A stretch of DNA of 63,347 bases from Lysobacteraceae bacterium (GTDB taxonomy: Bacteria > Pseudomonadota > Gammaproteobacteria > Xanthomonadales > Rhodanobacteraceae), in NCBI GenBank assembly GCA_028866435.1, contig JAGWIC010000004.1:1-63347 (forward strand). Reading direction: 5' to 3'. The notes below the pieces were generated by a model, which ran no database searches, was not told where the DNA came from, and saw only the letters and a program-made list of their open reading frames with translations. Every line of letters begins with the position of its first letter. The stretch's first letter is position 1. The position numbers were made by a program, and so were the translations under genes. Below are positions 1-63,347 of the stretch, piece after piece.

Positions 1-8
1 CAAAGAGC

Positions 9-32
9 ATCGCGCACAGGGTGCGCTCCTGC
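9..32 (-). repeat. Single REP unit at window edge (right half of a BIME)
   Basis: The hairpin stem GCGCAC/GTGCGC and a slightly changed foot (CCTGC instead of CCTAC) are visible. The preceding bases AAAGAGCAT match the right end of the spacer in the pairs at 26029 and 29481, so this is probably a pair cut by the window edge. Confidence 0.8.
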
Positions 33-136
33 GGTGATTGCCGATAGCGGCAAGGCGATCCGCGATCGGGCCGCACCCTGCTAAGATCCGGCGTTGTGTC
101 CAGCGTCATTTCCAGGCACGTTTCCCAAGGATTTTT

Positions 137-625
137 ATGGCCATTTCCCTGATTGCCGCGCTCGACGAAAATTTTGCCATTGGCCGCAAGGGACAGTTGC
201 CGTGGCACCTGCCGGACGATTTGCGCTGGTTCAAGCAGCTGACCACCGGCAAGAATGTGCTGATGGGCTACAACACCGCCGTCTCGATCGGTCGCGCCCT
301 GCCGGACCGGGTCAACCTGGTGCTGTCGCGCAAGCACGAGGCGCCGTTCCCGGGGCAGATCACCGTGCGCTCGATCGAGGAGGCCCAGGCGCGCTGCAAC
401 AACACCGGCCTGATGGTCATCGGCGGCGGCATGGTGTTTTCCGAGGCGTTGCCGGTCGCGCGCCGGATGTACCTGACCTGGGTGGGCACCGCCATCGACG
501 GCGCCGATGCGTTCTTCCCCGGCGTGCACTTCAGCGAATGGACCGAGGTTTCGCGCGTGCACCACAAGGCCGATACCGAGCACGCGTTCGACTTCGACAT
601 GGTCGAGTACCTGCGCAACAGTTGA
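137..625 (+). CDS. folA: Dihydrofolate reductase
   Basis: Cytoplasmic enzyme that reduces dihydrofolate to tetrahydrofolate with NADPH. The 162-residue product has the family's usual length. It starts MAISLIAALDENFAIG and has the substrate loop PWHLPDDLRWFK with the catalytic acidic residue at Asp27, the same position as in E. coli. The NADPH-binding parts GRALPDRVNLVLS and MVIGGGMVF follow. The ATG at 137 is chosen because AAGGA lies about six bases upstream and the family N-terminus starts exactly there; an upstream in-frame extension to 38 has no family similarity. The stop overlaps the start of the Nudix gene by one base, so the two are probably cotranscribed. Confidence 0.96.
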   Translation: MAISLIAALDENFAIGRKGQLPWHLPDDLRWFKQLTTGKNVLMGYNTAVSIGRALPDRVNLVLSRKHEAPFPGQITVRSIEEAQARCNNTGLMVIGGGMVFSEALPVARRMYLTWVGTAIDGADAFFPGVHFSEWTEVSRVHHKADTEHAFDFDMVEYLRNS

Positions 626-1071
626 TGCCCGCACTTACCTCGCCGCCGCCGGCCATGCACGTGATGGCCGGCATCCTGGTCGATCCGGCGGGGCGCGTGC
701 TGCTGGCGCAACGCCTGCCCGGCAAGCATCTCGCCGGACTGTGGGAGTTCCCCGGCGGCAAGCTGGAAGGCGGCGAAACGCCGCTGGCCGCACTGGCGCG
801 CGAGTTGCGCGAGGAGCTGGGGATCGCCGTGCTGCATGCCGAGCCGTTGATCCGCGTGCCATGGCGCTATGACGCGCGCGAACTGCTGCTCGACGCCTGG
901 CGCGTCGTACGCTGGGACGGTGCGCCGCAGTCGCTGGAAGGGCAGGCCCTGCTGTGGCGGCATCCGCGGCGGATCGATCCGCGGATGTTGACCCCGGCCG
1001 ACGGCCCGATCCTGCAGGCATTGCTGCTGCCGGCCCCGCCTGCCCGCATCGATCCCGATCTCCCTGTGTAG
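625..1071 (+). CDS. Nudix hydrolase, MutT/8-oxo-dGTP pyrophosphatase type
   Basis: The 148-residue protein carries a complete Nudix box at residues 45-67 (G-x5-E-x7-RE-x2-EE-x-G, from GGKLEGGETP to EELGI). This metal-binding site of nucleoside diphosphate-X pyrophosphatases, with the N-terminal strand AGILVDPAGRVLLAQR and the context LWEFPGGK, fits MutT-like removal of 8-oxo-dGTP; the substrate is inferred. The ATG overlaps the folA stop (TGATG), implying translational coupling. Its stop codon TAG at 1069-1071 is the second to fourth base of the REP foot GTAG, so the present C-terminus ends at the junction with the BIME at 1068-1142. Confidence 0.9.
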   Translation: MPALTSPPPAMHVMAGILVDPAGRVLLAQRLPGKHLAGLWEFPGGKLEGGETPLAALARELREELGIAVLHAEPLIRVPWRYDARELLLDAWRVVRWDGAPQSLEGQALLWRHPRRIDPRMLTPADGPILQALLLPAPPARIDPDLPV

Positions 1072-1142
1072 GAGCGCACCCTGTGCGCGATGCTTTTGCT
1101 CTGGTCTACATCAAGAGCATCGCGCACAGGGTGCGCTCCTAC
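1068..1142. repeat. BIME: inverted REP pair, spacer family A
   Basis: Two inverted REP units, each with foot GTAG, stem GCGCAC, loop CCT and stem GTGCGC, separated by a spacer beginning TGCTTTTGCTCTGG. Left and right feet supply the TAG stops of the convergent Nudix and coaE genes. The same spacer recurs in the pair at 28460-28535. Confidence 0.95.
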
Positions 1143-1762
1143 CGTTCGTGTCGTGCCAGGGCCAGGTAGCGCCGGTGCAGGTCGGCTACCGCGTGATCGA
1201 GGTCGGTTTCGTCTCCGCTGTTGTCGATCACCTCGTCGGCCAGGGCGATTCGCTCGGCGCGGCCGGCTTGCTGTGCCAGCATGTGCCGGGCCAGCGCCTC
1301 GTCGATGCCGTCGCGGGCGAGCAGCCGTTGCAGTTGCACCCGTTCGGGCACGTCAACCAGCAACACCCGGTCGACCCAGCGATAGTGCGCGATGTTCTCC
1401 GCCAGCAGGGGGATCGCCAGCACGCAATACGGTGCCCGTTCCGCGAGTGCCCGCTGCTGCAGCCACTGCCGCACGCGCGGATGGATGATCGCCTCCAGTG
1501 TCTTTCGCGCGGCCGGGTCGGCGAATATGCGCCGACGCATCGCCGGGCGATCCAGCCGTCCGTCGGCCGCAAGCACGCCGGCGCCAAATGCCTCGACGAC
1601 GGCGGCGAGGCCGCTGCTGCCCGGCTCGATCACTTCGCGCGCCGCCATGTCGGCGTCGTGGACGGGCACGCCCAGGGCCTCGAACCGCCGCGACACCGCC
1701 GACTTGCCGGCGGCGACGCCGCCGGTCAGGGCAACCGCCAGGGCCCGGGGGCGCTCGCTCAT
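1139..1762 (-). CDS. coaE: Dephospho-CoA kinase
   Basis: Catalyses the last step of coenzyme A synthesis, phosphorylating the ribose 3'-hydroxyl of dephospho-CoA with ATP. The 207-residue product has the P-loop GGVAAGKS at residues 14-21, the segment VHDADMAAREV (Asp after the P-loop domain), and IIHPRVRQWL plus IPLLAEN, all typical of CoaE. The start at 1762 overlaps the stop of pilD by four bases (ATGA), the classical pilD-coaE coupling of this order. The stop TAG (1139-1141) is part of the right REP foot of the adjacent BIME. Confidence 0.95.
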   Translation of the reverse strand: MSERPRALAVALTGGVAAGKSAVSRRFEALGVPVHDADMAAREVIEPGSSGLAAVVEAFGAGVLAADGRLDRPAMRRRIFADPAARKTLEAIIHPRVRQWLQQRALAERAPYCVLAIPLLAENIAHYRWVDRVLLVDVPERVQLQRLLARDGIDEALARHMLAQQAGRAERIALADEVIDNSGDETDLDHAVADLHRRYLALARHER

Positions 1763-2616
1763 CGCAGGCCGGTGAGTTGCATATAGCCCTGCAACAAGCC
1801 ATGGCCGGCGATGAACCAGACCCAGCCCGCGGCGGCGATGAACGGGCCGAACGGCATCGGAATCTCGCGCCGGTGCCGGCGCAGCAGGATCAGGCTGCCG
1901 CCGACCAGGGCGCCGATCAGCGACGACAGCAGGACCATCGGCAGCAGCGCCACCGGCCCCATCCACGCCCCCAGCGCGGCGAGCAGCTTGAAGTCGCCGT
2001 AGCCCATGCCCTCCTTGCCGGTGAGCAGCTTGAACGCCCAGTACACGCTCCACAGGCTCAGGTAACCCGCCGCCGCGCCGATGATGGCCGCGGGCGCGGT
2101 GACGAACATCGGCAACAGCGACAGCAGCAGGCCCAGCCACAGCAGCGGAAACGTCAGCTGGTCGGGCAGCAGCTGGGTGCGGAAATCGATACCCGCCAGC
2201 GCGATCAGCGTCCAGGTAAGCGCCAGGCCGGCCAGGGCGACCCATGACGGGCCGAACTTGCCGACCACCACGGCGCTGAGTACGCCGCTGAGCAGTTCCA
2301 CCAGCGGGTACTGGATCGAAATGCGGCACTTGCAGTAACGGCAGCGGCCGCCGAGCGCCAGCCAGCCGAACAGCGGTATGTTGTCCAGCGCGGACAGCGG
2401 GTGCTTGCACTGCGGGCAATGCGAGGGCTCGCGCACGATGCCGGGCGGCAGCGGCGCCGGATCGGCATCGAGCTCCAGCACCGAGCGCGCCTCCTGCCGC
2501 CATGCCGCCGCCATGCGTTCGGGCAGGCGCAGGATCACCACATTGAGGAAGCTGCCCACCAGCAGGCCCAGCACGGCGGCGAGGGCGATCCATACGGCGA
2601 GGGGAAAGTCGGGCAT
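1759..2616 (-). CDS. pilD: Type IV prepilin leader peptidase / N-methyltransferase
   Basis: Inner-membrane aspartic peptidase that cleaves prepilin leaders and methylates the new N-terminal Phe. The 285 residues show the N-terminal methyltransferase domain with two CxxC pairs (Cys67/70 and Cys92/95) and the two catalytic aspartates in AGIDFRTQLLPDQLT (Asp144) and GYGDFK (Asp208, the GxGD motif). Multiple hydrophobic segments fill the rest. It lies downstream of pilB and pilC on the same strand, separated from pilC by a BIME. Likely substrates are the pilins at 20358 and 21144 and the pseudopilin at the right end. Confidence 0.96.
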   Translation of the reverse strand: MPDFPLAVWIALAAVLGLLVGSFLNVVILRLPERMAAAWRQEARSVLELDADPAPLPPGIVREPSHCPQCKHPLSALDNIPLFGWLALGGRCRYCKCRISIQYPLVELLSGVLSAVVVGKFGPSWVALAGLALTWTLIALAGIDFRTQLLPDQLTFPLLWLGLLLSLLPMFVTAPAAIIGAAAGYLSLWSVYWAFKLLTGKEGMGYGDFKLLAALGAWMGPVALLPMVLLSSLIGALVGGSLILLRRHRREIPMPFGPFIAAAGWVWFIAGHGLLQGYMQLTGLR

Positions 2617-2678
2617 GCGTGGGCCTTGTGTCGCTACGCCCCACGGCGGGGCGGGGGCATAAGGGTACGGCGCTTCAC

Positions 2679-2756
2679 GTAGGAGCGCACCCTGTGCGCG
2701 ATGGCCTTTCGCTCCGATCGGAGCATCAGGCCATCGCGCACAGGGTGCGCTCCTAC
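2679..2756. repeat. BIME between pilC and pilD
   Basis: Two inverted REP units with perfect feet and stems. The spacer between them (GGCCTTTCGCTCCGATCGG and onward) is itself partly palindromic and differs from spacer families A and B. Confidence 0.93.
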
Positions 2757-2778
2757 AATGACCAGGATGGTGGCGTCT

Positions 2779-4053
2779 TTAGAACGTGCCGGCGAGCTTG
2801 AAGATCGGCAGATACAGGGCAATCACGATGCCGCCCACGATGGTGCCGAGCACCACCATGATGAGTGGTTCGAGCAGGGTGGACAGCGTGTCGACCGCAT
2901 TCTCCACCTCCTCCTCGTAGAATTCGGCGACCTTGAACAGCATGTGGTCCAGCGAACCGGATTCCTCGCCGATCGCGGTCATCTGCACCACCATGTTGGG
3001 GAACAGGCCGGTCTGCTTCATCGCCAGCTGCAGCTGGTGGCCGACCGAAATGTCGTCGCGCATCTGCTTCACCGCGTCGCCGTAGACCACGCTGCCGGTG
3101 GCGCCGGCCACGGCGTCCAGTGCCTCGACCAGCGGGACGCCGGCGCGGAAGGTGACGCCCAGGGTGCGGGCGAAGCGGGCAATCGCCGAATTGCGCACGA
3201 TATTGCCCATCACCGGCATTTTCAGCGCCATGCGATCCAGGAAGTGGGCGAACTTGACCGAGCGCTTCTTGGCCACCACCAGCGCCACGATGCCGCCGAC
3301 GATGGTGCCGATCACGACAAACCAGTAGTCCTGCATGAACTTGGAGGCGTCGACCAGCAACTGCGTCGGCGCGGGCAGCTCGGCGCCGGCGTCCTGGAAG
3401 GTCTTGGCGAACACCGGCACCACGAACAGCAGCATGATCAGGATGACCACGAACACCACGGCCAGCACCATCATCGGGTAGAACAGCGCCTTCTTGATCT
3501 TTTTCTTGAGCGCCTCGGTGCGCTCCTTGTAGGTCGCCACGGTGTCCAGCACGGTATCGAGCACGCCGGAGGTTTCGCCTGCGTGCACCAGGTTGCAGTA
3601 CAGCTCGTCGAACTGCACCGGGTATTGCGACAGCGCCTCGTGCAGGGCGGCGCCGCCTTCGATGTTCTGCTTGACGTCCAGCAGCACGTTCTTGAAGCGG
3701 ACGTTCTTCTGGCCGTCGGCGATGATGTCGAACGACTGCACCATCGGTACGCCGGAGGCCATCATGGTGGCGATCTGGCGGCTGAAGATGGCCACGTCGC
3801 CCGGCTTGATCGTGCTGCCGCTGGCGCCAAACAGCGGCTTGGCGCGTTCCCGCACGGTTTGCGGGTTCATGCCCTGGCGGCGCAGTTCGGCCTTTACCAG
3901 GGAGGCGTTCTTGGCCGGCATGTCGCCCTTCATGCGCTTGCCGCGCTTGTCCAGCGCCACCCAGTCGTACGTGGTCAGCTTGCTGACTTCGCCGCGTTGT
4001 GCGCCGAGCGTCCGCGCCTTGTTTGCTTTTGCGGTAGCCGTGGCCATGCGCAT
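2779..4053 (-). CDS. pilC: Type IV pilus inner-membrane platform protein PilC
   Basis: Polytopic inner-membrane protein that couples the PilB and PilT ATPases to pilin assembly. About 424 residues with two GSPII_F-type domains: the first around residues 80-200 (FSRQIATMMASGVPMVQSF) and the repeat around 285-405 (FARTLGVTFRAGVPLVEAL), with membrane spans near residues 190-225, 250-275 and the C-terminus. A second ATG at 4047 has a better ribosome site (GGGGGAAG six bases before it) than the ATG at 4053, so the protein may be 422 residues. It is 137 bases downstream of pilB. Confidence 0.95.
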   Translation of the reverse strand: MRMATATAKANKARTLGAQRGEVSKLTTYDWVALDKRGKRMKGDMPAKNASLVKAELRRQGMNPQTVRERAKPLFGASGSTIKPGDVAIFSRQIATMMASGVPMVQSFDIIADGQKNVRFKNVLLDVKQNIEGGAALHEALSQYPVQFDELYCNLVHAGETSGVLDTVLDTVATYKERTEALKKKIKKALFYPMMVLAVVFVVILIMLLFVVPVFAKTFQDAGAELPAPTQLLVDASKFMQDYWFVVIGTIVGGIVALVVAKKRSVKFAHFLDRMALKMPVMGNIVRNSAIARFARTLGVTFRAGVPLVEALDAVAGATGSVVYGDAVKQMRDDISVGHQLQLAMKQTGLFPNMVVQMTAIGEESGSLDHMLFKVAEFYEEEVENAVDTLSTLLEPLIMVVLGTIVGGIVIALYLPIFKLAGTF

Positions 4054-4190
4054 CTTCCCCCAGTAGTTCGGTCCCGGAGCCGCCCGCGCGGGCGGCAGAC
4101 AAGGTTTCCGTGAAGCTTATTTCATTTTTGCCGCCGCAAACCGTGGCGCCATCGGCAAGTTGCAGGCCGCTGGCGCCCGGGCGGAGTCGC

Positions 4191-5912
4191 TCATTCCTTG
4201 GTTACCCGATCGATTTCGGTCAGGCTGGTCAGCCCCTGCTTCACCTTGAGCAGGGCCGACGCGCGCAGGTCGTTGACGCCGGCGGCCCTGGCCACCTCGG
4301 AGATCTGCATCGCATTGCCGCCCTGCAGGATGATCTTCTGGATGTCCTCCAGCATCGGCATCACCTGGTAGATGCCGACGCGCCCCTTGTAGCCCTCGTT
4401 GCAGCCATCGCAGTTGCCGGCTTCGTAGATGGTCAGCCCGGCGTTGATGTCGGCCTGGCTGAAGCCGGCCTTGAGCAGCACGTCGGGCGGCAGGTCCATC
4501 TGCTTCTTGCAGTCGTGCAGGCGCCGCGCCAGGCGCTGGGCGATGATCAGGGTGACCGACGAGATGATGTTGTACGGGGCGATGCCCATGTTCATCAGTC
4601 GGGCGATGGTCTGCGCGGCATCGTTGGTGTGCAGGGTGGACAGCACCATGTGGCCGGTCTGCGCCGCCTTGATGGCGATCTCGGCTGTTTCCAGGTCGCG
4701 GATCTCGCCGACCATGATCACGTCCGGATCCTGGCGCAGGAACGAACGCAGGGCGCTGGCGAAGGTCATGCCGCGCTTCACGTTCTGCTGCACCTGGTTG
4801 ATGCCCTCGACGCGGATTTCCACCGGATCCTCCACCGTCGAGATGTTGCGCTCGGCGGTGTTGAGCATGTTCAGGCCGGTGTACAGCGACACCGTCTTGC
4901 CCGAGCCGGTGGGGCCGGTGACCAGCACCATGCCGTAGGGCTTGTGGATCGCGTCGATGTAGAGCTTCTGCTGGTCCGGCTCGTAGCCCAGCTTCTCGAT
5001 GCCGATCTTGGCCGAGGAGCCGTCCAGGATACGCAGCACGATCTTTTCGCCGAACAGCGTGGGCAGGGTGCTTACGCGGAAGTCGATGGCGCGGGTCTTG
5101 GACAGGTTGAGCTTGATGCGACCGTCCTGCGGCACGCGCTTCTCGGCGATGTCGAGCTGTGCCATCACCTTCAGGCGCGAGGAGATGCGGTTGGCCATCT
5201 TCATCGGGGGAAAGGCCACGGCCTTGAGCATGCCATCCATGCGCAGGCGCACCCGGTACTGGGTTTCGAACGGTTCGAAATGGATGTCCGAGGCGCCACG
5301 ACGCAGCGCATCGACCAGGATCTTGTTGACGAACCGGACCACGGGCGCGTCGTCACCCGCATTGGCGTCGATGCCGGTACTTTCGGCTTCCGCATCGCCA
5401 CCCTCGAGGTCGAGCTCGTCCATGTCGCCACCGCCCATGTCGGGCATGATGTCGCGCATGTTGTTCAGCAGCGTCTCGATCAGCCGCTGCAGCGAGGCGC
5501 GTTCGACCAGGATCGGCTCGACCATGCAGTTGGAGTGGAACTTGATCTCGTCCAGCGCATGCGACTGCATCGGGTCGGCGATGCCCACGAACAGGCGCTT
5601 GCCCCGCCGGAACAGCGGCAGCGCCTGATGCTTGGTGATCAGCGCCTCGCTGATCAGGTCCAGCGGCATGGCGGACGGGTTCAACGAGGTCGCGTCCATC
5701 ATCGGCATGCCGAATTCCAGCGACGCGATGCGGGTGACATCGGCCCCGTCGACCAGGCCGCGATCGAGCAGCCAGGTGCCAAGCGACACCTTCGCCTGGT
5801 TGCAGTCGACCATGGCCTTGCGGACATCGGCATCGTGCAGCAGGCCCTCCGACACGAGGCGGCGGGCGATACCGGACAAACCCGTCAGCGACGGTTGCAC
5901 CTGAGATGACAT
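4191..5912 (-). CDS. pilB: Type IV pilus extension ATPase PilB
   Basis: Hexameric cytoplasmic ATPase that powers pilus extension. The 573-residue protein has an N-terminal MshEN-like region, an acidic linker (residues 160-190) and the GspE/PilB ATPase core: Walker A GPTGSGKT at 333-340, Walker B-like DPDVIMVGEIRD at 395-406 and the His box HMVLSTLHTND near 421-431. The zinc-binding part is odd: CxxC is present at 501/504, but the first pair shows only one cysteine (RRLHDCKKQ, Cys468). First gene of pilB-pilC-pilD-coaE. No pilR/pilS is seen nearby, and the pilins lie 14 kb away beyond a glycan island. Confidence 0.96.
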   Translation of the reverse strand: MSSQVQPSLTGLSGIARRLVSEGLLHDADVRKAMVDCNQAKVSLGTWLLDRGLVDGADVTRIASLEFGMPMMDATSLNPSAMPLDLISEALITKHQALPLFRRGKRLFVGIADPMQSHALDEIKFHSNCMVEPILVERASLQRLIETLLNNMRDIMPDMGGGDMDELDLEGGDAEAESTGIDANAGDDAPVVRFVNKILVDALRRGASDIHFEPFETQYRVRLRMDGMLKAVAFPPMKMANRISSRLKVMAQLDIAEKRVPQDGRIKLNLSKTRAIDFRVSTLPTLFGEKIVLRILDGSSAKIGIEKLGYEPDQQKLYIDAIHKPYGMVLVTGPTGSGKTVSLYTGLNMLNTAERNISTVEDPVEIRVEGINQVQQNVKRGMTFASALRSFLRQDPDVIMVGEIRDLETAEIAIKAAQTGHMVLSTLHTNDAAQTIARLMNMGIAPYNIISSVTLIIAQRLARRLHDCKKQMDLPPDVLLKAGFSQADINAGLTIYEAGNCDGCNEGYKGRVGIYQVMPMLEDIQKIILQGGNAMQISEVARAAGVNDLRASALLKVKQGLTSLTEIDRVTKE

Positions 5913-6236
5913 AACCTACGTGATCCATGACTCGTATGTGGTTGAATCTACCGCAGTCCGGGGCGCAGGTCATCCATTCGTCGAGCGGACCGGGGCGGCA
6001 CCGCAGGACGGGCGGCAAGCGGGTGGCCCGCCTGGCCCCGCGCCGGGTGCCGGGAGGGCGCCGTTGCCCGGGCGCAAACGGCCGCGACGACCGCGTTCCC
6101 AGCCCGCTGCCGGCGGGTCGGGGCAGGGCCCATGCGGCTTCCGGGGCGCCGTGCCAGTCTGCGCAGGGCATCGGCCAGCGCCAACCCGGCAGCGGCCTTC
6201 ACGCTATGATTCGGCCTTAGCCAGGGGAGCCCTGTA
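5913..6236. other. Intergenic region between divergent pilB and the glycan genes
   Basis: GC-rich 324 bases with no convincing gene; the short open frames here have arginine- and proline-rich translations typical of high-GC noise. It should hold the divergent promoters of pilB and of the GT2 gene. TATGATTC at 6205-6212 is a possible -10 region for the plus-strand operon, without a good -35. Confidence 0.5.
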
Positions 6237-7091
6237 TTGAACCGACTCAGCATCATCCTGCCCGCCAAGAATGAGGCCCCGGCACTTGCCGCGTTGCTGC
6301 CGCGCCTGCGTGCCGCCCAGCCAGGGGCTGAAATCATCGTGGTGGACGATGGCTCCACCGACGATACCCGCGGCATCTGCCGCGACAGCGGGGTGGAATG
6401 CCTGTCCTCGCCCTACTCGATGGGCAACGGCGCCGCCATCAAGCGCGGCGCGCGCGCCGCCACGGGCGACATCCTGGTTTTCATGGACGGCGACGGCCAG
6501 CACGACCCGGCCGACATCGCCCGCCTGCTGGAGCAGCTGAATCGCGGCTACGACATGGTCGTCGGCGCCCGCGACTGGGGCAGCCAGGCCGGCGTCGGCC
6601 GCGGCCTGGCCAACACGCTGTACAACTGGCTCGCCACCCACATGACCGGCCACCCCGTGCTCGACCTCACCTCTGGCTTCCGCGCCGTGCGCGCGGACAA
6701 GTTCCGCGAATTCCTGCACCTGCTGCCGAACGGCTTCAGCTACCCCACCACCAGCACCATGGCCTTCTTCCGCAGCGCCTACCCGGTGGCCTACGTGCCG
6801 ATCAAGGCCGCCCAGCGCATCGGCACCAGCCACATCAAGCCGCTGCGCGACGGCGTGCGCTTCCTGCTGATCATCTTCAAGATCGCCACGCTGTATTCAC
6901 CGCTGAAGCTGTTCGCGCCGGCCAGCGCGATGTTTTTCCTGCTCGGCTGCGCGAACTATGCGTGGACCTTCGCCCATGCCGGCCGGCTGACCAACGGCAG
7001 CACCCTGATGTGGAGCGCGGCGGTGATCGTGTTCCTGATCGGGCTGGTGTCGGAGCAGATCACCGGGTTGATGTATCGACGCGACCAGTGA
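6237..7091 (+). CDS. GT2 family glycosyltransferase, polyprenyl-phosphate sugar synthase type
   Basis: The 284-residue protein resembles dolichol-phosphate mannose synthase-like GT2 enzymes: ILPAKNEAPAL, VVDDGSTDDT near residue 36 and FMDGDGQHDP at 82-91 (nucleotide-sugar and metal binding). Two C-terminal hydrophobic spans lie around residues 210-240 and 255-277. Such enzymes load a sugar onto undecaprenyl phosphate on the cytoplasmic side, making the donor used by GT-C transferases; the exact sugar is unknown. It starts with TTG at 6237, supported by GGGGAG seven bases upstream. It opens the plus-strand half of the glycan island, and GT-C enzymes at 15.9-23.2 kb are its natural partners. 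Confidence 0.88.
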   Translation: MNRLSIILPAKNEAPALAALLPRLRAAQPGAEIIVVDDGSTDDTRGICRDSGVECLSSPYSMGNGAAIKRGARAATGDILVFMDGDGQHDPADIARLLEQLNRGYDMVVGARDWGSQAGVGRGLANTLYNWLATHMTGHPVLDLTSGFRAVRADKFREFLHLLPNGFSYPTTSTMAFFRSAYPVAYVPIKAAQRIGTSHIKPLRDGVRFLLIIFKIATLYSPLKLFAPASAMFFLLGCANYAWTFAHAGRLTNGSTLMWSAAVIVFLIGLVSEQITGLMYRRDQ

Positions 7092-7177
7092 ATGCGTGGT
7101 CAACGCTGTCACCTGTTCTCGAACGGTCGGCTTCCGTAAGTAGCAGCGGATGATCTTGCTTTCCATATTGTCCTCAG

Positions 7178-8329
7178 GTGTTTGGCCGCTGTCGCATACA
7201 AGGCTCGTTCGAATTGATCGACGTACTCCTAATCAGTACCTCATACCCCCGGGATGCCTCCGATTGGCGTGGGATATTCATGCGCCATCTGGTCGCCGCG
7301 CTCGCACGTGTTCCATCCATGAGGCTCCGTGTGTGGGCCCCGCCCGGAGAACTTCCCGAGCCAGCGAAAAGCGTTCTGTCCGAGAGCGACGCCGAATGGT
7401 TGGCAGCGCTCATGGCCGCTGGCGGGATATCTCACATGATGCGCAGTGGCAAGTGGCGTACATGGCATGCGCCTTTGCGTCTCTTGCGCATGATCGGTAA
7501 GGCGTATCGCGCCAACCCGGAAGCCGATATCTATCACATCAACTGGCTGCAGTGTGCGTTGCCTCTACCGCGCAATCGAAAGCCGGCCTTGATCACAGTA
7601 CTTGGCAACGACCTCAAGCTGCTGAAACTACCCTTCATGCGCACGCTGTTGCGCGGGGTTATGAAGCGGCGCCGAGTCGTCATCTGCCCAAACGCAGACT
7701 GGATGCAACAGACCCTGGAAGGCGCATTTGGAGATGTTGCCGAGATTTGTCCTGTTTCGTTCGGTATTGATCCGAATTGGTATGCAATCCGGCGCGAACC
7801 CGTTCTCGGTCAGCCACATCGCTGGCTCGCGGTCACCCGCCTGACGGCGAACAAGCTGGGCCCGCTGTTCGAGTGGTCGGAAAAATTCTTTCGTGCGGGT
7901 GTTCGCGAACTGCACCTTTTTGGGCCCTTGCAGGAAGGAGTGCAGGTGCCGGATTGGGTTCATTACCATGGGCCCGTTACGCCCGCCCAGCTGGTATCCG
8001 AGTGGTTCCCCGTGGCATGCGGCCTGGTGACCCTTAGCCGTCATGCGGAAGGTCGTCCACAAGTGATGTTGGAGGCGATGGCCGCGGGCCTGCCAATTCT
8101 CGCTTCGCGGATGCCGGCACATGCCGGCATCGTCTTCGACGGCGAAACCGGGATGCTGTGTGATAACTCTGAGGATTACGGCAGTGCGCTTCTGCTAATG
8201 GAAAATGGGTTGACCAATCAACGCATGGGAGATGCTGCCCGGCGTTGGGCTGCTCGCGAAATCGGTACTTGGGATGATTGCGCAAGCCGCTATCTGCAGA
8301 TCTATCAGCGACTACTTGGGGCCTCCTGA
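7178..8329 (+). CDS. Glycosyltransferase family 4-like (GT-B)
   Basis: About 383 residues. The C-terminal half has the GT4 signature: a phosphate-binding stretch EGRPQVMLEAMAAGLPILAS with the E-x7-E pair, followed by GIVFDGETGMLC. The N-terminal VLLISTSYPRDASDWRG fits the acceptor domain. A cytoplasmic enzyme adding a sugar from a nucleotide donor to a lipid-linked or LPS-type glycan; sugar and linkage cannot be read from sequence. Start is uncertain: GTG at 7178 has no clear ribosome site, while TTG at 7214 gives a more family-like N-terminus. The stop is directly followed by the epimerase start at 8330, so they form one operon. Confidence 0.85.
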   Translation: MFGRCRIQGSFELIDVLLISTSYPRDASDWRGIFMRHLVAALARVPSMRLRVWAPPGELPEPAKSVLSESDAEWLAALMAAGGISHMMRSGKWRTWHAPLRLLRMIGKAYRANPEADIYHINWLQCALPLPRNRKPALITVLGNDLKLLKLPFMRTLLRGVMKRRRVVICPNADWMQQTLEGAFGDVAEICPVSFGIDPNWYAIRREPVLGQPHRWLAVTRLTANKLGPLFEWSEKFFRAGVRELHLFGPLQEGVQVPDWVHYHGPVTPAQLVSEWFPVACGLVTLSRHAEGRPQVMLEAMAAGLPILASRMPAHAGIVFDGETGMLCDNSEDYGSALLLMENGLTNQRMGDAARRWAAREIGTWDDCASRYLQIYQRLLGAS

Positions 8330-9256
8330 ATGACGGACAAGATTTTGGTCGTGGGTGCAGGCGGCTTCATCGGGCGGAAGTTGACGAGAGCGCTAGCAAT
8401 GCGCGGTGAGCAGGTCATTGCAGCCAGCCGCAGCGATGGTGAGTTGGCTGGCGCGAATGTCGAATTGCTGCCAGGTGCCTTACGGGTGCCGGAGGACTTC
8501 GTGCCATTGGTCAGGCGAAGTCGTGTGGTTGTGTACTTGGCATCATCGAGTACCCCGGGGAGCTCGGCGGGGCGCCCGTTGCAGGATGTGACTGGTAACC
8601 TCGGCCCGCTCGCTGCGCTGTTGCAAGCCTTGCAGGATCATGCTGGCGTCGACCTGATTTACCTGTCCTCGGGTGGATCGCTGTATGCGCCAGCGGGTGA
8701 CTGCATGTCGAACGAGTCCATGCCGGTGCGCCCGCTCTCCTATCATGGTGCCGGCAAGATCGCGGCGGAATATTTCATCTCGGCCTGGTGCGCCCAGTAC
8801 TCGCGCAAGGCGACCATCGTGCGACCCTCAAACGTTTACGGTCCCGGTCAGTTCGAGCGCGCGGGGTTCGGCATCGTACCCGCCGCGATGAGCAAGATTC
8901 AGCACAATGAAACCTTGCATGTGTGGGGCGACGGCTCGGTAGTCCGTGACTATTTGTACATTGATGACCTTGTGCGTTTGATCATGCTGATCCTTGCCAT
9001 GCCTATGCCGAACGGTGCGCGTGTCGTCAATGCGTGCAGCGGAGAGGGCGTCAGCCTGAACGAACTGTTCGCAGTACTTCGCACCGTGACCGGCGCCCCG
9101 TTGTCCTGTAGCTACGAAACGGGTCGCTCGGTGGATGTTTCACGCGTCGTTATGGATCCTACCTTTGCGAAGCGCGAATATGGATTTTCGGCCGCCGTAT
9201 CATTGCATGAAGGACTGAAGCAAACATGGGCTTGGTTGAACGGTATCACGCACTGA
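8330..9256 (+). CDS. NAD-dependent epimerase/dehydratase (extended SDR) with displaced catalytic Tyr
   Basis: The 308-residue protein is an extended SDR of nucleotide-sugar metabolism. It has the NAD-binding GAGGFIG at residues 9-15, YLSSGGSLYA with the catalytic Ser region (113-117), VRPSNVYGPGQ and DYLYIDDLV. At the usual YGxxK active site the sequence reads S-Y-H-G-A-G-K (137-143), so His139 sits where Tyr is expected and the Tyr is one residue earlier. Probable role is epimerising or reducing a nucleotide-linked sugar for the glycan, unless the changed site has altered the activity. It abuts the preceding glycosyltransferase and overlaps the next by 31 bases. Confidence 0.85.
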   Translation: MTDKILVVGAGGFIGRKLTRALAMRGEQVIAASRSDGELAGANVELLPGALRVPEDFVPLVRRSRVVVYLASSSTPGSSAGRPLQDVTGNLGPLAALLQALQDHAGVDLIYLSSGGSLYAPAGDCMSNESMPVRPLSYHGAGKIAAEYFISAWCAQYSRKATIVRPSNVYGPGQFERAGFGIVPAAMSKIQHNETLHVWGDGSVVRDYLYIDDLVRLIMLILAMPMPNGARVVNACSGEGVSLNELFAVLRTVTGAPLSCSYETGRSVDVSRVVMDPTFAKREYGFSAAVSLHEGLKQTWAWLNGITH

Positions 9257-10275
9257 ACCGGCCGGAACGTCCGGTCTGCTCCATATGCATTGCCAACTAC
9301 AATGGTGCTGGGTTACTGGATGATTGTTTAGGGTCGGTGCTTGCGCAGCAGGGAGACGCCGTTACCGAGATCATTGTTCACGATGATGCCTCGACGGATG
9401 ATTCGGTGGCCCTGCTCCGTGCGAAATACCCCCAGGTTGAAGTGCTTGCGAGTGCGGAAAATGCAGGCTTCTGCATCGGCAACAATCGCATGGTGGCGCA
9501 TGCGCGCGGAGAGTTCGTCCTGCTGCTGAACAACGATGCGGCGCTGCATCCGGATGCCTTGCTCACGCTACTAGGGGCGGCGCGCGCGCAGTCCCCGGCA
9601 GGGATCCTGACCTTGCCTCAATACGACTGGGAAACGGGGGTTCTGGTTGACCGGGGTTGTCTGCTCGATCCGTTCTACAACCCGGTGCCGAATATCGATC
9701 CGGAGCGCCACAATGTCGCTATGGTGATCGGTGCATGCCTGTTCTTGCCCCGGGCACTGTGGGGGCACCTTGGTGGCTTCCCCGAATGGATGGGTTCAAT
9801 CGGCGAGGACATGTACCTATGTTGCCTTGCCAGATTGCAGGACTTACCCGTCGGTGTTGCGAAAAGTAGTGGCTACCGGCATCGCCAAGGCAGCAGCTTC
9901 GGTGGTAATCGTGCGGACGCCGGCAGGCTGCAGTCCACTTTTCGCCGTAGGCGGCTGAGCGAGCGAAACAAGACGGCGGTCATGGTAGTTTGCACTCCGA
10001 CCATGCTGGTGTGGCCACTGCTCGCCGCGCATGTCGTCGAACTGGCTATTGAGGGTAGTGCGTTGACTCTACTCAGAAGGGACCATCGGATCTGGCGACA
10101 GATATACGCCCCAACTTTTGGATATATTGCCAGTGATATCGACAAGCTGCGCATGCGCCGAGACCAAGTCCAAAGTGCCCGCCGCGCACGGTTCATCAGC
10201 TACATGCGCTGCATAGTGCTACTTCCACGCAAGTTGAGTATGTTGTTTCGCTATGGTGTGCCAACGCTGAAATGA
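9226..10275 (+). CDS. Glycosyltransferase family 2
   Basis: The 349-residue protein has a GT-A fold core: VCSICIANYNGAGLLDDCL, the donor-binding VHDDASTDDSV near residue 52 and LLLNNDAALHPDALL near residue 102 (metal-binding DxD equivalent), then GGFPEWMGSIGEDMYLC with the likely catalytic acid. A hydrophobic stretch near residues 248-275 may anchor it to the membrane. It resembles rhamnosyltransferase-type GT2 enzymes of O-antigen clusters; donor and acceptor are unknown. Last gene of the plus-strand group, convergent with the next glycosyltransferase 29 bases away. Confidence 0.85.
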   Translation: MGLVERYHALNRPERPVCSICIANYNGAGLLDDCLGSVLAQQGDAVTEIIVHDDASTDDSVALLRAKYPQVEVLASAENAGFCIGNNRMVAHARGEFVLLLNNDAALHPDALLTLLGAARAQSPAGILTLPQYDWETGVLVDRGCLLDPFYNPVPNIDPERHNVAMVIGACLFLPRALWGHLGGFPEWMGSIGEDMYLCCLARLQDLPVGVAKSSGYRHRQGSSFGGNRADAGRLQSTFRRRRLSERNKTAVMVVCTPTMLVWPLLAAHVVELAIEGSALTLLRRDHRIWRQIYAPTFGYIASDIDKLRMRRDQVQSARRARFISYMRCIVLLPRKLSMLFRYGVPTLK

Positions 10276-10303
10276 GCTGAGCAAGATGGAGACATTTACC
10301 TGG

Positions 10304-11257
10304 TCATTCGAGTGGGCCGGTTCGTCCCTGTAGTCCATCTCGCAGTCCGCGCATGATCATCCAAAAATTCTCTCTACGTGAAGATGAAAACAGCAGGTGT
10401 CCGTAGACACTGAGCATCCAGTAAAAAGACGCGCGAAACTTCCATCGAGTGCTGATATACGGCAATTTGCATAGAAGGACGAAATTGCGAAGGCGATAGT
10501 AAAGGCGAGTTGAAGAATATTCGTTGCAATTGCGCCAACCGAAGAGCCATACGCGCAACAGGTTATCGCCTAGATGATGAGTCAGGTGAACCAAAGACGT
10601 TCCGTACAGTTTGAAGCCAACCTTTCGCGCGCGATGGCACCACTCCGTATCCACGTGATCGATAAATAAGTGCTCACACATGGGCCCGACCTCGAGTAGT
10701 GCACAACGCGAAATCAGGGTTCCCGAGGTGATGGATGTGAGAATCTCGATCCACGGCGAAGCGCGTTCACTACTAACGTTGCGATAGAAAAATCTTCCCG
10801 GTACGTGACTTTGAAACGAAAAAGTCTGTCCTGTCGTAACGTCAAAATAGGCGGGAGCTACACACCCAACACGTATGTCTCGTGCGCTGAGTTTCGCGTG
10901 GATCTCCTGCAGGCAAGACAACATGCCCGGTTCCGGTTCGCTGTCCTGGTCGCTCAGGAGTACGTGGTCAAACCCTTCACGCAGCGTGGCTTCGATCCCG
11001 AGGTTCAACGCGGCGGCAATACCCAGATTCTTTCCGCAGCGCACCAACCTGATAGAAGAATCGGTCGCGCACAAATCTTCCAGATAGCTCCAAGCTCGAT
11101 CGTCTTCGGCGGGGGAATTGTCCACGACTAGCACGGCAGCCCCCTGTTTTGCATAAGCATTAACCAGGCTGCGTAACATTTCACGATCTGGTAAGTAAGC
11201 GACAACGCTAACCAGTATTCGCGCACGCAGCGTCGACTCGCTTGGTTTCTCGATCAC
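10304..11257 (-). CDS. Glycosyltransferase family 2, rhamnosyltransferase (RfbF-like)
   Basis: The 317-residue protein shows VSVVAYLPDREMLRSLV, VLVVDNSPAEDDRAW, GKNLGIAAALNLGIE and LLSDQDSEPEPGML, the last typical of RfbF/WbbL-type rhamnosyltransferases, and FIDHVDTEWCHRARKVGF containing the conserved acidic and His residues. It probably adds rhamnose or a related deoxysugar to the growing glycan. Its base composition is less GC-rich than that of the housekeeping genes, as in the rest of this island. It is the last gene of the minus-strand series in the island and is separated by 293 bases from the next upstream gene. Confidence 0.87.
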   Translation of the reverse strand: MIEKPSESTLRARILVSVVAYLPDREMLRSLVNAYAKQGAAVLVVDNSPAEDDRAWSYLEDLCATDSSIRLVRCGKNLGIAAALNLGIEATLREGFDHVLLSDQDSEPEPGMLSCLQEIHAKLSARDIRVGCVAPAYFDVTTGQTFSFQSHVPGRFFYRNVSSERASPWIEILTSITSGTLISRCALLEVGPMCEHLFIDHVDTEWCHRARKVGFKLYGTSLVHLTHHLGDNLLRVWLFGWRNCNEYSSTRLYYRLRNFVLLCKLPYISTRWKFRASFYWMLSVYGHLLFSSSRRENFWMIMRGLRDGLQGRTGPLE

Positions 11258-11550
11258 TGAGCTTTCCTGTGTCGAGTACTTCTACCAGTGAATTTCCGAG
11301 AGGGCATTAGCCGCCCGCAATAGCTCTTAATCGCGCTATTCCTTCTTGTTGGCTGTGATGCCACCCATTTTTGCGTGCGCAAATTCCTTGTTATAGACAT
11401 TGGTTCATTCTTTGAGCCGGCCGAGTCTGAGAAATGGTAGCTCTGATCTGTTATAATTGAGGGTGGTGTCAAGTTCTTTGTATTTTTAGATTTTCTCGTA
11501 TCAGCGGCCATCGCTTTTAATATTTATGTGCTGTGTGAGGTTCGGATAAA
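11258..11550. other. AT-rich intergenic stretch in the glycan island
   Basis: No convincing gene is seen. An 85-codon minus-strand frame (11254-11511) is open, but its translation is Ser/Thr/Arg/Lys-rich and matches nothing recognisable. The A+T-rich character suits a promoter for the rhamnosyltransferase or remains of a lost gene. Confidence 0.4.
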
Positions 11551-12459
11551 TCACTTGTTGAAGTATGCGTCTACGACCGAAACAAAGCGTTCGACAGAGT
11601 CGTTATTTTTTTGCGCAATTACATCTAAATTTTCAAGCATCAACCCTCGAGTCGCGATGGCGTGAGGAATGTCTTCAACTCCATAGGCTAGGCCAAGTCT
11701 TTTATTGCATTCAGGTATCCATTTTTCCTTAGTCAGTCCTGCAACCGGTACTATAACGGGAATACAGCCACATACTGCAGCATAGGTAGCGTACGCTGTA
11801 TAAAGATCATAGAAGTAGCAAATTTTGCATTCATTAAATATGGCTGATAATTCCTGATGAGTACGATTATCAACTACCCATTCATGACGAAGGTCTGGAA
11901 GGTCGGATCTAGTACTTCCCTTCCTTATCATATGGCATATTTTTGTTCTCTCTTCAATATTTTTTAACTTGTATATGTCAAGAAAGGCTTCAGAGACATG
12001 GAGCGTGCCTCCGTATATTATTTCATCACCGATACTGTTAAATGCATCTTGGTAGGAAAAACATAGATCTTCTTTATTGTATTTGAAGGATCCTTCATGA
12101 AATCCTGGTTTATGAAGAAACCACCTCACATATCGTTTTGCTCGCAATGGATTTCCGTTTATGATCTCGGGATAGACAATCACGCTATTTTCAATTTCCG
12201 AGGCCGTAGCTATCGGTGTGTCGTAGAATTCGTTTGTACAATATCTGGCGCGATAAATTCGGCTTCCGAGATACGCAATTGCTGAGGGCACGGAGGTGAG
12301 TGGTAAGCGCGATAGCGGAAGGGGCTTGCCAAATGGCCAAAGTTTTGAACGCAAGCCTTGTTTGTTGAGTGTGTCACAAAGTTTGTGCAGAACAATGGCG
12401 CCGCCGGATGCGTTGTTGTAGCGGGGGGCGTAGATAATGAATTGTTTTGTTTTTCTCAT
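11551..12459 (-). CDS. Uncharacterised glycan-island protein, possible glycosyltransferase
   Basis: The 302-residue product is not firmly recognised. It begins QFIIYAPRYNNASGGAIVLH, a pattern I associate with poorly described GT-B-like proteins in O-antigen clusters (SGG near the N-terminus, as in many glycosyltransferases that bind nucleotide donors). A later region, YATYAAVCGCIPVIVP, resembles the donor-binding turn of GT4-type enzymes. The gene is clearly AT-richer than its neighbours and uses many A/T-ending codons, which suggests recent acquisition. It overlaps the start of the flippase region by four bases (stop of the flippase at 12456), so the two are coupled in one operon. Confidence 0.6.
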   Translation of the reverse strand: MRKTKQFIIYAPRYNNASGGAIVLHKLCDTLNKQGLRSKLWPFGKPLPLSRLPLTSVPSAIAYLGSRIYRARYCTNEFYDTPIATASEIENSVIVYPEIINGNPLRAKRYVRWFLHKPGFHEGSFKYNKEDLCFSYQDAFNSIGDEIIYGGTLHVSEAFLDIYKLKNIEERTKICHMIRKGSTRSDLPDLRHEWVVDNRTHQELSAIFNECKICYFYDLYTAYATYAAVCGCIPVIVPVAGLTKEKWIPECNKRLGLAYGVEDIPHAIATRGLMLENLDVIAQKNNDSVERFVSVVDAYFNK

Positions 12460-13949
12460 TTCACGTGATCGATTTTTTGCGCCGTTATACGACTAAGCCG
12501 ATCTGAAAAAAGTGCATTGAGCATAGATAGAAGTTCACTTAACGCCTTGTTCTTTGTCAGGATGGCCAGAAGCATGTATGTCGTCGCGCTGGCTGTTATA
12601 GCCGCTATCATGTTGACCGGCCCGGTCAAGTGAAAGCGTAGCACTACCCAGCCTACTAACACCGCAACTGAAGACAGTAGAAGCGTGGGCCATTGGTCAG
12701 TGAGCTGGGCGAGCCAACCGTAGTCCAGCAATTTTTTTGAGTAGTGGGTATTTAGTGCTGCAGAGAACAGGCCGGCGATTAGCACGGACCACGCGATCGC
12801 GAGAGGCCCCCAGTGTGCGAACGCAACCACCAGCACAATGCCAGCTATCTGCTTGATGACTTCCAGACGAAAGAATAGGTCCGAGCGACCTTGGGCGCTG
12901 ATGGCGGCGAGGTTCAGTACATGAACAGGCCATAGTGCTGCTCCGGCGGCAAGCACGCTCAAAATTGGAGCTGCAGGAAGCCAGCGCGCACCGTACAGCA
13001 TTTCGATCAAGGGGTGAGCTACTACAGCGATGCCCATCATGCTAGGTACGAACAGGAACATGGCGATTCGCAGGGATGTACGTAGGGCGCTAGTTAACTT
13101 TTCACGGTCATGGACAAGTGTGGAAAAAACTGGCAGTCCGACGCGATTCAGCAGTTGGCCCATGATCGACGCCGGTGCAGACTGAGTATTCTGGGCCATC
13201 GCGTAGAAGCCCAGTGTGCGAGAGTCAAAAAGCTTTCCAATCATTACCGATTGCAGACGCGCCGCTGTCACGCTCAGTAGACCGGAAAGCAACATGTAGC
13301 CACCGAACCCGAAGAGGCTGCAAAACGAAGCACCGCGGTAGTGGCCGCGCGGCCGCCAGCCCGAATACAGCCAGAGCAGGATGCCTCGCACGCCGATTGA
13401 CACGATGCTCTGCCAAGCCATGCTCCATACGCCGAAGCCACGCAATGCCAGTACCACTGCGACCGCGCCTGAGCAAAACGAGGCAACAACTTCTGCGCGT
13501 GCGCGCGCCTTGAAGTTGAGTTTCATGGTCAACAGCGCATCGGGCACTGCCGCGAAGGCGCCAAGGGGAAGCACTACTGCCATGGCCCGGAGCAGTTTGA
13601 TCAGCTTCGGCTCGTTGAAGAATGTTGAGATGGCCGGGGCGAAGAGCACAAGGGTGCCTGCCGCCGCCACGCCTATGGTAACGGTGAAGATGAATACGGT
13701 CGTTTCATCATCATCGGTTGTGGTCTGACGCTGAATCAATGCGCTGCCAAAGCCGGAGTCAACCAGTAGGATGCCGATGCTAGTGAAAATCAACAGTATG
13801 GCGATCAGACCGAAGTCACTCGGAGCGAGCAGATGCGCCAGCACAACCATGACGACGAACTGCACGCCGTAACGCGCTATAATTTCAAGCGCACTCCACC
13901 ATGCGGCTGATGCTGCACGTTTTTCTAGAGTCGTTGTTGTTGAGCTCAT
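12456..13949 (-). CDS. Lipopolysaccharide/oligosaccharide flippase (MOP superfamily, Wzx-like)
   Basis: A 497-residue integral membrane protein with about twelve hydrophobic spans, starting RAASAAWWSALEIIARYG and continuing LAHLLAPSDFGLIAILLIF, the hallmark of polysaccharide transporters of the MOP family (WzxC/RfbX type). It would move a lipid-linked glycan across the inner membrane. The ATG at 13949 is preferred because it lies just after the upstream acetyltransferase stop at 13963; an ATG at 13988 would overlap that gene by 26 bases. No Wzy polymerase or initiating phosphoglycosyltransferase is in the window, so the pathway is completed elsewhere or uses only short glycans. Confidence 0.9.
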   Translation of the reverse strand: MSSTTTTLEKRAASAAWWSALEIIARYGVQFVVMVVLAHLLAPSDFGLIAILLIFTSIGILLVDSGFGSALIQRQTTTDDDETTVFIFTVTIGVAAAGTLVLFAPAISTFFNEPKLIKLLRAMAVVLPLGAFAAVPDALLTMKLNFKARARAEVVASFCSGAVAVVLALRGFGVWSMAWQSIVSIGVRGILLWLYSGWRPRGHYRGASFCSLFGFGGYMLLSGLLSVTAARLQSVMIGKLFDSRTLGFYAMAQNTQSAPASIMGQLLNRVGLPVFSTLVHDREKLTSALRTSLRIAMFLFVPSMMGIAVVAHPLIEMLYGARWLPAAPILSVLAAGAALWPVHVLNLAAISAQGRSDLFFRLEVIKQIAGIVLVVAFAHWGPLAIAWSVLIAGLFSAALNTHYSKKLLDYGWLAQLTDQWPTLLLSSVAVLVGWVVLRFHLTGPVNMIAAITASATTYMLLAILTKNKALSELLSMLNALFSDRLSRITAQKIDHVK

Positions 13950-13962
13950 CCGAATTGGATGC

Positions 13963-14634
13963 CTAACGTTTTCTGATCGCAGGAACACCAGCGACCAACG
14001 CGCCCTGTTCGACGGATTTGGTTACGCAAGCGCCCGCTGCAATGACCGCATCGCTCCCTATCACCAAGGGGGCATCAGCGGAGCCGTTGATCAGGTTGGC
14101 CCCTGTGCCGATGAACGCGCCTTGCCCGATGTGCACATGCCCCGATACGTGGACCCCTGGTGACAACGTAGCAAAGTCGCCAATGATTCCGTCGTGACTC
14201 ACTGTGCAGCCCACGTTGATATGAACATGTCGGCCAACGCGGATGTTTGTCGTCAGGATGACTCCGGCGCATATGACGGTGCCGACATCGAGTTCGACAG
14301 AGTCCGATATCTCGGCGCGTGGGTGCACGACGACTGCCTCCTGCAACCCGGTGGCAGCACAAAGGGCTGCGATCCTGCGTCGTGCTGAAGGGTCGCCGAT
14401 GGCTATCACGATGCGCGCCGAGCCGTCGGGCGTGACTTCCGAGATAAGTTTTATTACGTGTCCGTTGACGTCTTGTCTTGGATGGTCCGGGATGTCGACG
14501 AGGAACTCGATTTCTACTTCGCTGCCCCATGATTGTTCAGCCAGCCACGCCACCTCGCGGCCAGAACCGCCCGCACCGAATATGTACAGCTTCTTGAAGT
14601 CGGGTCTCTGGTTGTGGAATGGGTTGCAGGTCAT
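13963..14634 (-). CDS. Sugar O-/N-acetyltransferase, NeuD/PglD family
   Basis: The 223-residue protein has an N-terminal Rossmann-like part (KLYIFGAGGSGREVAWLAE, residues 15-33) and a C-terminal left-handed beta-helix made of hexapeptide repeats (VELDVGTVICAGVILTT, HINVGCTVSHDGIIGD and onward). This is the layout of PglD and NeuD acyltransferases, which acetylate an amino sugar on its nucleotide carrier. The His in TVSHDG corresponds to the catalytic base of PglD. It is six bases from the aminotransferase that would make its amino-sugar substrate, so the pair probably makes an N-acetylated amino-deoxy sugar. Confidence 0.88.
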   Translation of the reverse strand: MTCNPFHNQRPDFKKLYIFGAGGSGREVAWLAEQSWGSEVEIEFLVDIPDHPRQDVNGHVIKLISEVTPDGSARIVIAIGDPSARRRIAALCAATGLQEAVVVHPRAEISDSVELDVGTVICAGVILTTNIRVGRHVHINVGCTVSHDGIIGDFATLSPGVHVSGHVHIGQGAFIGTGANLINGSADAPLVIGSDAVIAAGACVTKSVEQGALVAGVPAIRKR

Positions 14635-14639
14635 GGGAG

Positions 14640-15815
14640 TCAGCCCTCAACCATCTGTTTGATAATGGCCCCGATTGTCGCGATGTCTTCGAGTGCGACC
14701 GACATGCCTGAGGGCAGGATCACCACTTTAGCGGCTACGAATTCGGTGTTCCTCAGCAAAAGATTTGCGTGAGGGAATATCTCGGAGTACGGTTTCATCC
14801 TGTGTGCGCCGGGCCAGAAATATTTGCGGGCCAGGACGTTTTCGGCTTGGAGCGCGGCGACGATCTGGTCGCGCGTCACGGTGCAACTCGGGTCGACTTC
14901 AATAACGACGTAATGGTGGCTGTTGTGCTCGGCCGGATCGTAAGCCAGTACCGAAATGCCCGGCATGCCGCGCAGAGCGGCGGTGTAGGCCGAGTGGTTT
15001 CGCATGTTAATCGTGATCACGTCCGAGTGGCCGTCCAGATTAGTCAGCCCCATCGCTGCGCAGACTTCGATCATCTTGCCGTTGGTGCCCGGATGAATGA
15101 CGTTGTCGTAGCCATGGAAGCCGAAGTTGCGCATCAGGCGCATTTTTTCCGCTAGCTCCTCGTCATCGGTAACAACCGCACCGCCTTCAAAGGTATTGAA
15201 TGACTTTGTGGCATGGAAGCTCAGCACTTCGCACGCACCAAACCGGCCGATGGTCTGCCCCTTGTAGGTGCTGCCAAAGGCGTGTGCTGCGTCGAACATC
15301 AGCTTCAGTCCGTGCTCGTCGGCAAGGGACTGCAGTTCATCGATCAGTGCGGCCCGACCCCACAGGTGTACGCCGATGATGCCGCTGGTACGAGGTGTGA
15401 TCATGCGGCGCACGGCTTCGGGGTCGAGATTGTGCGTAGCGGGGTCGATGTCGGCAAAAACCGGTGTGATGCCCTGCCAGTAAAGTGCATGGGCGGTCGC
15501 GACGAAGGTCCACGATGGCACGATGACTTCGCCCTCCAGCCCCAGCGCTCGGATGGCGATTTCCAGCGCGATGGTGCCGTTGCACATGGCAATGCAATGT
15601 TTGACGCCAAGATGTGCAGCAATGCGGCGCTCGAATTCCAGCACCATCGGGCCGTTGTTGGTCAGCCACTGGTTGTCGAGGATCTTGTTGACGCGCTGCG
15701 TGAAAGCGTCGCGATCACCGATGTTGGGGCGCCCGACGTGGAGTGGTTGGTCAAATGCTGGTGGCGCGCCATTGATGGCGAGGTCGGCTTTGCTGCGGAA
15801 AGTCTTGGTAGGCAC
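14640..15815 (-). CDS. DegT/DnrJ/EryC1 family PLP aminotransferase for nucleotide sugars
   Basis: The 391-residue enzyme transfers an amino group to a keto-sugar nucleotide. It has the cofactor-binding FDAAHAFGS (Asp175), the internal aldimine lysine in SFHATKSFNTFEGG (Lys204) and IVPSWTFVATAHAL, all standard for this family. Together with the PglD-like acetyltransferase it suggests synthesis of an N-acetylated amino sugar similar to bacillosamine-, Qui3NAc- or Fuc3NAc-type sugars; which one is inference only. It leads the minus-strand run aminotransferase, acetyltransferase, flippase, unknown gene, with spacings of six and thirteen bases and a four-base overlap. Confidence 0.9.
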   Translation of the reverse strand: MPTKTFRSKADLAINGAPPAFDQPLHVGRPNIGDRDAFTQRVNKILDNQWLTNNGPMVLEFERRIAAHLGVKHCIAMCNGTIALEIAIRALGLEGEVIVPSWTFVATAHALYWQGITPVFADIDPATHNLDPEAVRRMITPRTSGIIGVHLWGRAALIDELQSLADEHGLKLMFDAAHAFGSTYKGQTIGRFGACEVLSFHATKSFNTFEGGAVVTDDEELAEKMRLMRNFGFHGYDNVIHPGTNGKMIEVCAAMGLTNLDGHSDVITINMRNHSAYTAALRGMPGISVLAYDPAEHNSHHYVVIEVDPSCTVTRDQIVAALQAENVLARKYFWPGAHRMKPYSEIFPHANLLLRNTEFVAAKVVILPSGMSVALEDIATIGAIIKQMVEG

Positions 15816-15928
15816 GTGCTACTGGCCCCTGTAAGTCGATGACGTGGACCAGGCCAAGCGTATCGCAATCAACAATACGGTGGTTGAGATGCATTTTTCT
15901 TTACGGGCCTGTGGTCTGGCTTGCCGGT

Positions 15929-18034
15929 CTATTGCATGCCTGGCAGCTCGCGCAGCTCTTTCAGGCTGGTGTCCAGCCTGCCGCCAAGGTCAAGCGATTG
16001 GAGGCCGAGCAGGGCGGCCTGTGCATCGGCGATGCGCCCCTGCACCACCAGCATGCGTACGAGGGTAATGCGGTAGGCGGGTTCGTTCGGGGCCGTTTTC
16101 ACGGCATCAGCGGTCATGCGCTCGCCCAGTGGGTGGTCGTCCAGCACGTTCCATGCGTAGTCACCGTAGCTGGCAAGCAGGCGCGCACTTGGATCGGGAT
16201 GCGAGAGCGCCGCCAGATAGGCCTGCATCATGCGCTGCTTGGGTAGGTCGCACTGGTGGTCGCGGTTGCACTGGGTCAGCGCACCCAGCGAACTTTCGTC
16301 CTGCACGCCGGGTTTATGGCTTTTCAGCTTGGCGATCATGCTGTCCCACCAGCTGTCTTTCAGCGGCAGGTGCATGCGGGAGTTCATGAAGATCAGTGCC
16401 TGCTCGGGCAGGATGGACGAATCCGGCAATGCCGCGGATTTTTCCAGCGGTGCGTAGGCCAGCCGGGTGAACGGCGACGAGGGATCGTAATGCGAAAAAA
16501 TGATGTATGTCCGGCCCAGCTCGTATTGCGCGCGCGGCGAGCGTGGGGCGCGGCTTGCAAGGTCAGCCGCCAACCGCAGCGGATTGCCCCACGCATAGGC
16601 GGTGAGTGCGGTCAGCATGGTCCAGCACAGCATCAGGCCCGCCAGCAGCACGTGGCGCGGCAGCGCCATCGGGAGGCCGCCAGCCACGACGGCAACCGGT
16701 GCGCCGTCACCCTGCGATGGCAGGGTGGATGAACGTTCGCCGGGCGCGGCCAGCATGGGGACGAGCGCCAACAACAGGCCGAAGCTGGCGAAGTAATTGC
16801 GGTGCTCGTAAATCAGCTCGAGCGGGATGATGGTGCCGGTAAGCAACTGGCATCCAAGAAACAGCGCGATACCCAGGGCCGCCAGTGGTCGGCGGTGACG
16901 CAGCCAGATCATCAGCAGAACCAGTGCGGCAAGAAACACGATGCTGACCAGGGTGGTCCACGGCGCCATCAGCCCTTGCGAAATGCGGAAGTTGTCGTGA
17001 TAGAACGACAGCGCATGGGGTGTCGGCAGCAAGGTCCACACGATGTAGTCGACGATGATGCGTGCCTCGCTGAGCAGCCGCGTACGCAGCGTGAAGTCAC
17101 GCGTGGCCCAGGTCTCGGGGTTGAAAATGCCCGGCAGCAGCCATGCCAGTCCCAGTATCATCGGCAGCACCAGCACCAGCAGGAACAGCGCGATGAGGCG
17201 TCGGTCGCAGCGCCCGCTCGGAGCGGTCTTGGGTGTGTCGCTGGCAACGCAGGCGTCTTGGGGGCGCTGAAAGCCGAACAGTATCCACTCGACTAGCAGG
17301 GCATACAGAGGCAGCATCACCGCCGTCTCCTTCGCCAGGATGCCCACGGCGGTCGGGATGGTGATGCTGACCAGACAGAGGATGAAGCCGCGGTTGCCGG
17401 TCGAAGGGCGTTCCCGGTCGAGCATGCGGCGGCGGCCGGCGACGTAGCCGATCAGCCCGAGCAGGACGAACAGGTTGGCCATGCTCTCCATTCGCTGCAC
17501 GACATACAGCACGCCGGTGAGATTGATCGGCAGCAGCATCCAGCTGGCGGCGACCAGGGCGGCAGTGATGTCGGTCCGGCTTCCCGTAGGAGCGCACCCT
17601 GTGCGCGAAAGTCCTACGTGGATCGAGGATCGATCGCGCACAGGGCGCGCTCCTACGGGGTCCGAACATAGAAGCGCGCGGGTCAGCAGGAAAACCAGCA
17701 ATCCGTTGAGCAGGTGGATGACCAGATTGGTCAGCTTCATCCAGTACGGGTCCAGCCCCGTCGCAAGATAGTTGGCAGCGAAGCTCAACGAGGCCAACGG
17801 GCGCTTGAATTCACTGGAAGGCGACGACAGGGCGGCACGTACCAGTGACGCCACGCTGGCATGTGGTGGCTGCACGCCGTGGTTTTCGACGATGTTGGGA
17901 TAGTCGTCGAACAACCAGCTGCCCGAGAGGCCTGGCCAATACACGGCCAGGGTCACGATTGTTGCGACGAGCAGCAGCCACCAACCGGTGTGGCGTCGGC
18001 CTTGGGCGATTGAGCTGGGGGACTGTTCGATCAT
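15929..18034 (-). CDS. GT-C-type membrane protein with C-terminal TPR-like region, carrying an in-frame REP pair
   Basis: A 701-residue polytopic protein. After the first membrane span it has LFDDYPN (Asp43/Asp44), the loop position where GT-C glycosyltransferases carry catalytic acids, then about ten spans, the conserved IYEHRNYF, and a soluble C-terminal half (from about 470) with TPR-like helices. The layout resembles TMTC-type O-mannosyltransferases and pilin glycosyltransferases such as TfpW. Residues 127-150 are encoded by a REP pair (17586-17656) in the loop after a span; the paralogue upstream lacks this insert. The ATG at 18034 overlaps the paralogue's stop by four bases. Pilin as acceptor is inferred from position. 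Confidence 0.8.
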   Translation of the reverse strand: MIEQSPSSIAQGRRHTGWWLLLVATIVTLAVYWPGLSGSWLFDDYPNIVENHGVQPPHASVASLVRAALSSPSSEFKRPLASLSFAANYLATGLDPYWMKLTNLVIHLLNGLLVFLLTRALLCSDPVGARPVRDRSSIHVGLSRTGCAPTGSRTDITAALVAASWMLLPINLTGVLYVVQRMESMANLFVLLGLIGYVAGRRRMLDRERPSTGNRGFILCLVSITIPTAVGILAKETAVMLPLYALLVEWILFGFQRPQDACVASDTPKTAPSGRCDRRLIALFLLVLVLPMILGLAWLLPGIFNPETWATRDFTLRTRLLSEARIIVDYIVWTLLPTPHALSFYHDNFRISQGLMAPWTTLVSIVFLAALVLLMIWLRHRRPLAALGIALFLGCQLLTGTIIPLELIYEHRNYFASFGLLLALVPMLAAPGERSSTLPSQGDGAPVAVVAGGLPMALPRHVLLAGLMLCWTMLTALTAYAWGNPLRLAADLASRAPRSPRAQYELGRTYIIFSHYDPSSPFTRLAYAPLEKSAALPDSSILPEQALIFMNSRMHLPLKDSWWDSMIAKLKSHKPGVQDESSLGALTQCNRDHQCDLPKQRMMQAYLAALSHPDPSARLLASYGDYAWNVLDDHPLGERMTADAVKTAPNEPAYRITLVRMLVVQGRIADAQAALLGLQSLDLGGRLDTSLKELRELPGMQ
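17586..17656. repeat. BIME inside a coding sequence
   Basis: Inverted REP pair translated in frame as VGARPVRD at one arm and RTGCAPT at the other. One arm has a single base change giving a G-T wobble in the stem (GCGCGC against GTGCGC). Flanking bases CCC and GGG extend the palindrome. Confidence 0.93.
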
Positions 18035-20286
18035 CGAGGGCTGGCAACCTTGGCTTCGGCATCGTGCTGCAGTGTATCGCGCAGGTGGGCGATCTCTCGG
18101 GGCCAGTAATCCTGCCGCCGCAAGACCCAGGCATGCAGCCATGGCATGCCGAGGCCCGGCTTCATTTGTCGACTGCGCACGGCCTCGTAGTGCTGCAGGT
18201 GTGCCAATCCATGGCGCGGGTAACCGGCAGAACCCAGCAGGGCGGCTTGTTCCAGCGCGGCACCCGGTCGCACGTCCTGATCCAGCGCCGCATTGAAATC
18301 ACGCAACGTCGCTGCCGGATCGTGGCGTGCCAGGGCAATGCGACCCTTCAGGTAAAGCAGGTCCTGGCGGCGTCCATCGACCTCGATCAGCCTGGCGTTG
18401 GCCAGGCCGGCATCGAGCAGGCGGTCGAGCGCATCCAGATCGAGCCCGCGGCATTGGCCGGCGACGGCGACGGGGATGCTGCCGTCAAACCAGTGCGTCA
18501 GCAAGCTGCCGGGGTCGCGTGTGTTCGAGATCGCGTAACGTGCCTGCGCAAGATCGTGTGGCCCCAATGCACCCAGCATGCAGTGCGCGCCGATCAGGTT
18601 GAAGGCCAACTGCACCTGGTCGGGTTGGGCACGCAGCAGGGTTTCCAGGCGTGTAATGGCCGGCTGCGGCTGACCGGCGGCCATTTCCAGTAGGGCGGCA
18701 TTGGCCTGTGCGCGCGGCGAGTCGGGGTTGAGCGTGGCCCACAGCTCTCCCTGCTCGTGGGTGTTGCCCCACAACTGTGCGCGGGCGTGGGTCATCAGCG
18801 CCAACCCCAGCAGCAGCACTGCCGTCAGCGCGCCTTTGGCCCAATCCGCGTGTATCACGCCGCCCCGTAGGAGCGCACCCTGTGCGCGACGCTCTTCGGC
18901 CGTATCCAGTTCATCGCGCACAGGGTGCGCTCCTACACAGGTCACGCCCGGCTCTTGTAGGAGCGCGCTCGCGCGCGATGCCTTTGGCCGCGATACTCCG
19001 CAAAGCCATAATGCCAGCGGCCAGAACATCAGCATGGCCGGCAGGTAGTTGCGGTGCTCGTAGTAAAGCTCCAGCGGGATGGTCGAGGATTCCAGCGACT
19101 GCCCGACGAAGTAGAACAGGATCGCCAGTGCGAAGGCCGGCCAGCGTCGACGCAGCGACCACGCGCCGGCGATCAATCCCAGTACCGCCAGCAGGGCAGG
19201 TAGCGTCGTGGCCGGCGACCACAGCGACAGCGAGGCCTTGATCTGGTCGTTGAACAGCCCTGGAGTGAAGGGCCGCGGCAACCACAACAGGTCGAGATAA
19301 TCCATCAGCACCCGCGGTTCGGTCAGCAGCCGCTGGCCCATCGTCCACGGCCGCACCGCCGATACGCCATGCACGAAACCGTTCCACGCCGAGTCCAGCA
19401 GGTAGCCCGCCACCAGTCCCGCCGGCAGCCAGCCGAATACCGCCATTGCCCACGCATACGTCCGCGCCCCCCGTAGGAGCGCGCTTGCGCGCGATCCCGC
19501 GCCTCGCCCCGGTTCTCGTAGGAGCGCACCCTGTGCGCGACTGTTCTGGTCATGGTGGATGCAAAAGGCATCGCGCACGGGGTGCGCTCCTACGGGGGCG
19601 GAGAACGGCTTGGCCGTCGAAGCTCGCAGCAGCACGTATTCGATCACCAGCGCCAGCGCCGGCAACAAGATGCCGTTGGCCTTGCTGAGTACGCCGAGTA
19701 CGGTGCAGCCGCCGAGTCCCAGCGTAATCCAGGTAATGCCCTGTACGGTGCGCCCTCGCCACAGGTCATGGCGCCCACGCAGCCACAGCAGCAAGCCAAG
19801 CAGGGTGAATGTTGCCGGCAGCATCGCTTCGCGCTGCACGATATAAAGCGTGGTGGAAACCAGCAATGGATGCAGCAGCCAGAAAGCAGCCCCCAATACG
19901 GCTGCCATTTCGATCCGGTGTTGCGAGGCCTGCTCAAAGGCATCGAGACCCAGCCGCCGCAGGAGTGCGGCCAGCAGCACGCCGTTGAGCAGGTGCAGGA
20001 TCAGGTTGGTGAGCTTGAATGGGTACGGGTCGGCCGGCCAGTTGCGTGCGTCAAGCAGGAATGTCAGCAGGGTCAGCGGGCGCCCGGTGGGGTCGGCTGT
20101 TCCGGAGGTGATGTAGCGCCAGAACGTGGGCCAAGTGTCGATCGGGCCATTTGCACCCAGCACGGGTAAATTGCCGAAGTCGTCAAACAGGAAGCCGCCG
20201 TGCAAACCTGGGGTACAGGCAATCCAGAACAATGCCATGAGTGCGAACGTTGTAAGCAGCGGCATGGCTGCAGGACTATTGCGCAT
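18031..20286 (-). CDS. GT-C-type membrane protein with TPR-like C-terminus, carrying two in-frame REP clusters
   Basis: A 751-residue paralogue of the next gene downstream: FLFDDFGN after the first span (Asp35/Asp36), KLTNLILHLLNG, LYIVQRE and LYYEHRNYL are shared, followed by a soluble C-terminal region with TPR-like helices (from about residue 510). It is probably an inner-membrane transferase using a polyprenyl-phosphate sugar on the periplasmic side, with the neighbouring pilin as the likely acceptor (inference). REP sequence encodes residues 232-272 and 436-474, both in loops between spans, with no frame loss. It starts 72 bases after the proximal pilin stop, behind a strong terminator, so it may depend on read-through. 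Confidence 0.8.
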   Translation of the reverse strand: MRNSPAAMPLLTTFALMALFWIACTPGLHGGFLFDDFGNLPVLGANGPIDTWPTFWRYITSGTADPTGRPLTLLTFLLDARNWPADPYPFKLTNLILHLLNGVLLAALLRRLGLDAFEQASQHRIEMAAVLGAAFWLLHPLLVSTTLYIVQREAMLPATFTLLGLLLWLRGRHDLWRGRTVQGITWITLGLGGCTVLGVLSKANGILLPALALVIEYVLLRASTAKPFSAPVGAHPVRDAFCIHHDQNSRAQGALLREPGRGAGSRASALLRGARTYAWAMAVFGWLPAGLVAGYLLDSAWNGFVHGVSAVRPWTMGQRLLTEPRVLMDYLDLLWLPRPFTPGLFNDQIKASLSLWSPATTLPALLAVLGLIAGAWSLRRRWPAFALAILFYFVGQSLESSTIPLELYYEHRNYLPAMLMFWPLALWLCGVSRPKASRASALLQEPGVTCVGAHPVRDELDTAEERRAQGALLRGGVIHADWAKGALTAVLLLGLALMTHARAQLWGNTHEQGELWATLNPDSPRAQANAALLEMAAGQPQPAITRLETLLRAQPDQVQLAFNLIGAHCMLGALGPHDLAQARYAISNTRDPGSLLTHWFDGSIPVAVAGQCRGLDLDALDRLLDAGLANARLIEVDGRRQDLLYLKGRIALARHDPAATLRDFNAALDQDVRPGAALEQAALLGSAGYPRHGLAHLQHYEAVRSRQMKPGLGMPWLHAWVLRRQDYWPREIAHLRDTLQHDAEAKVASPR
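18867..18936. repeat. BIME inside a coding sequence
   Basis: Inverted REP pair in frame, read as VGAHPVRD and RAQGALL. The spacer GCTCTTCGGCCGTATCCAG shares its first part with spacer family B. Confidence 0.93.
18957..18980 (+). repeat. Single variant REP unit inside a coding sequence
   Basis: Foot GTAG kept, hairpin changed to GCGCGC/GCGCGC with loop TC. The stem is still perfect although the bases changed on both sides. It lies 20 bases from the adjacent BIME. Confidence 0.85.
19473..19496 (+). repeat. Single variant REP unit inside a coding sequence
   Basis: Same variant as at 18957, with GCGCGC, loop TT and GCGCGC after the GTAG foot; translated in frame on the minus strand as part of SRASALLRG. 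Confidence 0.85.
19518..19593. repeat. BIME inside a coding sequence
   Basis: Inverted REP pair with one changed loop base (CCC for CCT), translated in frame as VGAHPVRD and RAQGALL. Confidence 0.93.
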
Positions 20287-20300
20287 CAGTGCGTTCCAGA

Positions 20301-20329
20301 AGAAAGGGCCGCATTGCGCGGCCCTTTCT
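20301..20329 (-). terminator. Rho-independent terminator between pilA and the GT-C gene
   Basis: A perfect 12-bp stem AGAAAGGGCCGC/GCGGCCCTTTCT with loop ATTGC; on the minus strand it is followed by TCTGGAACG, and the stem itself ends in CTTTCT. It lies 28 bases after the pilin stop and 15 bases before the start of the GT-C/TPR gene. Confidence 0.85.
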
Positions 20330-20357
20330 GTTTATAGCAACTGTACAGATTTAAGAT

Positions 20358-20789
20358 TTAACGGCAAGAAGTCGGCAGGTACTTCTGTGCAACGGTGCTC
20401 CTGGTGCACGTCCAAGCGATGCTGCCAGAATTGGTAGTAGCGGAAAGAACAAAAGTGGCAGTTTGGATTGCCGTGTTGGCACCAGGGCCAAAGGTCGCAA
20501 TAATTCGACCTGCAGTCGTTCCCACATTAACCTGTGAGACGTACTTGCCGGCGATGCTTGCAGGCGAGGCCAAGCCCGCCGATGCGTTTGTGCTGGGGAA
20601 CGTGCCAGTGTTGCTGTAGAACTCCGAAATGGCTGTTTTGGCACCATCTGTCAGTACCGCACCCTCTGACACTTGTGCGCGAATCAGGTAGTCCTGGTAA
20701 GCAGGAATGGCGATGGCGGCGAGGATCGCGATGATCGCAACCACGATCATCAGTTCGATCAGGGTAAAGCCCTTCTGGGTGTTCTTCAT
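20358..20789 (-). CDS. pilA: Type IV major pilin (PilA), proximal copy
   Basis: A 143-residue prepilin with a seven-residue leader MKNTQKG, cleaved before Phe by PilD, and the class IVa signature [18 protein letters not shown] with Glu5. The C-terminal Cys pair (WTCTRST and LPTSCR) closes the D-region. It is assembled into the pilus fibre. Upstream on the same strand lies a sigma-54 promoter (20924-20940) with an inferred leader of about 120 bases, as usual for PilSR-controlled pilA. A 12-bp terminator follows. The sequence up to about residue 43 is nearly identical to the second pilin at 21144, whereas the remaining head domain differs. Confidence 0.95.
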
Positions 20790-21143
20790 GGTGGTTCCTC
20801 TGTTTTGGTTAGGCTGACCTTAGTGATGCCTCCTGAGCCCCGGTCTCCATCCGCCCCCCCTAAGTGGATAGATGACCCCGCACTCTTCGGTCAGGAACGA
20901 CCAGGAAGCTCGCTGTGGAAGGAGGCAATTTGCGTGCCACAACTTCCACGGGCGTATTCCCGCACACTGAAGGCTTCTTCATTGTGCCGTTCGTCACGAA
21001 AGCCTGCAAGAAGCGTGGCCATCCTTCTTCGAGCTGACGTGACGTGACGGGCCGGGCTGGCCAGATCGCGGCCAATTCCAGTCACGTAGTGACGTTTTTT
21101 GTCAGACAACGGCGCGGGACGCCAACTTAAGAAGTCGGCAGCC
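20790..21143. other. Intergenic region between the two pilin genes
   Basis: These 354 bases hold the sigma-54 promoter of the proximal pilin and its leader. A small hairpin GTCAC/GTGAC followed by TTTTTT at 21081-21100 reads only on the plus strand. No gene is seen; the open frames here are random-looking. Confidence 0.6.
20924..20940 (-). promoter_or_regulatory. Sigma-54 (RpoN) promoter of pilA
   Basis: On the minus strand the sequence reads TGGCAC, five bases GCAAA, then TTGC. The -24 GG and -12 GC are exactly ten bases apart, matching the consensus. The predicted start is near 20913, about 124 bases before the pilA ATG. Confidence 0.85.
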
Positions 21144-21587
21144 CTAGTTGTTGCGGCAGGAGGAAGGCAGGTATTTGCTGTCCACGGTGCCGCGACACAT
21201 CCACTCGATGCTGCCGCCCTTGTCGATGGGTGACAGCACGAGGTTCTCGCCACCCGCACTGATGTGAGCGTTGGCTTTGGGCCCCTGAAACAGCACCGTG
21301 ATCACTCCGCCGGTTACGTTGACACTGGAGACGTAACTGCCCGAAATCGAGGTACTCGAGACCAACCCCGCCGAATGGTTGTTGGATGGATAGCGTCCGG
21401 TGTTCGATACGAAATCCCATACCGATGCTTTGGCGCCGCCGGCCAGCACCATGCCTTCGCTCACCTGTGCACGAATCAGATAGTCCTGATATGCCGGAAT
21501 GGCGATGGCGGCCAGGATCGCGATGATCGCCACGACGATCATCAACTCGATCAAGGTAAACCCAGCGGAAAGGCGCTTGCGTTGCAC
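21144..21587 (-). CDS. pilA: Type IV pilin (PilA), distal copy
   Basis: A 147-residue prepilin. GTG at 21587 is the start: GGGGGAG lies six bases upstream and gives the nine-residue leader MQRKRLSAG before [15 protein letters not shown], whereas an upstream ATG frame would give an atypical 20-residue leader. The mature N-terminal part (to AQVSEG) is the same as in the proximal pilin, but the head is different, with Cys pair WMCRGT and LPSSCRNN. It may be an alternative or minor fibre subunit. No matching sigma-54 site was found in the 290 bases upstream, so its expression may differ from that of the other pilin. Confidence 0.93.
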   Translation of the reverse strand: MQRKRLSAGFTLIELMIVVAIIAILAAIAIPAYQDYLIRAQVSEGMVLAGGAKASVWDFVSNTGRYPSNNHSAGLVSSTSISGSYVSSVNVTGGVITVLFQGPKANAHISAGGENLVLSPIDKGGSIEWMCRGTVDSKYLPSSCRNN

Positions 21588-21876
21588 GATGAACTCCCCC
21601 CAAAAGTTGGGGAAATACATTCATGTTTCGTACCAAATTTGGGAAGTTAGTGTGATCTGCGTCGCAGTTATTGGCGCACGTCGAAGTGGGACTTGTGAGG
21701 CAATCGCAAAAACTTGCAGTGAGTGCTAAAGATGGCCATCGCTCGCTCAATCAGGTGACGATTCACAGCCGTCGTGATCGAGAGCAGCAGCTCGAAGGCG
21801 CGGAATGAGGGTCGAGTAGCGAGGCTCTGACGGCAACCTAAGGAATAGGTCTGCGCCACGAACGCCGGCAAGCAGA

Positions 21877-23211
21877 TCACTGTGGCGAGTACGGTTGCTT
21901 ACTCTGCTTGCTGTGCCAAATTGCGCGAACCATCTCGCGCAGCATCGCCACCCCGGCACAGGCCAGCAGGACCTCCAGCGGACGATAGGGAATCGAGTAG
22001 CGCGGTTCGGCTTGCAGTACCGAGTAAACGACCGTTGCATAGACTGCCGTGATCGCGGCAAAAACCAGTGCGGGCGTGTGCGTAGACCATCGCCAGGCAG
22101 CCCAGAAGATGCCGAGCAATGCCAGCACGAAAACCAGCGGATTGAGTGTCCGGTAAACGTCCAGACTCAATCCCAGCAGCGGAATGAAGCGGTAGGGAGA
22201 ATGGGACAGCGGCGCAACTTCGATCCCATCTGGGCCGCCGGCGCCAACACGTATGCGCCAATCCCAAAGCAGATACGGTTTTTGGAGCAGATACCACTGC
22301 AGATACCTTGCCGGAGCGCCGGCTAGGCGTTGACCGATTTGGGCGAGACCGGCAGTGGGATGGTCAACAGTCACCCCAACTTGCTGGTTGATCAGGTCGG
22401 CGATGATGGCTTCTTGCGGCGTACGCCCGATGTGAATGGCTCGGTGATATTCAGGCCACGAACCCTGCACGAAGTTCATGAGCGCGCGCCCGGTTGAGCT
22501 TGCGGCGGTGGGAAGGTCGTGGTTTCGAATGGCCCAGGCCGCAGGGAACAGCGAACCTGCAATGACCATCAATGCGGCAAGACGCCAGCCGCGAAGTCGC
22601 CCTATCGGCACGGCAAGCAACGCCGGCATCAAGCTTGCGACAGGGTTGGTCAGCGCAGCCAGTCCCCAGACAAAGCCAGTGCCCATGGCAGCGATTTTGC
22701 CGCCACGCTCGGTGAGCCGCACGGACATCCACAGCCCTGTGATCAGCAGCGTTCCGAACAGCGTTTCTGTCAGTACCCAAGCCGATATGACGACAAGGTG
22801 GGGCCAGAATGCGATGACGAGCGCGACGCCAATCGCTGCGGCATGGCCGAAAATGCGGCGCGCCAATATGGCGGAAACGACAACGGTCAGTGTGCCGAGC
22901 AGGCATTGAGAAACCAGCAACGCCTTGAACCAGGCGTCGCCCCCGAAACGGATGAACAGCGAAACGAGAAAGGGGTAAGCCGGTGAATCGAAACCGTCCG
23001 CCAGCGGATGCGGCGTGCCGATGGGTGACGATGAAAAAACCGAGTGCTTGTACAAATTGTAGGCGTAGTACATGTAGTGGGTGCTGTCACCCCACAGATG
23101 GGGACGCACCCACTCCCCATTTGCAGCAAGAAATCGCAGCAAGAAAGCTGCGCAAGCCGTGAGCAGAAGCAGCACCCTGTAGAGCTCGGACGTTGAGAGT
23201 TTGCGATCCAT
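21877..23211 (-). CDS. GT-C family glycosyltransferase (GT39/ArnT-like)
   Basis: A 444-residue membrane protein with about ten spans. The first periplasmic loop has RPHLWGDSTHYMYYAYNLY, placing an Asp where ArnT/PMT-type enzymes hold the catalytic acid, followed by DGFDSPAYPFLVSLFI and WVLTETLFGTLL, typical of the PMT_2 family. It would use a polyprenyl-phosphate sugar in the periplasm. The ATG at 23211 is preferred: AAGGAG is nine bases upstream; two earlier ATGs (23217, 23229) lie on or before that site. It lies 290 bases upstream of the distal pilin start and may belong to the same glycosylation system. Confidence 0.85.
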   Translation of the reverse strand: MDRKLSTSELYRVLLLLTACAAFLLRFLAANGEWVRPHLWGDSTHYMYYAYNLYKHSVFSSSPIGTPHPLADGFDSPAYPFLVSLFIRFGGDAWFKALLVSQCLLGTLTVVVSAILARRIFGHAAAIGVALVIAFWPHLVVISAWVLTETLFGTLLITGLWMSVRLTERGGKIAAMGTGFVWGLAALTNPVASLMPALLAVPIGRLRGWRLAALMVIAGSLFPAAWAIRNHDLPTAASSTGRALMNFVQGSWPEYHRAIHIGRTPQEAIIADLINQQVGVTVDHPTAGLAQIGQRLAGAPARYLQWYLLQKPYLLWDWRIRVGAGGPDGIEVAPLSHSPYRFIPLLGLSLDVYRTLNPLVFVLALLGIFWAAWRWSTHTPALVFAAITAVYATVVYSVLQAEPRYSIPYRPLEVLLACAGVAMLREMVRAIWHSKQSKQPYSPQ

Positions 23212-23420
23212 GCTCATGGACTCCTTCATCCGTTGTGCGGGGCGGGGCAGTGTGAGGCGTTGATCGTAGCTCAGATGCGAATGGAACAGCATCGCGACGG
23301 TAGTCGCTGGCACCCGATGGCCCGAAGTCGCAGCTGGCATCCCTGACTGCCAACTTGCTACTTGCCGCAAGCGATTCTGGCGCTTACCGTCACCGCTTCG
23401 ATCAGCCAAGGGGAACTCCG

Positions 23421-25589
23421 ATGAAACCTCTGCTTGCCGCACTCCTGCTGGCGCTGGTGGCCGCACCGGCGATGGCGCATGACGTGGTGAATACCGCGTT
23501 TGTGCCGAACCGCGCGCCGCACCTGTTCAACGTGCGCGACCTGGTGATGATGGATCGGGTCAGCGATCCGCAGTTGTCGCCGGACGGGCGCTATGCGGCA
23601 TTCGGCGTGCGCCACACCGACTATGCCGCCAACAAGGGCGTCAACGCGATCTATGTGCTGCGGCTGGGCACGGACGGCAAGCCGGTGAAGTTGGTGGACA
23701 AGGGCGGTGCGGCGCGCTGGTCGGCCGATGGGCGCAGCCTGTATTTCCTGGCGCCGGCCGGGGGCGTGGCGCAGTTGTGGCGGCTGGATCTGGGTGGCAA
23801 GGGTGGTCTGGACCTCGGCAGGCATGCGGCGCCGGTGCAGGTCAGCCATGGGCCGCTGGGCATCGAAGACTACAAGCTGTCGCCGGATGGCAAGCGGGTG
23901 CTGCTGTCCTACCAGGTGTTCACCGACTGCGCCACGCTGGCCTGCACCGAGCGGCGGATCAAGGCGCGCGCCGGCGACAAGGCCAGCGGCAGCTTGTACA
24001 CCAAGCTGTTCGTGCGGCACTGGGACACCTGGGCCAACGGCCGGCGCAATCAGCTTTTCGTGGGCAGCTTCGATGCCAAGGGTCGGCTGCCTGTCGAGCC
24101 GACCCTGCTTACGCGAGGCATCGACGGCGACGTGCCCAGCAAGCCCGATGGCGACGAGAGCGAATTCGCCTTCGCGCCGGATGGCAAGAGCGTGTATTTC
24201 GATGTGCGCATCGCCGGCAGCAGCGAGCCGTGGTCGACCAATTTCGACATCTACCGCGTGCCGGTGGATGGCTCGGCCGCACCGGAAAACCTCACCGCCG
24301 GCAACAAGGCCTGGGATGCGTACCCGGTGCCGTCGCCGGATGGCCGCACGCTGTATTACCTGGCGATGAAGACCCCGGGTTTCGAGGCCGACCGCTTTGC
24401 GATCATGGCGCTGGACCTGGCCACCGGAGCCAGGCGCGAGGTCGACCCGTCATGGGACCAGTCGCCCGGCGGGCTGTCGATTTCGGCCGACGGCAGGACG
24501 CTCTACGCCACCACCGACGACAACGGCCAGCATCCGCTGTTCGCGATCGATGCCGCCAGCGGCAAGGTCAGGCAACTGGTCGGTGAAGGCACGGTAGAGG
24601 CGTATGCGTTCGCCGCGGGCAAGTTGCTGCTGGCGCGCGACGATTTGAAGCATCCGGCCGACCTGTATCTGGCCCGCGCCGACGGCAGCGACCTGCGGCA
24701 GGTAACGCATTTCAATGCCGCGGATCTGAAGCAGGCCGCGATGGGCGATTTCGAGTTCTTCACCTTCAAGGGCTGGCACGACGAAACCGTGCAGGGCTAT
24801 GTGGTCAAACCTGCCGACTACCAGCCGGGCAGGACCTATCCGGTCGCCTTCATCATCCATGGCGGGCCGCAGGGCGCGATGAGCAACGGCTGGAGCTACC
24901 GCTGGAATCCGCAGACCTATGCCGGCCAAGGCTTCGCCGTGGTCACCATCAACTTCCACGGTTCCAACGGCTACGGCCAGGCCTTCACCAACGCCATTTC
25001 CGGCGACTGGGGCGGCAAGCCGCTGGAAGATTTGAAACTGGGCTGGAAGGCGGCGCTGGACAAATACCGTTTCCTCGATGGCAACCGCGCCTGCGCGCTC
25101 GGCGCCAGCTACGGCGGCTACATGACGTACTGGATCGCCGGGGTGTGGAACCAGCCGTGGAAGTGTCTGGTCGACCACGATGGCGTGTTCGACACCCGTG
25201 CCATGTACTACGACACCGACGAGCTGTGGTTCGAGGAGCACGAGAACGGCGGTACGCCGTGGCAGAACCCCGCCAACTACGAGAAATTCAACCCGGTGAA
25301 TTACGTCAAGGACTGGCGCGTGCCGATGATGGTGATCCACAGCGGCGATGACTACCGCATCCCCATCACCCAGGGCCTGGGCGCCTTCACCGCATTGCAG
25401 CGTCGCGGCATCCCCAGCGAATTCCTCACCTTCCCGGACGAGAACCACTTCGTGCTGAAGCCGCACAACAGCGTGCAATGGCACGATGCGGTGAATGCGT
25501 GGTTGAAGAGATGGACGGCCATAGAGAGGTCCAATAGGGATAGTCGTTCACGTGTTCGACGAGGCCGGCGCGGACAGGGTTGGCGATGA
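23421..25589 (+). CDS. Secreted S9 family prolyl oligopeptidase/dipeptidyl peptidase
   Basis: A 722-residue serine peptidase with a signal peptide (MKPLLAALLLALVAAPAMAHD), a WD40-like beta-propeller with repeated SPDGR, SADGR and SPDGK blades, and a C-terminal hydrolase domain: GASYGGY (Ser563), HSGDDYRIP (Asp644) and DENHF (His676) form the triad. It removes dipeptides or cleaves short peptides in the periplasm. AAGGGGA before the ATG supports the start. The family normally ends soon after WLKRW; here the frame continues about 25 residues, rich in Arg, into sequence antisense to the RAYT gene. The original stop seems to have been lost at the junction near 25518. Confidence 0.92.
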   Translation: MKPLLAALLLALVAAPAMAHDVVNTAFVPNRAPHLFNVRDLVMMDRVSDPQLSPDGRYAAFGVRHTDYAANKGVNAIYVLRLGTDGKPVKLVDKGGAARWSADGRSLYFLAPAGGVAQLWRLDLGGKGGLDLGRHAAPVQVSHGPLGIEDYKLSPDGKRVLLSYQVFTDCATLACTERRIKARAGDKASGSLYTKLFVRHWDTWANGRRNQLFVGSFDAKGRLPVEPTLLTRGIDGDVPSKPDGDESEFAFAPDGKSVYFDVRIAGSSEPWSTNFDIYRVPVDGSAAPENLTAGNKAWDAYPVPSPDGRTLYYLAMKTPGFEADRFAIMALDLATGARREVDPSWDQSPGGLSISADGRTLYATTDDNGQHPLFAIDAASGKVRQLVGEGTVEAYAFAAGKLLLARDDLKHPADLYLARADGSDLRQVTHFNAADLKQAAMGDFEFFTFKGWHDETVQGYVVKPADYQPGRTYPVAFIIHGGPQGAMSNGWSYRWNPQTYAGQGFAVVTINFHGSNGYGQAFTNAISGDWGGKPLEDLKLGWKAALDKYRFLDGNRACALGASYGGYMTYWIAGVWNQPWKCLVDHDGVFDTRAMYYDTDELWFEEHENGGTPWQNPANYEKFNPVNYVKDWRVPMMVIHSGDDYRIPITQGLGAFTALQRRGIPSEFLTFPDENHFVLKPHNSVQWHDAVNAWLKRWTAIERSNRDSRSRVRRGRRGQGWR

Positions 25590-25971
25590 CGTAGTCCGCG
25601 GCAGCGAGGATGTCTTCGTCGTGGCGCAACGCATGGTCGTGGAAGCCGCGTGCCCAGCCGATCGGTTTTCGCACGTCCTGTCCGGGTTGCTTGCGTGCCA
25701 GTGACTTGAAGCGGTTCATGACCGTCGAAAGGTCATCGCGCTCACCCAGTGCGATCAGCCCGTGCCAGTGATCCGGCATCAATACCCAGCACAGCGCCTG
25801 TGCATCTCCCCACGTCGGCGGCTCCATCATCAGCCGGCAGGTCGCGCGGGCCAGCTCCGGATCCAGGAAATACGGAAGGCGGCCTGCGGTGACGGTTGTC
25901 AGCAGGTAGATCTGCCCTGGCAGTGAGACACGGCCCTTGCGGAGCGCCTGATGGCCTGCGGTGTACGTCAT
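25426..25971 (-). CDS. REP-associated tyrosine transposase (RAYT, Y1_Tnp family)
   Basis: A 181-residue single-copy transposase of the IS200/IS605-related Y1 type that acts on REP hairpins. It shows SLPGQIYLLTTVTAG, the metal-binding HWH in MPDHWHGLI (68-70) and the nucleophile Tyr127 in DYVIANPVRAGLV, followed by DYPYW. The ATG at 25971 is the family start; an open frame upstream runs back into the REP pair at 26029-26101. Family members normally stop shortly after DYPYWxxxW; here the frame continues about 30 residues antisense to the peptidase gene (152-181), so the tail is probably acquired. All catalytic residues are present, so activity is plausible. Confidence 0.92.
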   Translation of the reverse strand: MTYTAGHQALRKGRVSLPGQIYLLTTVTAGRLPYFLDPELARATCRLMMEPPTWGDAQALCWVLMPDHWHGLIALGERDDLSTVMNRFKSLARKQPGQDVRKPIGWARGFHDHALRHDEDILAAADYVIANPVRAGLVEHVNDYPYWTSLWPSISSTTHSPHRAIARCCAASARSGSRPGR

Positions 25972-26028
25972 GCGCGATATATGCCTGGCCGAAGACGATC
26001 GCACCAGCAGAAAGCGACGACACAACGT

Positions 26029-26101
26029 GTAGGAGCGCACCCTGTGCGCGATGCTCTTCGCCATGTGACAAAAGAGCATCGCGCACAGGGTGCGCTCCTA
26101 C
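26029..26101. repeat. BIME upstream of the RAYT gene, spacer family B
   Basis: Two perfect inverted REP units, 58 bases before the RAYT start codon. The spacer GCTCTTCGCCATGTGAC then AAAAGAGC recurs in the pair at 29481-29554. Confidence 0.95.
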
Positions 26102-26130
26102 AAATGCGTTGGGGCGTGGCGCGGTTCGGT

Positions 26131-27150
26131 TCACAGCCATTTCGAGCGCTTCAGCAGCAGGAAAATGCCGCCGACGACGGTCAGCATCACGACGATCATG
26201 GCCGGATAGGCCCACGGCTGGTTCAGTTCGGGCATGTGGGTGAAGTTCATGCCGTACCAGCTGGTGAGCAGGGTGGGTGCGGCGAGCATGGCGGCCCAGC
26301 CGGCGAGTTTCTTCATCACTTCGTTCTGGCCGTAGCTGACCAGGGCCAGGTTGACGTTGATCGCGGCGGCAAGCATCTCCCGCATGGCGCCGATCGATTC
26401 GTTGACGCGGAATACGTGGTCGTAGACGTCGCGGAAATAGGCGCGCAGTTCGTCCGGGATCAGGTCCGGGTGCAGCCGTACCAGCTGGCTGATGATGTCC
26501 TGCAGCGGGGCCACGGCCAGCCGCAGGCGCATCAGCTCGTGCTGCATGTCGTACAGGCGGCGGATGGTGTCGCGGTTGAAGGTTTCGGCGAAGATCGCCT
26601 GCTCCAGCTGCTGCAGCTCCTCGCGGAAATCCCGGATGATCGGCGACATGTTGTCGACGATGAAGTCGAGCACGCCGTACAGGCCGTAGCTGGGGCCCAT
26701 GGCAAGCAGCTCGGGCGTGTTCTCGCAGCTGCGGCGGGCGGGCGCGTAGGACAGCGAGGCGCCGTGGCGAATGGTGACCAGGTAGCGCGGGCCGAGGAAG
26801 ATGTGCGTCTCGCCGAACGCCAGATGGCCGGCGATCAACTGGGCGGTCTGCACCACCATGAACAGCGAGTCGCCATAGGCCTCGATCTTGGTGCGCTGGT
26901 GGGCGTTGCGCGCGTCTTCGATGGCCAGGTCATGCAGGCCGAACTCGTCCTGCAGTTTTTCCAGCAGCGCTTCGTCCGGCTCGTGCAGGCCGAGCCAGAC
27001 GAAGGTGTCGGGCCTGCCCAGCACCTCGCTGATCGCATCGAGCGTGATGTCGCCGAGGCAGCCGCCATCTTTCCGGTAGGCGATGCAATTGACCACCATC
27101 GGCAGATCTTCGGGCGTCGTCGCGGCGGCAGGCGGGGTGGTCGGGTTCAT
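26131..27150 (-). CDS. corA: Magnesium/cobalt transporter CorA
   Basis: A 339-residue pentameric channel protein. A large cytoplasmic N-terminal domain is followed by two C-terminal membrane spans and the selectivity motif GMN in TSWYGMNFTHMPEL, then a short basic tail (RSKWL). The region IAYRKDGGCLGDITLDAISE matches the usual N-terminal strand pattern. The ATG at 27150 (MNPTTPPAA) is chosen; MVVNC at 27099 is a possible shorter start. It moves Mg2+ and perhaps Co2+ or Ni2+ inward across the inner membrane. It is followed by the BIME next to RAYT. The related efflux-type gene corC lies 1.4 kb upstream on the same strand. Confidence 0.93.
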   Translation of the reverse strand: MNPTTPPAAATTPEDLPMVVNCIAYRKDGGCLGDITLDAISEVLGRPDTFVWLGLHEPDEALLEKLQDEFGLHDLAIEDARNAHQRTKIEAYGDSLFMVVQTAQLIAGHLAFGETHIFLGPRYLVTIRHGASLSYAPARRSCENTPELLAMGPSYGLYGVLDFIVDNMSPIIRDFREELQQLEQAIFAETFNRDTIRRLYDMQHELMRLRLAVAPLQDIISQLVRLHPDLIPDELRAYFRDVYDHVFRVNESIGAMREMLAAAINVNLALVSYGQNEVMKKLAGWAAMLAAPTLLTSWYGMNFTHMPELNQPWAYPAMIVVMLTVVGGIFLLLKRSKWL

Positions 27151-27211
27151 CGCCCCATCATGCCGCGCAGGTGCGGGTGGGGCAATCGCGGGGCGCGGCG
27201 GGGCCGGCCCG

Positions 27212-28435
27212 TCAATGCCGCAGTGGCGGCCCGTCATTCCGCCGCAGGCTCCATGCCAGGGCCAGCCAGCAGGGCAGGGCGAACAGCAGCCATGGCTGGT
27301 TCTGCTGCACGGTGCCGGGCAGCAGGTGCAGTGCCACGGCGATCACCGTCGCGAGCAGTTGCAGGGCGATCACGCCGTTGCTGAAGCGCGATGCGGCGAT
27401 GCCGCGACGCGAGCGCCACAGTGCCGGCAGCAGCAGCAGCGCGAGCGGGTTGAACAGCAGCAGGTTGGCATTGGCCCAGGCGGAATGGTGGGTGGTCAGT
27501 GTCCACAGCACCAGCAGCACCAGCCCGACCAGGGCGGCGGCAACCAGGTACAGCGTGCCCAGCAGCGCGCAACCGGTCGGCCACCAGCGCCGGGCCAGTG
27601 CGATCAGCGCGCCGAGCAGCGCGCCGGCCAGCGCCAGCGGCAGGCGCAGGTCGGGCGCCACCGGCGGCGGAACCTGCAGTCGGTTGGGGGCCACCGCCTG
27701 TTCATCGAGCACCAGCGGCTGCGCGCCGTTGCCACGTTCGACGCGTACCTCGCGCAGCTGCGTCTGCAGCACCTCGGGCAGGAAGCTCTCCTGCCACGCG
27801 TTGAGCGGCTGGTCGGCATACGGGCCCAGACCCAGGTCCAGCACCAGCATCAGCCACGGCTGGGCACTCATCAGCCGTACCGTCTGCTGACGATAGGTCA
27901 TGCCGCCGGGGCGTGCGCTGAGCTGTGCCTTGAGGACGCCGCCCAGCGCCTTGTCCAGTGCGTCGCGCACGCGGGTGGTGCAGTTGTCGACGTAGTAGTC
28001 GTAGTTGTAGCCGGCGTTCTCGGGGCGCAGGTTCCACAGCAGGAAGTCGCGCAGCGCGGCGGCCTGTTCCGGCGTGAACGCGAGGCGCTGGCGGGTGATC
28101 GAGCGCCCGACCTGGACGTAGTAGCCTTCCTCGTCGCCGGTGGGCTCGGCATCCATCAGGTAATGCATGCGGCCGCGCGCGAAGTTCAGGAAGAAGTTCT
28201 TCTCGTTGAAGTCGAACACGCCGTAGTTGAAATTCACCGCCTCGCCGCTGACGGTGTCGCGCAGTTCCAGCGCGTCATGGCCGAAGCGCTCCCAGTAGGT
28301 TTCGCCGGGACCGTAGGTGACCAGCGATACCTCGAGGTTGGCGCCGGGCGCGTTGACGACGCCGGCATGGGCTGGCGGCAGCGTGGCCAGCAACAACAGC
28401 GCGAGCAGCAGTAGGTGGCGACCGATCGTATTCAT
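27212..28435 (-). CDS. DUF4105 (Lnb N-terminal-like) membrane protein
   Basis: A 407-residue protein with a signal peptide (MNTIGRHLLLLALLLLATLPPAHA), then a periplasmic DUF4105 domain with ERFGHDALEL, NFNYGVFDF and the strictly typical YYVDNCTTRVRD containing the candidate catalytic Cys. The C-terminal 150 residues have four or five membrane spans. The domain is related to the N-terminal part of Lnb-type lipoprotein acyltransferases, an enzyme family using a Cys-His pair; whether this protein acts on lipoproteins is unknown. It sits between corA and corC and starts 25 bases from the BIME at 28460. Confidence 0.8.
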   Translation of the reverse strand: MNTIGRHLLLLALLLLATLPPAHAGVVNAPGANLEVSLVTYGPGETYWERFGHDALELRDTVSGEAVNFNYGVFDFNEKNFFLNFARGRMHYLMDAEPTGDEEGYYVQVGRSITRQRLAFTPEQAAALRDFLLWNLRPENAGYNYDYYVDNCTTRVRDALDKALGGVLKAQLSARPGGMTYRQQTVRLMSAQPWLMLVLDLGLGPYADQPLNAWQESFLPEVLQTQLREVRVERGNGAQPLVLDEQAVAPNRLQVPPPVAPDLRLPLALAGALLGALIALARRWWPTGCALLGTLYLVAAALVGLVLLVLWTLTTHHSAWANANLLLFNPLALLLLPALWRSRRGIAASRFSNGVIALQLLATVIAVALHLLPGTVQQNQPWLLFALPCWLALAWSLRRNDGPPLRH

Positions 28436-28459
28436 GCGGCTCAATGGGCGGGATGGTGT

Positions 28460-28535
28460 GCAGGAGCGCACCCTGTGCGCGATGCTTTTGCTCTGGTCTA
28501 CATCAAGAGCAATCGCGCACAGGGTGCGCTCCTAC
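28460..28535. repeat. BIME, spacer family A
   Basis: Inverted REP pair whose spacer TGCTTTTGCTCTGG and following bases match the pair at 1068-1142 except for one extra A. The left foot is GCAG instead of GTAG; the right foot supplies the corC stop. Confidence 0.94.
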
Positions 28536-29377
28536 AGGGGTTGTCGGGCCACGCGGAATTGCTGCACGCGGCGGTCGTCGGCCTCGGTGACGTGGAACAG
28601 GTAGCCGCCGATGGCGACTTCCTCGCCCACTTCAGGCAGATGGCCGAACTCGGAGGTGACCATGCCGCCGACGGTGTCGTATTCCTCGTCGGAGAATTCG
28701 GCGCCGGTGCGCTCGTTGAAGTCCTCGATCGGGGTCAGCGCGCTGACCAGCCAGTCGCCACCGGCCTGCTCGTGCATCAACTGCGGTACGTCCTCGTCGT
28801 CGTGTTCGTCGTCGATCTCGCCGACGATCTGTTCGAGCACGTCCTCGATGGTGATCAGGCCCGCCACGCCGCCGTATTCGTTCACCACCAGCGCCATGTG
28901 GTTGCGCGACAGGCGGAACTCCTCCAGAAGCACGTTCAGCCGCATCGACTCGGGGATCAGCACCGCCGGCCGCAGGATGCTGCGTATGTCGAAGTGCTCG
29001 GCCGCGCCGAAGAACTTGAGCAGGTCCTTGGCCAGCAGCACGCCGAGGATCTCGTCCTTGTCCTCGCCGTGCACCGGGAATCGCGAATGGCCCGATTCGA
29101 CCACCACCGCCAGCAGCTCCGGCAGGGTCGACTCGACCGGCAGCATCACGATCTGCGCGCGCGGCACCATGACGTCGTCGACGCTCAGCTCGTTGACCTT
29201 CATCGCACCCTCGACCATGGTGAGGGTGTAGGCCGACAGCAGCCCGTTGGACTGGGCGGAGCGCAATTCCTCGATCAGTTCGCCGCGGTTGCGTGCTTCG
29301 CCGGAAAACATGTGGCCCAGCCGATCCCACCAGGTACGGTGTGCCGGGCCGCCGGTACTGCCAGGTTCGTCGTTCAT
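28532..29377 (-). CDS. corC: CorC/YbeX-type Mg2+/Co2+ efflux protein with CBS pair
   Basis: A 281-residue cytoplasmic protein with two CBS domains (about residues 65-125 starting DVMVPRAQIVMLP, and 130-190 with LVVNEYGGVAGLITIEDVLEQIVGEI) and a C-terminal CorC_HlyC domain (about 205-280, with DFNERTGAEF and VGEEVAIGGYLF). Members are linked to Mg2+/Co2+ resistance and in E. coli lie beside ybeY and ybeZ, as here. The stop TAG (28532-28534) is part of a REP foot; the protein ends VARQPL at that junction. It follows ybeY on the same strand, with another BIME between them. Confidence 0.93.
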   Translation of the reverse strand: MNDEPGSTGGPAHRTWWDRLGHMFSGEARNRGELIEELRSAQSNGLLSAYTLTMVEGAMKVNELSVDDVMVPRAQIVMLPVESTLPELLAVVVESGHSRFPVHGEDKDEILGVLLAKDLLKFFGAAEHFDIRSILRPAVLIPESMRLNVLLEEFRLSRNHMALVVNEYGGVAGLITIEDVLEQIVGEIDDEHDDEDVPQLMHEQAGGDWLVSALTPIEDFNERTGAEFSDEEYDTVGGMVTSEFGHLPEVGEEVAIGGYLFHVTEADDRRVQQFRVARQPL

Positions 29378-29480
29378 TTGTCGCAGGAATGCTGCCCACA
29401 GGCGGGCGGTGAATCGAGTTTAGCGGAAAAGCCGTGACGATTCAGGACGGCCCACCCGCCCGCGGAAGGCACCCGTGCCT

Positions 29481-29554
29481 GTAGGAGCGCACCCTGTGCG
29501 CGATAGCTCTTCGCCATGTGACGAAAGAGCTTCGCGCACAGGGTGCGCTCCTAC
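29481..29554. repeat. BIME between ybeY and corC, spacer family B
   Basis: Inverted REP pair with spacer GCTCTTCGCCATGTGAC, nearly identical to the pair next to RAYT. Its right foot supplies the ybeY stop. Confidence 0.95.
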
Positions 29555-30024
29555 AGCTGGTAGGGGTCGGCGATGCCGAGGGTTGCCAGGATGCGGGTTT
29601 CGAGCGCTTCCATCGCCTCGGCCTGGCGGGCTTCGATGTGGTCGTGACCGAGCAGGTGCAGCACGCCGTGGACGGTCAGGTGGGCCCAGTGGTTGCGCGC
29701 CGGCTTGGCTTGTTCGGCGGCTTCGCGCAGCACCACCGGCGCGCAGATGGCCAGGTCGCCGATCAGCGGCAGGTCGATGCCCGGCGGCAGTTCGGCCGGG
29801 AAGGACAGCACGTTGGTGGCGTAGTCCTTGCCGCGGTAGTCGCGGTTGAGCGCGCGGCCCTCGTCGGCACCGACGATGCGGATGGCCAGTTCGGCCGGCT
29901 TGCGCCGCCGTGCGCCGTGCAGCGCGGCGGCGACCCAGCGGCGGAAGCTGATCGCCGAGGGCAGGCCGGCGCGCGGCACGGCATAGCCGACATGCACCGT
30001 GACGGCGGGAGGGCGGTGGCTCAT
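29551..30024 (-). CDS. ybeY: Endoribonuclease YbeY (rRNA maturation factor)
   Basis: A 157-residue zinc-dependent endoribonuclease that matures the 16S rRNA 3' end and takes part in ribosome quality control. The metal site is the three-His motif [11 protein letters not shown] near residues 119-129, preceded by [15 protein letters not shown], both diagnostic. The start overlaps the phoH stop by four bases, the usual coupling. Its stop TAG (29551-29553) is part of the REP foot of the following BIME. Confidence 0.95.
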
Positions 30025-31001
30025 GCGGCGTTCTCGTCCTTCTGCTCGAACGCCTCGTAGGCGCGCACGATCTTCGCCACCAGCGCGTGGCGCACCACGT
30101 CGCGCGAGGTGAAGAAGGTGAAGCTGATGCCTTCGACGCCGCGCAGCACCTCGATCGCCTGGCGCAGGCCCGAGCGGGTGTGGCGCGGCAGGTCGACCTG
30201 GGTCACGTCGCCGGTGATCACCGCCACCGTGCCGAAGCCGATCCGGGTCAGGAACATCTTCATCTGCTCGACGGTGGTGTTCTGCGCCTCGTCGAGGATC
30301 ACGTAGGAGTCGTTGAGGGTGCGTCCGCGCATATAGGCGAGCGGAGCGATCTCGATCACGTTGCGCTCGATCAGCTTGGCCACGCGTTCGAAGCCGAGCA
30401 TCTCGTACAGCGCGTCGTACAGCGGGCGCAGGTAGGGGTCGACCTTCTGCGACAGGTCGCCGGGCAGGAAGCCGAGCTTTTCGCCGGCTTCCACCGCCGG
30501 GCGCACCAGCAGCAGGCGCTGCACGCGGTTCGCTTCGAGGGCCTCGACCGCGCTGGCCACGGCCAGGTAGGTCTTGCCGGTGCCGGCCGGACCCACGCCG
30601 AAGTTGATGTCGTGGCTGGCGATGGCGTGCAGGTAACGCGCCTGGTTGGCGCCGCGGCCCTTGATCAGGCCGCGCTTGACCTTGATCACCACTTCCTGGG
30701 TGGCCTCGGCGGAGGCGTCGGTGATCGCGTCGATGCCCGATTCGGCCAGCTGCAGGTTGATCCTGGCGCCGTTGAGCGTTTCGGTCCGGGTGATGTCATG
30801 GAGCGCGCGCAGCACCTTCTCGGCGGCACGGGCGACGCTGTCGGTGCCGATCACCTGGAACAGGTGGCCGCGGTGGTTGATCTCCACCCCCAGGCGCAAC
30901 TCGATCTGCCGCAGGTGCTCGTCGAAGGGGCCGCACAGGTTGGCCAGGCGGGCGTTGTCGTCCGGGTCGAGCGCGAAGTCGCGCTGGTTGAGTTCGCTCA
31001 T
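30021..31001 (-). CDS. phoH: PhoH-like ATPase (YbeZ)
   Basis: A 326-residue cytoplasmic P-loop ATPase working with YbeY in rRNA processing. Walker A GPAGTGKT lies near residue 138, Walker [11 protein letters not shown] near 235, and an N-terminal single-stranded nucleic acid-binding region precedes them ([20 protein letters not shown]). It lies in the phoH-ybeY-corC order. The usual upstream partner miaB is on the same strand but 4.4 kb away, because an ABC exporter operon on the other strand lies between. Divergent from the TetR gene across 135 bases. Confidence 0.95.
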
Positions 31002-31107
31002 AAGCCGCCTAGGTTACCGCGCGGCACAGGGCCGGGCCAGCGACAGCGCGCGGCGGCGGTTCCGGTCCGCCGCGCGCCGTCCTACCGGGATGGCGCCTGC
31101 TTGCGCC

Positions 31108-31129
31108 AAATTAATGGATGAATTAATTT
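31108..31129. promoter_or_regulatory. Perfect palindrome before the TetR gene, probable operator
   Basis: AAATTAAT, six bases GGATGA, then ATTAATTT: a perfect 8+8 inverted repeat in an otherwise very GC-rich stretch, seven bases before the TetR ATG. The size and symmetry suit a TetR-family dimer, so autorepression is likely; binding is inferred. Confidence 0.65.
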
Positions 31130-31136
31130 ACGCCGC

Positions 31137-31799
31137 ATGCCAGGCACGAGACTTCCGGCAAGACGAACACGCACGCGGGGCGCCGGCCGCCCGAGCGGGG
31201 ACGAGGGCGATCTGCGCGCGCGGCTGCTGGACGTGGCCGCGGCCCGGTTCTCGCGCACCGGCATCGAGGCGACCTCGCTGCGCGCCATTGCCGACGAGGC
31301 CCAAGTCACGCCGGCGATGCTGCACTACTACTTTGGCGACAAGGCGCGTTTCACCGAAGCGCTGATCGAGGAGCGCCTGCTGCCGGCGCTGGCACCCCTG
31401 CGCGAGCACCTGGCGGCGGCGGGGGACGAGCCGCGCGCGCTGATGGAGGCGTTCGCGCGGGCGGTCGCCGAAATCGTGCGGCGCAACCCCTGGCTGCCGC
31501 CGCTGTGGGTGCGCGAGGTGCTGTGCGAAGGCGGCACGCTGCGCGAGCTGATGTTCAGCCGCATCGTGCCGAGCCTGCCGCAGCTGCTGGCGCAGCGCTT
31601 CGCCGCGGCGCAGGCCAGGGGCCGGCTCAATCCGCGACTCGACCCGCGGCTGCTGGTGGTGTCCCTGGTCGGCCTGACCCTGTTTCCCGCCGCTGGCGCG
31701 CCGATCTGGCGGCGCGCGTTCGGGGCGGAGGAGCTGGGCCCGGACGTTCTGTTGAACCATACGCTCGCGCTGCTGGATCACGGCGTGGGCGCCGGCTGA
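31137..31799 (+). CDS. TetR/AcrR family transcriptional regulator (CecR-like)
   Basis: A 220-residue repressor. The N-terminal helix-turn-helix is clear: LLDVAAARFSRTGIEATSLR, then AIADEAQVTPAMLHYYFGDK at about residues 48-67. The C-terminal part would bind an inducer. Together with the following membrane-fusion, ATPase and permease genes it matches the ybiH(cecR)-ybhGFSR arrangement of E. coli, where the regulator controls a drug-efflux ABC system. A perfect palindrome just upstream is the probable operator. It is 15 bases before the next gene and thus in one operon. Confidence 0.88.
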   Translation: MPGTRLPARRTRTRGAGRPSGDEGDLRARLLDVAAARFSRTGIEATSLRAIADEAQVTPAMLHYYFGDKARFTEALIEERLLPALAPLREHLAAAGDEPRALMEAFARAVAEIVRRNPWLPPLWVREVLCEGGTLRELMFSRIVPSLPQLLAQRFAAAQARGRLNPRLDPRLLVVSLVGLTLFPAAGAPIWRRAFGAEELGPDVLLNHTLALLDHGVGAG

Positions 31800-31814
31800 A
31801 TCGGGAGAATCCGG

Positions 31815-32786
31815 ATGAGCATCACGCATGCCTTGGGCCGTGCCCTTGCGGTGGGCACCCTGCTCGCCGTGGTGGCCGCTTGCAGCAAGGCTCCGCCGCA
31901 GGCGCTGGGCACGCTCGAGTACGACCGCATCACCCTGCCGGCCGTCGCGGCCGAACGGATCGTCGCCATCGACGTGCACGAAGGCGAGCGCGTGCATGCC
32001 GGGCAGACCCTGCTGCAACTGGACGAGGCGCAGACCCGGGCCGGCCTGCTGGCGGCCGAGGCGCTGGCGCAGCAGCAACGCGCGGCGCTGGCCGAGCTGG
32101 TCAAGGGCCCGCGGGCCGAGGACATCGCCAAGGCGCGCGCCGACCTCGCCGCGGCGCAGGCGCAGGCGCGCGCGGCGCGTGCCTACCATCGGCGGCTACA
32201 GGCGTTGAAGGGCAGAAACTATGTCTCCGCCGACGATCTCGACCGGGCGCGCGCCGCGGCCGGCAGCGCCGATGGGCAGGTGGCGCAGGCTCGCGCCGCG
32301 CTGGACGAACTGCTGCATGGCAACCGCCCCGAACAGATCGCACAGGGGCGCGCGGCGCTGGCGGCGGCGCTGCAGCAGGCCGCTGCCGAGCGCGTCCTGC
32401 TCGGCAAGCTACGCGTGGTGGCGCCACGCGACGGCGTGATCGACAGCCTGCCGTATCGGCTCGGCGACCAGGCGCCGGTCGGCCAGCCGCTGGTCATCAT
32501 GCTGGTCGGCGCCGCGCCGTACGCGCGCATCTACGTGCCCGAGCCGCAGCGCGCCGGCGTGCACGTGGGCGACCACGTCGAGGTCTACGTCGCGGGCCGC
32601 CGGCAGGCGTATGCCGGCAGGGTGCGCATGCTGCGCAGCGAGCCGGTGTTCACGCCGTACTACGCCTTGATCGGCAACGACGCCGCGCGCCTGAGCTACC
32701 TGGCCGAGGTGTCGCTGGGCAAGGAGGCGGCCAGCCTTCCGGCCGGCCTGCCGCTGCGGGTGGAACTGGACGGGGCACCGCGATGA
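31815..32786 (+). CDS. HlyD/YbhG-type membrane fusion lipoprotein
   Basis: A 323-residue periplasmic adaptor. The N-terminus has a lipobox (VVAACS), so it is probably a lipoprotein anchored through that Cys. A biotinyl-lipoyl-like half (AAERIVAIDVHEGERVHAGQ), a long alanine-rich coiled coil (about residues 75-190) and the returning half (LRVVAPRDGVIDSLPYRLGD) follow, the standard layout of HlyD/YbhG adaptors. It links the ABC transporter to an outer-membrane channel. It overlaps the ATPase start by four bases (ATGA). No outer-membrane TolC-type gene is in the window. Confidence 0.9.
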   Translation: MSITHALGRALAVGTLLAVVAACSKAPPQALGTLEYDRITLPAVAAERIVAIDVHEGERVHAGQTLLQLDEAQTRAGLLAAEALAQQQRAALAELVKGPRAEDIAKARADLAAAQAQARAARAYHRRLQALKGRNYVSADDLDRARAAAGSADGQVAQARAALDELLHGNRPEQIAQGRAALAAALQQAAAERVLLGKLRVVAPRDGVIDSLPYRLGDQAPVGQPLVIMLVGAAPYARIYVPEPQRAGVHVGDHVEVYVAGRRQAYAGRVRMLRSEPVFTPYYALIGNDAARLSYLAEVSLGKEAASLPAGLPLRVELDGAPR

Positions 32787-33751
32787 TCCCGGCCGACGGC
32801 GAGGTGGCGATTCGCGCCAGCGGGCTGACCCGCCGCTTCGGCGACCTGGTCGCGGTCGACCGCGTCGACCTGCAGGTGCCCGCGCGCCATGTCTACGGCT
32901 TTCTCGGCCCGAACGGATCGGGCAAGTCGACCACCATCCGCATGCTGTGCGGCCTGCTCACCCCCAGTGCGGGCGAGATCGAGGTGCTGGGGCTGCGGAT
33001 TCCGGCCGAGGCGGAGGCGCTGCGTCGCCACATCGGCTACATGACGCAGAAGTTCTCGCTGTTCGAGGACCTCAGCGTGCGCGAGAACCTCGATTTCCTC
33101 GCCGCGATCCAGGGCGTGCCGCGCGCGCGCACCCGCGCACGCATCGACCAGCTGATCGAGCAATACCATTTCGGCGATCTGCAGAAGCAGCTGGCCGGCA
33201 CCATGAGCGGGGGGCAGAAGCAGCGCCTGGCGCTGGCCTGCGCGGTGATCCACGAGCCGGAACTGCTGTTTCTCGACGAGCCGACCAGCGCGGTCGATCC
33301 GGAGTCGCGCCGGGATTTCTGGGAGAAGCTGTTCGAGCTGGCCGATGCCGGCACCACCTTGCTGGTGTCCACCCACCTGATGGACGAGGCCGAGCGCTGC
33401 CACCGGCTGGCCATCCTCGACCATGGCGTGCTGGTCGCCGACGGCACGCCGCAGGCGCTGACCGGCCGGCTGCAGGGGCGCACCTTCATCGTCGAGTCGG
33501 CCGATCCGCGCCGCGCGCAGCGGCTGATCGTCGACGTGCCGGGGGTGCTCAGCGTGGCCCAGGTCGGCAACAGCCTGCGCGTGCTGACCGCCGCCGGCGC
33601 CGCGGCGGCCGCCGACATGTGCCGGCACATCGACGCGACCCTGGCCGGCGCCGGCCAGCCGGTGCACACGCACGCCACCCCGGCCAACCTCGAGGACGTG
33701 TTCGTGGCGGTCACCGGGCCTGCCGCGGAACAGGCGGAGCGCGCGGCATGA
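32783..33751 (+). CDS. ABC exporter ATP-binding protein (YbhF-like, single domain)
   Basis: A 322-residue ATPase: Walker A GPNGSGKST near residue 40, Q-loop MTQKFSLFEDLSV, signature MSGGQKQR, Walker B LLFLDEPTSAVDPESR, and the switch His in VSTHLMDEAERC. The closest arrangement I know is YbhF, but that protein has two ATPase domains, while this one has a single domain plus a short C-terminal extension. It overlaps the permease start by four bases (ATGA), showing tight coupling. Confidence 0.93.
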   Translation: MIPADGEVAIRASGLTRRFGDLVAVDRVDLQVPARHVYGFLGPNGSGKSTTIRMLCGLLTPSAGEIEVLGLRIPAEAEALRRHIGYMTQKFSLFEDLSVRENLDFLAAIQGVPRARTRARIDQLIEQYHFGDLQKQLAGTMSGGQKQRLALACAVIHEPELLFLDEPTSAVDPESRRDFWEKLFELADAGTTLLVSTHLMDEAERCHRLAILDHGVLVADGTPQALTGRLQGRTFIVESADPRRAQRLIVDVPGVLSVAQVGNSLRVLTAAGAAAAADMCRHIDATLAGAGQPVHTHATPANLEDVFVAVTGPAAEQAERAA

Positions 33752-34857
33752 ACGGACGGCGGTTGTGGGCGATCGTGGTGAAGGAGCTGCGCCAGCTCAG
33801 CCGCGACCGCATCACGCTGGCGATGATCCTCGGCATTCCGATCATGCAGCTGGTGCTGTTCGGTTACGCCATCAACCTCAACCTGCGCGGACTCGATGCC
33901 GGCATCGTCGACCAGGCCAATACCGCCGGCTCGCGTGCGCTGGTGATGGACATGCTGGCCACCGACGTGGTCTCGGCCGCGCGCACGGCGAACACGCCGC
34001 AGCAGCTGATGGCGATGATCCGCCGTGGCGACATCAGCATCGGCATCGTGGTGCCGCCGGATTTCGAACGCCGCCGCATCGACGGCCGGCCGGTGGCGCA
34101 GGTGCTGGTCGACGGCAGCGACACCACCGTGCAGAGCGCGGCCGCCCAGCTGGCGCAGACCCCGCTGGACAGCGCCGCGCCGGACCTGCGCGCGCCGCCG
34201 GCCAGCACGCCGCCGACACCGCGGATCAGCGTGGTCAGCTTCTACAACCCGCAACGGGTGTCGGCGATCAACATCGTGCCGGGCCTGATCGGGGTGATCA
34301 TGACGATGACGATGGTGCTGTTCACCGCGATCGCGATCGTGCGCGAGCGCGAGCGCGGCAACATGGAGCTGCTGATCGCCACGCCGCTGACCAGCACCGA
34401 GCTGATGGTCGGCAAGGTGCTGCCCTACATCGTGATCGGGCTGCTGCAGACGTCGGTGATCCTGGCGCTCGGCGTCAGCCTGTTCGCGGTGCCGATCCGT
34501 GGCAGCGTGCTGGATGTCTACCTGGCCGCCGGCCTGCTGATCCTGGCCAACCTGTCGCTGGGCCTGCTGATCTCGACCCGGGCGCAGTCGCAGTTCCAGG
34601 CGATGCAGATGACGTTCTTCATCTTCCTGCCGTCGATCCTGCTGTCCGGTTTCATGTTCCCGTTCGCCGGCATGCCGAAGGCGGCGCAGTGGCTGGCCGA
34701 AATCCTGCCGCTGACCCACTTCCTGCGGCTGATCCGCGGGGTGATGCTGCGCGGCGCCAGCCTGTGGGAGTTGTGGCACGACGTGCTGGCGCTGGTCGTG
34801 TTTGTCGCGGTGATGATGGGCGCGGCGATCGGGCGCTTCCGCAAGCGGCTGGATTGA
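33748..34857 (+). CDS. ABC-2 type permease (YbhS/YbhR-like)
   Basis: A 369-residue permease: one N-terminal span (residues 22-42, LAMILGIPIMQLVLFGYAIN), a large periplasmic loop (about 45-165) and five more spans towards the C-terminus, with the family segment VRERERGNMELLIATPLTSTELMVGKVLPY between the second and third. Only one permease gene is present, so the transporter is probably a homodimer, whereas E. coli YbhSR uses two. Substrate unknown; drug or lipid efflux is inferred from the relatives. Confidence 0.92.
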   Translation: MNGRRLWAIVVKELRQLSRDRITLAMILGIPIMQLVLFGYAINLNLRGLDAGIVDQANTAGSRALVMDMLATDVVSAARTANTPQQLMAMIRRGDISIGIVVPPDFERRRIDGRPVAQVLVDGSDTTVQSAAAQLAQTPLDSAAPDLRAPPASTPPTPRISVVSFYNPQRVSAINIVPGLIGVIMTMTMVLFTAIAIVRERERGNMELLIATPLTSTELMVGKVLPYIVIGLLQTSVILALGVSLFAVPIRGSVLDVYLAAGLLILANLSLGLLISTRAQSQFQAMQMTFFIFLPSILLSGFMFPFAGMPKAAQWLAEILPLTHFLRLIRGVMLRGASLWELWHDVLALVVFVAVMMGAAIGRFRKRLD

Positions 34858-34875
34858 GGAGGCGCCGGCGCGGCG

Positions 34876-35370
34876 CTAAAGCTCGCGGTGCATCACGTAG
34901 ATGTCGGTGGGGCCGAGCCGGGCGTGGCGGAACGCCCCCGGCACCTGGCCGACGATGGCGAAGCCATGGCGCTGCCACAGGCGCACGGCCACCGTGTTGG
35001 TGGACACCACGAAATTGAATTGCATGGCCGTGAAACCGGCGGCGCGCGCCTGCTGCAGCGAGTGCTCGCACAGCATCGAGGCGATGCCGCGGCCGCGTGC
35101 CTCGGCCGCGACCATGTAGCTGGCATTCGCCACGTGGTCGCCCAGCCCCGGCTGGTTCGGCCGCAGCTTGTAGAAGCCCAGCACCGTCCCGTCGCGCTCG
35201 GCGACGAAGCAGCGCACCGGCGCCGCCGTCCACATCGCGCGCGCGGTGTCGACATCGAGATCGGCCGGATAGTTGTAGGTGTCGCCGCTGGCGATCACCG
35301 CCTGCATGATCGGCCAGATGCGGGCGAAGCCGGCGGCATCGATCTCGCCGATGGAGACGTCCCCGTTCAC
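34876..35370 (-). CDS. GNAT family N-acetyltransferase
   Basis: A 164-residue acetyltransferase with the acetyl-CoA pyrophosphate-binding motif [19 protein letters not shown] near residues 88-106 (R-x-x-G-x-G/A pattern) and the later [16 protein letters not shown]. Acceptor unknown. The start at 35370 overlaps the miaB stop by four bases, so it is translated from the miaB transcript. Its stop is 18 bases from the end of the convergent permease gene. Confidence 0.88.
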
Positions 35371-36749
35371 GCGCCAAGGCCCGCGTGCGGCCGCGGCGCC
35401 TCGGCGGCGTGCGGCGGTACCCGCCCGCGCAGCGAGTTGGCCATCGCCTCGGTGATCAGCACGTCGACGAACTGGCCGATCAGCCGCGGGTGGCCGGCGA
35501 AGTTCACGTAGCGCATGTTCTCGGTGCGTCCCATCAGCTCGCTGGGGTTGCGGGTGCTGGGCTTCTCCACCAGCACGCGCTGCACGCTGCCGACCATCGC
35601 CTCGCCGATCCGCCTGGCGTTGGCGTTGATCGCCGCCTGCAGCCGCATCAGCCGCTCGTGTTTTTCGCTGGCCGGCGTGTGGTCGGCGAGGTTGGCCGCC
35701 GGCGTGCCGGGGCGGGCGGAGAAGATGAAGGAGAAGCTCTGGTCGAAGCCGACGTCCTCGATCAGCTTCATGGTCTTGCCGAAATCCTCCTCGGTCTCGC
35801 CGGGGAAGCCGACGATGAAGTCCGACGACACGCAGATGTCCGGCCGCACCGCGCGCAGCTTGCGGATCTTCTGCTTGAACTCCAGCGCGGTGTAGCCGCG
35901 CTTCATCGCGCCAAGGATGCGGTCGGAGCCGGCCTGTACCGGCAGGTGCAGGTAGTTGGCCAGCTGCGGCACGTTGGCGTAGGCCTCGATCAGCGAGTCG
36001 GAAAACTCCAGCGGATGCGAGGTGGTGAAGCGGATGCGGCCGATGCCGTCGATCTGCGCGATGGCGTGGATCAGCACGGCCAGGTCGGCGATGCCGCCGT
36101 CGTGGGTGGGGCCGCGGTAGGCGTTGACGTTCTGGCCCAGCAGGTTGACCTCGCGCACGCCCTGCGCGGCGAGCTTGGCCACCTCGACCAGCACGTCGTC
36201 GAACGGCCGGCTCAGTTCCTCGCCGCGGGTGTAGGGCACCACGCAGTAGCTGCAGTATTTGGAGCAGCCTTCCATGATCGAGACGAAGGCGGTCGGGCCT
36301 TCCGCGCGCGGCTCGGGCAGGCGGTCGAACTTCTCGATCTCGGGAAAGCTGATGTCGACCTGCGGCTTGCCGCTGGCGCGCTGCTGTTCGATCAGCTCGG
36401 GCAGGCGGTGCAGGGTCTGCGGGCCGAACACCAGGTCGACGTAGGGCGCGCGCTTGACGATCGCCTCGCCCTCCTGGCTGGCCACGCAGCCGCCGACGCC
36501 GATCAGCACCGGCTTGCCGTCCTGCTTGTGCTGCTTCCAGCGGCCGAGCTGGCTGAACACCTTCTCCTGCGCCTTCTCGCGGATCGAGCAGGTGTTGATC
36601 AGGATCACGTCCGCCTCGGATTCGTCCTGGGTCAGTTCCATGCCGTGCGACGCCTTCAGCACGTCGGCCATCTTGGCCGAGTCGTACTCGTTCATCTGGC
36701 AGCCGTGGGTCTTGATGAAGAGCTTCATGGGATCAGGTTTGCCGCTCAT
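35367..36749 (-). CDS. miaB: tRNA-2-methylthio-N6-dimethylallyladenosine synthase MiaB
   Basis: A 460-residue radical SAM methylthiotransferase that adds the 2-methylthio group to i6A37 in tRNAs reading U-starting codons. An N-terminal domain with [13 protein letters not shown] and two further cluster cysteines is followed by the radical SAM motif CxxxCxxC in [17 protein letters not shown] and a C-terminal TRAM domain. Start: ATG at 36749 gives [11 protein letters not shown]; the ATG at 36728 (MKLFIKTHG) is an equally reasonable start and neither has a strong ribosome site. The first 230 bases upstream are shared with the divergent transglycosylase gene. Confidence 0.96.
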
Positions 36750-36988
36750 GGCGTGGGCACCGTGGTTCGTCAGGCAGTAGGAGCAGTTCGCCCAACCGGG
36801 CAGTCTACCCGCGAGGCCGCCGGCTCGCCAGCGGATCGGCGAGACCGATCAATCACTTGCACCCGACCGGGGATGCCCGGTCGGGGCGTGGTGGCGGCGC
36901 TGCGCGCGTGCCGGGCCGTGGCGATCGTGGCGCGCCGATCCAGGCCGCAGACTTGGCGGCGGCAACGCATTGGTTGCACACTGCGCCC

Positions 36989-38179
36989 ATGTCCGACGTT
37001 GCATGCCATGGGGGAAGCGCCGAACGGGCTGCCAGCAGCCTGGCGGGATGTGCGGCCCGGCCGGTCGAGGCCAGGGGCTTTCCATCGCGAGCGGTGCTGG
37101 CCTGGGTCGGGCTCGCCTGTGCCTCGCTGTGGTGGTCGGCGGCGTCGGCCGGCACCCTGTACCGATGCACCGGGGCCAGTGGCGAGGCGGCATTCAGCAG
37201 CAGCCGGGTGGGTTACCACGACTGCAAGGCGATCAGCACCTATGCCACGGCAGCGCCCCGGCGGCATGCGCCCCGGTTGCCAGCAGCCTCGCTGGCCGGC
37301 GTGTCCGGCTCGGTGACGACGTCGGCGCGCAGCCTGATGGCCGATGGCGCCAGCCCGACTTCGCTCGGTGCGGTGCGGGCGACGGTGCAGACCAGCGCAC
37401 GGCAGCTCGCCCCGGCAAGGGTGCAACGGGCGACCCTCGCGGCGGTGCGCGGCTCCGCGCAGACCACCGCCAGGCTGCCGCTGGCGGCGGCCGACGCCGG
37501 AACGCCGGGCCAGTGGAGCTACCGGGAATCGCACGACGGCACGGCGATGGCGGCCGCGGCAGCGGCGGCGCCGGGCAACCGCGTGCTGCGCGGCGCGGTC
37601 TACCGCGTGGTGCAGAAGGATGGCAGCGTGGAGTACACCAACCTGCGCCCGGCCGGCCAGCATGGCCGGGCGGTGACCATGCTTTTCAGCTACATCGCCA
37701 CCTGCGCGGCCTGCAATATCCATTCGACCATCCACTGGGGCAGCGTCCCGCTCAACCTCACCGCCTATGCCGACGCGATCCGCTCGGCCAGCCTGGAATA
37801 CGGCGTCAACGAGGCGTTCCTGCGCGCCATCATCCACGCGGAGAGTGCGTTCAACCCGCGCGCGATGTCGCTCAAGGGTGCCCAGGGCCTGATGCAGCTG
37901 ATGCCATCCACGGCAAGCGACATGGGCGTGCTGGATGCGTTCGACTCCGCGCAGAACATCCGCGGCGGCGCGCGCTACCTGAGCCTGTTGCTGCATGATT
38001 TCAACGGCAACGAGCGGCTGGCCGCGGCCGCCTACAACGCCGGCCCCGCCGCGGTCCAGCGCTACAAGGGGGTGCCGCCCTATGCCGAGACCCGGGTCTA
38101 CGTGGAACGCGTAGGCACCCTGCGGCAACGCTACGGCGCCGCCATCCATCCGTCGCTGGCATCGCGCGGGCGCGGCTGA
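36989..38179 (+). CDS. Lytic transglycosylase (SLT domain) with DUF4124-like N-terminus
   Basis: About 396 residues. After a probable signal peptide (VLAWVGLACASLWWSAASAG, about residues 36-55) comes a DUF4124-like piece, TLYRCTGASGEAAFSSS, then an alanine-rich linker and a second short YRVVQKDGSVEYTNLRP. The C-terminal SLT domain has the catalytic Glu in IIHAESAFNPRAMSLKGAQG, followed by LMQLMPSTA and AAAYNAGPAAVQRY. It cleaves peptidoglycan glycan strands in the periplasm, forming anhydromuropeptides. The start at 36989 is chosen because upstream residues look like noise; it is not strongly supported. Confidence 0.85.
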   Translation: MSDVACHGGSAERAASSLAGCAARPVEARGFPSRAVLAWVGLACASLWWSAASAGTLYRCTGASGEAAFSSSRVGYHDCKAISTYATAAPRRHAPRLPAASLAGVSGSVTTSARSLMADGASPTSLGAVRATVQTSARQLAPARVQRATLAAVRGSAQTTARLPLAAADAGTPGQWSYRESHDGTAMAAAAAAAPGNRVLRGAVYRVVQKDGSVEYTNLRPAGQHGRAVTMLFSYIATCAACNIHSTIHWGSVPLNLTAYADAIRSASLEYGVNEAFLRAIIHAESAFNPRAMSLKGAQGLMQLMPSTASDMGVLDAFDSAQNIRGGARYLSLLLHDFNGNERLAAAAYNAGPAAVQRYKGVPPYAETRVYVERVGTLRQRYGAAIHPSLASRGRG

Positions 38180-38208
38180 GCGGCGCCGGCCACGCCGGCG
38201 CGGATCGC

Positions 38209-39396
<1,188 letters not shown>

Positions 39397-39469
39397 GTCG
39401 AGGGGAAAGCGTTCCGGCGGGTGCGACAAAATGGTCGTCGAAATGGCAGCGTCGAGTTTATCCGGTTTA

Positions 39470-39498
39470 TTGTACGAGCCCGCTCCTGACGCTACACT
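39470..39498 (+). promoter_or_regulatory. Sigma-70 promoter of the bc1 operon
   Basis: TTGTAC (-35), exactly 17 bases, then TACACT (-10). It lies about 70 bases before petA, between the divergent htrA-like gene and petA. Confidence 0.75.
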
Positions 39499-39565
39499 AA
39501 CGCGATTTTTAAGGGGTTCAAAAATCCCTTTCGTTGCGACTAATTGCACGTAACCGGAGAGCCTG

Positions 39566-40162
39566 ATGGCGAACGAAGTCGTCGATCATGGCCGTCGCCG
39601 CTTCTTGACGGCAACCACTGCGGTGGTTGGCGGTATAGGAATCGTGTCGGCAGCTGTGCCCTTCATCAAGTCGTGGGAACCCAGCGCGCGCGCCAAGGCA
39701 GCCGGTGCTCCAGTTACTCAGTCACTGAAGAAAATCGAGACCGGGCAGCAGCTGATCATCGGCTGGCGCAGCCTGCCGGTGTTCATCGTCAACCGGACGC
39801 CGTCGCAGTTGAAGGTGCTGCCGGCGCAGGACGTTCGCCTGGTCGATCCCCACTCGCTGGTCGACCAGCAGCCCAAGTACGCGCAGAACGGCACCCGCTC
39901 GATCAAGCCCGAGTGGCTGGTGATGATCGGCATCTGCACCCACCTGGGCTGCGTGCCCGACTACAAGGGCGAGATCAAGCCCGAGCCGTTCGACCCGAAC
40001 TGGCAGGGCGGCTACTACTGCCCCTGCCACCACTCGCGCTACGACATGGCCGGCCGGGTCTACCAGGGCGTGCCCGCGCCGAAAAACATGGAAATCCCGC
40101 CCTACCACTTCGTTGACGACATGACGGTGCAGGTCGGCGTGAATCCACAGGAGGCTGGCTGA
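39566..40162 (+). CDS. petA: Ubiquinol-cytochrome c reductase Rieske iron-sulfur subunit
   Basis: A 198-residue subunit of respiratory complex III. The N-terminus has a Tat-like HGRRRFL before the single membrane anchor (about residues 18-35), so it is probably exported folded. The 2Fe-2S ligands are in CTHLGC (Cys124, His126, with Cys129) and CPCHHS (Cys152, Cys154, His155). It accepts electrons from ubiquinol and passes them to cytochrome c1. Its stop overlaps the petB start by one base. A clear sigma-70 promoter lies about 70 bases upstream. Confidence 0.97.
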   Translation: MANEVVDHGRRRFLTATTAVVGGIGIVSAAVPFIKSWEPSARAKAAGAPVTQSLKKIETGQQLIIGWRSLPVFIVNRTPSQLKVLPAQDVRLVDPHSLVDQQPKYAQNGTRSIKPEWLVMIGICTHLGCVPDYKGEIKPEPFDPNWQGGYYCPCHHSRYDMAGRVYQGVPAPKNMEIPPYHFVDDMTVQVGVNPQEAG

Positions 40163-41463
40163 TGGCCAACGTATTCACGAATATCGGCGAGTGGGTCAAC
40201 GAGCGGGCGCCGGGCATGATGCCGATGTACCGCAAGCACATGACCGAGTATTACGCGCCGAAGAATTTCAACCTCTGGTACTACTTCGGTTCGCTGGCGA
40301 TGCTGGTGCTGGTCAACCAGATCGTCACCGGCATCTTCCTCACCATGAACTACAACCCGAGCGCCGCCGGTGCGTTCGACTCGGTTCAATACATCATGCG
40401 GGACGTGGAGTGGGGCTGGCTGATCCGCTACATGCACTCCACCGGCGCCTCGCTGTTCTTCGTGGTGGTGTTCCTGCACATGTTCCGAGGGCTGATGTAC
40501 GGCTCGTACAAGAAGCCGCGCGAGCTGGTATGGCTGCTCGGCATGCTGATCTTCCTGGCGTTGATGGCCGAGGCCTTCATGGGCTACGTGCTGCCCTGGG
40601 GCAACATGTCGTTCTGGGGCGCCAAGGTGATCATCTCGCTGTTCGGCACCATCCCCTACATCGGCAATACCCTGGTCGAATGGATCATGGGCGACTTCCT
40701 GCCGGGCGATGCCACGCTGAACCGCTTCTTCGCGCTGCACGTGATCGCCCTGCCGCTGGTGCTGCTGCTGCTGGTGGTGCTGCACCTTGCCGCGCTGCAT
40801 GAGGTGGGCTCGAACAACCCGGACGGCGTGGAAATCAAGAAGGGTCCCAAGGGCAACCGCTGGGATGCCCTGAAGCCGGCCGACGGCATTCCGTTCCACC
40901 CGTACTACACGGTGAAGGACATCGTCGGTGTGGGCTTTTTCCTGCTGATCGCGGCGTTCATCATCTTCTTCGCGCCGTCGCTGGGCGGCTGGTTCCTGGA
41001 GCACGACAACGCGATCCGCGCGAACAACCTGGTCACCCCGGCCGAGATCAAGCCGGTGTGGTACTTCACCCCGTTCTACGCCATCGTGCGGATGGTCCCT
41101 TCGTTCCTGGGGACGGCGGTGTGGGGCGTGCTGGCGATGTTCGGGGCGATTGCGGTGCTGTTCGTGGTGCCCTGGATCGACCGCGGCAAGGTCAAGTCGA
41201 TCCGCTACCGCGGCACCGGCTACAAGGTGGCGCTGGGTGTGTTCGTGCTGGCCTTCTTCGGTCTCGGCGCGGTGGGTGCGGGCATCACCGCCGAGGTCAT
41301 CCCGGAATGGTTCGGCAATGTCGACCTGACGACCTGGGAAAACCTGTTCGGTCGGCTCATGACCTTGCTCTACTTTGGCTTCTTCGTCTTCCTCTGGGCC
41401 TATACCTACTTCGGCTGGGAGAAGACCAAGCCGGTTCCGGATCGGGTGACCACGCATGACTAA
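40162..41463 (+). CDS. petB: Cytochrome b subunit of complex III
   Basis: A 433-residue polytopic protein carrying both b-type hemes. Helix B and D segments are recognisable: MHSTGASLFFVVVFLHMFRG and HVIALPLVLLLLVVLHLAAL, with the paired heme-ligand histidines, plus the Qo-site PEWxY equivalent PVWYFTPFYAI and the GYVLPWGNMSFW stretch. It is the central subunit that splits electrons from quinol between the Rieske centre and the Qi site. The gene overlaps petA by one base and petC by eight bases. Confidence 0.97.
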   Translation: MANVFTNIGEWVNERAPGMMPMYRKHMTEYYAPKNFNLWYYFGSLAMLVLVNQIVTGIFLTMNYNPSAAGAFDSVQYIMRDVEWGWLIRYMHSTGASLFFVVVFLHMFRGLMYGSYKKPRELVWLLGMLIFLALMAEAFMGYVLPWGNMSFWGAKVIISLFGTIPYIGNTLVEWIMGDFLPGDATLNRFFALHVIALPLVLLLLVVLHLAALHEVGSNNPDGVEIKKGPKGNRWDALKPADGIPFHPYYTVKDIVGVGFFLLIAAFIIFFAPSLGGWFLEHDNAIRANNLVTPAEIKPVWYFTPFYAIVRMVPSFLGTAVWGVLAMFGAIAVLFVVPWIDRGKVKSIRYRGTGYKVALGVFVLAFFGLGAVGAGITAEVIPEWFGNVDLTTWENLFGRLMTLLYFGFFVFLWAYTYFGWEKTKPVPDRVTTHD

Positions 41464-42205
41464 GCGGCTGACGACGATGAAGCATTTCCTGGCCAGTTTC
41501 GCCCTGGCACTCGGTCTCCTGGCGGGCACCATGCCGGCGCACGCGGAAGGCGACGGCGGCCTGATGAAATCGGGCGCCGACGTGCGCGACCAGGCCTCCC
41601 TGCAGCGCGGCGCAAAGCTGTTCTTCAACTACTGCGTCGGTTGCCACTCGCTGAAGTACATGCGCTACTCGCGCATGGCGCAGGATCTCGGCCTGACCGA
41701 GCAGGAGGTGATGCAGAACCTCAACTTCACCGGTGCCAAGTTCGGGGATCCGGTCATTTCGCACATGCCGGAGGCTGCGGCGGCGACATGGTTCGGCAAG
41801 AGTCCGCCGGACCTCTCGCTCGAAGTGGAAGCCAGGGGCGCCGACTGGGTCTATACCTACCTCAACTCTTTCTACCTGGATCCGCACAGCCCGATCGGCT
41901 GGAACAACACGGTGCTGCCGAATGCCGCCATGCCGTTCCCGTTGTGGGAGTTGCAGGGCATGCAGACCGCGGAAATGAAGGCCGGCAGCGCGGTGCCCGA
42001 GAAGCTGGTGCTTTCGCATCCCGGCACGATGACGCCGGCGGAGTACCAGCAGGCGACCCGCGACCTCACCAGCTTCCTGCAGTATGTTTCCGAGCCTGCC
42101 GCATTGCAGCGTCGCCGCTACGGCGTATGGGTGCTGTTGTTCCTGGCCTTCTTCACCTTCCTCGCCTACCTGCTCAAGCGGGAGTTCTGGAAAGACGTGC
42201 ACTGA
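41456..42205 (+). CDS. petC: Cytochrome c1 subunit of complex III
   Basis: A 249-residue exported protein with a signal peptide ending near AHAEG, the heme-binding CVGCH (Cys60, Cys63, His64), and a C-terminal membrane anchor (GVWVLLFLAFFTFLAYLLKR). It carries electrons from the Rieske centre to soluble cytochrome c. The frame opens at 41456; an internal ATG at 41477 gives a shorter N-region of the signal peptide and is possible. It completes petABC and is followed after 74 bases by sspA, the usual neighbour. Confidence 0.97.
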   Translation: MTKRLTTMKHFLASFALALGLLAGTMPAHAEGDGGLMKSGADVRDQASLQRGAKLFFNYCVGCHSLKYMRYSRMAQDLGLTEQEVMQNLNFTGAKFGDPVISHMPEAAAATWFGKSPPDLSLEVEARGADWVYTYLNSFYLDPHSPIGWNNTVLPNAAMPFPLWELQGMQTAEMKAGSAVPEKLVLSHPGTMTPAEYQQATRDLTSFLQYVSEPAALQRRRYGVWVLLFLAFFTFLAYLLKREFWKDVH

Positions 42206-42279
42206 TAAGGCGGACGGCATCACATGGTGGCGGCGGCGGCTGAGGCCGCCGCCATCGTCTCATCGACAGGGAATCGCCC

Positions 42280-42918
42280 ATGGTTCAAGGCACTCGCTCA
42301 CGCACCGCACTCACCTTGTACACCACCGCCGACGACATCCAGTGTCATCGGGCGAGGTTGGTGCTGGCCGCCAAGGCAGTTGTCTATGAACGGGTCATGG
42401 TCGAACCGGGCAAGCCACCGGAAGACCTGATCGATCTCAATCCCTACGCCAACACGCCGACCCTGGTCGACCGCGACCTGACCCTGTTCGATCCCTTGGT
42501 GGTGTGCGAATACATCGACGAGCGCTACCCGCACCCGCCATTGATGCCGATCGACCCGCAGTCGCGCGCGCGCCTGCGGGTGGCTTCCGTGCGCATCGAA
42601 AAGGACTGGCTGCCGGAGGTGGATACGATCCGTGCCGGCGGGCGCGCGGCCGATGCGGCGCGCAAGCGCTTGCGCGAGCAGCTGCTGTCCAACCTGCCGC
42701 TGTTCAAGGCTTCCCGCTTCTTTCTCAGCCAGGAAATGAGCCTGGTCGATTGCCTGGTGGCACCGGTGATATGGCGCCTGCCCTGGCTGGGCATGGACCT
42801 TGGGCGCCAGGGCAAGCCGATCATCGATTACGGCGAACGTTTGTTTCATAGTCAGGGTTTTGCGCGCAGCATGACCGATCAGGAAAAGGCGATGCGGCAA
42901 GATCATGAGCAAGCATGA
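42280..42918 (+). CDS. sspA: Stringent starvation protein A
   Basis: A 212-residue RNA polymerase-associated protein with a glutathione S-transferase-like fold: N-terminal thioredoxin-like part (LYTTADDIQCHRARLVLAAK) and C-terminal helical part. SspA binds RNA polymerase and helps acid-stress and stationary-phase gene control, without transferase activity. Placement directly after petC and overlapping sspB by 14 bases is the normal operon. Confidence 0.95.
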   Translation: MVQGTRSRTALTLYTTADDIQCHRARLVLAAKAVVYERVMVEPGKPPEDLIDLNPYANTPTLVDRDLTLFDPLVVCEYIDERYPHPPLMPIDPQSRARLRVASVRIEKDWLPEVDTIRAGGRAADAARKRLREQLLSNLPLFKASRFFLSQEMSLVDCLVAPVIWRLPWLGMDLGRQGKPIIDYGERLFHSQGFARSMTDQEKAMRQDHEQA

Positions 42919-43351
42919 AACCGTGACAATGAGTTCCAATCGTCCGTACCTGCTGCGGGCGATCTACGACTGGATCAGCGACAACAACCTCACCCCGTAC
43001 ATCCTGGTCGATGCCGGCTTCGCGGGGGTGCGCGTGCCGCCGCAGGTGGTCAAGAACGGTCAGGTGGTGCTGAACCTGGCGATGCGGGCCGTGGTGAACC
43101 TGGATATGGGTAACGAGTGGATCAGTTTCCAGGCACGGTTTTCCGGCGTCAGCCAGAGCATCCAGATCCCGGTAGCGGCGGTGCTGGCGCTTTACGCGCA
43201 GGAGAACGGCCAGGGCATGATGTTTCCGGCCGACGAGGAAGGCGCACCGCCACCGATGCCCCCCGCGCCGGACACCCCGCCCCCCGCCGCGACCGAAGGC
43301 AAGGGCGACAAACCCAGGCGCGGCACGCCGCATCTGCGGGTGATCAAGTAG
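42905..43351 (+). CDS. sspB: ClpXP protease specificity-enhancing factor
   Basis: A 148-residue adaptor that brings ssrA-tagged proteins to ClpXP. The N-terminal domain (RPYLLRAIYDWISDNNLTPY and VLNLAMRAVVNLDMGNEWIS) is the tag-binding fold; the proline-rich tail ends RGTPHLRVIK, the short ClpX-binding motif typical for SspB. The start overlaps sspA by 14 bases; the ATG at 42932 (MSSNRPY) is also possible. Confidence 0.95.
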   Translation: MSKHETVTMSSNRPYLLRAIYDWISDNNLTPYILVDAGFAGVRVPPQVVKNGQVVLNLAMRAVVNLDMGNEWISFQARFSGVSQSIQIPVAAVLALYAQENGQGMMFPADEEGAPPPMPPAPDTPPPAATEGKGDKPRRGTPHLRVIK

Positions 43352-43387
43352 CCCTTCGGCCCGGGCGCGGCCGGCCACGGCCGCCGA

Positions 43388-43792
43388 TCAGTGCAGCCGG
43401 TTGTCCGGGCGCGGGCGAAATGGCAATACCCGGCCGAGGGCTGCCGTCGCGGGCGCGTCGGTTGCCTCGGCGCCCGCCGGCAACGACGCGACGGTCGGCA
43501 GGCTCAGGCTGCTGAGGGCGTCGCCGATCATCCACAATCTTCCGGGCTGGCGGTCGTCGCCATCGATGCTGACCTCGAAGCCGTAGCAGCGTTCGAGCCG
43601 CCGCACGCCGTTGACCCTGCGCACGCGCAGGCCGCGAAGGCCTACGGTCTCATCCAGCAGCTGCAAGCCGTACCGCCCGCATAGCTGGCGCGCCTCGTGG
43701 GTGGCGCGCTCGCGCGCCCTGCTCAGTTTCAGCCACAGGCCGACCACGGCACCGAATACCAGCAACGACAGCAGATTGAGGAGATCGCTCAT
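43388..43792 (-). CDS. DUF3301 family protein
   Basis: A 134-residue protein with one N-terminal membrane span (LLNLLSLLVFGAVVGLWLKL) and a cytoplasmic part starting RARERATHEARQLCGRYGLQ LLDETV, followed by a strand-rich region (RRLERCYGFEVSIDGDDR). This matches the DUF3301 pattern known from gammaproteobacteria; the function is unknown. It stands alone, convergent with sspB, with 151 bases to the next gene nadC. Confidence 0.78.
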   Translation of the reverse strand: MSDLLNLLSLLVFGAVVGLWLKLSRARERATHEARQLCGRYGLQLLDETVGLRGLRVRRVNGVRRLERCYGFEVSIDGDDRQPGRLWMIGDALSSLSLPTVASLPAGAEATDAPATAALGRVLPFRPRPDNRLH

Positions 43793-43943
43793 CCCCGCAG
43801 TGTGCGGGCGCTACGGCCGCCAGGCAAGCCGATACCGCGGCGGCCGGCGCTTTCGCGGCGCGGGCTCTTGCCGTGCCATGGCGAGCTGGTGTCCGCGCCG
43901 GTTCGGCCAGCCGGAGCTGCGCCGTGCGCGATCCGGTACCGGG

Positions 43944-44816
43944 TCAGGCAGGGCTTGCCTGGTTCACGCGCAGGCGCAGCGACAGGTCGACGGCGCGCAC
44001 GTGCTTGGTCAGGGCGCCGACCGAGATGAAGTCCACGCCGGTGCGGGCAACCGGACCGATGCTCTGCAGGTCGACATTGCCCGATGCCTCCAGCGGCACC
44101 CGGCCGGCGGTGTGGCGAACGGCCTCGGCCATCTGCGGCAGGTCGAAATTGTCCAGCATGATGCGGTCGGCGCCGGCGGCGATCGCCTCGGAAAGTTCCG
44201 GCAGGTTCTCGACCTCGACCTCGACCATCAGCCCCGGCTGCCGCTCACGCGCGGCGCGCACGGCGGCGGTGATGCCGCCTGCGGCGATGATGTGGTTTTC
44301 CTTGATCAGGACCGCGTCGTACAAACCCATGCGCTGGTTGTGCCCGCCGCCGCAGCGCACCGCGTATTTCTGCGCCACGCGCAGGCCGGGGATGGTCTTG
44401 CGGGTATCCAGCACCTGCGCCGCGGTACCGGCGACGGCGGCGACATAGCCGGCGGTGATCGTGGCCGTGGCCGACAGCAGCTGCAGGAAATTCAGCGCCG
44501 CGCGCTCGGCGGTGACCAGCGAGCGGGCATCGCCGTGCAGACGGCAGATCACGCTTCCGGCCGTGGCCTGTTCGCCATCGCGAACGAGCCAGTCGATGTG
44601 GACGGCGGGGTCAAGCCGACGAAAACAGGCGTCGAACCAGGCGCAACCGGCGATCACGGCCTGCTCGCGACAGGTCAGTTCGGCGTGGGCCTGGGCATGG
44701 ACGGGCAACAGCCCGGCGGTGGCATCGCCCTGACCGACATCTTCGGCCAGGGCGCGCTGCACATCGGCGGCAATCTGCGCAGCGTCGGGCTGCGCGAACG
44801 ATGAAGCCTGGGTCAT
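43944..44816 (-). CDS. nadC: Nicotinate-nucleotide pyrophosphorylase (carboxylating)
   Basis: A 290-residue enzyme converting quinolinate and PRPP to nicotinate mononucleotide in NAD synthesis. Recognisable parts are LTCREQAVIAGCAWF, the substrate-binding VLDTRKTIPGLR, RCGGGHNQRMGLYDAVLIK and the terminal VEVENLPE plus ASGNVDLQSI of the barrel. ATG at 44816 overlaps the stop of the DUF1631 gene by four bases (ATGA), so they are cotranscribed. Confidence 0.96.
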   Translation of the reverse strand: MTQASSFAQPDAAQIAADVQRALAEDVGQGDATAGLLPVHAQAHAELTCREQAVIAGCAWFDACFRRLDPAVHIDWLVRDGEQATAGSVICRLHGDARSLVTAERAALNFLQLLSATATITAGYVAAVAGTAAQVLDTRKTIPGLRVAQKYAVRCGGGHNQRMGLYDAVLIKENHIIAAGGITAAVRAARERQPGLMVEVEVENLPELSEAIAAGADRIMLDNFDLPQMAEAVRHTAGRVPLEASGNVDLQSIGPVARTGVDFISVGALTKHVRAVDLSLRLRVNQASPA

Positions 44817-47131
44817 TCGCCATCCGCGGCGTGCGCTTCGCCGGCATCGGGCTGGCTCAGCTTGCCGACGATCGCACTGAGCGCGCGGTCGAACAGGGCG
44901 TTGGCGGCAAGCAGGCGGGCCTGGCCGTTGCGAAACAGCAGGGCCAGCTCCTGCGGCGAGTAATCGGCCACTTTCAAGCCGCGCCGGTTGACGAAAAGGT
45001 AGCGGCCGCTCATCGGGCTGATCCATGACAGCTTGGCCCGGTTCATCGTCTCGCCCGGAGGGCAGAACTCCAGCCAGTTGCCCGCCTGCAGCGCCTGGAC
45101 CTGCTGCCATTCGGGACTGCCGGGCGGTACCAGCACTTCCTCTTCCGGTTCTTCCTCGATCGCCTGCGGGCCGGCCTGGGTATCGATCACGGGCTGGATG
45201 CTGTCGGGAATGGCCAGCAAGGCGGCATCCTCCTCGACCATGACGACTTCGTTGGCGTCCAGCTTTTCGCCGAGCTGCTGCCGATAATAGGTGTGCAACT
45301 GGCCGAGCAGGCGGTCGATGTCCTGCTCCTGGAATGCCACGTTGGCCAGGCCCTGGCGCAGTGCCCGTTCGATGCCGGGAAGCATCTGCCGCAGGACCTG
45401 CCGGCTGGCGGCATCTTTCGCCGGCCTGGCGCTGGCGATGAATTCGTCGACGAAACGCAGCGCGCTCTTGAACTCCGGCGATGCCTCGCCCTGGCGCAGC
45501 AGGGTGAGCACCAGATGGTTGGCCCAGGCGCGGGCGAGGACGCCGTGCACCAGCGGCGGCAGCTTGTTGTCGCCGATGCGTTCGATGATTTCACGGGCGG
45601 CGCGGCGGCGGGCCTGCTCCAGTTTCTCGCGGCCGCGGGTGGACTCGGCGACGCGCTGTTCGGCGACTTCGGAGCGCCGTTTGTTGATGTCCTGGAACTG
45701 CTGCAGGTCGGTCAGGAGCCGCTCGAAGATGCCCATGTCGTCGTCGAAGTCGTGCAGCAGCTTGTCGACGATCGACTTCACTTTCTCGTGCAGGCGATGA
45801 TCGCGGTCGGATTCCTCCGACCAGCTCTTGGCCTGCTCGGCAAGGCTGTCCAGCAGCCGGCGCGCCGGATGCTGGCGGTGCGAGAACATCTTGCGGTCGA
45901 GGATCGCCGCCTTCAGGTAGGGGATCTGCAGCCTTGCCAGCATGACCTGCATGGCGGTGGGCAGGTTGCGATCCTCGAGGATGAATTCAAACAGCATGCC
46001 GACCAGGTCGATGGTGTCCTCGTCGATGCTGGCGACATGGCTGGGCCGCTCGCCCCGCAGCGCGCCGATCTGGGTGAGCAACTGTTGCTTCAGCTCAAGC
46101 ACCTCGCGGCTTAGCTCGACCGCGTCGTCCACCTGCGCATGACGCAGCGGACCGGCGCTGGCGATCTGGCTTTGCAGCACGCTGAGAGCTCCCAGCAGTT
46201 CATTCGCCGACGGCAGCGGTCCGCCGGCGCCCGCCATGCCGCGCGCATTGCCGCCGCCGACCGCGCCGATGCCGGCGGATGGACCGCGCCGCGCACTGAA
46301 CAGCGCATGCAGCGTCTGCAGCAGGTCGCTCGGGATCTCGCCCGACTCGTCGCTGGCGCCGCTGCCCGGGATCTCCGCCGCTGCGCTGCTGCCGGCGGCG
46401 GCGGTGGTCCTGCCCTGGCCGCCGCGCAACACCCCATGGCGCAGTTGCGGCAGCACGCCGGCGCGAACCAGTTCGGTGTTTATCTCGTGGTAGAGCTCTT
46501 CCAGCATCGACAGCACGTAGCGGTCGAACAGCTTGTAGATGATCAGCTTGACCCGCATGTCCGCGGTGAGCTCGTGCAGCGCCTGGCGAAACGCCTGCGT
46601 CAGCGCGGCGGGCGCGACCGGATTGCTGGCGTCATCCACCGCGTGCCCGCCGCAGATCACCGACAGGCGCTGGTTCACGGCAAACAGGTCGCGCGCGAGC
46701 CTGGAGTCGTTCTTGCTGATCATGCTAGTGATCGCAAGCGACTCCTCCAGCTCGTTTTCGGCCACCAGCGACAGCTCGATCGAGCCCAGCGACGCGGACG
46801 CCGAGCTTGGCTGCGATGGTGCGGCGGGGTGGTTCAGCTCGCCGAGCTTGCGGCTGATCGTGCCGAGGAAATGGCGTTCGACGGCCGGCCGGCGCTTGCG
46901 GACTTCGCGCATGCCATCGAAGTAGTGCATCTGCGCGGCGTTGTTTTCGGCCTTTTCGGCGAGGTCGAACAACGCGTCGTCAACCTGTTCGAAGGCGTTG
47001 CCGATCCACTGTTGCAGGCGCTTGTTGGCGATGCCGCGGACCGCGTTGAGGAGTTCGCCCACGCGCACGCCGCCCGGATCCAGGCGCTGGTTCAGATGCA
47101 CGATTCGGGATGGATCACTGGCCTCGTTCAT
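44813..47131 (-). CDS. DUF1631 family protein
   Basis: A 772-residue cytoplasmic protein of the DUF1631 family, rich in helices, with no membrane span or signal peptide. Visible parts are LLNAVRGIANKRLQQWIGNAFEQVDDALFD near the N-terminus (shown in part), an Ala/Gly-rich linker about residues 240-310, and a C-terminal PilZ-like or SH3-like piece, GNWLEFCPPGETMNRAKLSW. Family function is not established; nadC-DUF1631 adjacency is common in this order. The start at 47131 is where the family sequence begins. Confidence 0.78.
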   Translation of the reverse strand: MNEASDPSRIVHLNQRLDPGGVRVGELLNAVRGIANKRLQQWIGNAFEQVDDALFDLAEKAENNAAQMHYFDGMREVRKRRPAVERHFLGTISRKLGELNHPAAPSQPSSASASLGSIELSLVAENELEESLAITSMISKNDSRLARDLFAVNQRLSVICGGHAVDDASNPVAPAALTQAFRQALHELTADMRVKLIIYKLFDRYVLSMLEELYHEINTELVRAGVLPQLRHGVLRGGQGRTTAAAGSSAAAEIPGSGASDESGEIPSDLLQTLHALFSARRGPSAGIGAVGGGNARGMAGAGGPLPSANELLGALSVLQSQIASAGPLRHAQVDDAVELSREVLELKQQLLTQIGALRGERPSHVASIDEDTIDLVGMLFEFILEDRNLPTAMQVMLARLQIPYLKAAILDRKMFSHRQHPARRLLDSLAEQAKSWSEESDRDHRLHEKVKSIVDKLLHDFDDDMGIFERLLTDLQQFQDINKRRSEVAEQRVAESTRGREKLEQARRRAAREIIERIGDNKLPPLVHGVLARAWANHLVLTLLRQGEASPEFKSALRFVDEFIASARPAKDAASRQVLRQMLPGIERALRQGLANVAFQEQDIDRLLGQLHTYYRQQLGEKLDANEVVMVEEDAALLAIPDSIQPVIDTQAGPQAIEEEPEEEVLVPPGSPEWQQVQALQAGNWLEFCPPGETMNRAKLSWISPMSGRYLFVNRRGLKVADYSPQELALLFRNGQARLLAANALFDRALSAIVGKLSQPDAGEAHAADGE

Positions 47132-47255
47132 CGCCGTACCCCATGAAGCATGATGTTGCGTGCAGCTGAAATCCCAAAAGTCCGCCCGGGCGCCCACAAT
47201 AAGCCAAATCGGGTCGCCGTGTCATGCGGGGCGACCGTCGCGTCGCCGTGATTTC

Positions 47256-47525
47256 TTACGCCTTCGGCCAGTCGCTGAACTGGAGGGTGGCGATGCCTTC
47301 TTCCGGCAGCATCACCGGGATGCCGTCCTCGATCCGGTAGATGACCTTGCCGTCGATGGTGATCAGCGCCTCGTCGATCGGCTTGCCCCACGCCGCACCC
47401 GCCACGGAGCAGGCCTTGCCGGCGGCAATGGCGGCATTGAGCGCCTGCAGTTCGTGCCTGCCCAACGGGCGCACCGGGGTCTTGCTGACCGGGCAGCACA
47501 GAATGTCGAGTAGGCGCTTGTCCAT
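47256..47525 (-). CDS. Trm112/YcaR-like small protein
   Basis: An 89-residue protein resembling Trm112-like YcaR proteins (MDKRLLDILCCPVSKTPV at the N-terminus and VIYRIEDGIPVMLPEEG at the C-terminus). The usual CPxC zinc pair is CCPVS here, so zinc binding may be lost or changed. Homologues often lie beside lpxK or other lipid A genes; here the neighbours are purE (divergent) and the DUF1631 gene. Confidence 0.85.
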   Translation of the reverse strand: MDKRLLDILCCPVSKTPVRPLGRHELQALNAAIAAGKACSVAGAAWGKPIDEALITIDGKVIYRIEDGIPVMLPEEGIATLQFSDWPKA

Positions 47526-47595
47526 GGTATCGATGGGTTCGGCTGTGCCGGGCTTGGGAAAGCCGGTACGATAACGGTTTTTGGACGACCCGGCC

Positions 47596-48099
47596 ATGAC
47601 AGCAACAACCAAGCCGCCGCGCGTGGGTGTGGTGATGGGTTCACGCTCGGATTGGGAAACCATGCAGAACGCGGCCGACGTGCTGGTCGAGCTGGGTGTG
47701 GCCCATGAGGTGCGGGTGGTATCCGCCCATCGCACGCCGGACCTGTTGTTCAGTTATGCCGAGCAGGCGCCCGCGCGCGGCATCCAGGTGATCATCGCCG
47801 GGGCCGGCGGCGCGGCGCACCTGCCGGGCATGCTGGCGGCCAAGACCCGGCTGCCGGTATTCGGTGTGCCGGTGCAGTCCAAGGCGCTCAACGGCATGGA
47901 CTCGCTGCTGTCGATCGCGCAGATGCCGGCCGGCATCCCGGTGGGCACGCTGGCGATCGGCCGCGCAGGTGCGGTGAACGCCGGCCTGCTGGCGGCGGCG
48001 GTACTGGCCCTGCACGACCCGGACCTGGCCCGCGCACTGGACGCGTGGCGGGCGCGGCAGACCCAGGCGGTCCTCGATCAGCCGGATCCGCGCACATGA
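47596..48099 (+). CDS. purE: N5-carboxyaminoimidazole ribonucleotide mutase
   Basis: A 167-residue class I PurE that converts N5-CAIR to CAIR in purine synthesis. It has [20 protein letters not shown] (substrate-binding SGS-like loop), [11 protein letters not shown] with the catalytic His, [14 protein letters not shown] and the [17 protein letters not shown] segment. The ATG at 47596 is preferred to an upstream TTG at 47581. It overlaps purK by four bases. Confidence 0.96.
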
Positions 48100-49253
48100 G
48101 CGGACGGCGCCAGCCCGTGCTGGGCATCCTCGGCGGCGGCCAGCTCGCGCGCATGCTGGCGCTGGCGGCGGCACCGCTCGGCATCAAGGCCCTGGTGGTC
48201 GACAGTGCCGCGGATGCTTGTGCGGGCCAGGTCGCGCCGCTGGTCGTGGCCGACTGGAGCGACTACGAGGCGCTGGAGGCGTTCGCGCGGCAGGTCGACG
48301 TGGTCACCTTCGATTTCGAAAACGTGCCGGCGGAAACCGCGCACTGGCTGGCCGAACGGGTGGCCGTGTTTCCCGCGCCGCGGGCGCTGGCGGTGGCGCA
48401 GGACCGGTTGGCCGAAAAGACCCTGTTCCGTGAGTGCGGCCTGCCGACCCCGGATTTCATGACGGTGGACACGCGTGCGCAACTGGAGCAGGCGCTGGCC
48501 GCGATCGGCGCACCCGCGATCCTGAAGACGCGCCGGCTGGGTTATGACGGCAAGGGTCAGTTCCGCCTCGCCGGCATGGCCGATGCCGACGCCGCCTGGG
48601 CCGCCCTCGGTGCGCAGGCGTCCGCGCACGGGCTGATCCTGGAGGCCTTCGTGCCGTTCGAGCGCGAGCTGTCGGTGATTGCGGTGCGGGCGCGCGATGG
48701 CGACTTCCGCACCTGGCCGCTGACCCGCAACTGGCACACCGATGGCGTGCTGGCGATGAGCCTGGCGCCGGCGCCGGATATCGATCAATTGCAGCAGCGG
48801 GCGACGGCGCTGGCGCGGACGCTGGCCGAGCGACTGGACTACGTCGGCGTGTTTGCGCTGGAGCTGTTCGTGCGCGATGGCGAGCTGCTGGGCAACGAGA
48901 TGGCGCCGCGGGTGCACAACTCCGGCCACTGGACCATCGAGGGCGCGTGCACCAGCCAGTTCGAGAACCATGTGCGCGCCGTGCTCGGCTTGCCCCTGGG
49001 CGACACCGGCGTGGATGGCATGGCCGCGATGTTCAACTGGATCGGCGACCTGCCCGACGCGGCGGTGGTGCTCGGCGCGGTCGATGCGCACTGGCACGAC
49101 TACGGCAAGCAGGCGCGGCCGGGCCGCAAGGTCGGGCATGCCACGGTTCGTGCCGCCGATGCGGCCACGCTGGCCGCGCGCACGGGTGCCCTGGCCGAGT
49201 CGCTTGGGCGAGTGGATCAGGCGCGGCCGACGCTGGAAGCCTTGCGCGGCTGA
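48096..49253 (+). CDS. purK: N5-carboxyaminoimidazole ribonucleotide synthase
   Basis: A 385-residue ATP-grasp enzyme making N5-CAIR from AIR, bicarbonate and ATP; its product goes directly to PurE. The N-terminal [16 protein letters not shown], the ATP-grasp parts [14 protein letters not shown] and [14 protein letters not shown], and the metal-binding [20 protein letters not shown] are all clear. ATG at 48096 overlaps the purE stop (ATGA). A hairpin terminator shared with sodB follows. Confidence 0.96.
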
Positions 49254-49273
49254 GCGGATGTGCCGGGCATGAA

Positions 49274-49301
49274 AAAACGGAGCCGTTGCCGGCTCCGTTT
49301 T
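49274..49301. terminator. Bidirectional terminator between purK and sodB
   Basis: An 11-bp stem AAAACGGAGCC/GGCTCCGTTTT with loop GTTGCC; A-rich and T-rich flanks let it work for both convergent genes. Confidence 0.9.
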
Positions 49302-49322
49302 CGGTGATCGCGAGCGGTGGCT

Positions 49323-49901
49323 TCAGGCGAGGTTCTTTGCCGCGAAATCCCAGTTCACCAGGTTCCAGAACGCCTCCACGTATTTCGGGCGCGCGTTGCG
49401 GTAGTCGATGTAATACGCATGCTCCCACACGTCGGCGGTGAACAGCGGCTTGTCGCTGCCGGTGATCGGGGTGGCCGCGTTGGAGGTGTTGACGATGCCG
49501 AGCGAGCCGTCCGGACGCTGCACCAGCCAGGTCCAGCCGGAGCCGAAATTGCCGGCCGCGGACTTGCTGAACTCGTCCTTGAACTTGTCCAGCGAGCCGA
49601 ATGCCTTGTTGATGGCGTCAGCCAGCTTGCCGCTGGGCGCGCCACCGCCCCTGGGGCTCATCGAGTGCCAGTAGAACGTGTGGTTCCAGATCTGCGCGGC
49701 GTTGTTGAACACGCCGCCGGACGACTTGCGGATGATGTCTTCAAGGCTGGCATCGGCAAGCTCGGTGCCTTCGATCAGCTTGTTCAGGTTGGTCACGTAG
49801 GCCTGGTGATGCTTGCCGTAGTGATATTCCAGCGTTTCGGCGGAGATATGCGGTTCCAGTGCATTCTTTTCGTATGGAAGCGGGGGAAGTTCGATGGCCA
49901 T
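49323..49901 (-). CDS. sodB: Superoxide dismutase, Fe/Mn type
   Basis: A 192-residue cytoplasmic dismutase. Metal ligands sit in [13 protein letters not shown] (first His), [10 protein letters not shown] (second His), and [13 protein letters not shown] (Asp and His). The [12 protein letters not shown] and FGSGWTWLV segments are typical of the iron-type enzymes; the metal preference is inferred. The start at 49901 gives the usual [20 protein letters not shown]. It lies divergent from grxD with 96 bases between them. Confidence 0.96.
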
Positions 49902-49997
49902 GAGAAATTCCTTGGCGGTGGCGGAAAGAGAGGGCCGGCGCACGGGCGGCAGCCGACGACTGGCTGATACAATAGCGGTCTGCATGCATTAGTAAAG

Positions 49998-50336
49998 ATG
50001 AAACGTCGACCTATGGACATCAACGAGAAAATCAAGGCGCTGCTGGCCGAGCATCCGATCGTGCTTTTCATGAAAGGCACGCCGGAGTTCCCGATGTGCG
50101 GTTTTTCACATCGCGCGGCGCAGGCGCTGATCGACGCCGGTGCGGTGTTCCATTCGGTGAACGTGCAGGCCGACCCGCAGATACGCGCCGCCCTGCCGCA
50201 GTTTGCGAACTGGCCGACGTTTCCGCAGTTGTTCATCCATGGTGAGCTGATCGGTGGCTGCGACATCATCGAGGACCTCCAGGCCGCCGGCGAGTTGAGC
50301 CGGATGGCCAGCGACGTCGCGGGAGCCGCGCGATGA
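49998..50336 (+). CDS. grxD: Monothiol glutaredoxin Grx4-type
   Basis: A 112-residue monothiol glutaredoxin with the active-site CGFS in FPMCGFSHRAAQAL, plus NWPTFPQLFIHGELIGGCDI for glutathione binding. Such proteins hold a bridged 2Fe-2S cluster and act in iron-sulfur assembly. The better start may be the ATG at 50013 (MDINEKIKALL). It overlaps the following SDR gene by four bases. Confidence 0.95.
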   Translation: MKRRPMDINEKIKALLAEHPIVLFMKGTPEFPMCGFSHRAAQALIDAGAVFHSVNVQADPQIRAALPQFANWPTFPQLFIHGELIGGCDIIEDLQAAGELSRMASDVAGAAR

Positions 50337-51103
50337 CCGCCTTGCCCATCGCGCGCTTGCCGACTGGCTGGACGCCGGCGGCCGATACCCTGGCCGATCG
50401 GGTGGTACTGGTCACTGGCGCCTATGGCGGCCTGGGCGGGGCGGTTGCGCGCGCGGTTGCGCGCGCCGGGGCCACGGTGGTGATCACCGGCAAGCGCAAG
50501 CGCCAGCTGGAAAAGCTTTACGATGCGATGCGGGAAGAGGGGCTGTCCGAGCCGGTGATCCATCCGCTGGACATGGAAGTGGCCATCCCGCGCGACTACG
50601 AGGCGCTGGCCGAGGGGCTGGAGCGCGATTTCGGCCGGCTCGACGGCATCGTGCATGCGGCCGCCAGCTTCGCCGGACTGACCCCGGTTTCGATGCTCAA
50701 GCCGGACGACTGGCTGCGCGCGCTGCACGTGAATGTGTCGGCACCGTTTGCGCTGACGCAGGCCTGCCTGCCCTTGCTGGGCCAGGCCAGCGACAGTTCG
50801 GTGGTGTTCGTGCTGGACGATCCCGACTTGCTGCAGCGGGCGCACTGGGGTGGTTACGGCGCGTCGAAGGCGGCGCTGGAGCGCTTCGTGGCGATCCTTC
50901 ATGACGAACACGACAGCGGCCCCCTGCGCGTCCACGCCATGCTGCCCGCGCCGATGCGCACGGCATTGCGCCGGCTGGCGTATTTCGGCGAAGACATCAT
51001 GCAGCGCCCGCCACCGGATGCCACGGCGGCGGCGGCGGTCTACCTGCTGGGCGCGCAGGCACGGGCCGCGCGCGGTGCCGTGCTCGACCTGCGGGCCGGC
51101 TGA
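50333..51103 (+). CDS. SDR family oxidoreductase, YciK-like, lacking the catalytic Ser
   Basis: A 256-residue classical SDR: cofactor site VTGAYGGLGG (28-36), NVSAPFALTQACL, and Tyr175-x3-Lys179 in GGYGASKAALERF. Thirteen residues before the Tyr, where the catalytic Ser usually stands, the sequence reads VLDDPD, placing Asp162 there. It is either inactive or uses another chemistry. It overlaps grxD by four bases (ATGA) and so belongs to that operon. Confidence 0.85.
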   Translation: MTALPIARLPTGWTPAADTLADRVVLVTGAYGGLGGAVARAVARAGATVVITGKRKRQLEKLYDAMREEGLSEPVIHPLDMEVAIPRDYEALAEGLERDFGRLDGIVHAAASFAGLTPVSMLKPDDWLRALHVNVSAPFALTQACLPLLGQASDSSVVFVLDDPDLLQRAHWGGYGASKAALERFVAILHDEHDSGPLRVHAMLPAPMRTALRRLAYFGEDIMQRPPPDATAAAAVYLLGAQARAARGAVLDLRAG

Positions 51104-51143
51104 ACGCGGGTGGCGTCGCCGGATTCACCAGACGGGAGTTGAG

Positions 51144-51755
51144 ATGGAAACGCAGATGACCACGTTGTCCGCGGGAATCATGTTGTTTCTGATCATGGAC
51201 CCGCTGGGCAATATCCCGTTCTTCCTGAGCCTGCTCAAGGACGTCCCGCCCAAGCGCCGGCGCCGGGTGATGGTGCGCGAATTGCTGATAGCGCTCGGCG
51301 TGCTGCTGGTGTTCCTGTTCGGTGGCCAGCACATCCTGCAGCTGCTGCAGTTGAAATCGGATTCGATCAGCATCGCCGGCGGCATCGTGTTGTTCCTGAT
51401 CGGCATCCGCATGGTGTTCCCGCCGGCCGATGGCGGCGGCATTTTTGGCAAGCAGGGCGAGGGCGAGCCGTTCATCGTGCCGATGGCGATCCCCGGGGTG
51501 GCCGGTCCTTCCGCCATGGCGGCCCTGCTGCTGCTGACCAACACCCAGCCGGGCCGTACGGCGGACTGGGTGATCGCGTTGTTGCTCGCATGGCTGGCGA
51601 CGTCGCTGATCCTGCTCAGCGCCACCTATCTGTTCCGCTGGCTCGGTGAAAGCGTGCTGACTGCGCTCGAGCGGGTGATGGGCATGCTGCTGATCGCCCT
51701 GTCGGTGCAGATGTTCATGTCCGGGGTGGCGTCCTTCCTGCACTCGGTGCCCTGA
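51144..51755 (+). CDS. MarC/YhcE family membrane protein
   Basis: A 203-residue inner-membrane protein with six predicted spans, starting GIMLFLIMDPLGNIPFFLSL, the MarC family signature, and later PMAIPGVAGPSAMAALLLL. The name comes from the mar region, but family members have no proven drug-resistance role. GGGAG lies eight bases before the ATG. Confidence 0.9.
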   Translation: METQMTTLSAGIMLFLIMDPLGNIPFFLSLLKDVPPKRRRRVMVRELLIALGVLLVFLFGGQHILQLLQLKSDSISIAGGIVLFLIGIRMVFPPADGGGIFGKQGEGEPFIVPMAIPGVAGPSAMAALLLLTNTQPGRTADWVIALLLAWLATSLILLSATYLFRWLGESVLTALERVMGMLLIALSVQMFMSGVASFLHSVP

Positions 51756-51852
51756 AACGCCGCGGCAACCCGACTGCAACGCATGATTCTGCGAATGGCC
51801 GCCTGACTGTCATCTTTGGTGGCCAGGATGGGGGGCCCGCGAGGAGTCCGTC

Positions 51853-53586
51853 ATGCTGAGCATCGAACAGTCCCTTATCGAGCGTATGCCGTGGCTGGCC
51901 CAGCACCCGCGGATTCGCCGCCCGGTGGCCGGGATGCTCGGACGGCTGGCGGACGAAGACGGGTTCAACCGGGTGCTTGGACAGGTCGCCGGGCTCGAGG
52001 GTTTCGATTTTGCCGAGCGCGTGCTCGATGTGCTCGGCACCCGCTACCACCTCGATCCGCGCGACCGCGAGCACATTCCGGTCGAGGGTCCGCTGCTGGT
52101 GGTGGCCAATCATCCGCTGGGCATGCAGGATGCGCTGGCGCTGCTGCAGGTGCTCGGTTCGGTGCGCCGCGACGTGCGCATACTGGGCAACGACTGGCTC
52201 TCGATGATCCCGCAACTGCGCCATGTACTGCTGCCGGTGGATGTGTTCGGCGGTGGCGCCGCCTCCCGCCTGCGTGGCATCTACCGGGCGCTGGACAACG
52301 GCGAGGCGCTGATCGTTTTCCCGGCGGGCGAAGTCTCCCGGATGGGGAGTGCTGGCGTACGTGATGGCCGCTGGTCGGATGGCTTTGCGCGGCTGTCCAT
52401 GCGCAGCAAGGCGCCGGTGCTCCCGGTGCATATCGCGGCACGCAATTCGAGCATCTTCTACGGCTTGTCGATGCTGGCCAAGCCGCTCAGCACGGCCATG
52501 CTGCCACGCGAGGCGGTGGCCTCCGGCGGACGCCGGATCGGTTTCAGCATCGGCGCCCTGGTCGGTGTGGAGGAGCTGCGTCAGCGCAGTGGCGGTTGCG
52601 CGACGCAGGCGAGCAAGCTGATGCGCCGGCATGTCTACCGGGTGGGCCGCCGTCGCGGCCTGGTGTTCGGTGGACAGGCGCCGCTGGCCTTGCCCGAGCC
52701 GGCCGAACGGGTGGCTGCGGAGCTGGCGGAGGCGGAAAAGCTGGCCGACCTGGCCGATGGCAAGCAGGCGTGGCTGTTCCAGGGCGCGACCGACAGCGCG
52801 GTGATGCGCGAGATCGGACGCTTGCGCGAGTTGACCTTCCGCAAGGTGGGGGAGGGAACGGGCGCACGTCGCGACCTGGACGAGTACGACCCCCACTACG
52901 AGCACCTCGTGTTGTGGGACCCCAGGGCCCTGCGCATCGTGGGTTGCTACCGTTTCGGGCACGGCGCGCGCCTGCTCGCGCGGCGCGGCTTGAAGGGCCT
53001 CTACAGCGCCAGCCTGTTCAGCTATTCGCCGGAGCTGGAGGCCCGTCTGGCCCAGGGGCTGGAGCTGGGGCGAAGTTTCATCGCGCCCGCGTACTGGCGT
53101 TCACGGGCGCTGGATCAGCTGTGGCAGGGTATCGGCCTCTACCTGCAGCGGCATCGCGACCTGCGTTACCTGTTTGGCCCGGTCAGCATGTCGGTGAGCC
53201 TGCCGCGTGAAGCACGCGAATGGATCGCGGCGGCCCATCGGCATTATTTCGGGGCGCCGGGCCTGGCTGCCGCGCGCCAGCCCTTCGTGATTTCACCGGG
53301 GGTCGTCGAGGGCGTGCGCGTGGCGCTGGATGGCCTGGACGCGGCGGCGGGGCTGGGCCGGCTCAGGCATCATCTGGATGCGCTGGGCGTCACCATGCCG
53401 GTGCTGTATCGCCAGTACGTCGATCTGGTCCAGCCCGATGGCGTGCAGTTCCTCGACTTCGGCGAGGACCCGGGCTTCTCCGGCTGCGTCGATGGACTGG
53501 TGCTGCTCGACCTTGCCTGCCTGAAACCGGCCAAGCGCGCGCGCTACCTCGGCGGGACGGTGCCCGGCCTGACGGCGACGGGCTAA
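51853..53586 (+). CDS. Bifunctional acyltransferase, OlsF/ornithine-lipid synthase-like
   Basis: A 577-residue two-domain protein. The N-terminal half is a PlsC-like acyltransferase with VANHPLGMQD (His87, Asp93), LPVDVFGGGAASRLRGIYRA and FPAGEVSRMG. The C-terminal half (about residues 300-577) resembles OlsB/hemolysin-type N-acyltransferases: FRKVGEGTGARRDLDEYDPH and VGCYRFGHG. In OlsF both steps of ornithine-lipid formation are in one chain, so that is the best guess; lysine or another amino acid could equally be the head group. Stands alone in its strand run. Confidence 0.82.
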   Translation: MLSIEQSLIERMPWLAQHPRIRRPVAGMLGRLADEDGFNRVLGQVAGLEGFDFAERVLDVLGTRYHLDPRDREHIPVEGPLLVVANHPLGMQDALALLQVLGSVRRDVRILGNDWLSMIPQLRHVLLPVDVFGGGAASRLRGIYRALDNGEALIVFPAGEVSRMGSAGVRDGRWSDGFARLSMRSKAPVLPVHIAARNSSIFYGLSMLAKPLSTAMLPREAVASGGRRIGFSIGALVGVEELRQRSGGCATQASKLMRRHVYRVGRRRGLVFGGQAPLALPEPAERVAAELAEAEKLADLADGKQAWLFQGATDSAVMREIGRLRELTFRKVGEGTGARRDLDEYDPHYEHLVLWDPRALRIVGCYRFGHGARLLARRGLKGLYSASLFSYSPELEARLAQGLELGRSFIAPAYWRSRALDQLWQGIGLYLQRHRDLRYLFGPVSMSVSLPREAREWIAAAHRHYFGAPGLAAARQPFVISPGVVEGVRVALDGLDAAAGLGRLRHHLDALGVTMPVLYRQYVDLVQPDGVQFLDFGEDPGFSGCVDGLVLLDLACLKPAKRARYLGGTVPGLTATG

Positions 53587-53720
53587 AGGCTCGCCTCGGC
53601 GCCATCCCGACCGACCGCCCTCGCGCAGGCCATTACGCGTGGCTGCCTGGTGGCTGAACGGGAAAAGGAAACCGGGTCCGCGGCACTTCAACTATTGTAA
53701 AAAAACCGTAAAATGGCCCG

Positions 53721-53839
53721 GCAATGTGTGAGTGCATCACGGTTGCCGATCCGCTCAAGCAAAGTTGAATCAGCCGCCTGGCGCAAAATGGAACGCATTT
53801 CAGGCAAGTCACCGCCCGACCTGACCGGTCGGGCTTTTT
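53721..53839 (+). ncRNA. Candidate structured leader RNA or sRNA ending in a terminator
   Basis: Three small hairpins follow in order: GTGA/TCAC (53728-53740), TCAA/TTGA around AAGCAAAG, and a longer one with outer GCCTG/CAGGC and inner GCG/CGC. They lead into a perfect 8-bp terminator stem with TTTTT. No known riboswitch motif was recognised. It is either the attenuator of the receptor gene or a separate small RNA. Confidence 0.4.
53814..53839 (+). terminator. Rho-independent terminator upstream of the TonB receptor
   Basis: Perfect 8-bp stem GCCCGACC/GGTCGGGC with loop TGACC, directly followed by TTTTT. It lies 128 bases before the receptor ATG and 228 bases after the preceding gene's stop. 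Confidence 0.85.
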
Positions 53840-53966
53840 GTTGCCCTGGATTTGTCGTTATTTGTTGCGCATTCGGCGATTTTCTGCGCTATCGCGGGCG
53901 TCTTTGCGAGCACGCCGAACCGTGCAGACGGTGCCTTTTTTAAGTGACTTATCCGGGATCAAGTAC

Positions 53967-56402
53967 ATGAAAAGAAATCATCTTTCGGCGGCGATCGCCC
54001 TCGCCTGCAGCATGAGTGTCGGTGTGGCCATGGCGCAGGCCGCGGCCACTTCACCCGCGCCTGCCGCGGGCAGCCAGGTCGTTCAGCGCGCCAGCGCCTC
54101 GAGCACGTCCAACACCACCACCTCCAATGACACCAAGCGTGTGCAGCAGCTGTCGGCCGTGCAGGTGCGGGCGCAGTCGCTGTCGCTCGGCGGCGGCCTG
54201 ATGTCGGTGCAGGCGGCGCCCAAGGCCGTGTCCACGATCGGTCGCGATGCGATCGTCAAGGCGGCGCCGGGCGGCACCTTCGTGCAGATGGTTGACAGCA
54301 TCCCGGGTGTGAATGCTTCCACCGACGATTTCACCGGTCTCAATGACGGCAACTACAGCATCCGCGGCTTTACCAGTGACGAGATCGGCACCACCGTCAA
54401 CGGTGCGCCGATCAACGACAGCGGCAACTACAAGGTCTATGCGACCGAGTACGGCGACACCGAGAACATGGGCGACATCACCGTGCTGCAGGGCTACCCG
54501 GACGTCGATACGCCGGTTGCCGGCGCGGCCGGCGGCTCGATCGCCTGGGTCACCATCGATCCGTCCCACACCGCGGGCCTGGATGCGAGCCAGACCATCG
54601 GCAGCAACAATTACCGCCGCACCTTCTTCCGCCTGAACACCGGCGACACCGGCCCGCTGCGTTCATGGTTGTCCTACTCGAACAACAGCGCCGACATGTG
54701 GCGCGGCCCGGGCCAGATGAAGGTCACCAAGGTCGACGGCAAGTCGTTGTGGACCATCGACGACAACAACTCGATCTCCGCGTCGTTCCAGTACAACCGG
54801 GAAATGAAGAACAGCTACAACAGCCTGACCAAGGCGCAGGCGCAGCAGAACTACGACCAGAGCTACGACCGGACCCTGCTGAGCCCGACCGACACCAGCT
54901 TCTACCAGTTGCACATCAACCCGTTCCGCAACTACATGTTCAGCATGGACGGCGAGTTCAGGCTCAGCGACAACCTGCATCTGTCGGTGATCCCCTACTT
55001 CCAGTACGGCTTTGGTGGCGGCAGCTCCGGTACCACATTCACCGAATCGAGCTCATCGCTCAACCAGTTCAGGTACACCAACCAGGACCTCAATGGCGAC
55101 GGCGTGCTGAAGGGCAGTGACCTGGTCTATTCGTTCAGCTATTCGCACACCTGGCGCCCGGGCGTCATCGCCAAGTTGAACCAGGATTTCGGCGACAACA
55201 ACAGCCTCGAATACGGCGTGTGGTGGGACAAGCCGCGCCAGGAGCAGGGTCAGGTGTTCTCGCCCACCGCGCCGGGCACGGGCATCCCGTCGGACCGGTG
55301 GGCGCAGGTGAACCTGATCCGCTACCCGGACGGCACCGTGCAGAGGACCTACGACGAGTTCACCCGCACCGATACCCGCAAGGCCTTTGCCACCGACACC
55401 TGGACTCCGACCGACCAGCTGACGTTGACCGCCGGCGCCTCCTACATGTGGGTTCAGCGCAAGGGTTACGACTACGAGTGGCCCGGTTCCGTGCGCAAGT
55501 ACTACACCGGCTTCGGCGGCGACTCCAGCGGCACCTACCATGACTGGAGCCCGACCGTCGGCCTCAAGTACCAGTGGAACGACGAGAACCAGTTCTACGT
55601 CGGCGCCGGCAAGACCTTCCGCGCGCCGATCAACAGCGCGATCCTGCTGAACTCGGTGGTGGCCTCCGCGCCTGGAGCCAGTGCGCCGGCCAGCACCTAT
55701 GTCAACAAGCCCGAGACCGCGACCACGGTGGATGCCGGCTGGCGCTACTACGGTGGCCAGTTCTCGGCCAACGTCGATGTCTATGCCTCCAACCTCGACA
55801 ACAAGCAGGTTTCCGGCTACGACCAGAACACCGGGCAGACGGTGTACCTGTCGCTGCCGAAGATGCACATGCGCGGCCTGACCGCCGAGTCCAGCTACAA
55901 GATCACCACGGACTGGACCGTATACGGTTCGTACGCCTATACCAAGTCGATCCTGGAAGGGGACATCAACACGCTGAGCGACGGCATCTACAACACGGCG
56001 GGCAAGACCTTCCTCAATACGCCGCTGAACTCCGGCTTCGTGCGCCTGGGCTACGACCACGGACCGCTGTGGGCCAGCATCGATGCGAAGTACCGCGGCG
56101 CCGTGTGGGGCGACTGGTCCAACACCCAGCAGGTCGGCGGCTACACCACGATCAACCTCAGCGGCGGCTGGCGCTTCGACGACGTCTCCTCATGGTTCCG
56201 CAAGCCGTACATCAAGGTCAACCTGTTCAACATTGCCGATCGCCAGGCGTTGACCAACGCCAACAACCTCGGTGCGTTCCTCGCCGCCAATCCGAACAAG
56301 ATCACCGACCAGAACGGCAAGGTGCTGTACGCCAGCTCGCCGTACTACTCGCTGCTGGAAGGGCGCGCGGTGATGGTGACCTTCGGCGCTTCGTTCTTCT
56401 GA
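53967..56402 (+). CDS. TonB-dependent outer-membrane receptor
   Basis: An 811-residue receptor with a signal peptide (AIALACSMSVGVAMAQA), a low-complexity Ser/Thr/Ala stretch, a possible TonB box LSAVQVRA, then the plug (residues about 80-210, with MVDSIPGVNASTDDF, YSIRGFTSDEI and GGSIAWVTID) and a beta-barrel ending in Phe. Substrate unknown; this subfamily is common in Xanthomonadales, where it often serves carbohydrate or siderophore uptake. Preceded by a structured leader with a terminator; followed by its own terminator at 56429. Confidence 0.9.
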   Translation: MKRNHLSAAIALACSMSVGVAMAQAAATSPAPAAGSQVVQRASASSTSNTTTSNDTKRVQQLSAVQVRAQSLSLGGGLMSVQAAPKAVSTIGRDAIVKAAPGGTFVQMVDSIPGVNASTDDFTGLNDGNYSIRGFTSDEIGTTVNGAPINDSGNYKVYATEYGDTENMGDITVLQGYPDVDTPVAGAAGGSIAWVTIDPSHTAGLDASQTIGSNNYRRTFFRLNTGDTGPLRSWLSYSNNSADMWRGPGQMKVTKVDGKSLWTIDDNNSISASFQYNREMKNSYNSLTKAQAQQNYDQSYDRTLLSPTDTSFYQLHINPFRNYMFSMDGEFRLSDNLHLSVIPYFQYGFGGGSSGTTFTESSSSLNQFRYTNQDLNGDGVLKGSDLVYSFSYSHTWRPGVIAKLNQDFGDNNSLEYGVWWDKPRQEQGQVFSPTAPGTGIPSDRWAQVNLIRYPDGTVQRTYDEFTRTDTRKAFATDTWTPTDQLTLTAGASYMWVQRKGYDYEWPGSVRKYYTGFGGDSSGTYHDWSPTVGLKYQWNDENQFYVGAGKTFRAPINSAILLNSVVASAPGASAPASTYVNKPETATTVDAGWRYYGGQFSANVDVYASNLDNKQVSGYDQNTGQTVYLSLPKMHMRGLTAESSYKITTDWTVYGSYAYTKSILEGDINTLSDGIYNTAGKTFLNTPLNSGFVRLGYDHGPLWASIDAKYRGAVWGDWSNTQQVGGYTTINLSGGWRFDDVSSWFRKPYIKVNLFNIADRQALTNANNLGAFLAANPNKITDQNGKVLYASSPYYSLLEGRAVMVTFGASFF

Positions 56403-56428
56403 TCCAGCGCTGAGGTTCGGCCCGCCCG

Positions 56429-56460
56429 GAATGCCCCCGCTTGCGGGGGCATTCTGCTTT
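56429..56460 (+). terminator. Rho-independent terminator of the first TonB receptor
   Basis: A 10-bp stem GAATGCCCCC/GGGGGCATTC with loop GCTTGC, followed by TGCTTTT. Confidence 0.88.
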
Positions 56461-56508
56461 TCGGACGGTGCTTTTCCGTTGCGTTTTGGGCGCAAGAAGC
56501 CGCACGTT

Positions 56509-56538
56509 TTGTGACACTCATTAACTGGAATGTAATAT
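56509..56538 (+). promoter_or_regulatory. Possible sigma-70 promoter of the Oar-like receptor
   Basis: TTGTGA, 18 bases, TAATAT, in a locally AT-rich patch (CATTAACTGGAATGTAATAT). About 180 bases before the receptor ATG. Confidence 0.55.
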
Positions 56539-56721
56539 ATTGCGGCTACAGTGCTCCGATGCTTTCCTGCTGTGGGCCGCGGTACGTTGCTGCGGATCGG
56601 GGCCTCGCCAAGGGGGGGACAAGTGTCAGCGCGGCGGCGGCTTCCGGTTTTGGATTGGAGGCCTGGCCGCGCTGGTTTGACGCTTTCACCATTCGACCCA
56701 GACCAAGGGGACCGACGTCCG

Positions 56722-59700
56722 ATGAAAACACTCTTTCGCGCAAAACTACTGCCTCTGGCCATTACTGCACTGCTGGCGGCATCGCCGGTTCTTGCGCAGG
56801 ACACCTCGTCCGCGATCAGCGGCCGCGTGCTCGATGCCAGCGGCCAGCCGGTGGCCGGCGCCACCGTGCAGATCGTGCATGAGCCGTCAGGCACCACCAA
56901 GGTGGTCACCACCGATGCGGACGGCCGCTATTCCGCCCAGGGCCTGCGCGTGGGCGGCCCGTTCGACGTGACCGTGTCCAAGGCCGGCCTCGCCCAGGCG
57001 GACAAGAGCAATGTCTACCTGCAGCTGGGGCAGGTCTCCGCCATCAACCTGCAGATGGGCAGCGGTGCGGTGCAGGCCAAGAACCTCAAGAACGTGACGG
57101 TTACCGCCTCCGCGCTGGCGCAGACGTTCTCCGCCGACAACAAGGGCCTGTCGACCAACGTGTCCGGCCGCGAACTGGAAACCACGCCGCAGGGCAATCG
57201 TTCGATCGACGATATCGCCCGCCTGGACCCGCGCGTCAACGTGACCGACCAGGGTGATGGCTCGATCTCGATGGCGGGCATGCCCAACCGCTACAACAAC
57301 ATCAGCGTCGATGGCATGTCCCAGGGCGACCCGTTCGGCCTCAATGCCAATGGCCTGCCGTACCAGGGCTCGCCGATTTCGGTGGACACCATCGGCGAGT
57401 ACAACATTTCGACGGCCAACTTCGATGTCACCTCCGATACGGTCGGCGCCGACATCAATGCGGTAACCAAGTCCGGCACCAACAAATTCCACGGCTCGGT
57501 GTATTACGTCTACCGCAACGCCAACAGCATGGTGGGCAACGCCGGCTGGCTGAGCAGCAGCAACCCCGGCTACGACTACACCGGCTACAAGAAGGACTGG
57601 ACGGGCGGCTTCACCGTCGGCGGCCCGATCATCAAGGACAAGCTGTTCTTCTTCCTCTCCGCCGAGCATGAAAAAACCACCGGCATCGGCGCCGATTCCT
57701 CCAATGGCCTGGACACGTCGCTGACCGGTGCCTCCACCTCGAACAAGATTTCCCCGAGCGACCTGCAGCAGGTCATCGATACCGCCAAGGCGCTGGGCTT
57801 GCAGCCCGGTTCGTTCGGTGCCGGCGGCTCGGTGCTCGACGACAAGCGTTATTTGGCCAAGATCGACTGGAACATCAGCGACAACCACCGCGCCAGCCTC
57901 ACCTACCAGTACACCAAGGAGGCCCAGCCGATCGTGCAGGGCAACAGCTCCAACCAGATAGGCCTGAGCAGCTACTGGTACACCAAGAACAGCCTGACCA
58001 AGAACACCGCGCTGCAGCTCTACGATGACTGGTCGCAGAACTTTTCCACCGAGACCAAGATCAGCTACCAGTCGTTCCAGCAACTGGCCGGCAATGCCAT
58101 CAGCCAGCCGCAGGTGAAGGTCTACATGGACACCGCCGGTCGCGGTCCGTCGGTGAATCTCGGCGAGGACCAGTACCGTCACGAGAACGCGATCAGGACC
58201 AAGAAATGGTCGGCGTTCTTCGCCGGCACCTATTACCTGGGCGATCACACCATCAAGGGCGGCATCGAGTACCAGCGCGACCAGATCTACAACCTGTTCG
58301 GCCGCACCGAGTTTGGCAACTACACGTTCTACGGCCTGAGCAATTTCGCCGCCGCCAACTACAATTCGTATTACCTGTACCAGCCGGCACCGGGCTACAC
58401 CATCAACGACGTCGCCGCCAAGTGGGTCTACAGCCAGTACAGCCCGTTCCTGCAGGACACCTGGCAGGTCAACAACAACCTGTCCATCGCCTACGGCCTG
58501 CGCATGGACATCCCGCAGTCGGATCACGCGCCGCTGTACAACGCGGCGTTCACCCAGGCATTCGGCTATCGCAACAACAGCAGCCTGGGCAGCAAGAACC
58601 GGGTGGTCGAGCCGCGCTTCTCCTTCAACTACGCTTTCGATACCCAACGCATGACGCAGTTGCGCGGTGGCGTCGGCCTGTTCCAGACCTTCCCTCCGAC
58701 GGTGTGGATGACCAACCCGTATCAGAACAACGGCCTGACCGTGGCGAGCTATTCCTCGTTCAACCCGGCCAACGCAGCGTTCAGTCCGGACGCCTACCAC
58801 CAGAACATCCCGAACAGCCCGGGCAGCGTCAGCGGAGACGTCGACACGATCTCCCCGAACTTCAAGCTGCCCACGGTCTGGAAGGCCACGCTGGCACTCG
58901 ATCGCGAGCTGCCGTGGTGGGGCATGATCGGCTCGGTGGAGCTGCAGCACATCAAGGTCGACCACGGGATCTACTACCAGGCGATCAATATCGGCGCACC
59001 GACCGGTGTGCTGCCGGATGGCCGCTTCCAGTACTGGGCGACGCCGGGCGAGCGCCCCAAGAGCAGCGACGCGGCGGCCAACCGCAACAAGGCATTCGAC
59101 AAGGCCTCCACCCTGTTGACCAATACCAGCAAGGGCAAGTCGGACAGCCTGACCTTCTCCGTGTCCAAGCCGTTCTCGGATAGCTGGTTCGGCGATGTCA
59201 GTTTCACCATGAGCCATGCCACCGAGGTGAATCCGGGCAACAGCTCGCAGGCGTCTTCGGGCTATGCCTACGTGGTTCGCCAGAACGTCAACGAGCAGGT
59301 CGCCGCCACCGCCGACCGCAACATCCCGCGCACGCTCAAGGCGTCGTTGACCTGGCAGCATGCGTTCTTCGGCGACTACAAGACCTCGGTATCGGCCTTC
59401 TACAACGGCCACAGCGGTCTGCCGTACAGCTGGATCTTCTCCGGCGACGTGAACGGCGATGGCATCACCTACGAGGATCCGGTCTACATCCCGACGCTGA
59501 ACGATCCGAAGGTCAGCTATGGCACTACGCCGGCGCAGGTTGTGCAGCAGTTCCAGGACTACATTACCGGCAACAGCTACCTCAACAACCATCGCGGCCA
59601 GATTGCCGCCCGCAACGGCGCCCATTACGGCTGGGTCAACCAGCTCGACATGAGCTTCTCGCAGGAGGTTCCGGGGATCTTCAAGGGCAACAAGGGCGTG

Positions 59701-59955
59701 GTGCGCCTGGACGTCTACAATTTCCTCAACCTGCTCGACAACAAATGGGGGCAGACGGTCAACACGCAGTTCAATACACGTACGCTGGCGGGCTACAACG
59801 GGGTCAACGCGCAGGGCCAATACGTGTATTCCCTGCCCACCGACAGCGCCGGCAACTACCAGCCGCAACAGCTGATCCGCTACGACGCGGGCAGCAACCC
59901 GACCCGGGTGGTTTCCCGCTGGTCGGCGATGCTTACCTTGCGCTACACGTTCTGA
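56722..59955 (+). CDS. Oar-like TonB-dependent receptor with carboxypeptidase-regulatory-like domain
   Basis: A 1077-residue outer-membrane protein. Signal peptide (LPLAITALLAASPVLAQD), then a CarboxypepD_reg-like domain (about residues 27-105: SGRVLDASGQPVAGATVQI, with TDADGRYSAQGLRVGG), a plug (about 130-250, with RSIDDIARLDPRVNVTD and NAVTKSGTNKFHGS), and a long barrel ending LTLRYTF. This layout is that of Oar receptors of Xanthomonadales, several of which are implicated in peptide or polysaccharide uptake; the ligand here is unknown. AAGGGGAC lies shortly before the ATG. Confidence 0.92.
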   Translation: MKTLFRAKLLPLAITALLAASPVLAQDTSSAISGRVLDASGQPVAGATVQIVHEPSGTTKVVTTDADGRYSAQGLRVGGPFDVTVSKAGLAQADKSNVYLQLGQVSAINLQMGSGAVQAKNLKNVTVTASALAQTFSADNKGLSTNVSGRELETTPQGNRSIDDIARLDPRVNVTDQGDGSISMAGMPNRYNNISVDGMSQGDPFGLNANGLPYQGSPISVDTIGEYNISTANFDVTSDTVGADINAVTKSGTNKFHGSVYYVYRNANSMVGNAGWLSSSNPGYDYTGYKKDWTGGFTVGGPIIKDKLFFFLSAEHEKTTGIGADSSNGLDTSLTGASTSNKISPSDLQQVIDTAKALGLQPGSFGAGGSVLDDKRYLAKIDWNISDNHRASLTYQYTKEAQPIVQGNSSNQIGLSSYWYTKNSLTKNTALQLYDDWSQNFSTETKISYQSFQQLAGNAISQPQVKVYMDTAGRGPSVNLGEDQYRHENAIRTKKWSAFFAGTYYLGDHTIKGGIEYQRDQIYNLFGRTEFGNYTFYGLSNFAAANYNSYYLYQPAPGYTINDVAAKWVYSQYSPFLQDTWQVNNNLSIAYGLRMDIPQSDHAPLYNAAFTQAFGYRNNSSLGSKNRVVEPRFSFNYAFDTQRMTQLRGGVGLFQTFPPTVWMTNPYQNNGLTVASYSSFNPANAAFSPDAYHQNIPNSPGSVSGDVDTISPNFKLPTVWKATLALDRELPWWGMIGSVELQHIKVDHGIYYQAINIGAPTGVLPDGRFQYWATPGERPKSSDAAANRNKAFDKASTLLTNTSKGKSDSLTFSVSKPFSDSWFGDVSFTMSHATEVNPGNSSQASSGYAYVVRQNVNEQVAATADRNIPRTLKASLTWQHAFFGDYKTSVSAFYNGHSGLPYSWIFSGDVNGDGITYEDPVYIPTLNDPKVSYGTTPAQVVQQFQDYITGNSYLNNHRGQIAARNGAHYGWVNQLDMSFSQEVPGIFKGNKGVVRLDVYNFLNLLDNKWGQTVNTQFNTRTLAGYNGVNAQGQYVYSLPTDSAGNYQPQQLIRYDAGSNPTRVVSRWSAMLTLRYTF

Positions 59956-59971
59956 TCCCGCCTGACCTTGC

Positions 59972-60013
59972 CACGCAAAGGCCGGTGCCCTCACGGGTGC
60001 CGGCCTTTGCGTG
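59972..60013 (+). terminator. Hairpin after the Oar-like receptor
   Basis: A 14-bp stem CACGCAAAGGCCGG/CCGGCCTTTGCGTG with an inner GCCC/GGGT loop. No run of T follows, so it may be a transcript end or mRNA-stabilising structure rather than a standard terminator. Confidence 0.6.
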
Positions 60014-60238
60014 CCTTGACCTGTTGATGGTGGCGCGGGAAGCTAGCGACGTGGACGGTAGAGCCGCCTGAGGCGAAAAGTCCTGTCTGCGAGGACAGTT
60101 TTTCGACGATTCGCCGGCCCATCGTGGCTCCATCGGCCAGGCAGCCGCCGCGGGCAGCGTTTTGCCGCGCACGACCCCAGGTGCGCCAGCCATGCGCGGG
60201 CAGCGGCCCTGTTGCACGCAACCGGAGAAAAATCAGGA

Positions 60239-61639
60239 ATGAATGAAACCCAAGCACAGGCTGCGCGCAGGACGGATACCGTCAGCGCGCGTATCTCGCC
60301 GGTTGGCGGGCTGGACGTCCTTTCCCGCAACGAAGTGGCGCGCCTGCGTGGCGCCAGCGACTCGGGCATGCACGCGCTGTTGCGCCGCTGCGCCCTGGCG
60401 GTGCTTACCTCGGGCAGTCTCAGCGACGACCCGCGTGCGATCCTCGAGCAATATCCGGATTTCGACATCCAGGTGCTGCAGCAGGATCGCGGCATCAAGA
60501 TCGAGCTCACCCATGCACCGGCGCAGGCCTTCGTCGATGGACAGATCATCGTCGGCATCAACGAGCTGCTGGTGGCGGTGGTGCGCGACATCGTCTACGT
60601 GGCAACCCAGCTGTCGCAGGCGGGTCTTGAGCTGGATGGCTCGGCCGGCCTGACCCAGGACGTTTTCGAAATCCTGCGCAATGCGCGCATCCTGAAGCCG
60701 AATATCGATCCCAACCTGGTGGTGTGCTGGGGCGGCCACTCGATTTCCCGCGAGGAGTACGACTACACCAAGCTGGTCGGTTATCAACTCGGTCTGCGCG
60801 GCCTGGATATCTGCACCGGCTGCGGCCCGGGGGCGATGAAAGGGCCGATGAAGGGCGCGACCATCTCGCATGCCAAGCAGCGGCTGCGCGACAACCGCTA
60901 CATCGGCATTACCGAGCCCGGCATCATCGCCGCCGAGTCGCCGAACCCGATCGTCAACCAGCTGGTGATCATGCCGGACATCGAAAAGCGGCTGGAGGCC
61001 TTCGTCCGGCTGGGTCACGGCATCATCGTGTTCCCGGGCGGCGTGGGCACGGCCGAGGAAATCCTCTACCTGCTCGGCATCCTGCTGCACCCGGACAATG
61101 CCGGGATGCCTTTCCCGCTGATCTTCACCGGCCCGCGCGAGTCGTCCGCCTACTTCGAGCAGATCGACCGATTCCTGCGACTGAGCCTGGGCGACGACGT
61201 GGCCCAGCACTACAAGATCATCGTGGACGACCCCGCCGCGGTGGCACGCACGATGGTCAAGGGCCTGGACAAGGTGCGCCACAACCGGCTCGACACCAAG
61301 GATGCCTTCTTCTTCAACTGGTCGTTGCGGGTGCCGCTGGAATTCCAGTTGCCGTTCCGTCCCACCCATGAGGCGATGCGCGGCCTGCAGATTCATCGCG
61401 ATCGCCCGCTGCATGAGCTGGCGGCCGACCTGCGCCGGGCGTTTTCCGGCATCGTGGCAGGCAACGTCAAGGAAGAGGGCGTGCAGGCGATCGAAAAGTC
61501 CGGTCCCTTCGCCATCGATGGCGATCCGGAGATCATGCGTGCGCTGGACCAGTTGCTGCAGGCATTCGTCAAGCAGCACCGGATGAAATTGCCCGGCGGC
61601 ACCGCGTACGTGCCTTGCTATCGCGTGGTCACCCACTGA
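60239..61639 (+). CDS. ppnN: Pyrimidine/purine nucleotide 5'-monophosphate nucleosidase (YgdH)
   Basis: A 466-residue LOG-family enzyme cleaving nucleoside monophosphates to base and ribose 5-phosphate; in E. coli it is activated by (p)ppGpp. Visible are the N-terminal PpnN domain, the central Rossmann core with CTGCGPGAMKGPMKGA and the family motif FPGGVGTAEEILYLLG, and the C-terminal ppGpp-binding-like region (SLRVPLEFQLPFRPTHEAM). The ATG at 60239 with upstream GGAG is preferred. It stands alone between the receptor and the tRNA gene. Confidence 0.93.
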   Translation: MNETQAQAARRTDTVSARISPVGGLDVLSRNEVARLRGASDSGMHALLRRCALAVLTSGSLSDDPRAILEQYPDFDIQVLQQDRGIKIELTHAPAQAFVDGQIIVGINELLVAVVRDIVYVATQLSQAGLELDGSAGLTQDVFEILRNARILKPNIDPNLVVCWGGHSISREEYDYTKLVGYQLGLRGLDICTGCGPGAMKGPMKGATISHAKQRLRDNRYIGITEPGIIAAESPNPIVNQLVIMPDIEKRLEAFVRLGHGIIVFPGGVGTAEEILYLLGILLHPDNAGMPFPLIFTGPRESSAYFEQIDRFLRLSLGDDVAQHYKIIVDDPAAVARTMVKGLDKVRHNRLDTKDAFFFNWSLRVPLEFQLPFRPTHEAMRGLQIHRDRPLHELAADLRRAFSGIVAGNVKEEGVQAIEKSGPFAIDGDPEIMRALDQLLQAFVKQHRMKLPGGTAYVPCYRVVTH

Positions 61640-61668
61640 AAAGCGGTGCCGCAAAACGAGGCGATGTA

Positions 61669-61697
61669 TTGACAGCCTGATGGCGCATCGACAAAAT
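61669..61697 (+). promoter_or_regulatory. Promoter of tRNA-Asn
   Basis: Consensus TTGACA (-35), 17 bases, CAAAAT (-10); the start is expected about 5 bases before the mature tRNA. Confidence 0.8.
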
Positions 61698-61708
61698 ACG
61701 CAGCTCAC

Positions 61709-61785
61709 GCCCGAATAGCTCAGCTGGTTAGAGCACTTGACTGTTAATCAGGGGGTCGTTGGTTCGAGTCCAACTTCGGGCGCCA
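61709..61785 (+). tRNA. tRNA-Asn (anticodon GTT)
   Basis: A 77-base cloverleaf with encoded CCA. The acceptor stem GCCCGAA pairs with TTCGGGC, the anticodon loop is CTGTTAA (anticodon GTT), and the T arm contains GGTTCGAGTCC. It lies 69 bases after ppnN and is followed by a terminator, so it is transcribed alone. A toxin-antitoxin pair lies downstream, but no duplicated 3' end of the tRNA is seen. Confidence 0.97.
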
Positions 61786-61790
61786 CTTTC

Positions 61791-61824
61791 AAAGGCCAGC
61801 AAGTCATTGCTGGCCTTTGCTTTT
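61791..61824 (+). terminator. Terminator of tRNA-Asn
   Basis: A perfect 12-bp stem AAAGGCCAGCAA/TTGCTGGCCTTT with loop GTCA, followed by GCTTTT. Confidence 0.92.
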
Positions 61825-62085
61825 CTGGCGACACCAGAAATTTCCGCGTGCCCGTGTTCGACTCTGTGATTTACCCAGAAGTACAGTTCTGGTGCACCGC
61901 TGAAACTGGAGCGTGTTGACGGCGGCACGGCTGGCCTTCAGGTCATGACGGATAAGGGCTTCGTACAAGGCAGCCGCGTGCGCGGCTGCAGGTTGGCGGG
62001 CGGTGGAGATTCCGGCCTCGCGGCAAAATCGCGGACAATGCGGCCTGGCGACCTCTGGGCAGGTGTCGGTCGGCATGGCATTACA

Positions 62086-62100
62086 TATCATCTGGTGATA
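62086..62100. promoter_or_regulatory. Inverted repeat before the toxin-antitoxin pair, possible operator
   Basis: TATCA, five bases TCTGG, TGATA, two bases before the first ATG and overlapping the likely -10 GATAAT. Fits autorepression by the antitoxin. No ribosome site is visible, so the first gene may be translated without a leader. Confidence 0.45.
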
Positions 62101-62102
62101 AT

Positions 62103-62471
62103 ATGGCTTCGACGCAAGATCGCAGTCTGGAAAACTTGTTGTTGCTGCATGGCGAGGTCTACGACCAGGGCGACGGCTTCTGGATCAAGATCGAGGCATG
62201 GGAGGTGGTGGCGGACGAGCACATTCCGCACGGCATTCGCTACGCGCTTACCTTGCATGACCGGCACGGTACGCGGTTGCTGGGCTACGACAACGCGCAC
62301 GCCGTGAAGTCGCCGAAGCGCAGCAAGTTCGCCGGACGACGGTTGGCTTACGACCACAAGCATCGGCACGCACGGGACAAGGGTGTGCCCTACGAGTTCA
62401 CCAGCGCCGACCAGTTGCTCAAGGATTTCTTTGGCGAGGTCGATCGCGTATTGAAGGAGGCAAAGGCATGA
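62103..62471 (+). CDS. tumE: TumE/DUF6516-like toxin
   Basis: A 122-residue protein matching the TumE (DUF6516) family of putative toxins: VYDQGDGFWIKIEAWEV, GIRYALTLHDRHGTRLLGYDN and the basic stretch KSPKRSKFAGRRLAYDHKHRH, followed by KGVPYEFTSADQLLKDFFGEV. Members are paired with a small wHTH antitoxin, as here. The molecular target is not known to me. It overlaps the antitoxin gene by four bases. It sits between the tRNA gene and a long gene-poor stretch, a common place for mobile modules. Confidence 0.82.
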   Translation: MASTQDRSLENLLLLHGEVYDQGDGFWIKIEAWEVVADEHIPHGIRYALTLHDRHGTRLLGYDNAHAVKSPKRSKFAGRRLAYDHKHRHARDKGVPYEFTSADQLLKDFFGEVDRVLKEAKA

Positions 62472-62818
62472 AGAAGATCGTCATTGGCATCGCCACGCAG
62501 GAAGCCATCCGCGACCGCGCTCTGGCCATCGCACGCGGCGAACGCAAGCCGACGGCGGGCGAGCCGAAAATCTGGTTCACCTCCATGCGCTCGCTGGCCG
62601 AGGTGTTGTCCGACGACAACCGCGCCTTGCTGAAGCTGATCCGCGAGCAGAAGCCCGAGTCGCTGAACCATTTGGCGGAACTGAGCGGGCGTGCACCCAG
62701 CAACCTGTCGCGCACCCTGAAGACGATGGAGCGCTACGGGCTGGTGGAACTGCGCCGGCAAGCGCGGCAGGTGCAGCCGGTGGCGAAGGCCAGTGAGTTC
62801 CTGATCCAGGCCGCCTGA
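62468..62818 (+). CDS. tumA: TumA-like wHTH antitoxin (HVO_A0114-type DNA-binding protein)
   Basis: A 116-residue protein with a winged helix-turn-helix: MRSLAEVLSDDNRALLKLI (helix 1), SLNHLAELSGRAPSNLSRTL (recognition part) and MERYGLVELRRQ (wing), typical of HVO_A0114-like or MarR-like antitoxins. It should bind DNA at the inverted repeat before the operon and bind the toxin. ATG overlaps the toxin stop (ATGA), so the antitoxin is translated together with it. Confidence 0.82.
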   Translation: MKKIVIGIATQEAIRDRALAIARGERKPTAGEPKIWFTSMRSLAEVLSDDNRALLKLIREQKPESLNHLAELSGRAPSNLSRTLKTMERYGLVELRRQARQVQPVAKASEFLIQAA

Positions 62819-63198
62819 GAATGGAAGCTCGCGCGGCATGGTCGCTGCGGGGGCTTGCAGCGATGCAGGTCCTTTTTCTTGGGCGCATGGGTGAATCGGC
62901 GTGTCGATCATCGCCGCGTGCCGGCCGGACCGACGGTAGGCGCCGCGTGGTCGTACAGCTCGCCACACGGGGTTTTCTTGCTGCTGGCCGTAGCCGAAAA
63001 GATGGGGCGATTGCCGCTGATTTGGCGGTGTTCGACTCCGTGTCGTCGGGTTGCGTCCAATGTCGGGAGCCGTATCGCGAAGGCTTCGCTCAGATGCGTT
63101 TCCTTCCGCACATCCGGGGCGCGGCTCTCTCGCGGTGCGTGGTGCCGGGATCTCCTGCGGGCTTGGCGCGCACGTGCGGCTGCCGGCGCGGCCTTGCT
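62819..63198. other. Gene-free stretch after the toxin-antitoxin pair
   Basis: 380 bases with no convincing gene on either strand. Open frames of 60-90 codons here give Arg/Pro/Ala-rich translations with no recognisable fold. No repeat or terminator was noticed. Confidence 0.5.
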
Positions 63199-63347
63199 TC
63201 AGTCGGTACTCATGCAGGCCTGTGTTTGCGCGGCATCGGCCCGCGCGCCGCGGACGCGGCCCGAATTGGACACCACGACGACCAGCGCCGGTGCCGTGCT
63301 GCCGGGCTGGCAGAACGAGAGCGTGATGTTGCTGCCGCTGGCGCTGC
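63199..63347 (-). CDS. FimT/GspH-family pseudopilin, C-terminal part (cut by window edge)
   Basis: The last 48 codons of a minus-strand gene: SGSNITLSFCQPG followed by ALVVVVSNSGRVRGARADA and ACMSTD. The strand pattern with SNSGRVR and two C-terminal Cys is typical of FimT/FimU or GspH minor pilins. The N-terminal prepilin signature is outside the window, so the call rests on the C-terminus alone. Unlike the usual fimT-pilVWX order, no pilin gene follows downstream here. Confidence 0.6.
   Translation of the reverse strand, partial: SASGSNITLSFCQPGSTAPALVVVVSNSGRVRGARADAAQTQACMSTD

Follow-up and report, generated by a model that had tools for sequence, protein, structure and literature searches.

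Disordered loops in a few proteins of the soil bacterium Rhodanobacter appear to be permissive sites that are repeatedly filled or overwritten by the REPs resident in each genome and translated with the surrounding protein, a reading to which we give a probability of roughly 0.8. REPs are short mobile palindromes whose usual place is between genes. The reading draws on features that can be seen in the DNA: the in-frame position of the REPs, the open frames around them, selection on the host genes, insert lengths that keep the frame, the match between the family in a loop and the families of its genome, and a near-identical start position for different families. The window (the whole stretch of 63,347 nucleotides that was analysed) holds two membrane protein genes, P1 and P2, for which in-frame GTAG-type REPs had been proposed from the sequence, and the arm coordinates confirm them (Table 1). 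The more unusual fact, which the original prediction did not see, is that different REP families occupy one spot in different species.

In-frame REPs in two membrane protein genes

The host genome is Rhodanobacter; it is labelled G000 and has a size of 3.08 Mb in an assembly that is 89% complete. The named locus nearest to the window belongs to the MAG FW021_bin.58 (G161), with a P2 protein identity of 82%. P1 and P2 overlap on the minus strand and their frames are open throughout. P1 combines a GT-C-like membrane domain with a TPR-like C-terminal part, and P2 is 28-29% identical to it. The AlphaFold models of P1 and P2 have pLDDT values of 81.9 and 81.2, respectively. No GT-C match was found in Pfam or NCBIfam, with Pfam giving P1 a sub-threshold TPR only, and Foldseek alone returned no match for P1 at E<=0.001; the fold statement is therefore based on a VIA-align comparison of the P1 model with OST/STT3, Pmt4, AglB, and ArnT chains (Z 16-18, rmsd 4.2-6.0). 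The predicted fold of P1 is the GT-C membrane fold, which is an assignment of fold and not of activity, and the protein is perhaps a pilin or cell-surface glycosyltransferase. The genes nearby code for two type IV pilins, a DegT aminotransferase, and one protein each of the PMT_2, flippase-like polysaccharide-synthesis, and PglD-like types, a setting in which pilin or a surface polymer may be what P1 and P2 glycosylate.

Table 1. Host genes and REPs of the P1/P2 region, in window positions.
Feature	Position	Strand	Remarks
P1, first membrane protein gene	15929..18034	-	open frame; putative start codon
Family-A REP dimer, P1 loop 1	17586..17656		arms 17586-17608 and 17634-17656; read VGARPVRD...SRTGCAPT
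P2, second membrane protein gene, paralogue of P1	18031..20286	-	open frame
Family-A REP dimer, second P2 cluster	18867..18936		read VGAHPVRD...RAQGALL
Family-C REP singlet (GTAGGAGCGCGCTCGCGCGCGA), second P2 cluster, beside the dimer	18957..18978	+	read SRASALL
Family-C REP singlet, first P2 cluster	19473..19494	+	read SRASALL
Family-A REP dimer, first P2 cluster	19518..19593		arms 19518-19540 and 19571-19593; read VGAHPVRD...RAQGALL

The family-A arm (GTAGGAGCGCACCCTGTGCGCGA, 23 bases) has 74 copies at <=1 mismatch in the genome and none when read backwards, so the arm match is not due to chance. It has the GTAG foot followed by an imperfect palindrome, in many copies, that defines the GTAG REP superfamily; in family B of the relatives the foot is GTGG in place of GTAG. 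The arms also pair in inverted orientation: the fetched stretches and the window together contain 39 family-A dimers, each 62-78 bases long, a form that resembles the many-copy inverted REP pairs known as REPINs. As had been noted for the REP arm, a stop codon occurs in one of six frames, and this holds for each of the five arm families. A further REP dimer lies at 26029-26101 in the window, near the 5' end of the open reading frame 25951-27384. The coding test did not class this dimer as intragenic, and the actual start of the frame may therefore be downstream.

The P1 insert comprises residues 127-150 (24 residues, numbered from Met) and the two P2 clusters span about residues 232-272 and 436-474, in agreement with the original prediction. 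The search for arms returned none in the paralogue's first loop, where the first insert had been described as missing. Orthologues were aligned in a family-level set and a genus-level set. The REP-free orthologues lack the inserted residues, for example LLRSDPSGRHPR against LLCSDP-insert-GSRTD, which upholds the reading of these residues as inserts, and the P1 loop is short and without them in several Rhodanobacter species. The REPs thus lie wholly inside open frames and are missing from shorter homologues, as expected for intragenic, protein-coding REPs. The models support a mostly disordered location: pLDDT falls below 50 at P1 residues 131-150 and at P2 residues 226-258, 448-458, and 470-478, mostly between predicted helices. 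The earlier statement that every insert is in a loop between membrane spans therefore holds for the most part, the exception being the singlet at P2 residues 259-272, which reaches into the beginning of a predicted helix.

REP-bearing loops in the genome and the genus

The original prediction concerned the two glycosyltransferase-like genes, but the insertions are not peculiar to them. A pattern search of the genome gave 89 family-A-like arms at <=2 mismatches. Six of 51 scanned clusters (42 in fetched stretches and nine in the window) were called intragenic and in frame by a home-made codon-usage test: three in P1 and P2 and one each in polA, recD, and a helicase gene that we take from its sequence to be hrpA-like. 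The 51 clusters are not every REP, as the scan is blind near contig ends, merged arms imperfectly, skips genes broken by REPs, and missed at least one dimer (L178). The identity of polA and recD was confirmed by family search; their products, P0003 and P0004, score above the NCBIfam cut-offs of the DNA polymerase I models NF004397 and TIGR00593 and of the RecD model TIGR01447, respectively, with P0004 below the cut-off of NF008127. We considered a unit of insertion with one constant length, a multiple of three, and rejected it, as the dimers occupy all three length classes. A weak flank preference was seen around the REPs, with C before and G after.

A study by Di Nocera et al. (2013, PMC3733652) describes in its main text REPs inside the genes of many bacteria, Xanthomonas and Stenotrophomonas among them, and names DNA polymerase I, RecBCD proteins, and helicases as targets. 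The authors called a mutator role tempting and suggested flexible linkers or loops as the sites. The polA, recD, and hrpA-like genes struck here match these kinds of targets, and one could suppose that the insertions were selected for altering the activity of replication and repair proteins. We consider this very unlikely, as half of the in-frame clusters of the genome (3/6) are in two membrane glycosyltransferase-like genes, the same linkers of REP-free orthologues contain other sequence that varies in length, and the occupants tend to track abundance in the genome.

Across the genus, 133 orthologue or best-hit genes (310 kb) were searched with five arm patterns at <=4 mismatches, which gave 109 REP arms and none with the reversed patterns. 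The P1 set contains 39 genes, with one genome counted in two pieces, and the P2 set contains 34, of which at least seven are low-scoring best hits (206-262 bits), probably fragments or paralogues. For polA and recD, which have a match in 45 and 44 genomes, respectively, the reading covers the 30 genomes with loci returned. Seven loops hold 101 of the 109 arms: P1 residues 128-144, 260-263, and 434-446, P2 residues 230-265 and 437-470, polA residues 287-304, and recD residues 227-245. The remaining eight are in one broken P2 gene (G170). Outside the genus, arms at <=4 mismatches were found in 1/20 P2 loci and 3/21 P1 loci, counted by locus. A REP insert suspected in G081 from match lengths was not borne out, as its loci contain no REP arm.

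The occupants of these loops differ between species. The polA loop holds family A in nine of the 30 genomes and family B in five, and several REP families also occur in the recD and P1 loops. In G161 (L069) the P1 loop has a family-A dimer identical to that of the window at 45/46 arm positions, with only 15/24 aligned positions matching in the spacer, and the same two P2 loops hold another REP mix. The P1 and P2 loops of G170 contain another REP family (GTGGGAGCGACTTCAGTCGCGA). In seven genomes (L248-L253, L181) the hrpA-like gene carries a family-A dimer at a roughly constant site; these genomes were found through their REP, so that no frequency follows. Two side observations concern the same loops. 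The fourth P1 loop of G161 (L142) has a family-A dimer in another open frame (RSAPCAR...AHRVRSY), and where other species have REPs, the polA linker of G093 (L197) and G171 (L213) has a palindrome of another kind (CCTCTCCC...GGGAGAGG type), which is clear in G093.

The REP-bearing genes are under purifying selection outside the inserts, as judged from sequence comparison. Between G000 and G161, dN/dS outside the inserts (our own NG86 script) was 0.18 for P1, 0.16 for P2, 0.21 for polA, and 0.35 for recD, and over the pairs tested it ranged from 0.10 to 0.35. The insert peptides are probably made, and they are presumably neutral. If the genes were pseudogenes, or the frames artefacts, one would point to P2 of G170 (L141; L077:5851-6700), where about eight units, each with a family-B arm, are repeated in tandem within the second loop and the frame is lost across them; an N run inside this array makes an assembly error possible. 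Open frames and dN/dS speak against this for the genes as a whole. No stop occurs within any P1 match among the matches listed, length changes inside the insert keep the frame, and P0003 and P0004 pass the family cut-offs given above, so this explanation has almost no probability left.

Different REP families at near-identical positions

Different families begin at nearly the same nucleotide. In polA the arm starts 15 nt after a conserved motif in family A (8/9) and 16 nt after it in family B (4/5), both exceptions being shifted by 30 nt; in recD it starts 51 nt (A 4/6, D 2/3) or 52 nt (B 2/3) after the motif. Starts are equal or one nucleotide apart between families for 12/14 polA copies and 8/12 recD arm sets. 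Spacer length falls into a single class modulo three at each site (polA family A 9/9, recD family A 6/6, P1 loop 1 family A 6/6, and the hrpA-like gene 7/7), whereas the 33 dimers not called intragenic split 11/14/8 over the three classes.

The occupant of a loop is the commoner of families A and B in its genome in 37/39 cases (Fisher p 1.4e-8, uncorrected for relatedness), the two exceptions being G136 and G164. This comparison covers families A and B only, with C2 and D left out and one tie (G105) dropped. Two of the 37 matches (G165 and G178) are circular, the genome count being the loop pair itself, and without them the figure is 35/37. In both genomes (L131 and L145, respectively) only 1+1 family-A arms are present genome-wide at <=1 mismatch, and P1 loop 1 holds such a pair. 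By count this would be the last of its family, either kept after family A died out elsewhere or arrived with the gene.

It could be argued that each loop received one ancient insertion, which was inherited by all species and later diverged into apparent families. The same gene, position, and usually frame are indeed seen in many species, and the genus-wide counts ignore shared ancestry: at least G018/G147 in polA (spacer 26/30, same altered foot and arm) and G161/G175 in recD (spacer 22/27) look co-inherited. As the occupant follows the REP population of its own genome, a single ancient insertion per loop is a poor explanation. Many arms also match the family consensus exactly while the surrounding genes are ~78-85% identical (G000 vs G161), close relatives differ (G170 with B against G161 with A, and G157 with B against G165 and G178 with A), and what families A, B, and D have in common is limited to the foot and a few bases more. 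We therefore regard common descent of all occupants as unlikely.

Parsimony on a tree of 41 genomes required at least 12 state changes for P1 loop 1, four for P1 loop 4, 11 for polA, and nine for recD. The tree was built quickly and leaves 12 of its 38 inner branches open, the recD states cover 27 genomes, the empty state includes decayed copies, and the changes counted do not separate gains from losses. Decayed REPs were detected in 5/126 REP-free loops at p<=0.01 and in 12/126 at p<=0.05 (codon shuffles). The idea that REP remnants are the source of all loop sequence is mostly unsupported by the stricter count; most REP-free loops have no trace of an older REP, and the loops therefore exist without REPs, which are guests in them.

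In the reading that we prefer, REP dimers of the resident families would enter a few proteins in frame, at disordered loops or linkers where an extra 20-40 residues would be harmless, and would then persist and be translated within a protein that still works. The loops would act as recurrent docking sites that are filled, lost, decayed, or overwritten across Rhodanobacter species, with the occupant usually belonging to a family abundant in that genome. The arrival of a new family may be a fresh insertion at a preferred spot, or recombination may overwrite the REP already in place, and both routes fit. A stronger version holds that the loops are true docking sites at which REP families are swapped at the same nucleotide, whether through site-specific insertion beside a fixed target or through recombination that overwrites the earlier REP, so that unrelated proteins (those of polA, recD, the hrpA-like helicase gene, and the two glycosyltransferase-like genes) are rewritten with REP turnover. 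We hold this version tentatively, at somewhat less than even odds.

RAYTs mobilise REPINs, and a transposase source for REPs is expected; the elements described here differ in that they are inserts inside genes. One Y1-transposase (Y1_Tnp) open reading frame was found in the 89%-complete assembly of G000. Its 3.2-kb locus contains no family-A arm at <=6 mismatches, and the sole match among the searched families is one family-D-like arm at five mismatches. A Y1 transposase was not detected in nine of 45 genomes, including the REP-rich G018, and no target duplication was identified. The original prediction linked these REPs to RAYTs, and a RAYT-type transposase is a candidate for having moved them.

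Relation to known elements

Protein-coding REPs are an already known kind of insertion, including in the same bacterial order (PMC3733652), and the original prediction that they are undescribed for this group stands only for Rhodanobacter itself: no description of intragenic REPs in this genus was found in the open-access literature searched by genus and phenomenon. Its interpretation was thus partly supported. The GTAG/CGTC REPs in the main text of PMC3733652 share with ours the GTAG foot, the palindromic arm, dimers and clusters wholly inside genes, the kinds of targets, and the order; there, dimers add 20-30 residues and some clusters 43-82. The main text also gives one case of different REPs at about the same recB site in two Xanthomonas species, and its supplement may hold more same-site cases. 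Relative to that text, the differences here are the genus, the two GT-C-like genes, and a genus-wide family turnover that tends to track the dominant family of each genome. This turnover in the same loop seems to be the new part.

The likeness to the palindromic elements of Rickettsia that had been suggested is one of analogy. RPEs are also palindromic repeats translated in frame and are solvent-exposed in models (PMC3767692), but they have other sequences, whereas the Rhodanobacter arms are recognised as REPs; RPE fusions are summarised in a 2024 review. The text of PMC3767692, on Rickettsia japonica, reports differing RPE-4/6/7 in orthologues at nearby sites, including recB-family and DNA polymerase III genes, and leaned to common origin and later divergence without excluding hotspots. 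Unlike the RPEs in that account, families A and B of Rhodanobacter are separate repeats that can reach hundreds of copies in one genome, and this speaks for replacement or hotspot insertion.

Many species of Rhodanobacter have been sequenced, so that REP-free, filled, overwritten, and decayed states of one loop can be compared, which bears on the question of hotspots or common origin in Rickettsia. The results also weaken the idea that repair genes are struck because insertion alters repair. Mobile palindromes would also lengthen core proteins, DNA polymerase I among them, that remain under purifying selection elsewhere in their sequence.
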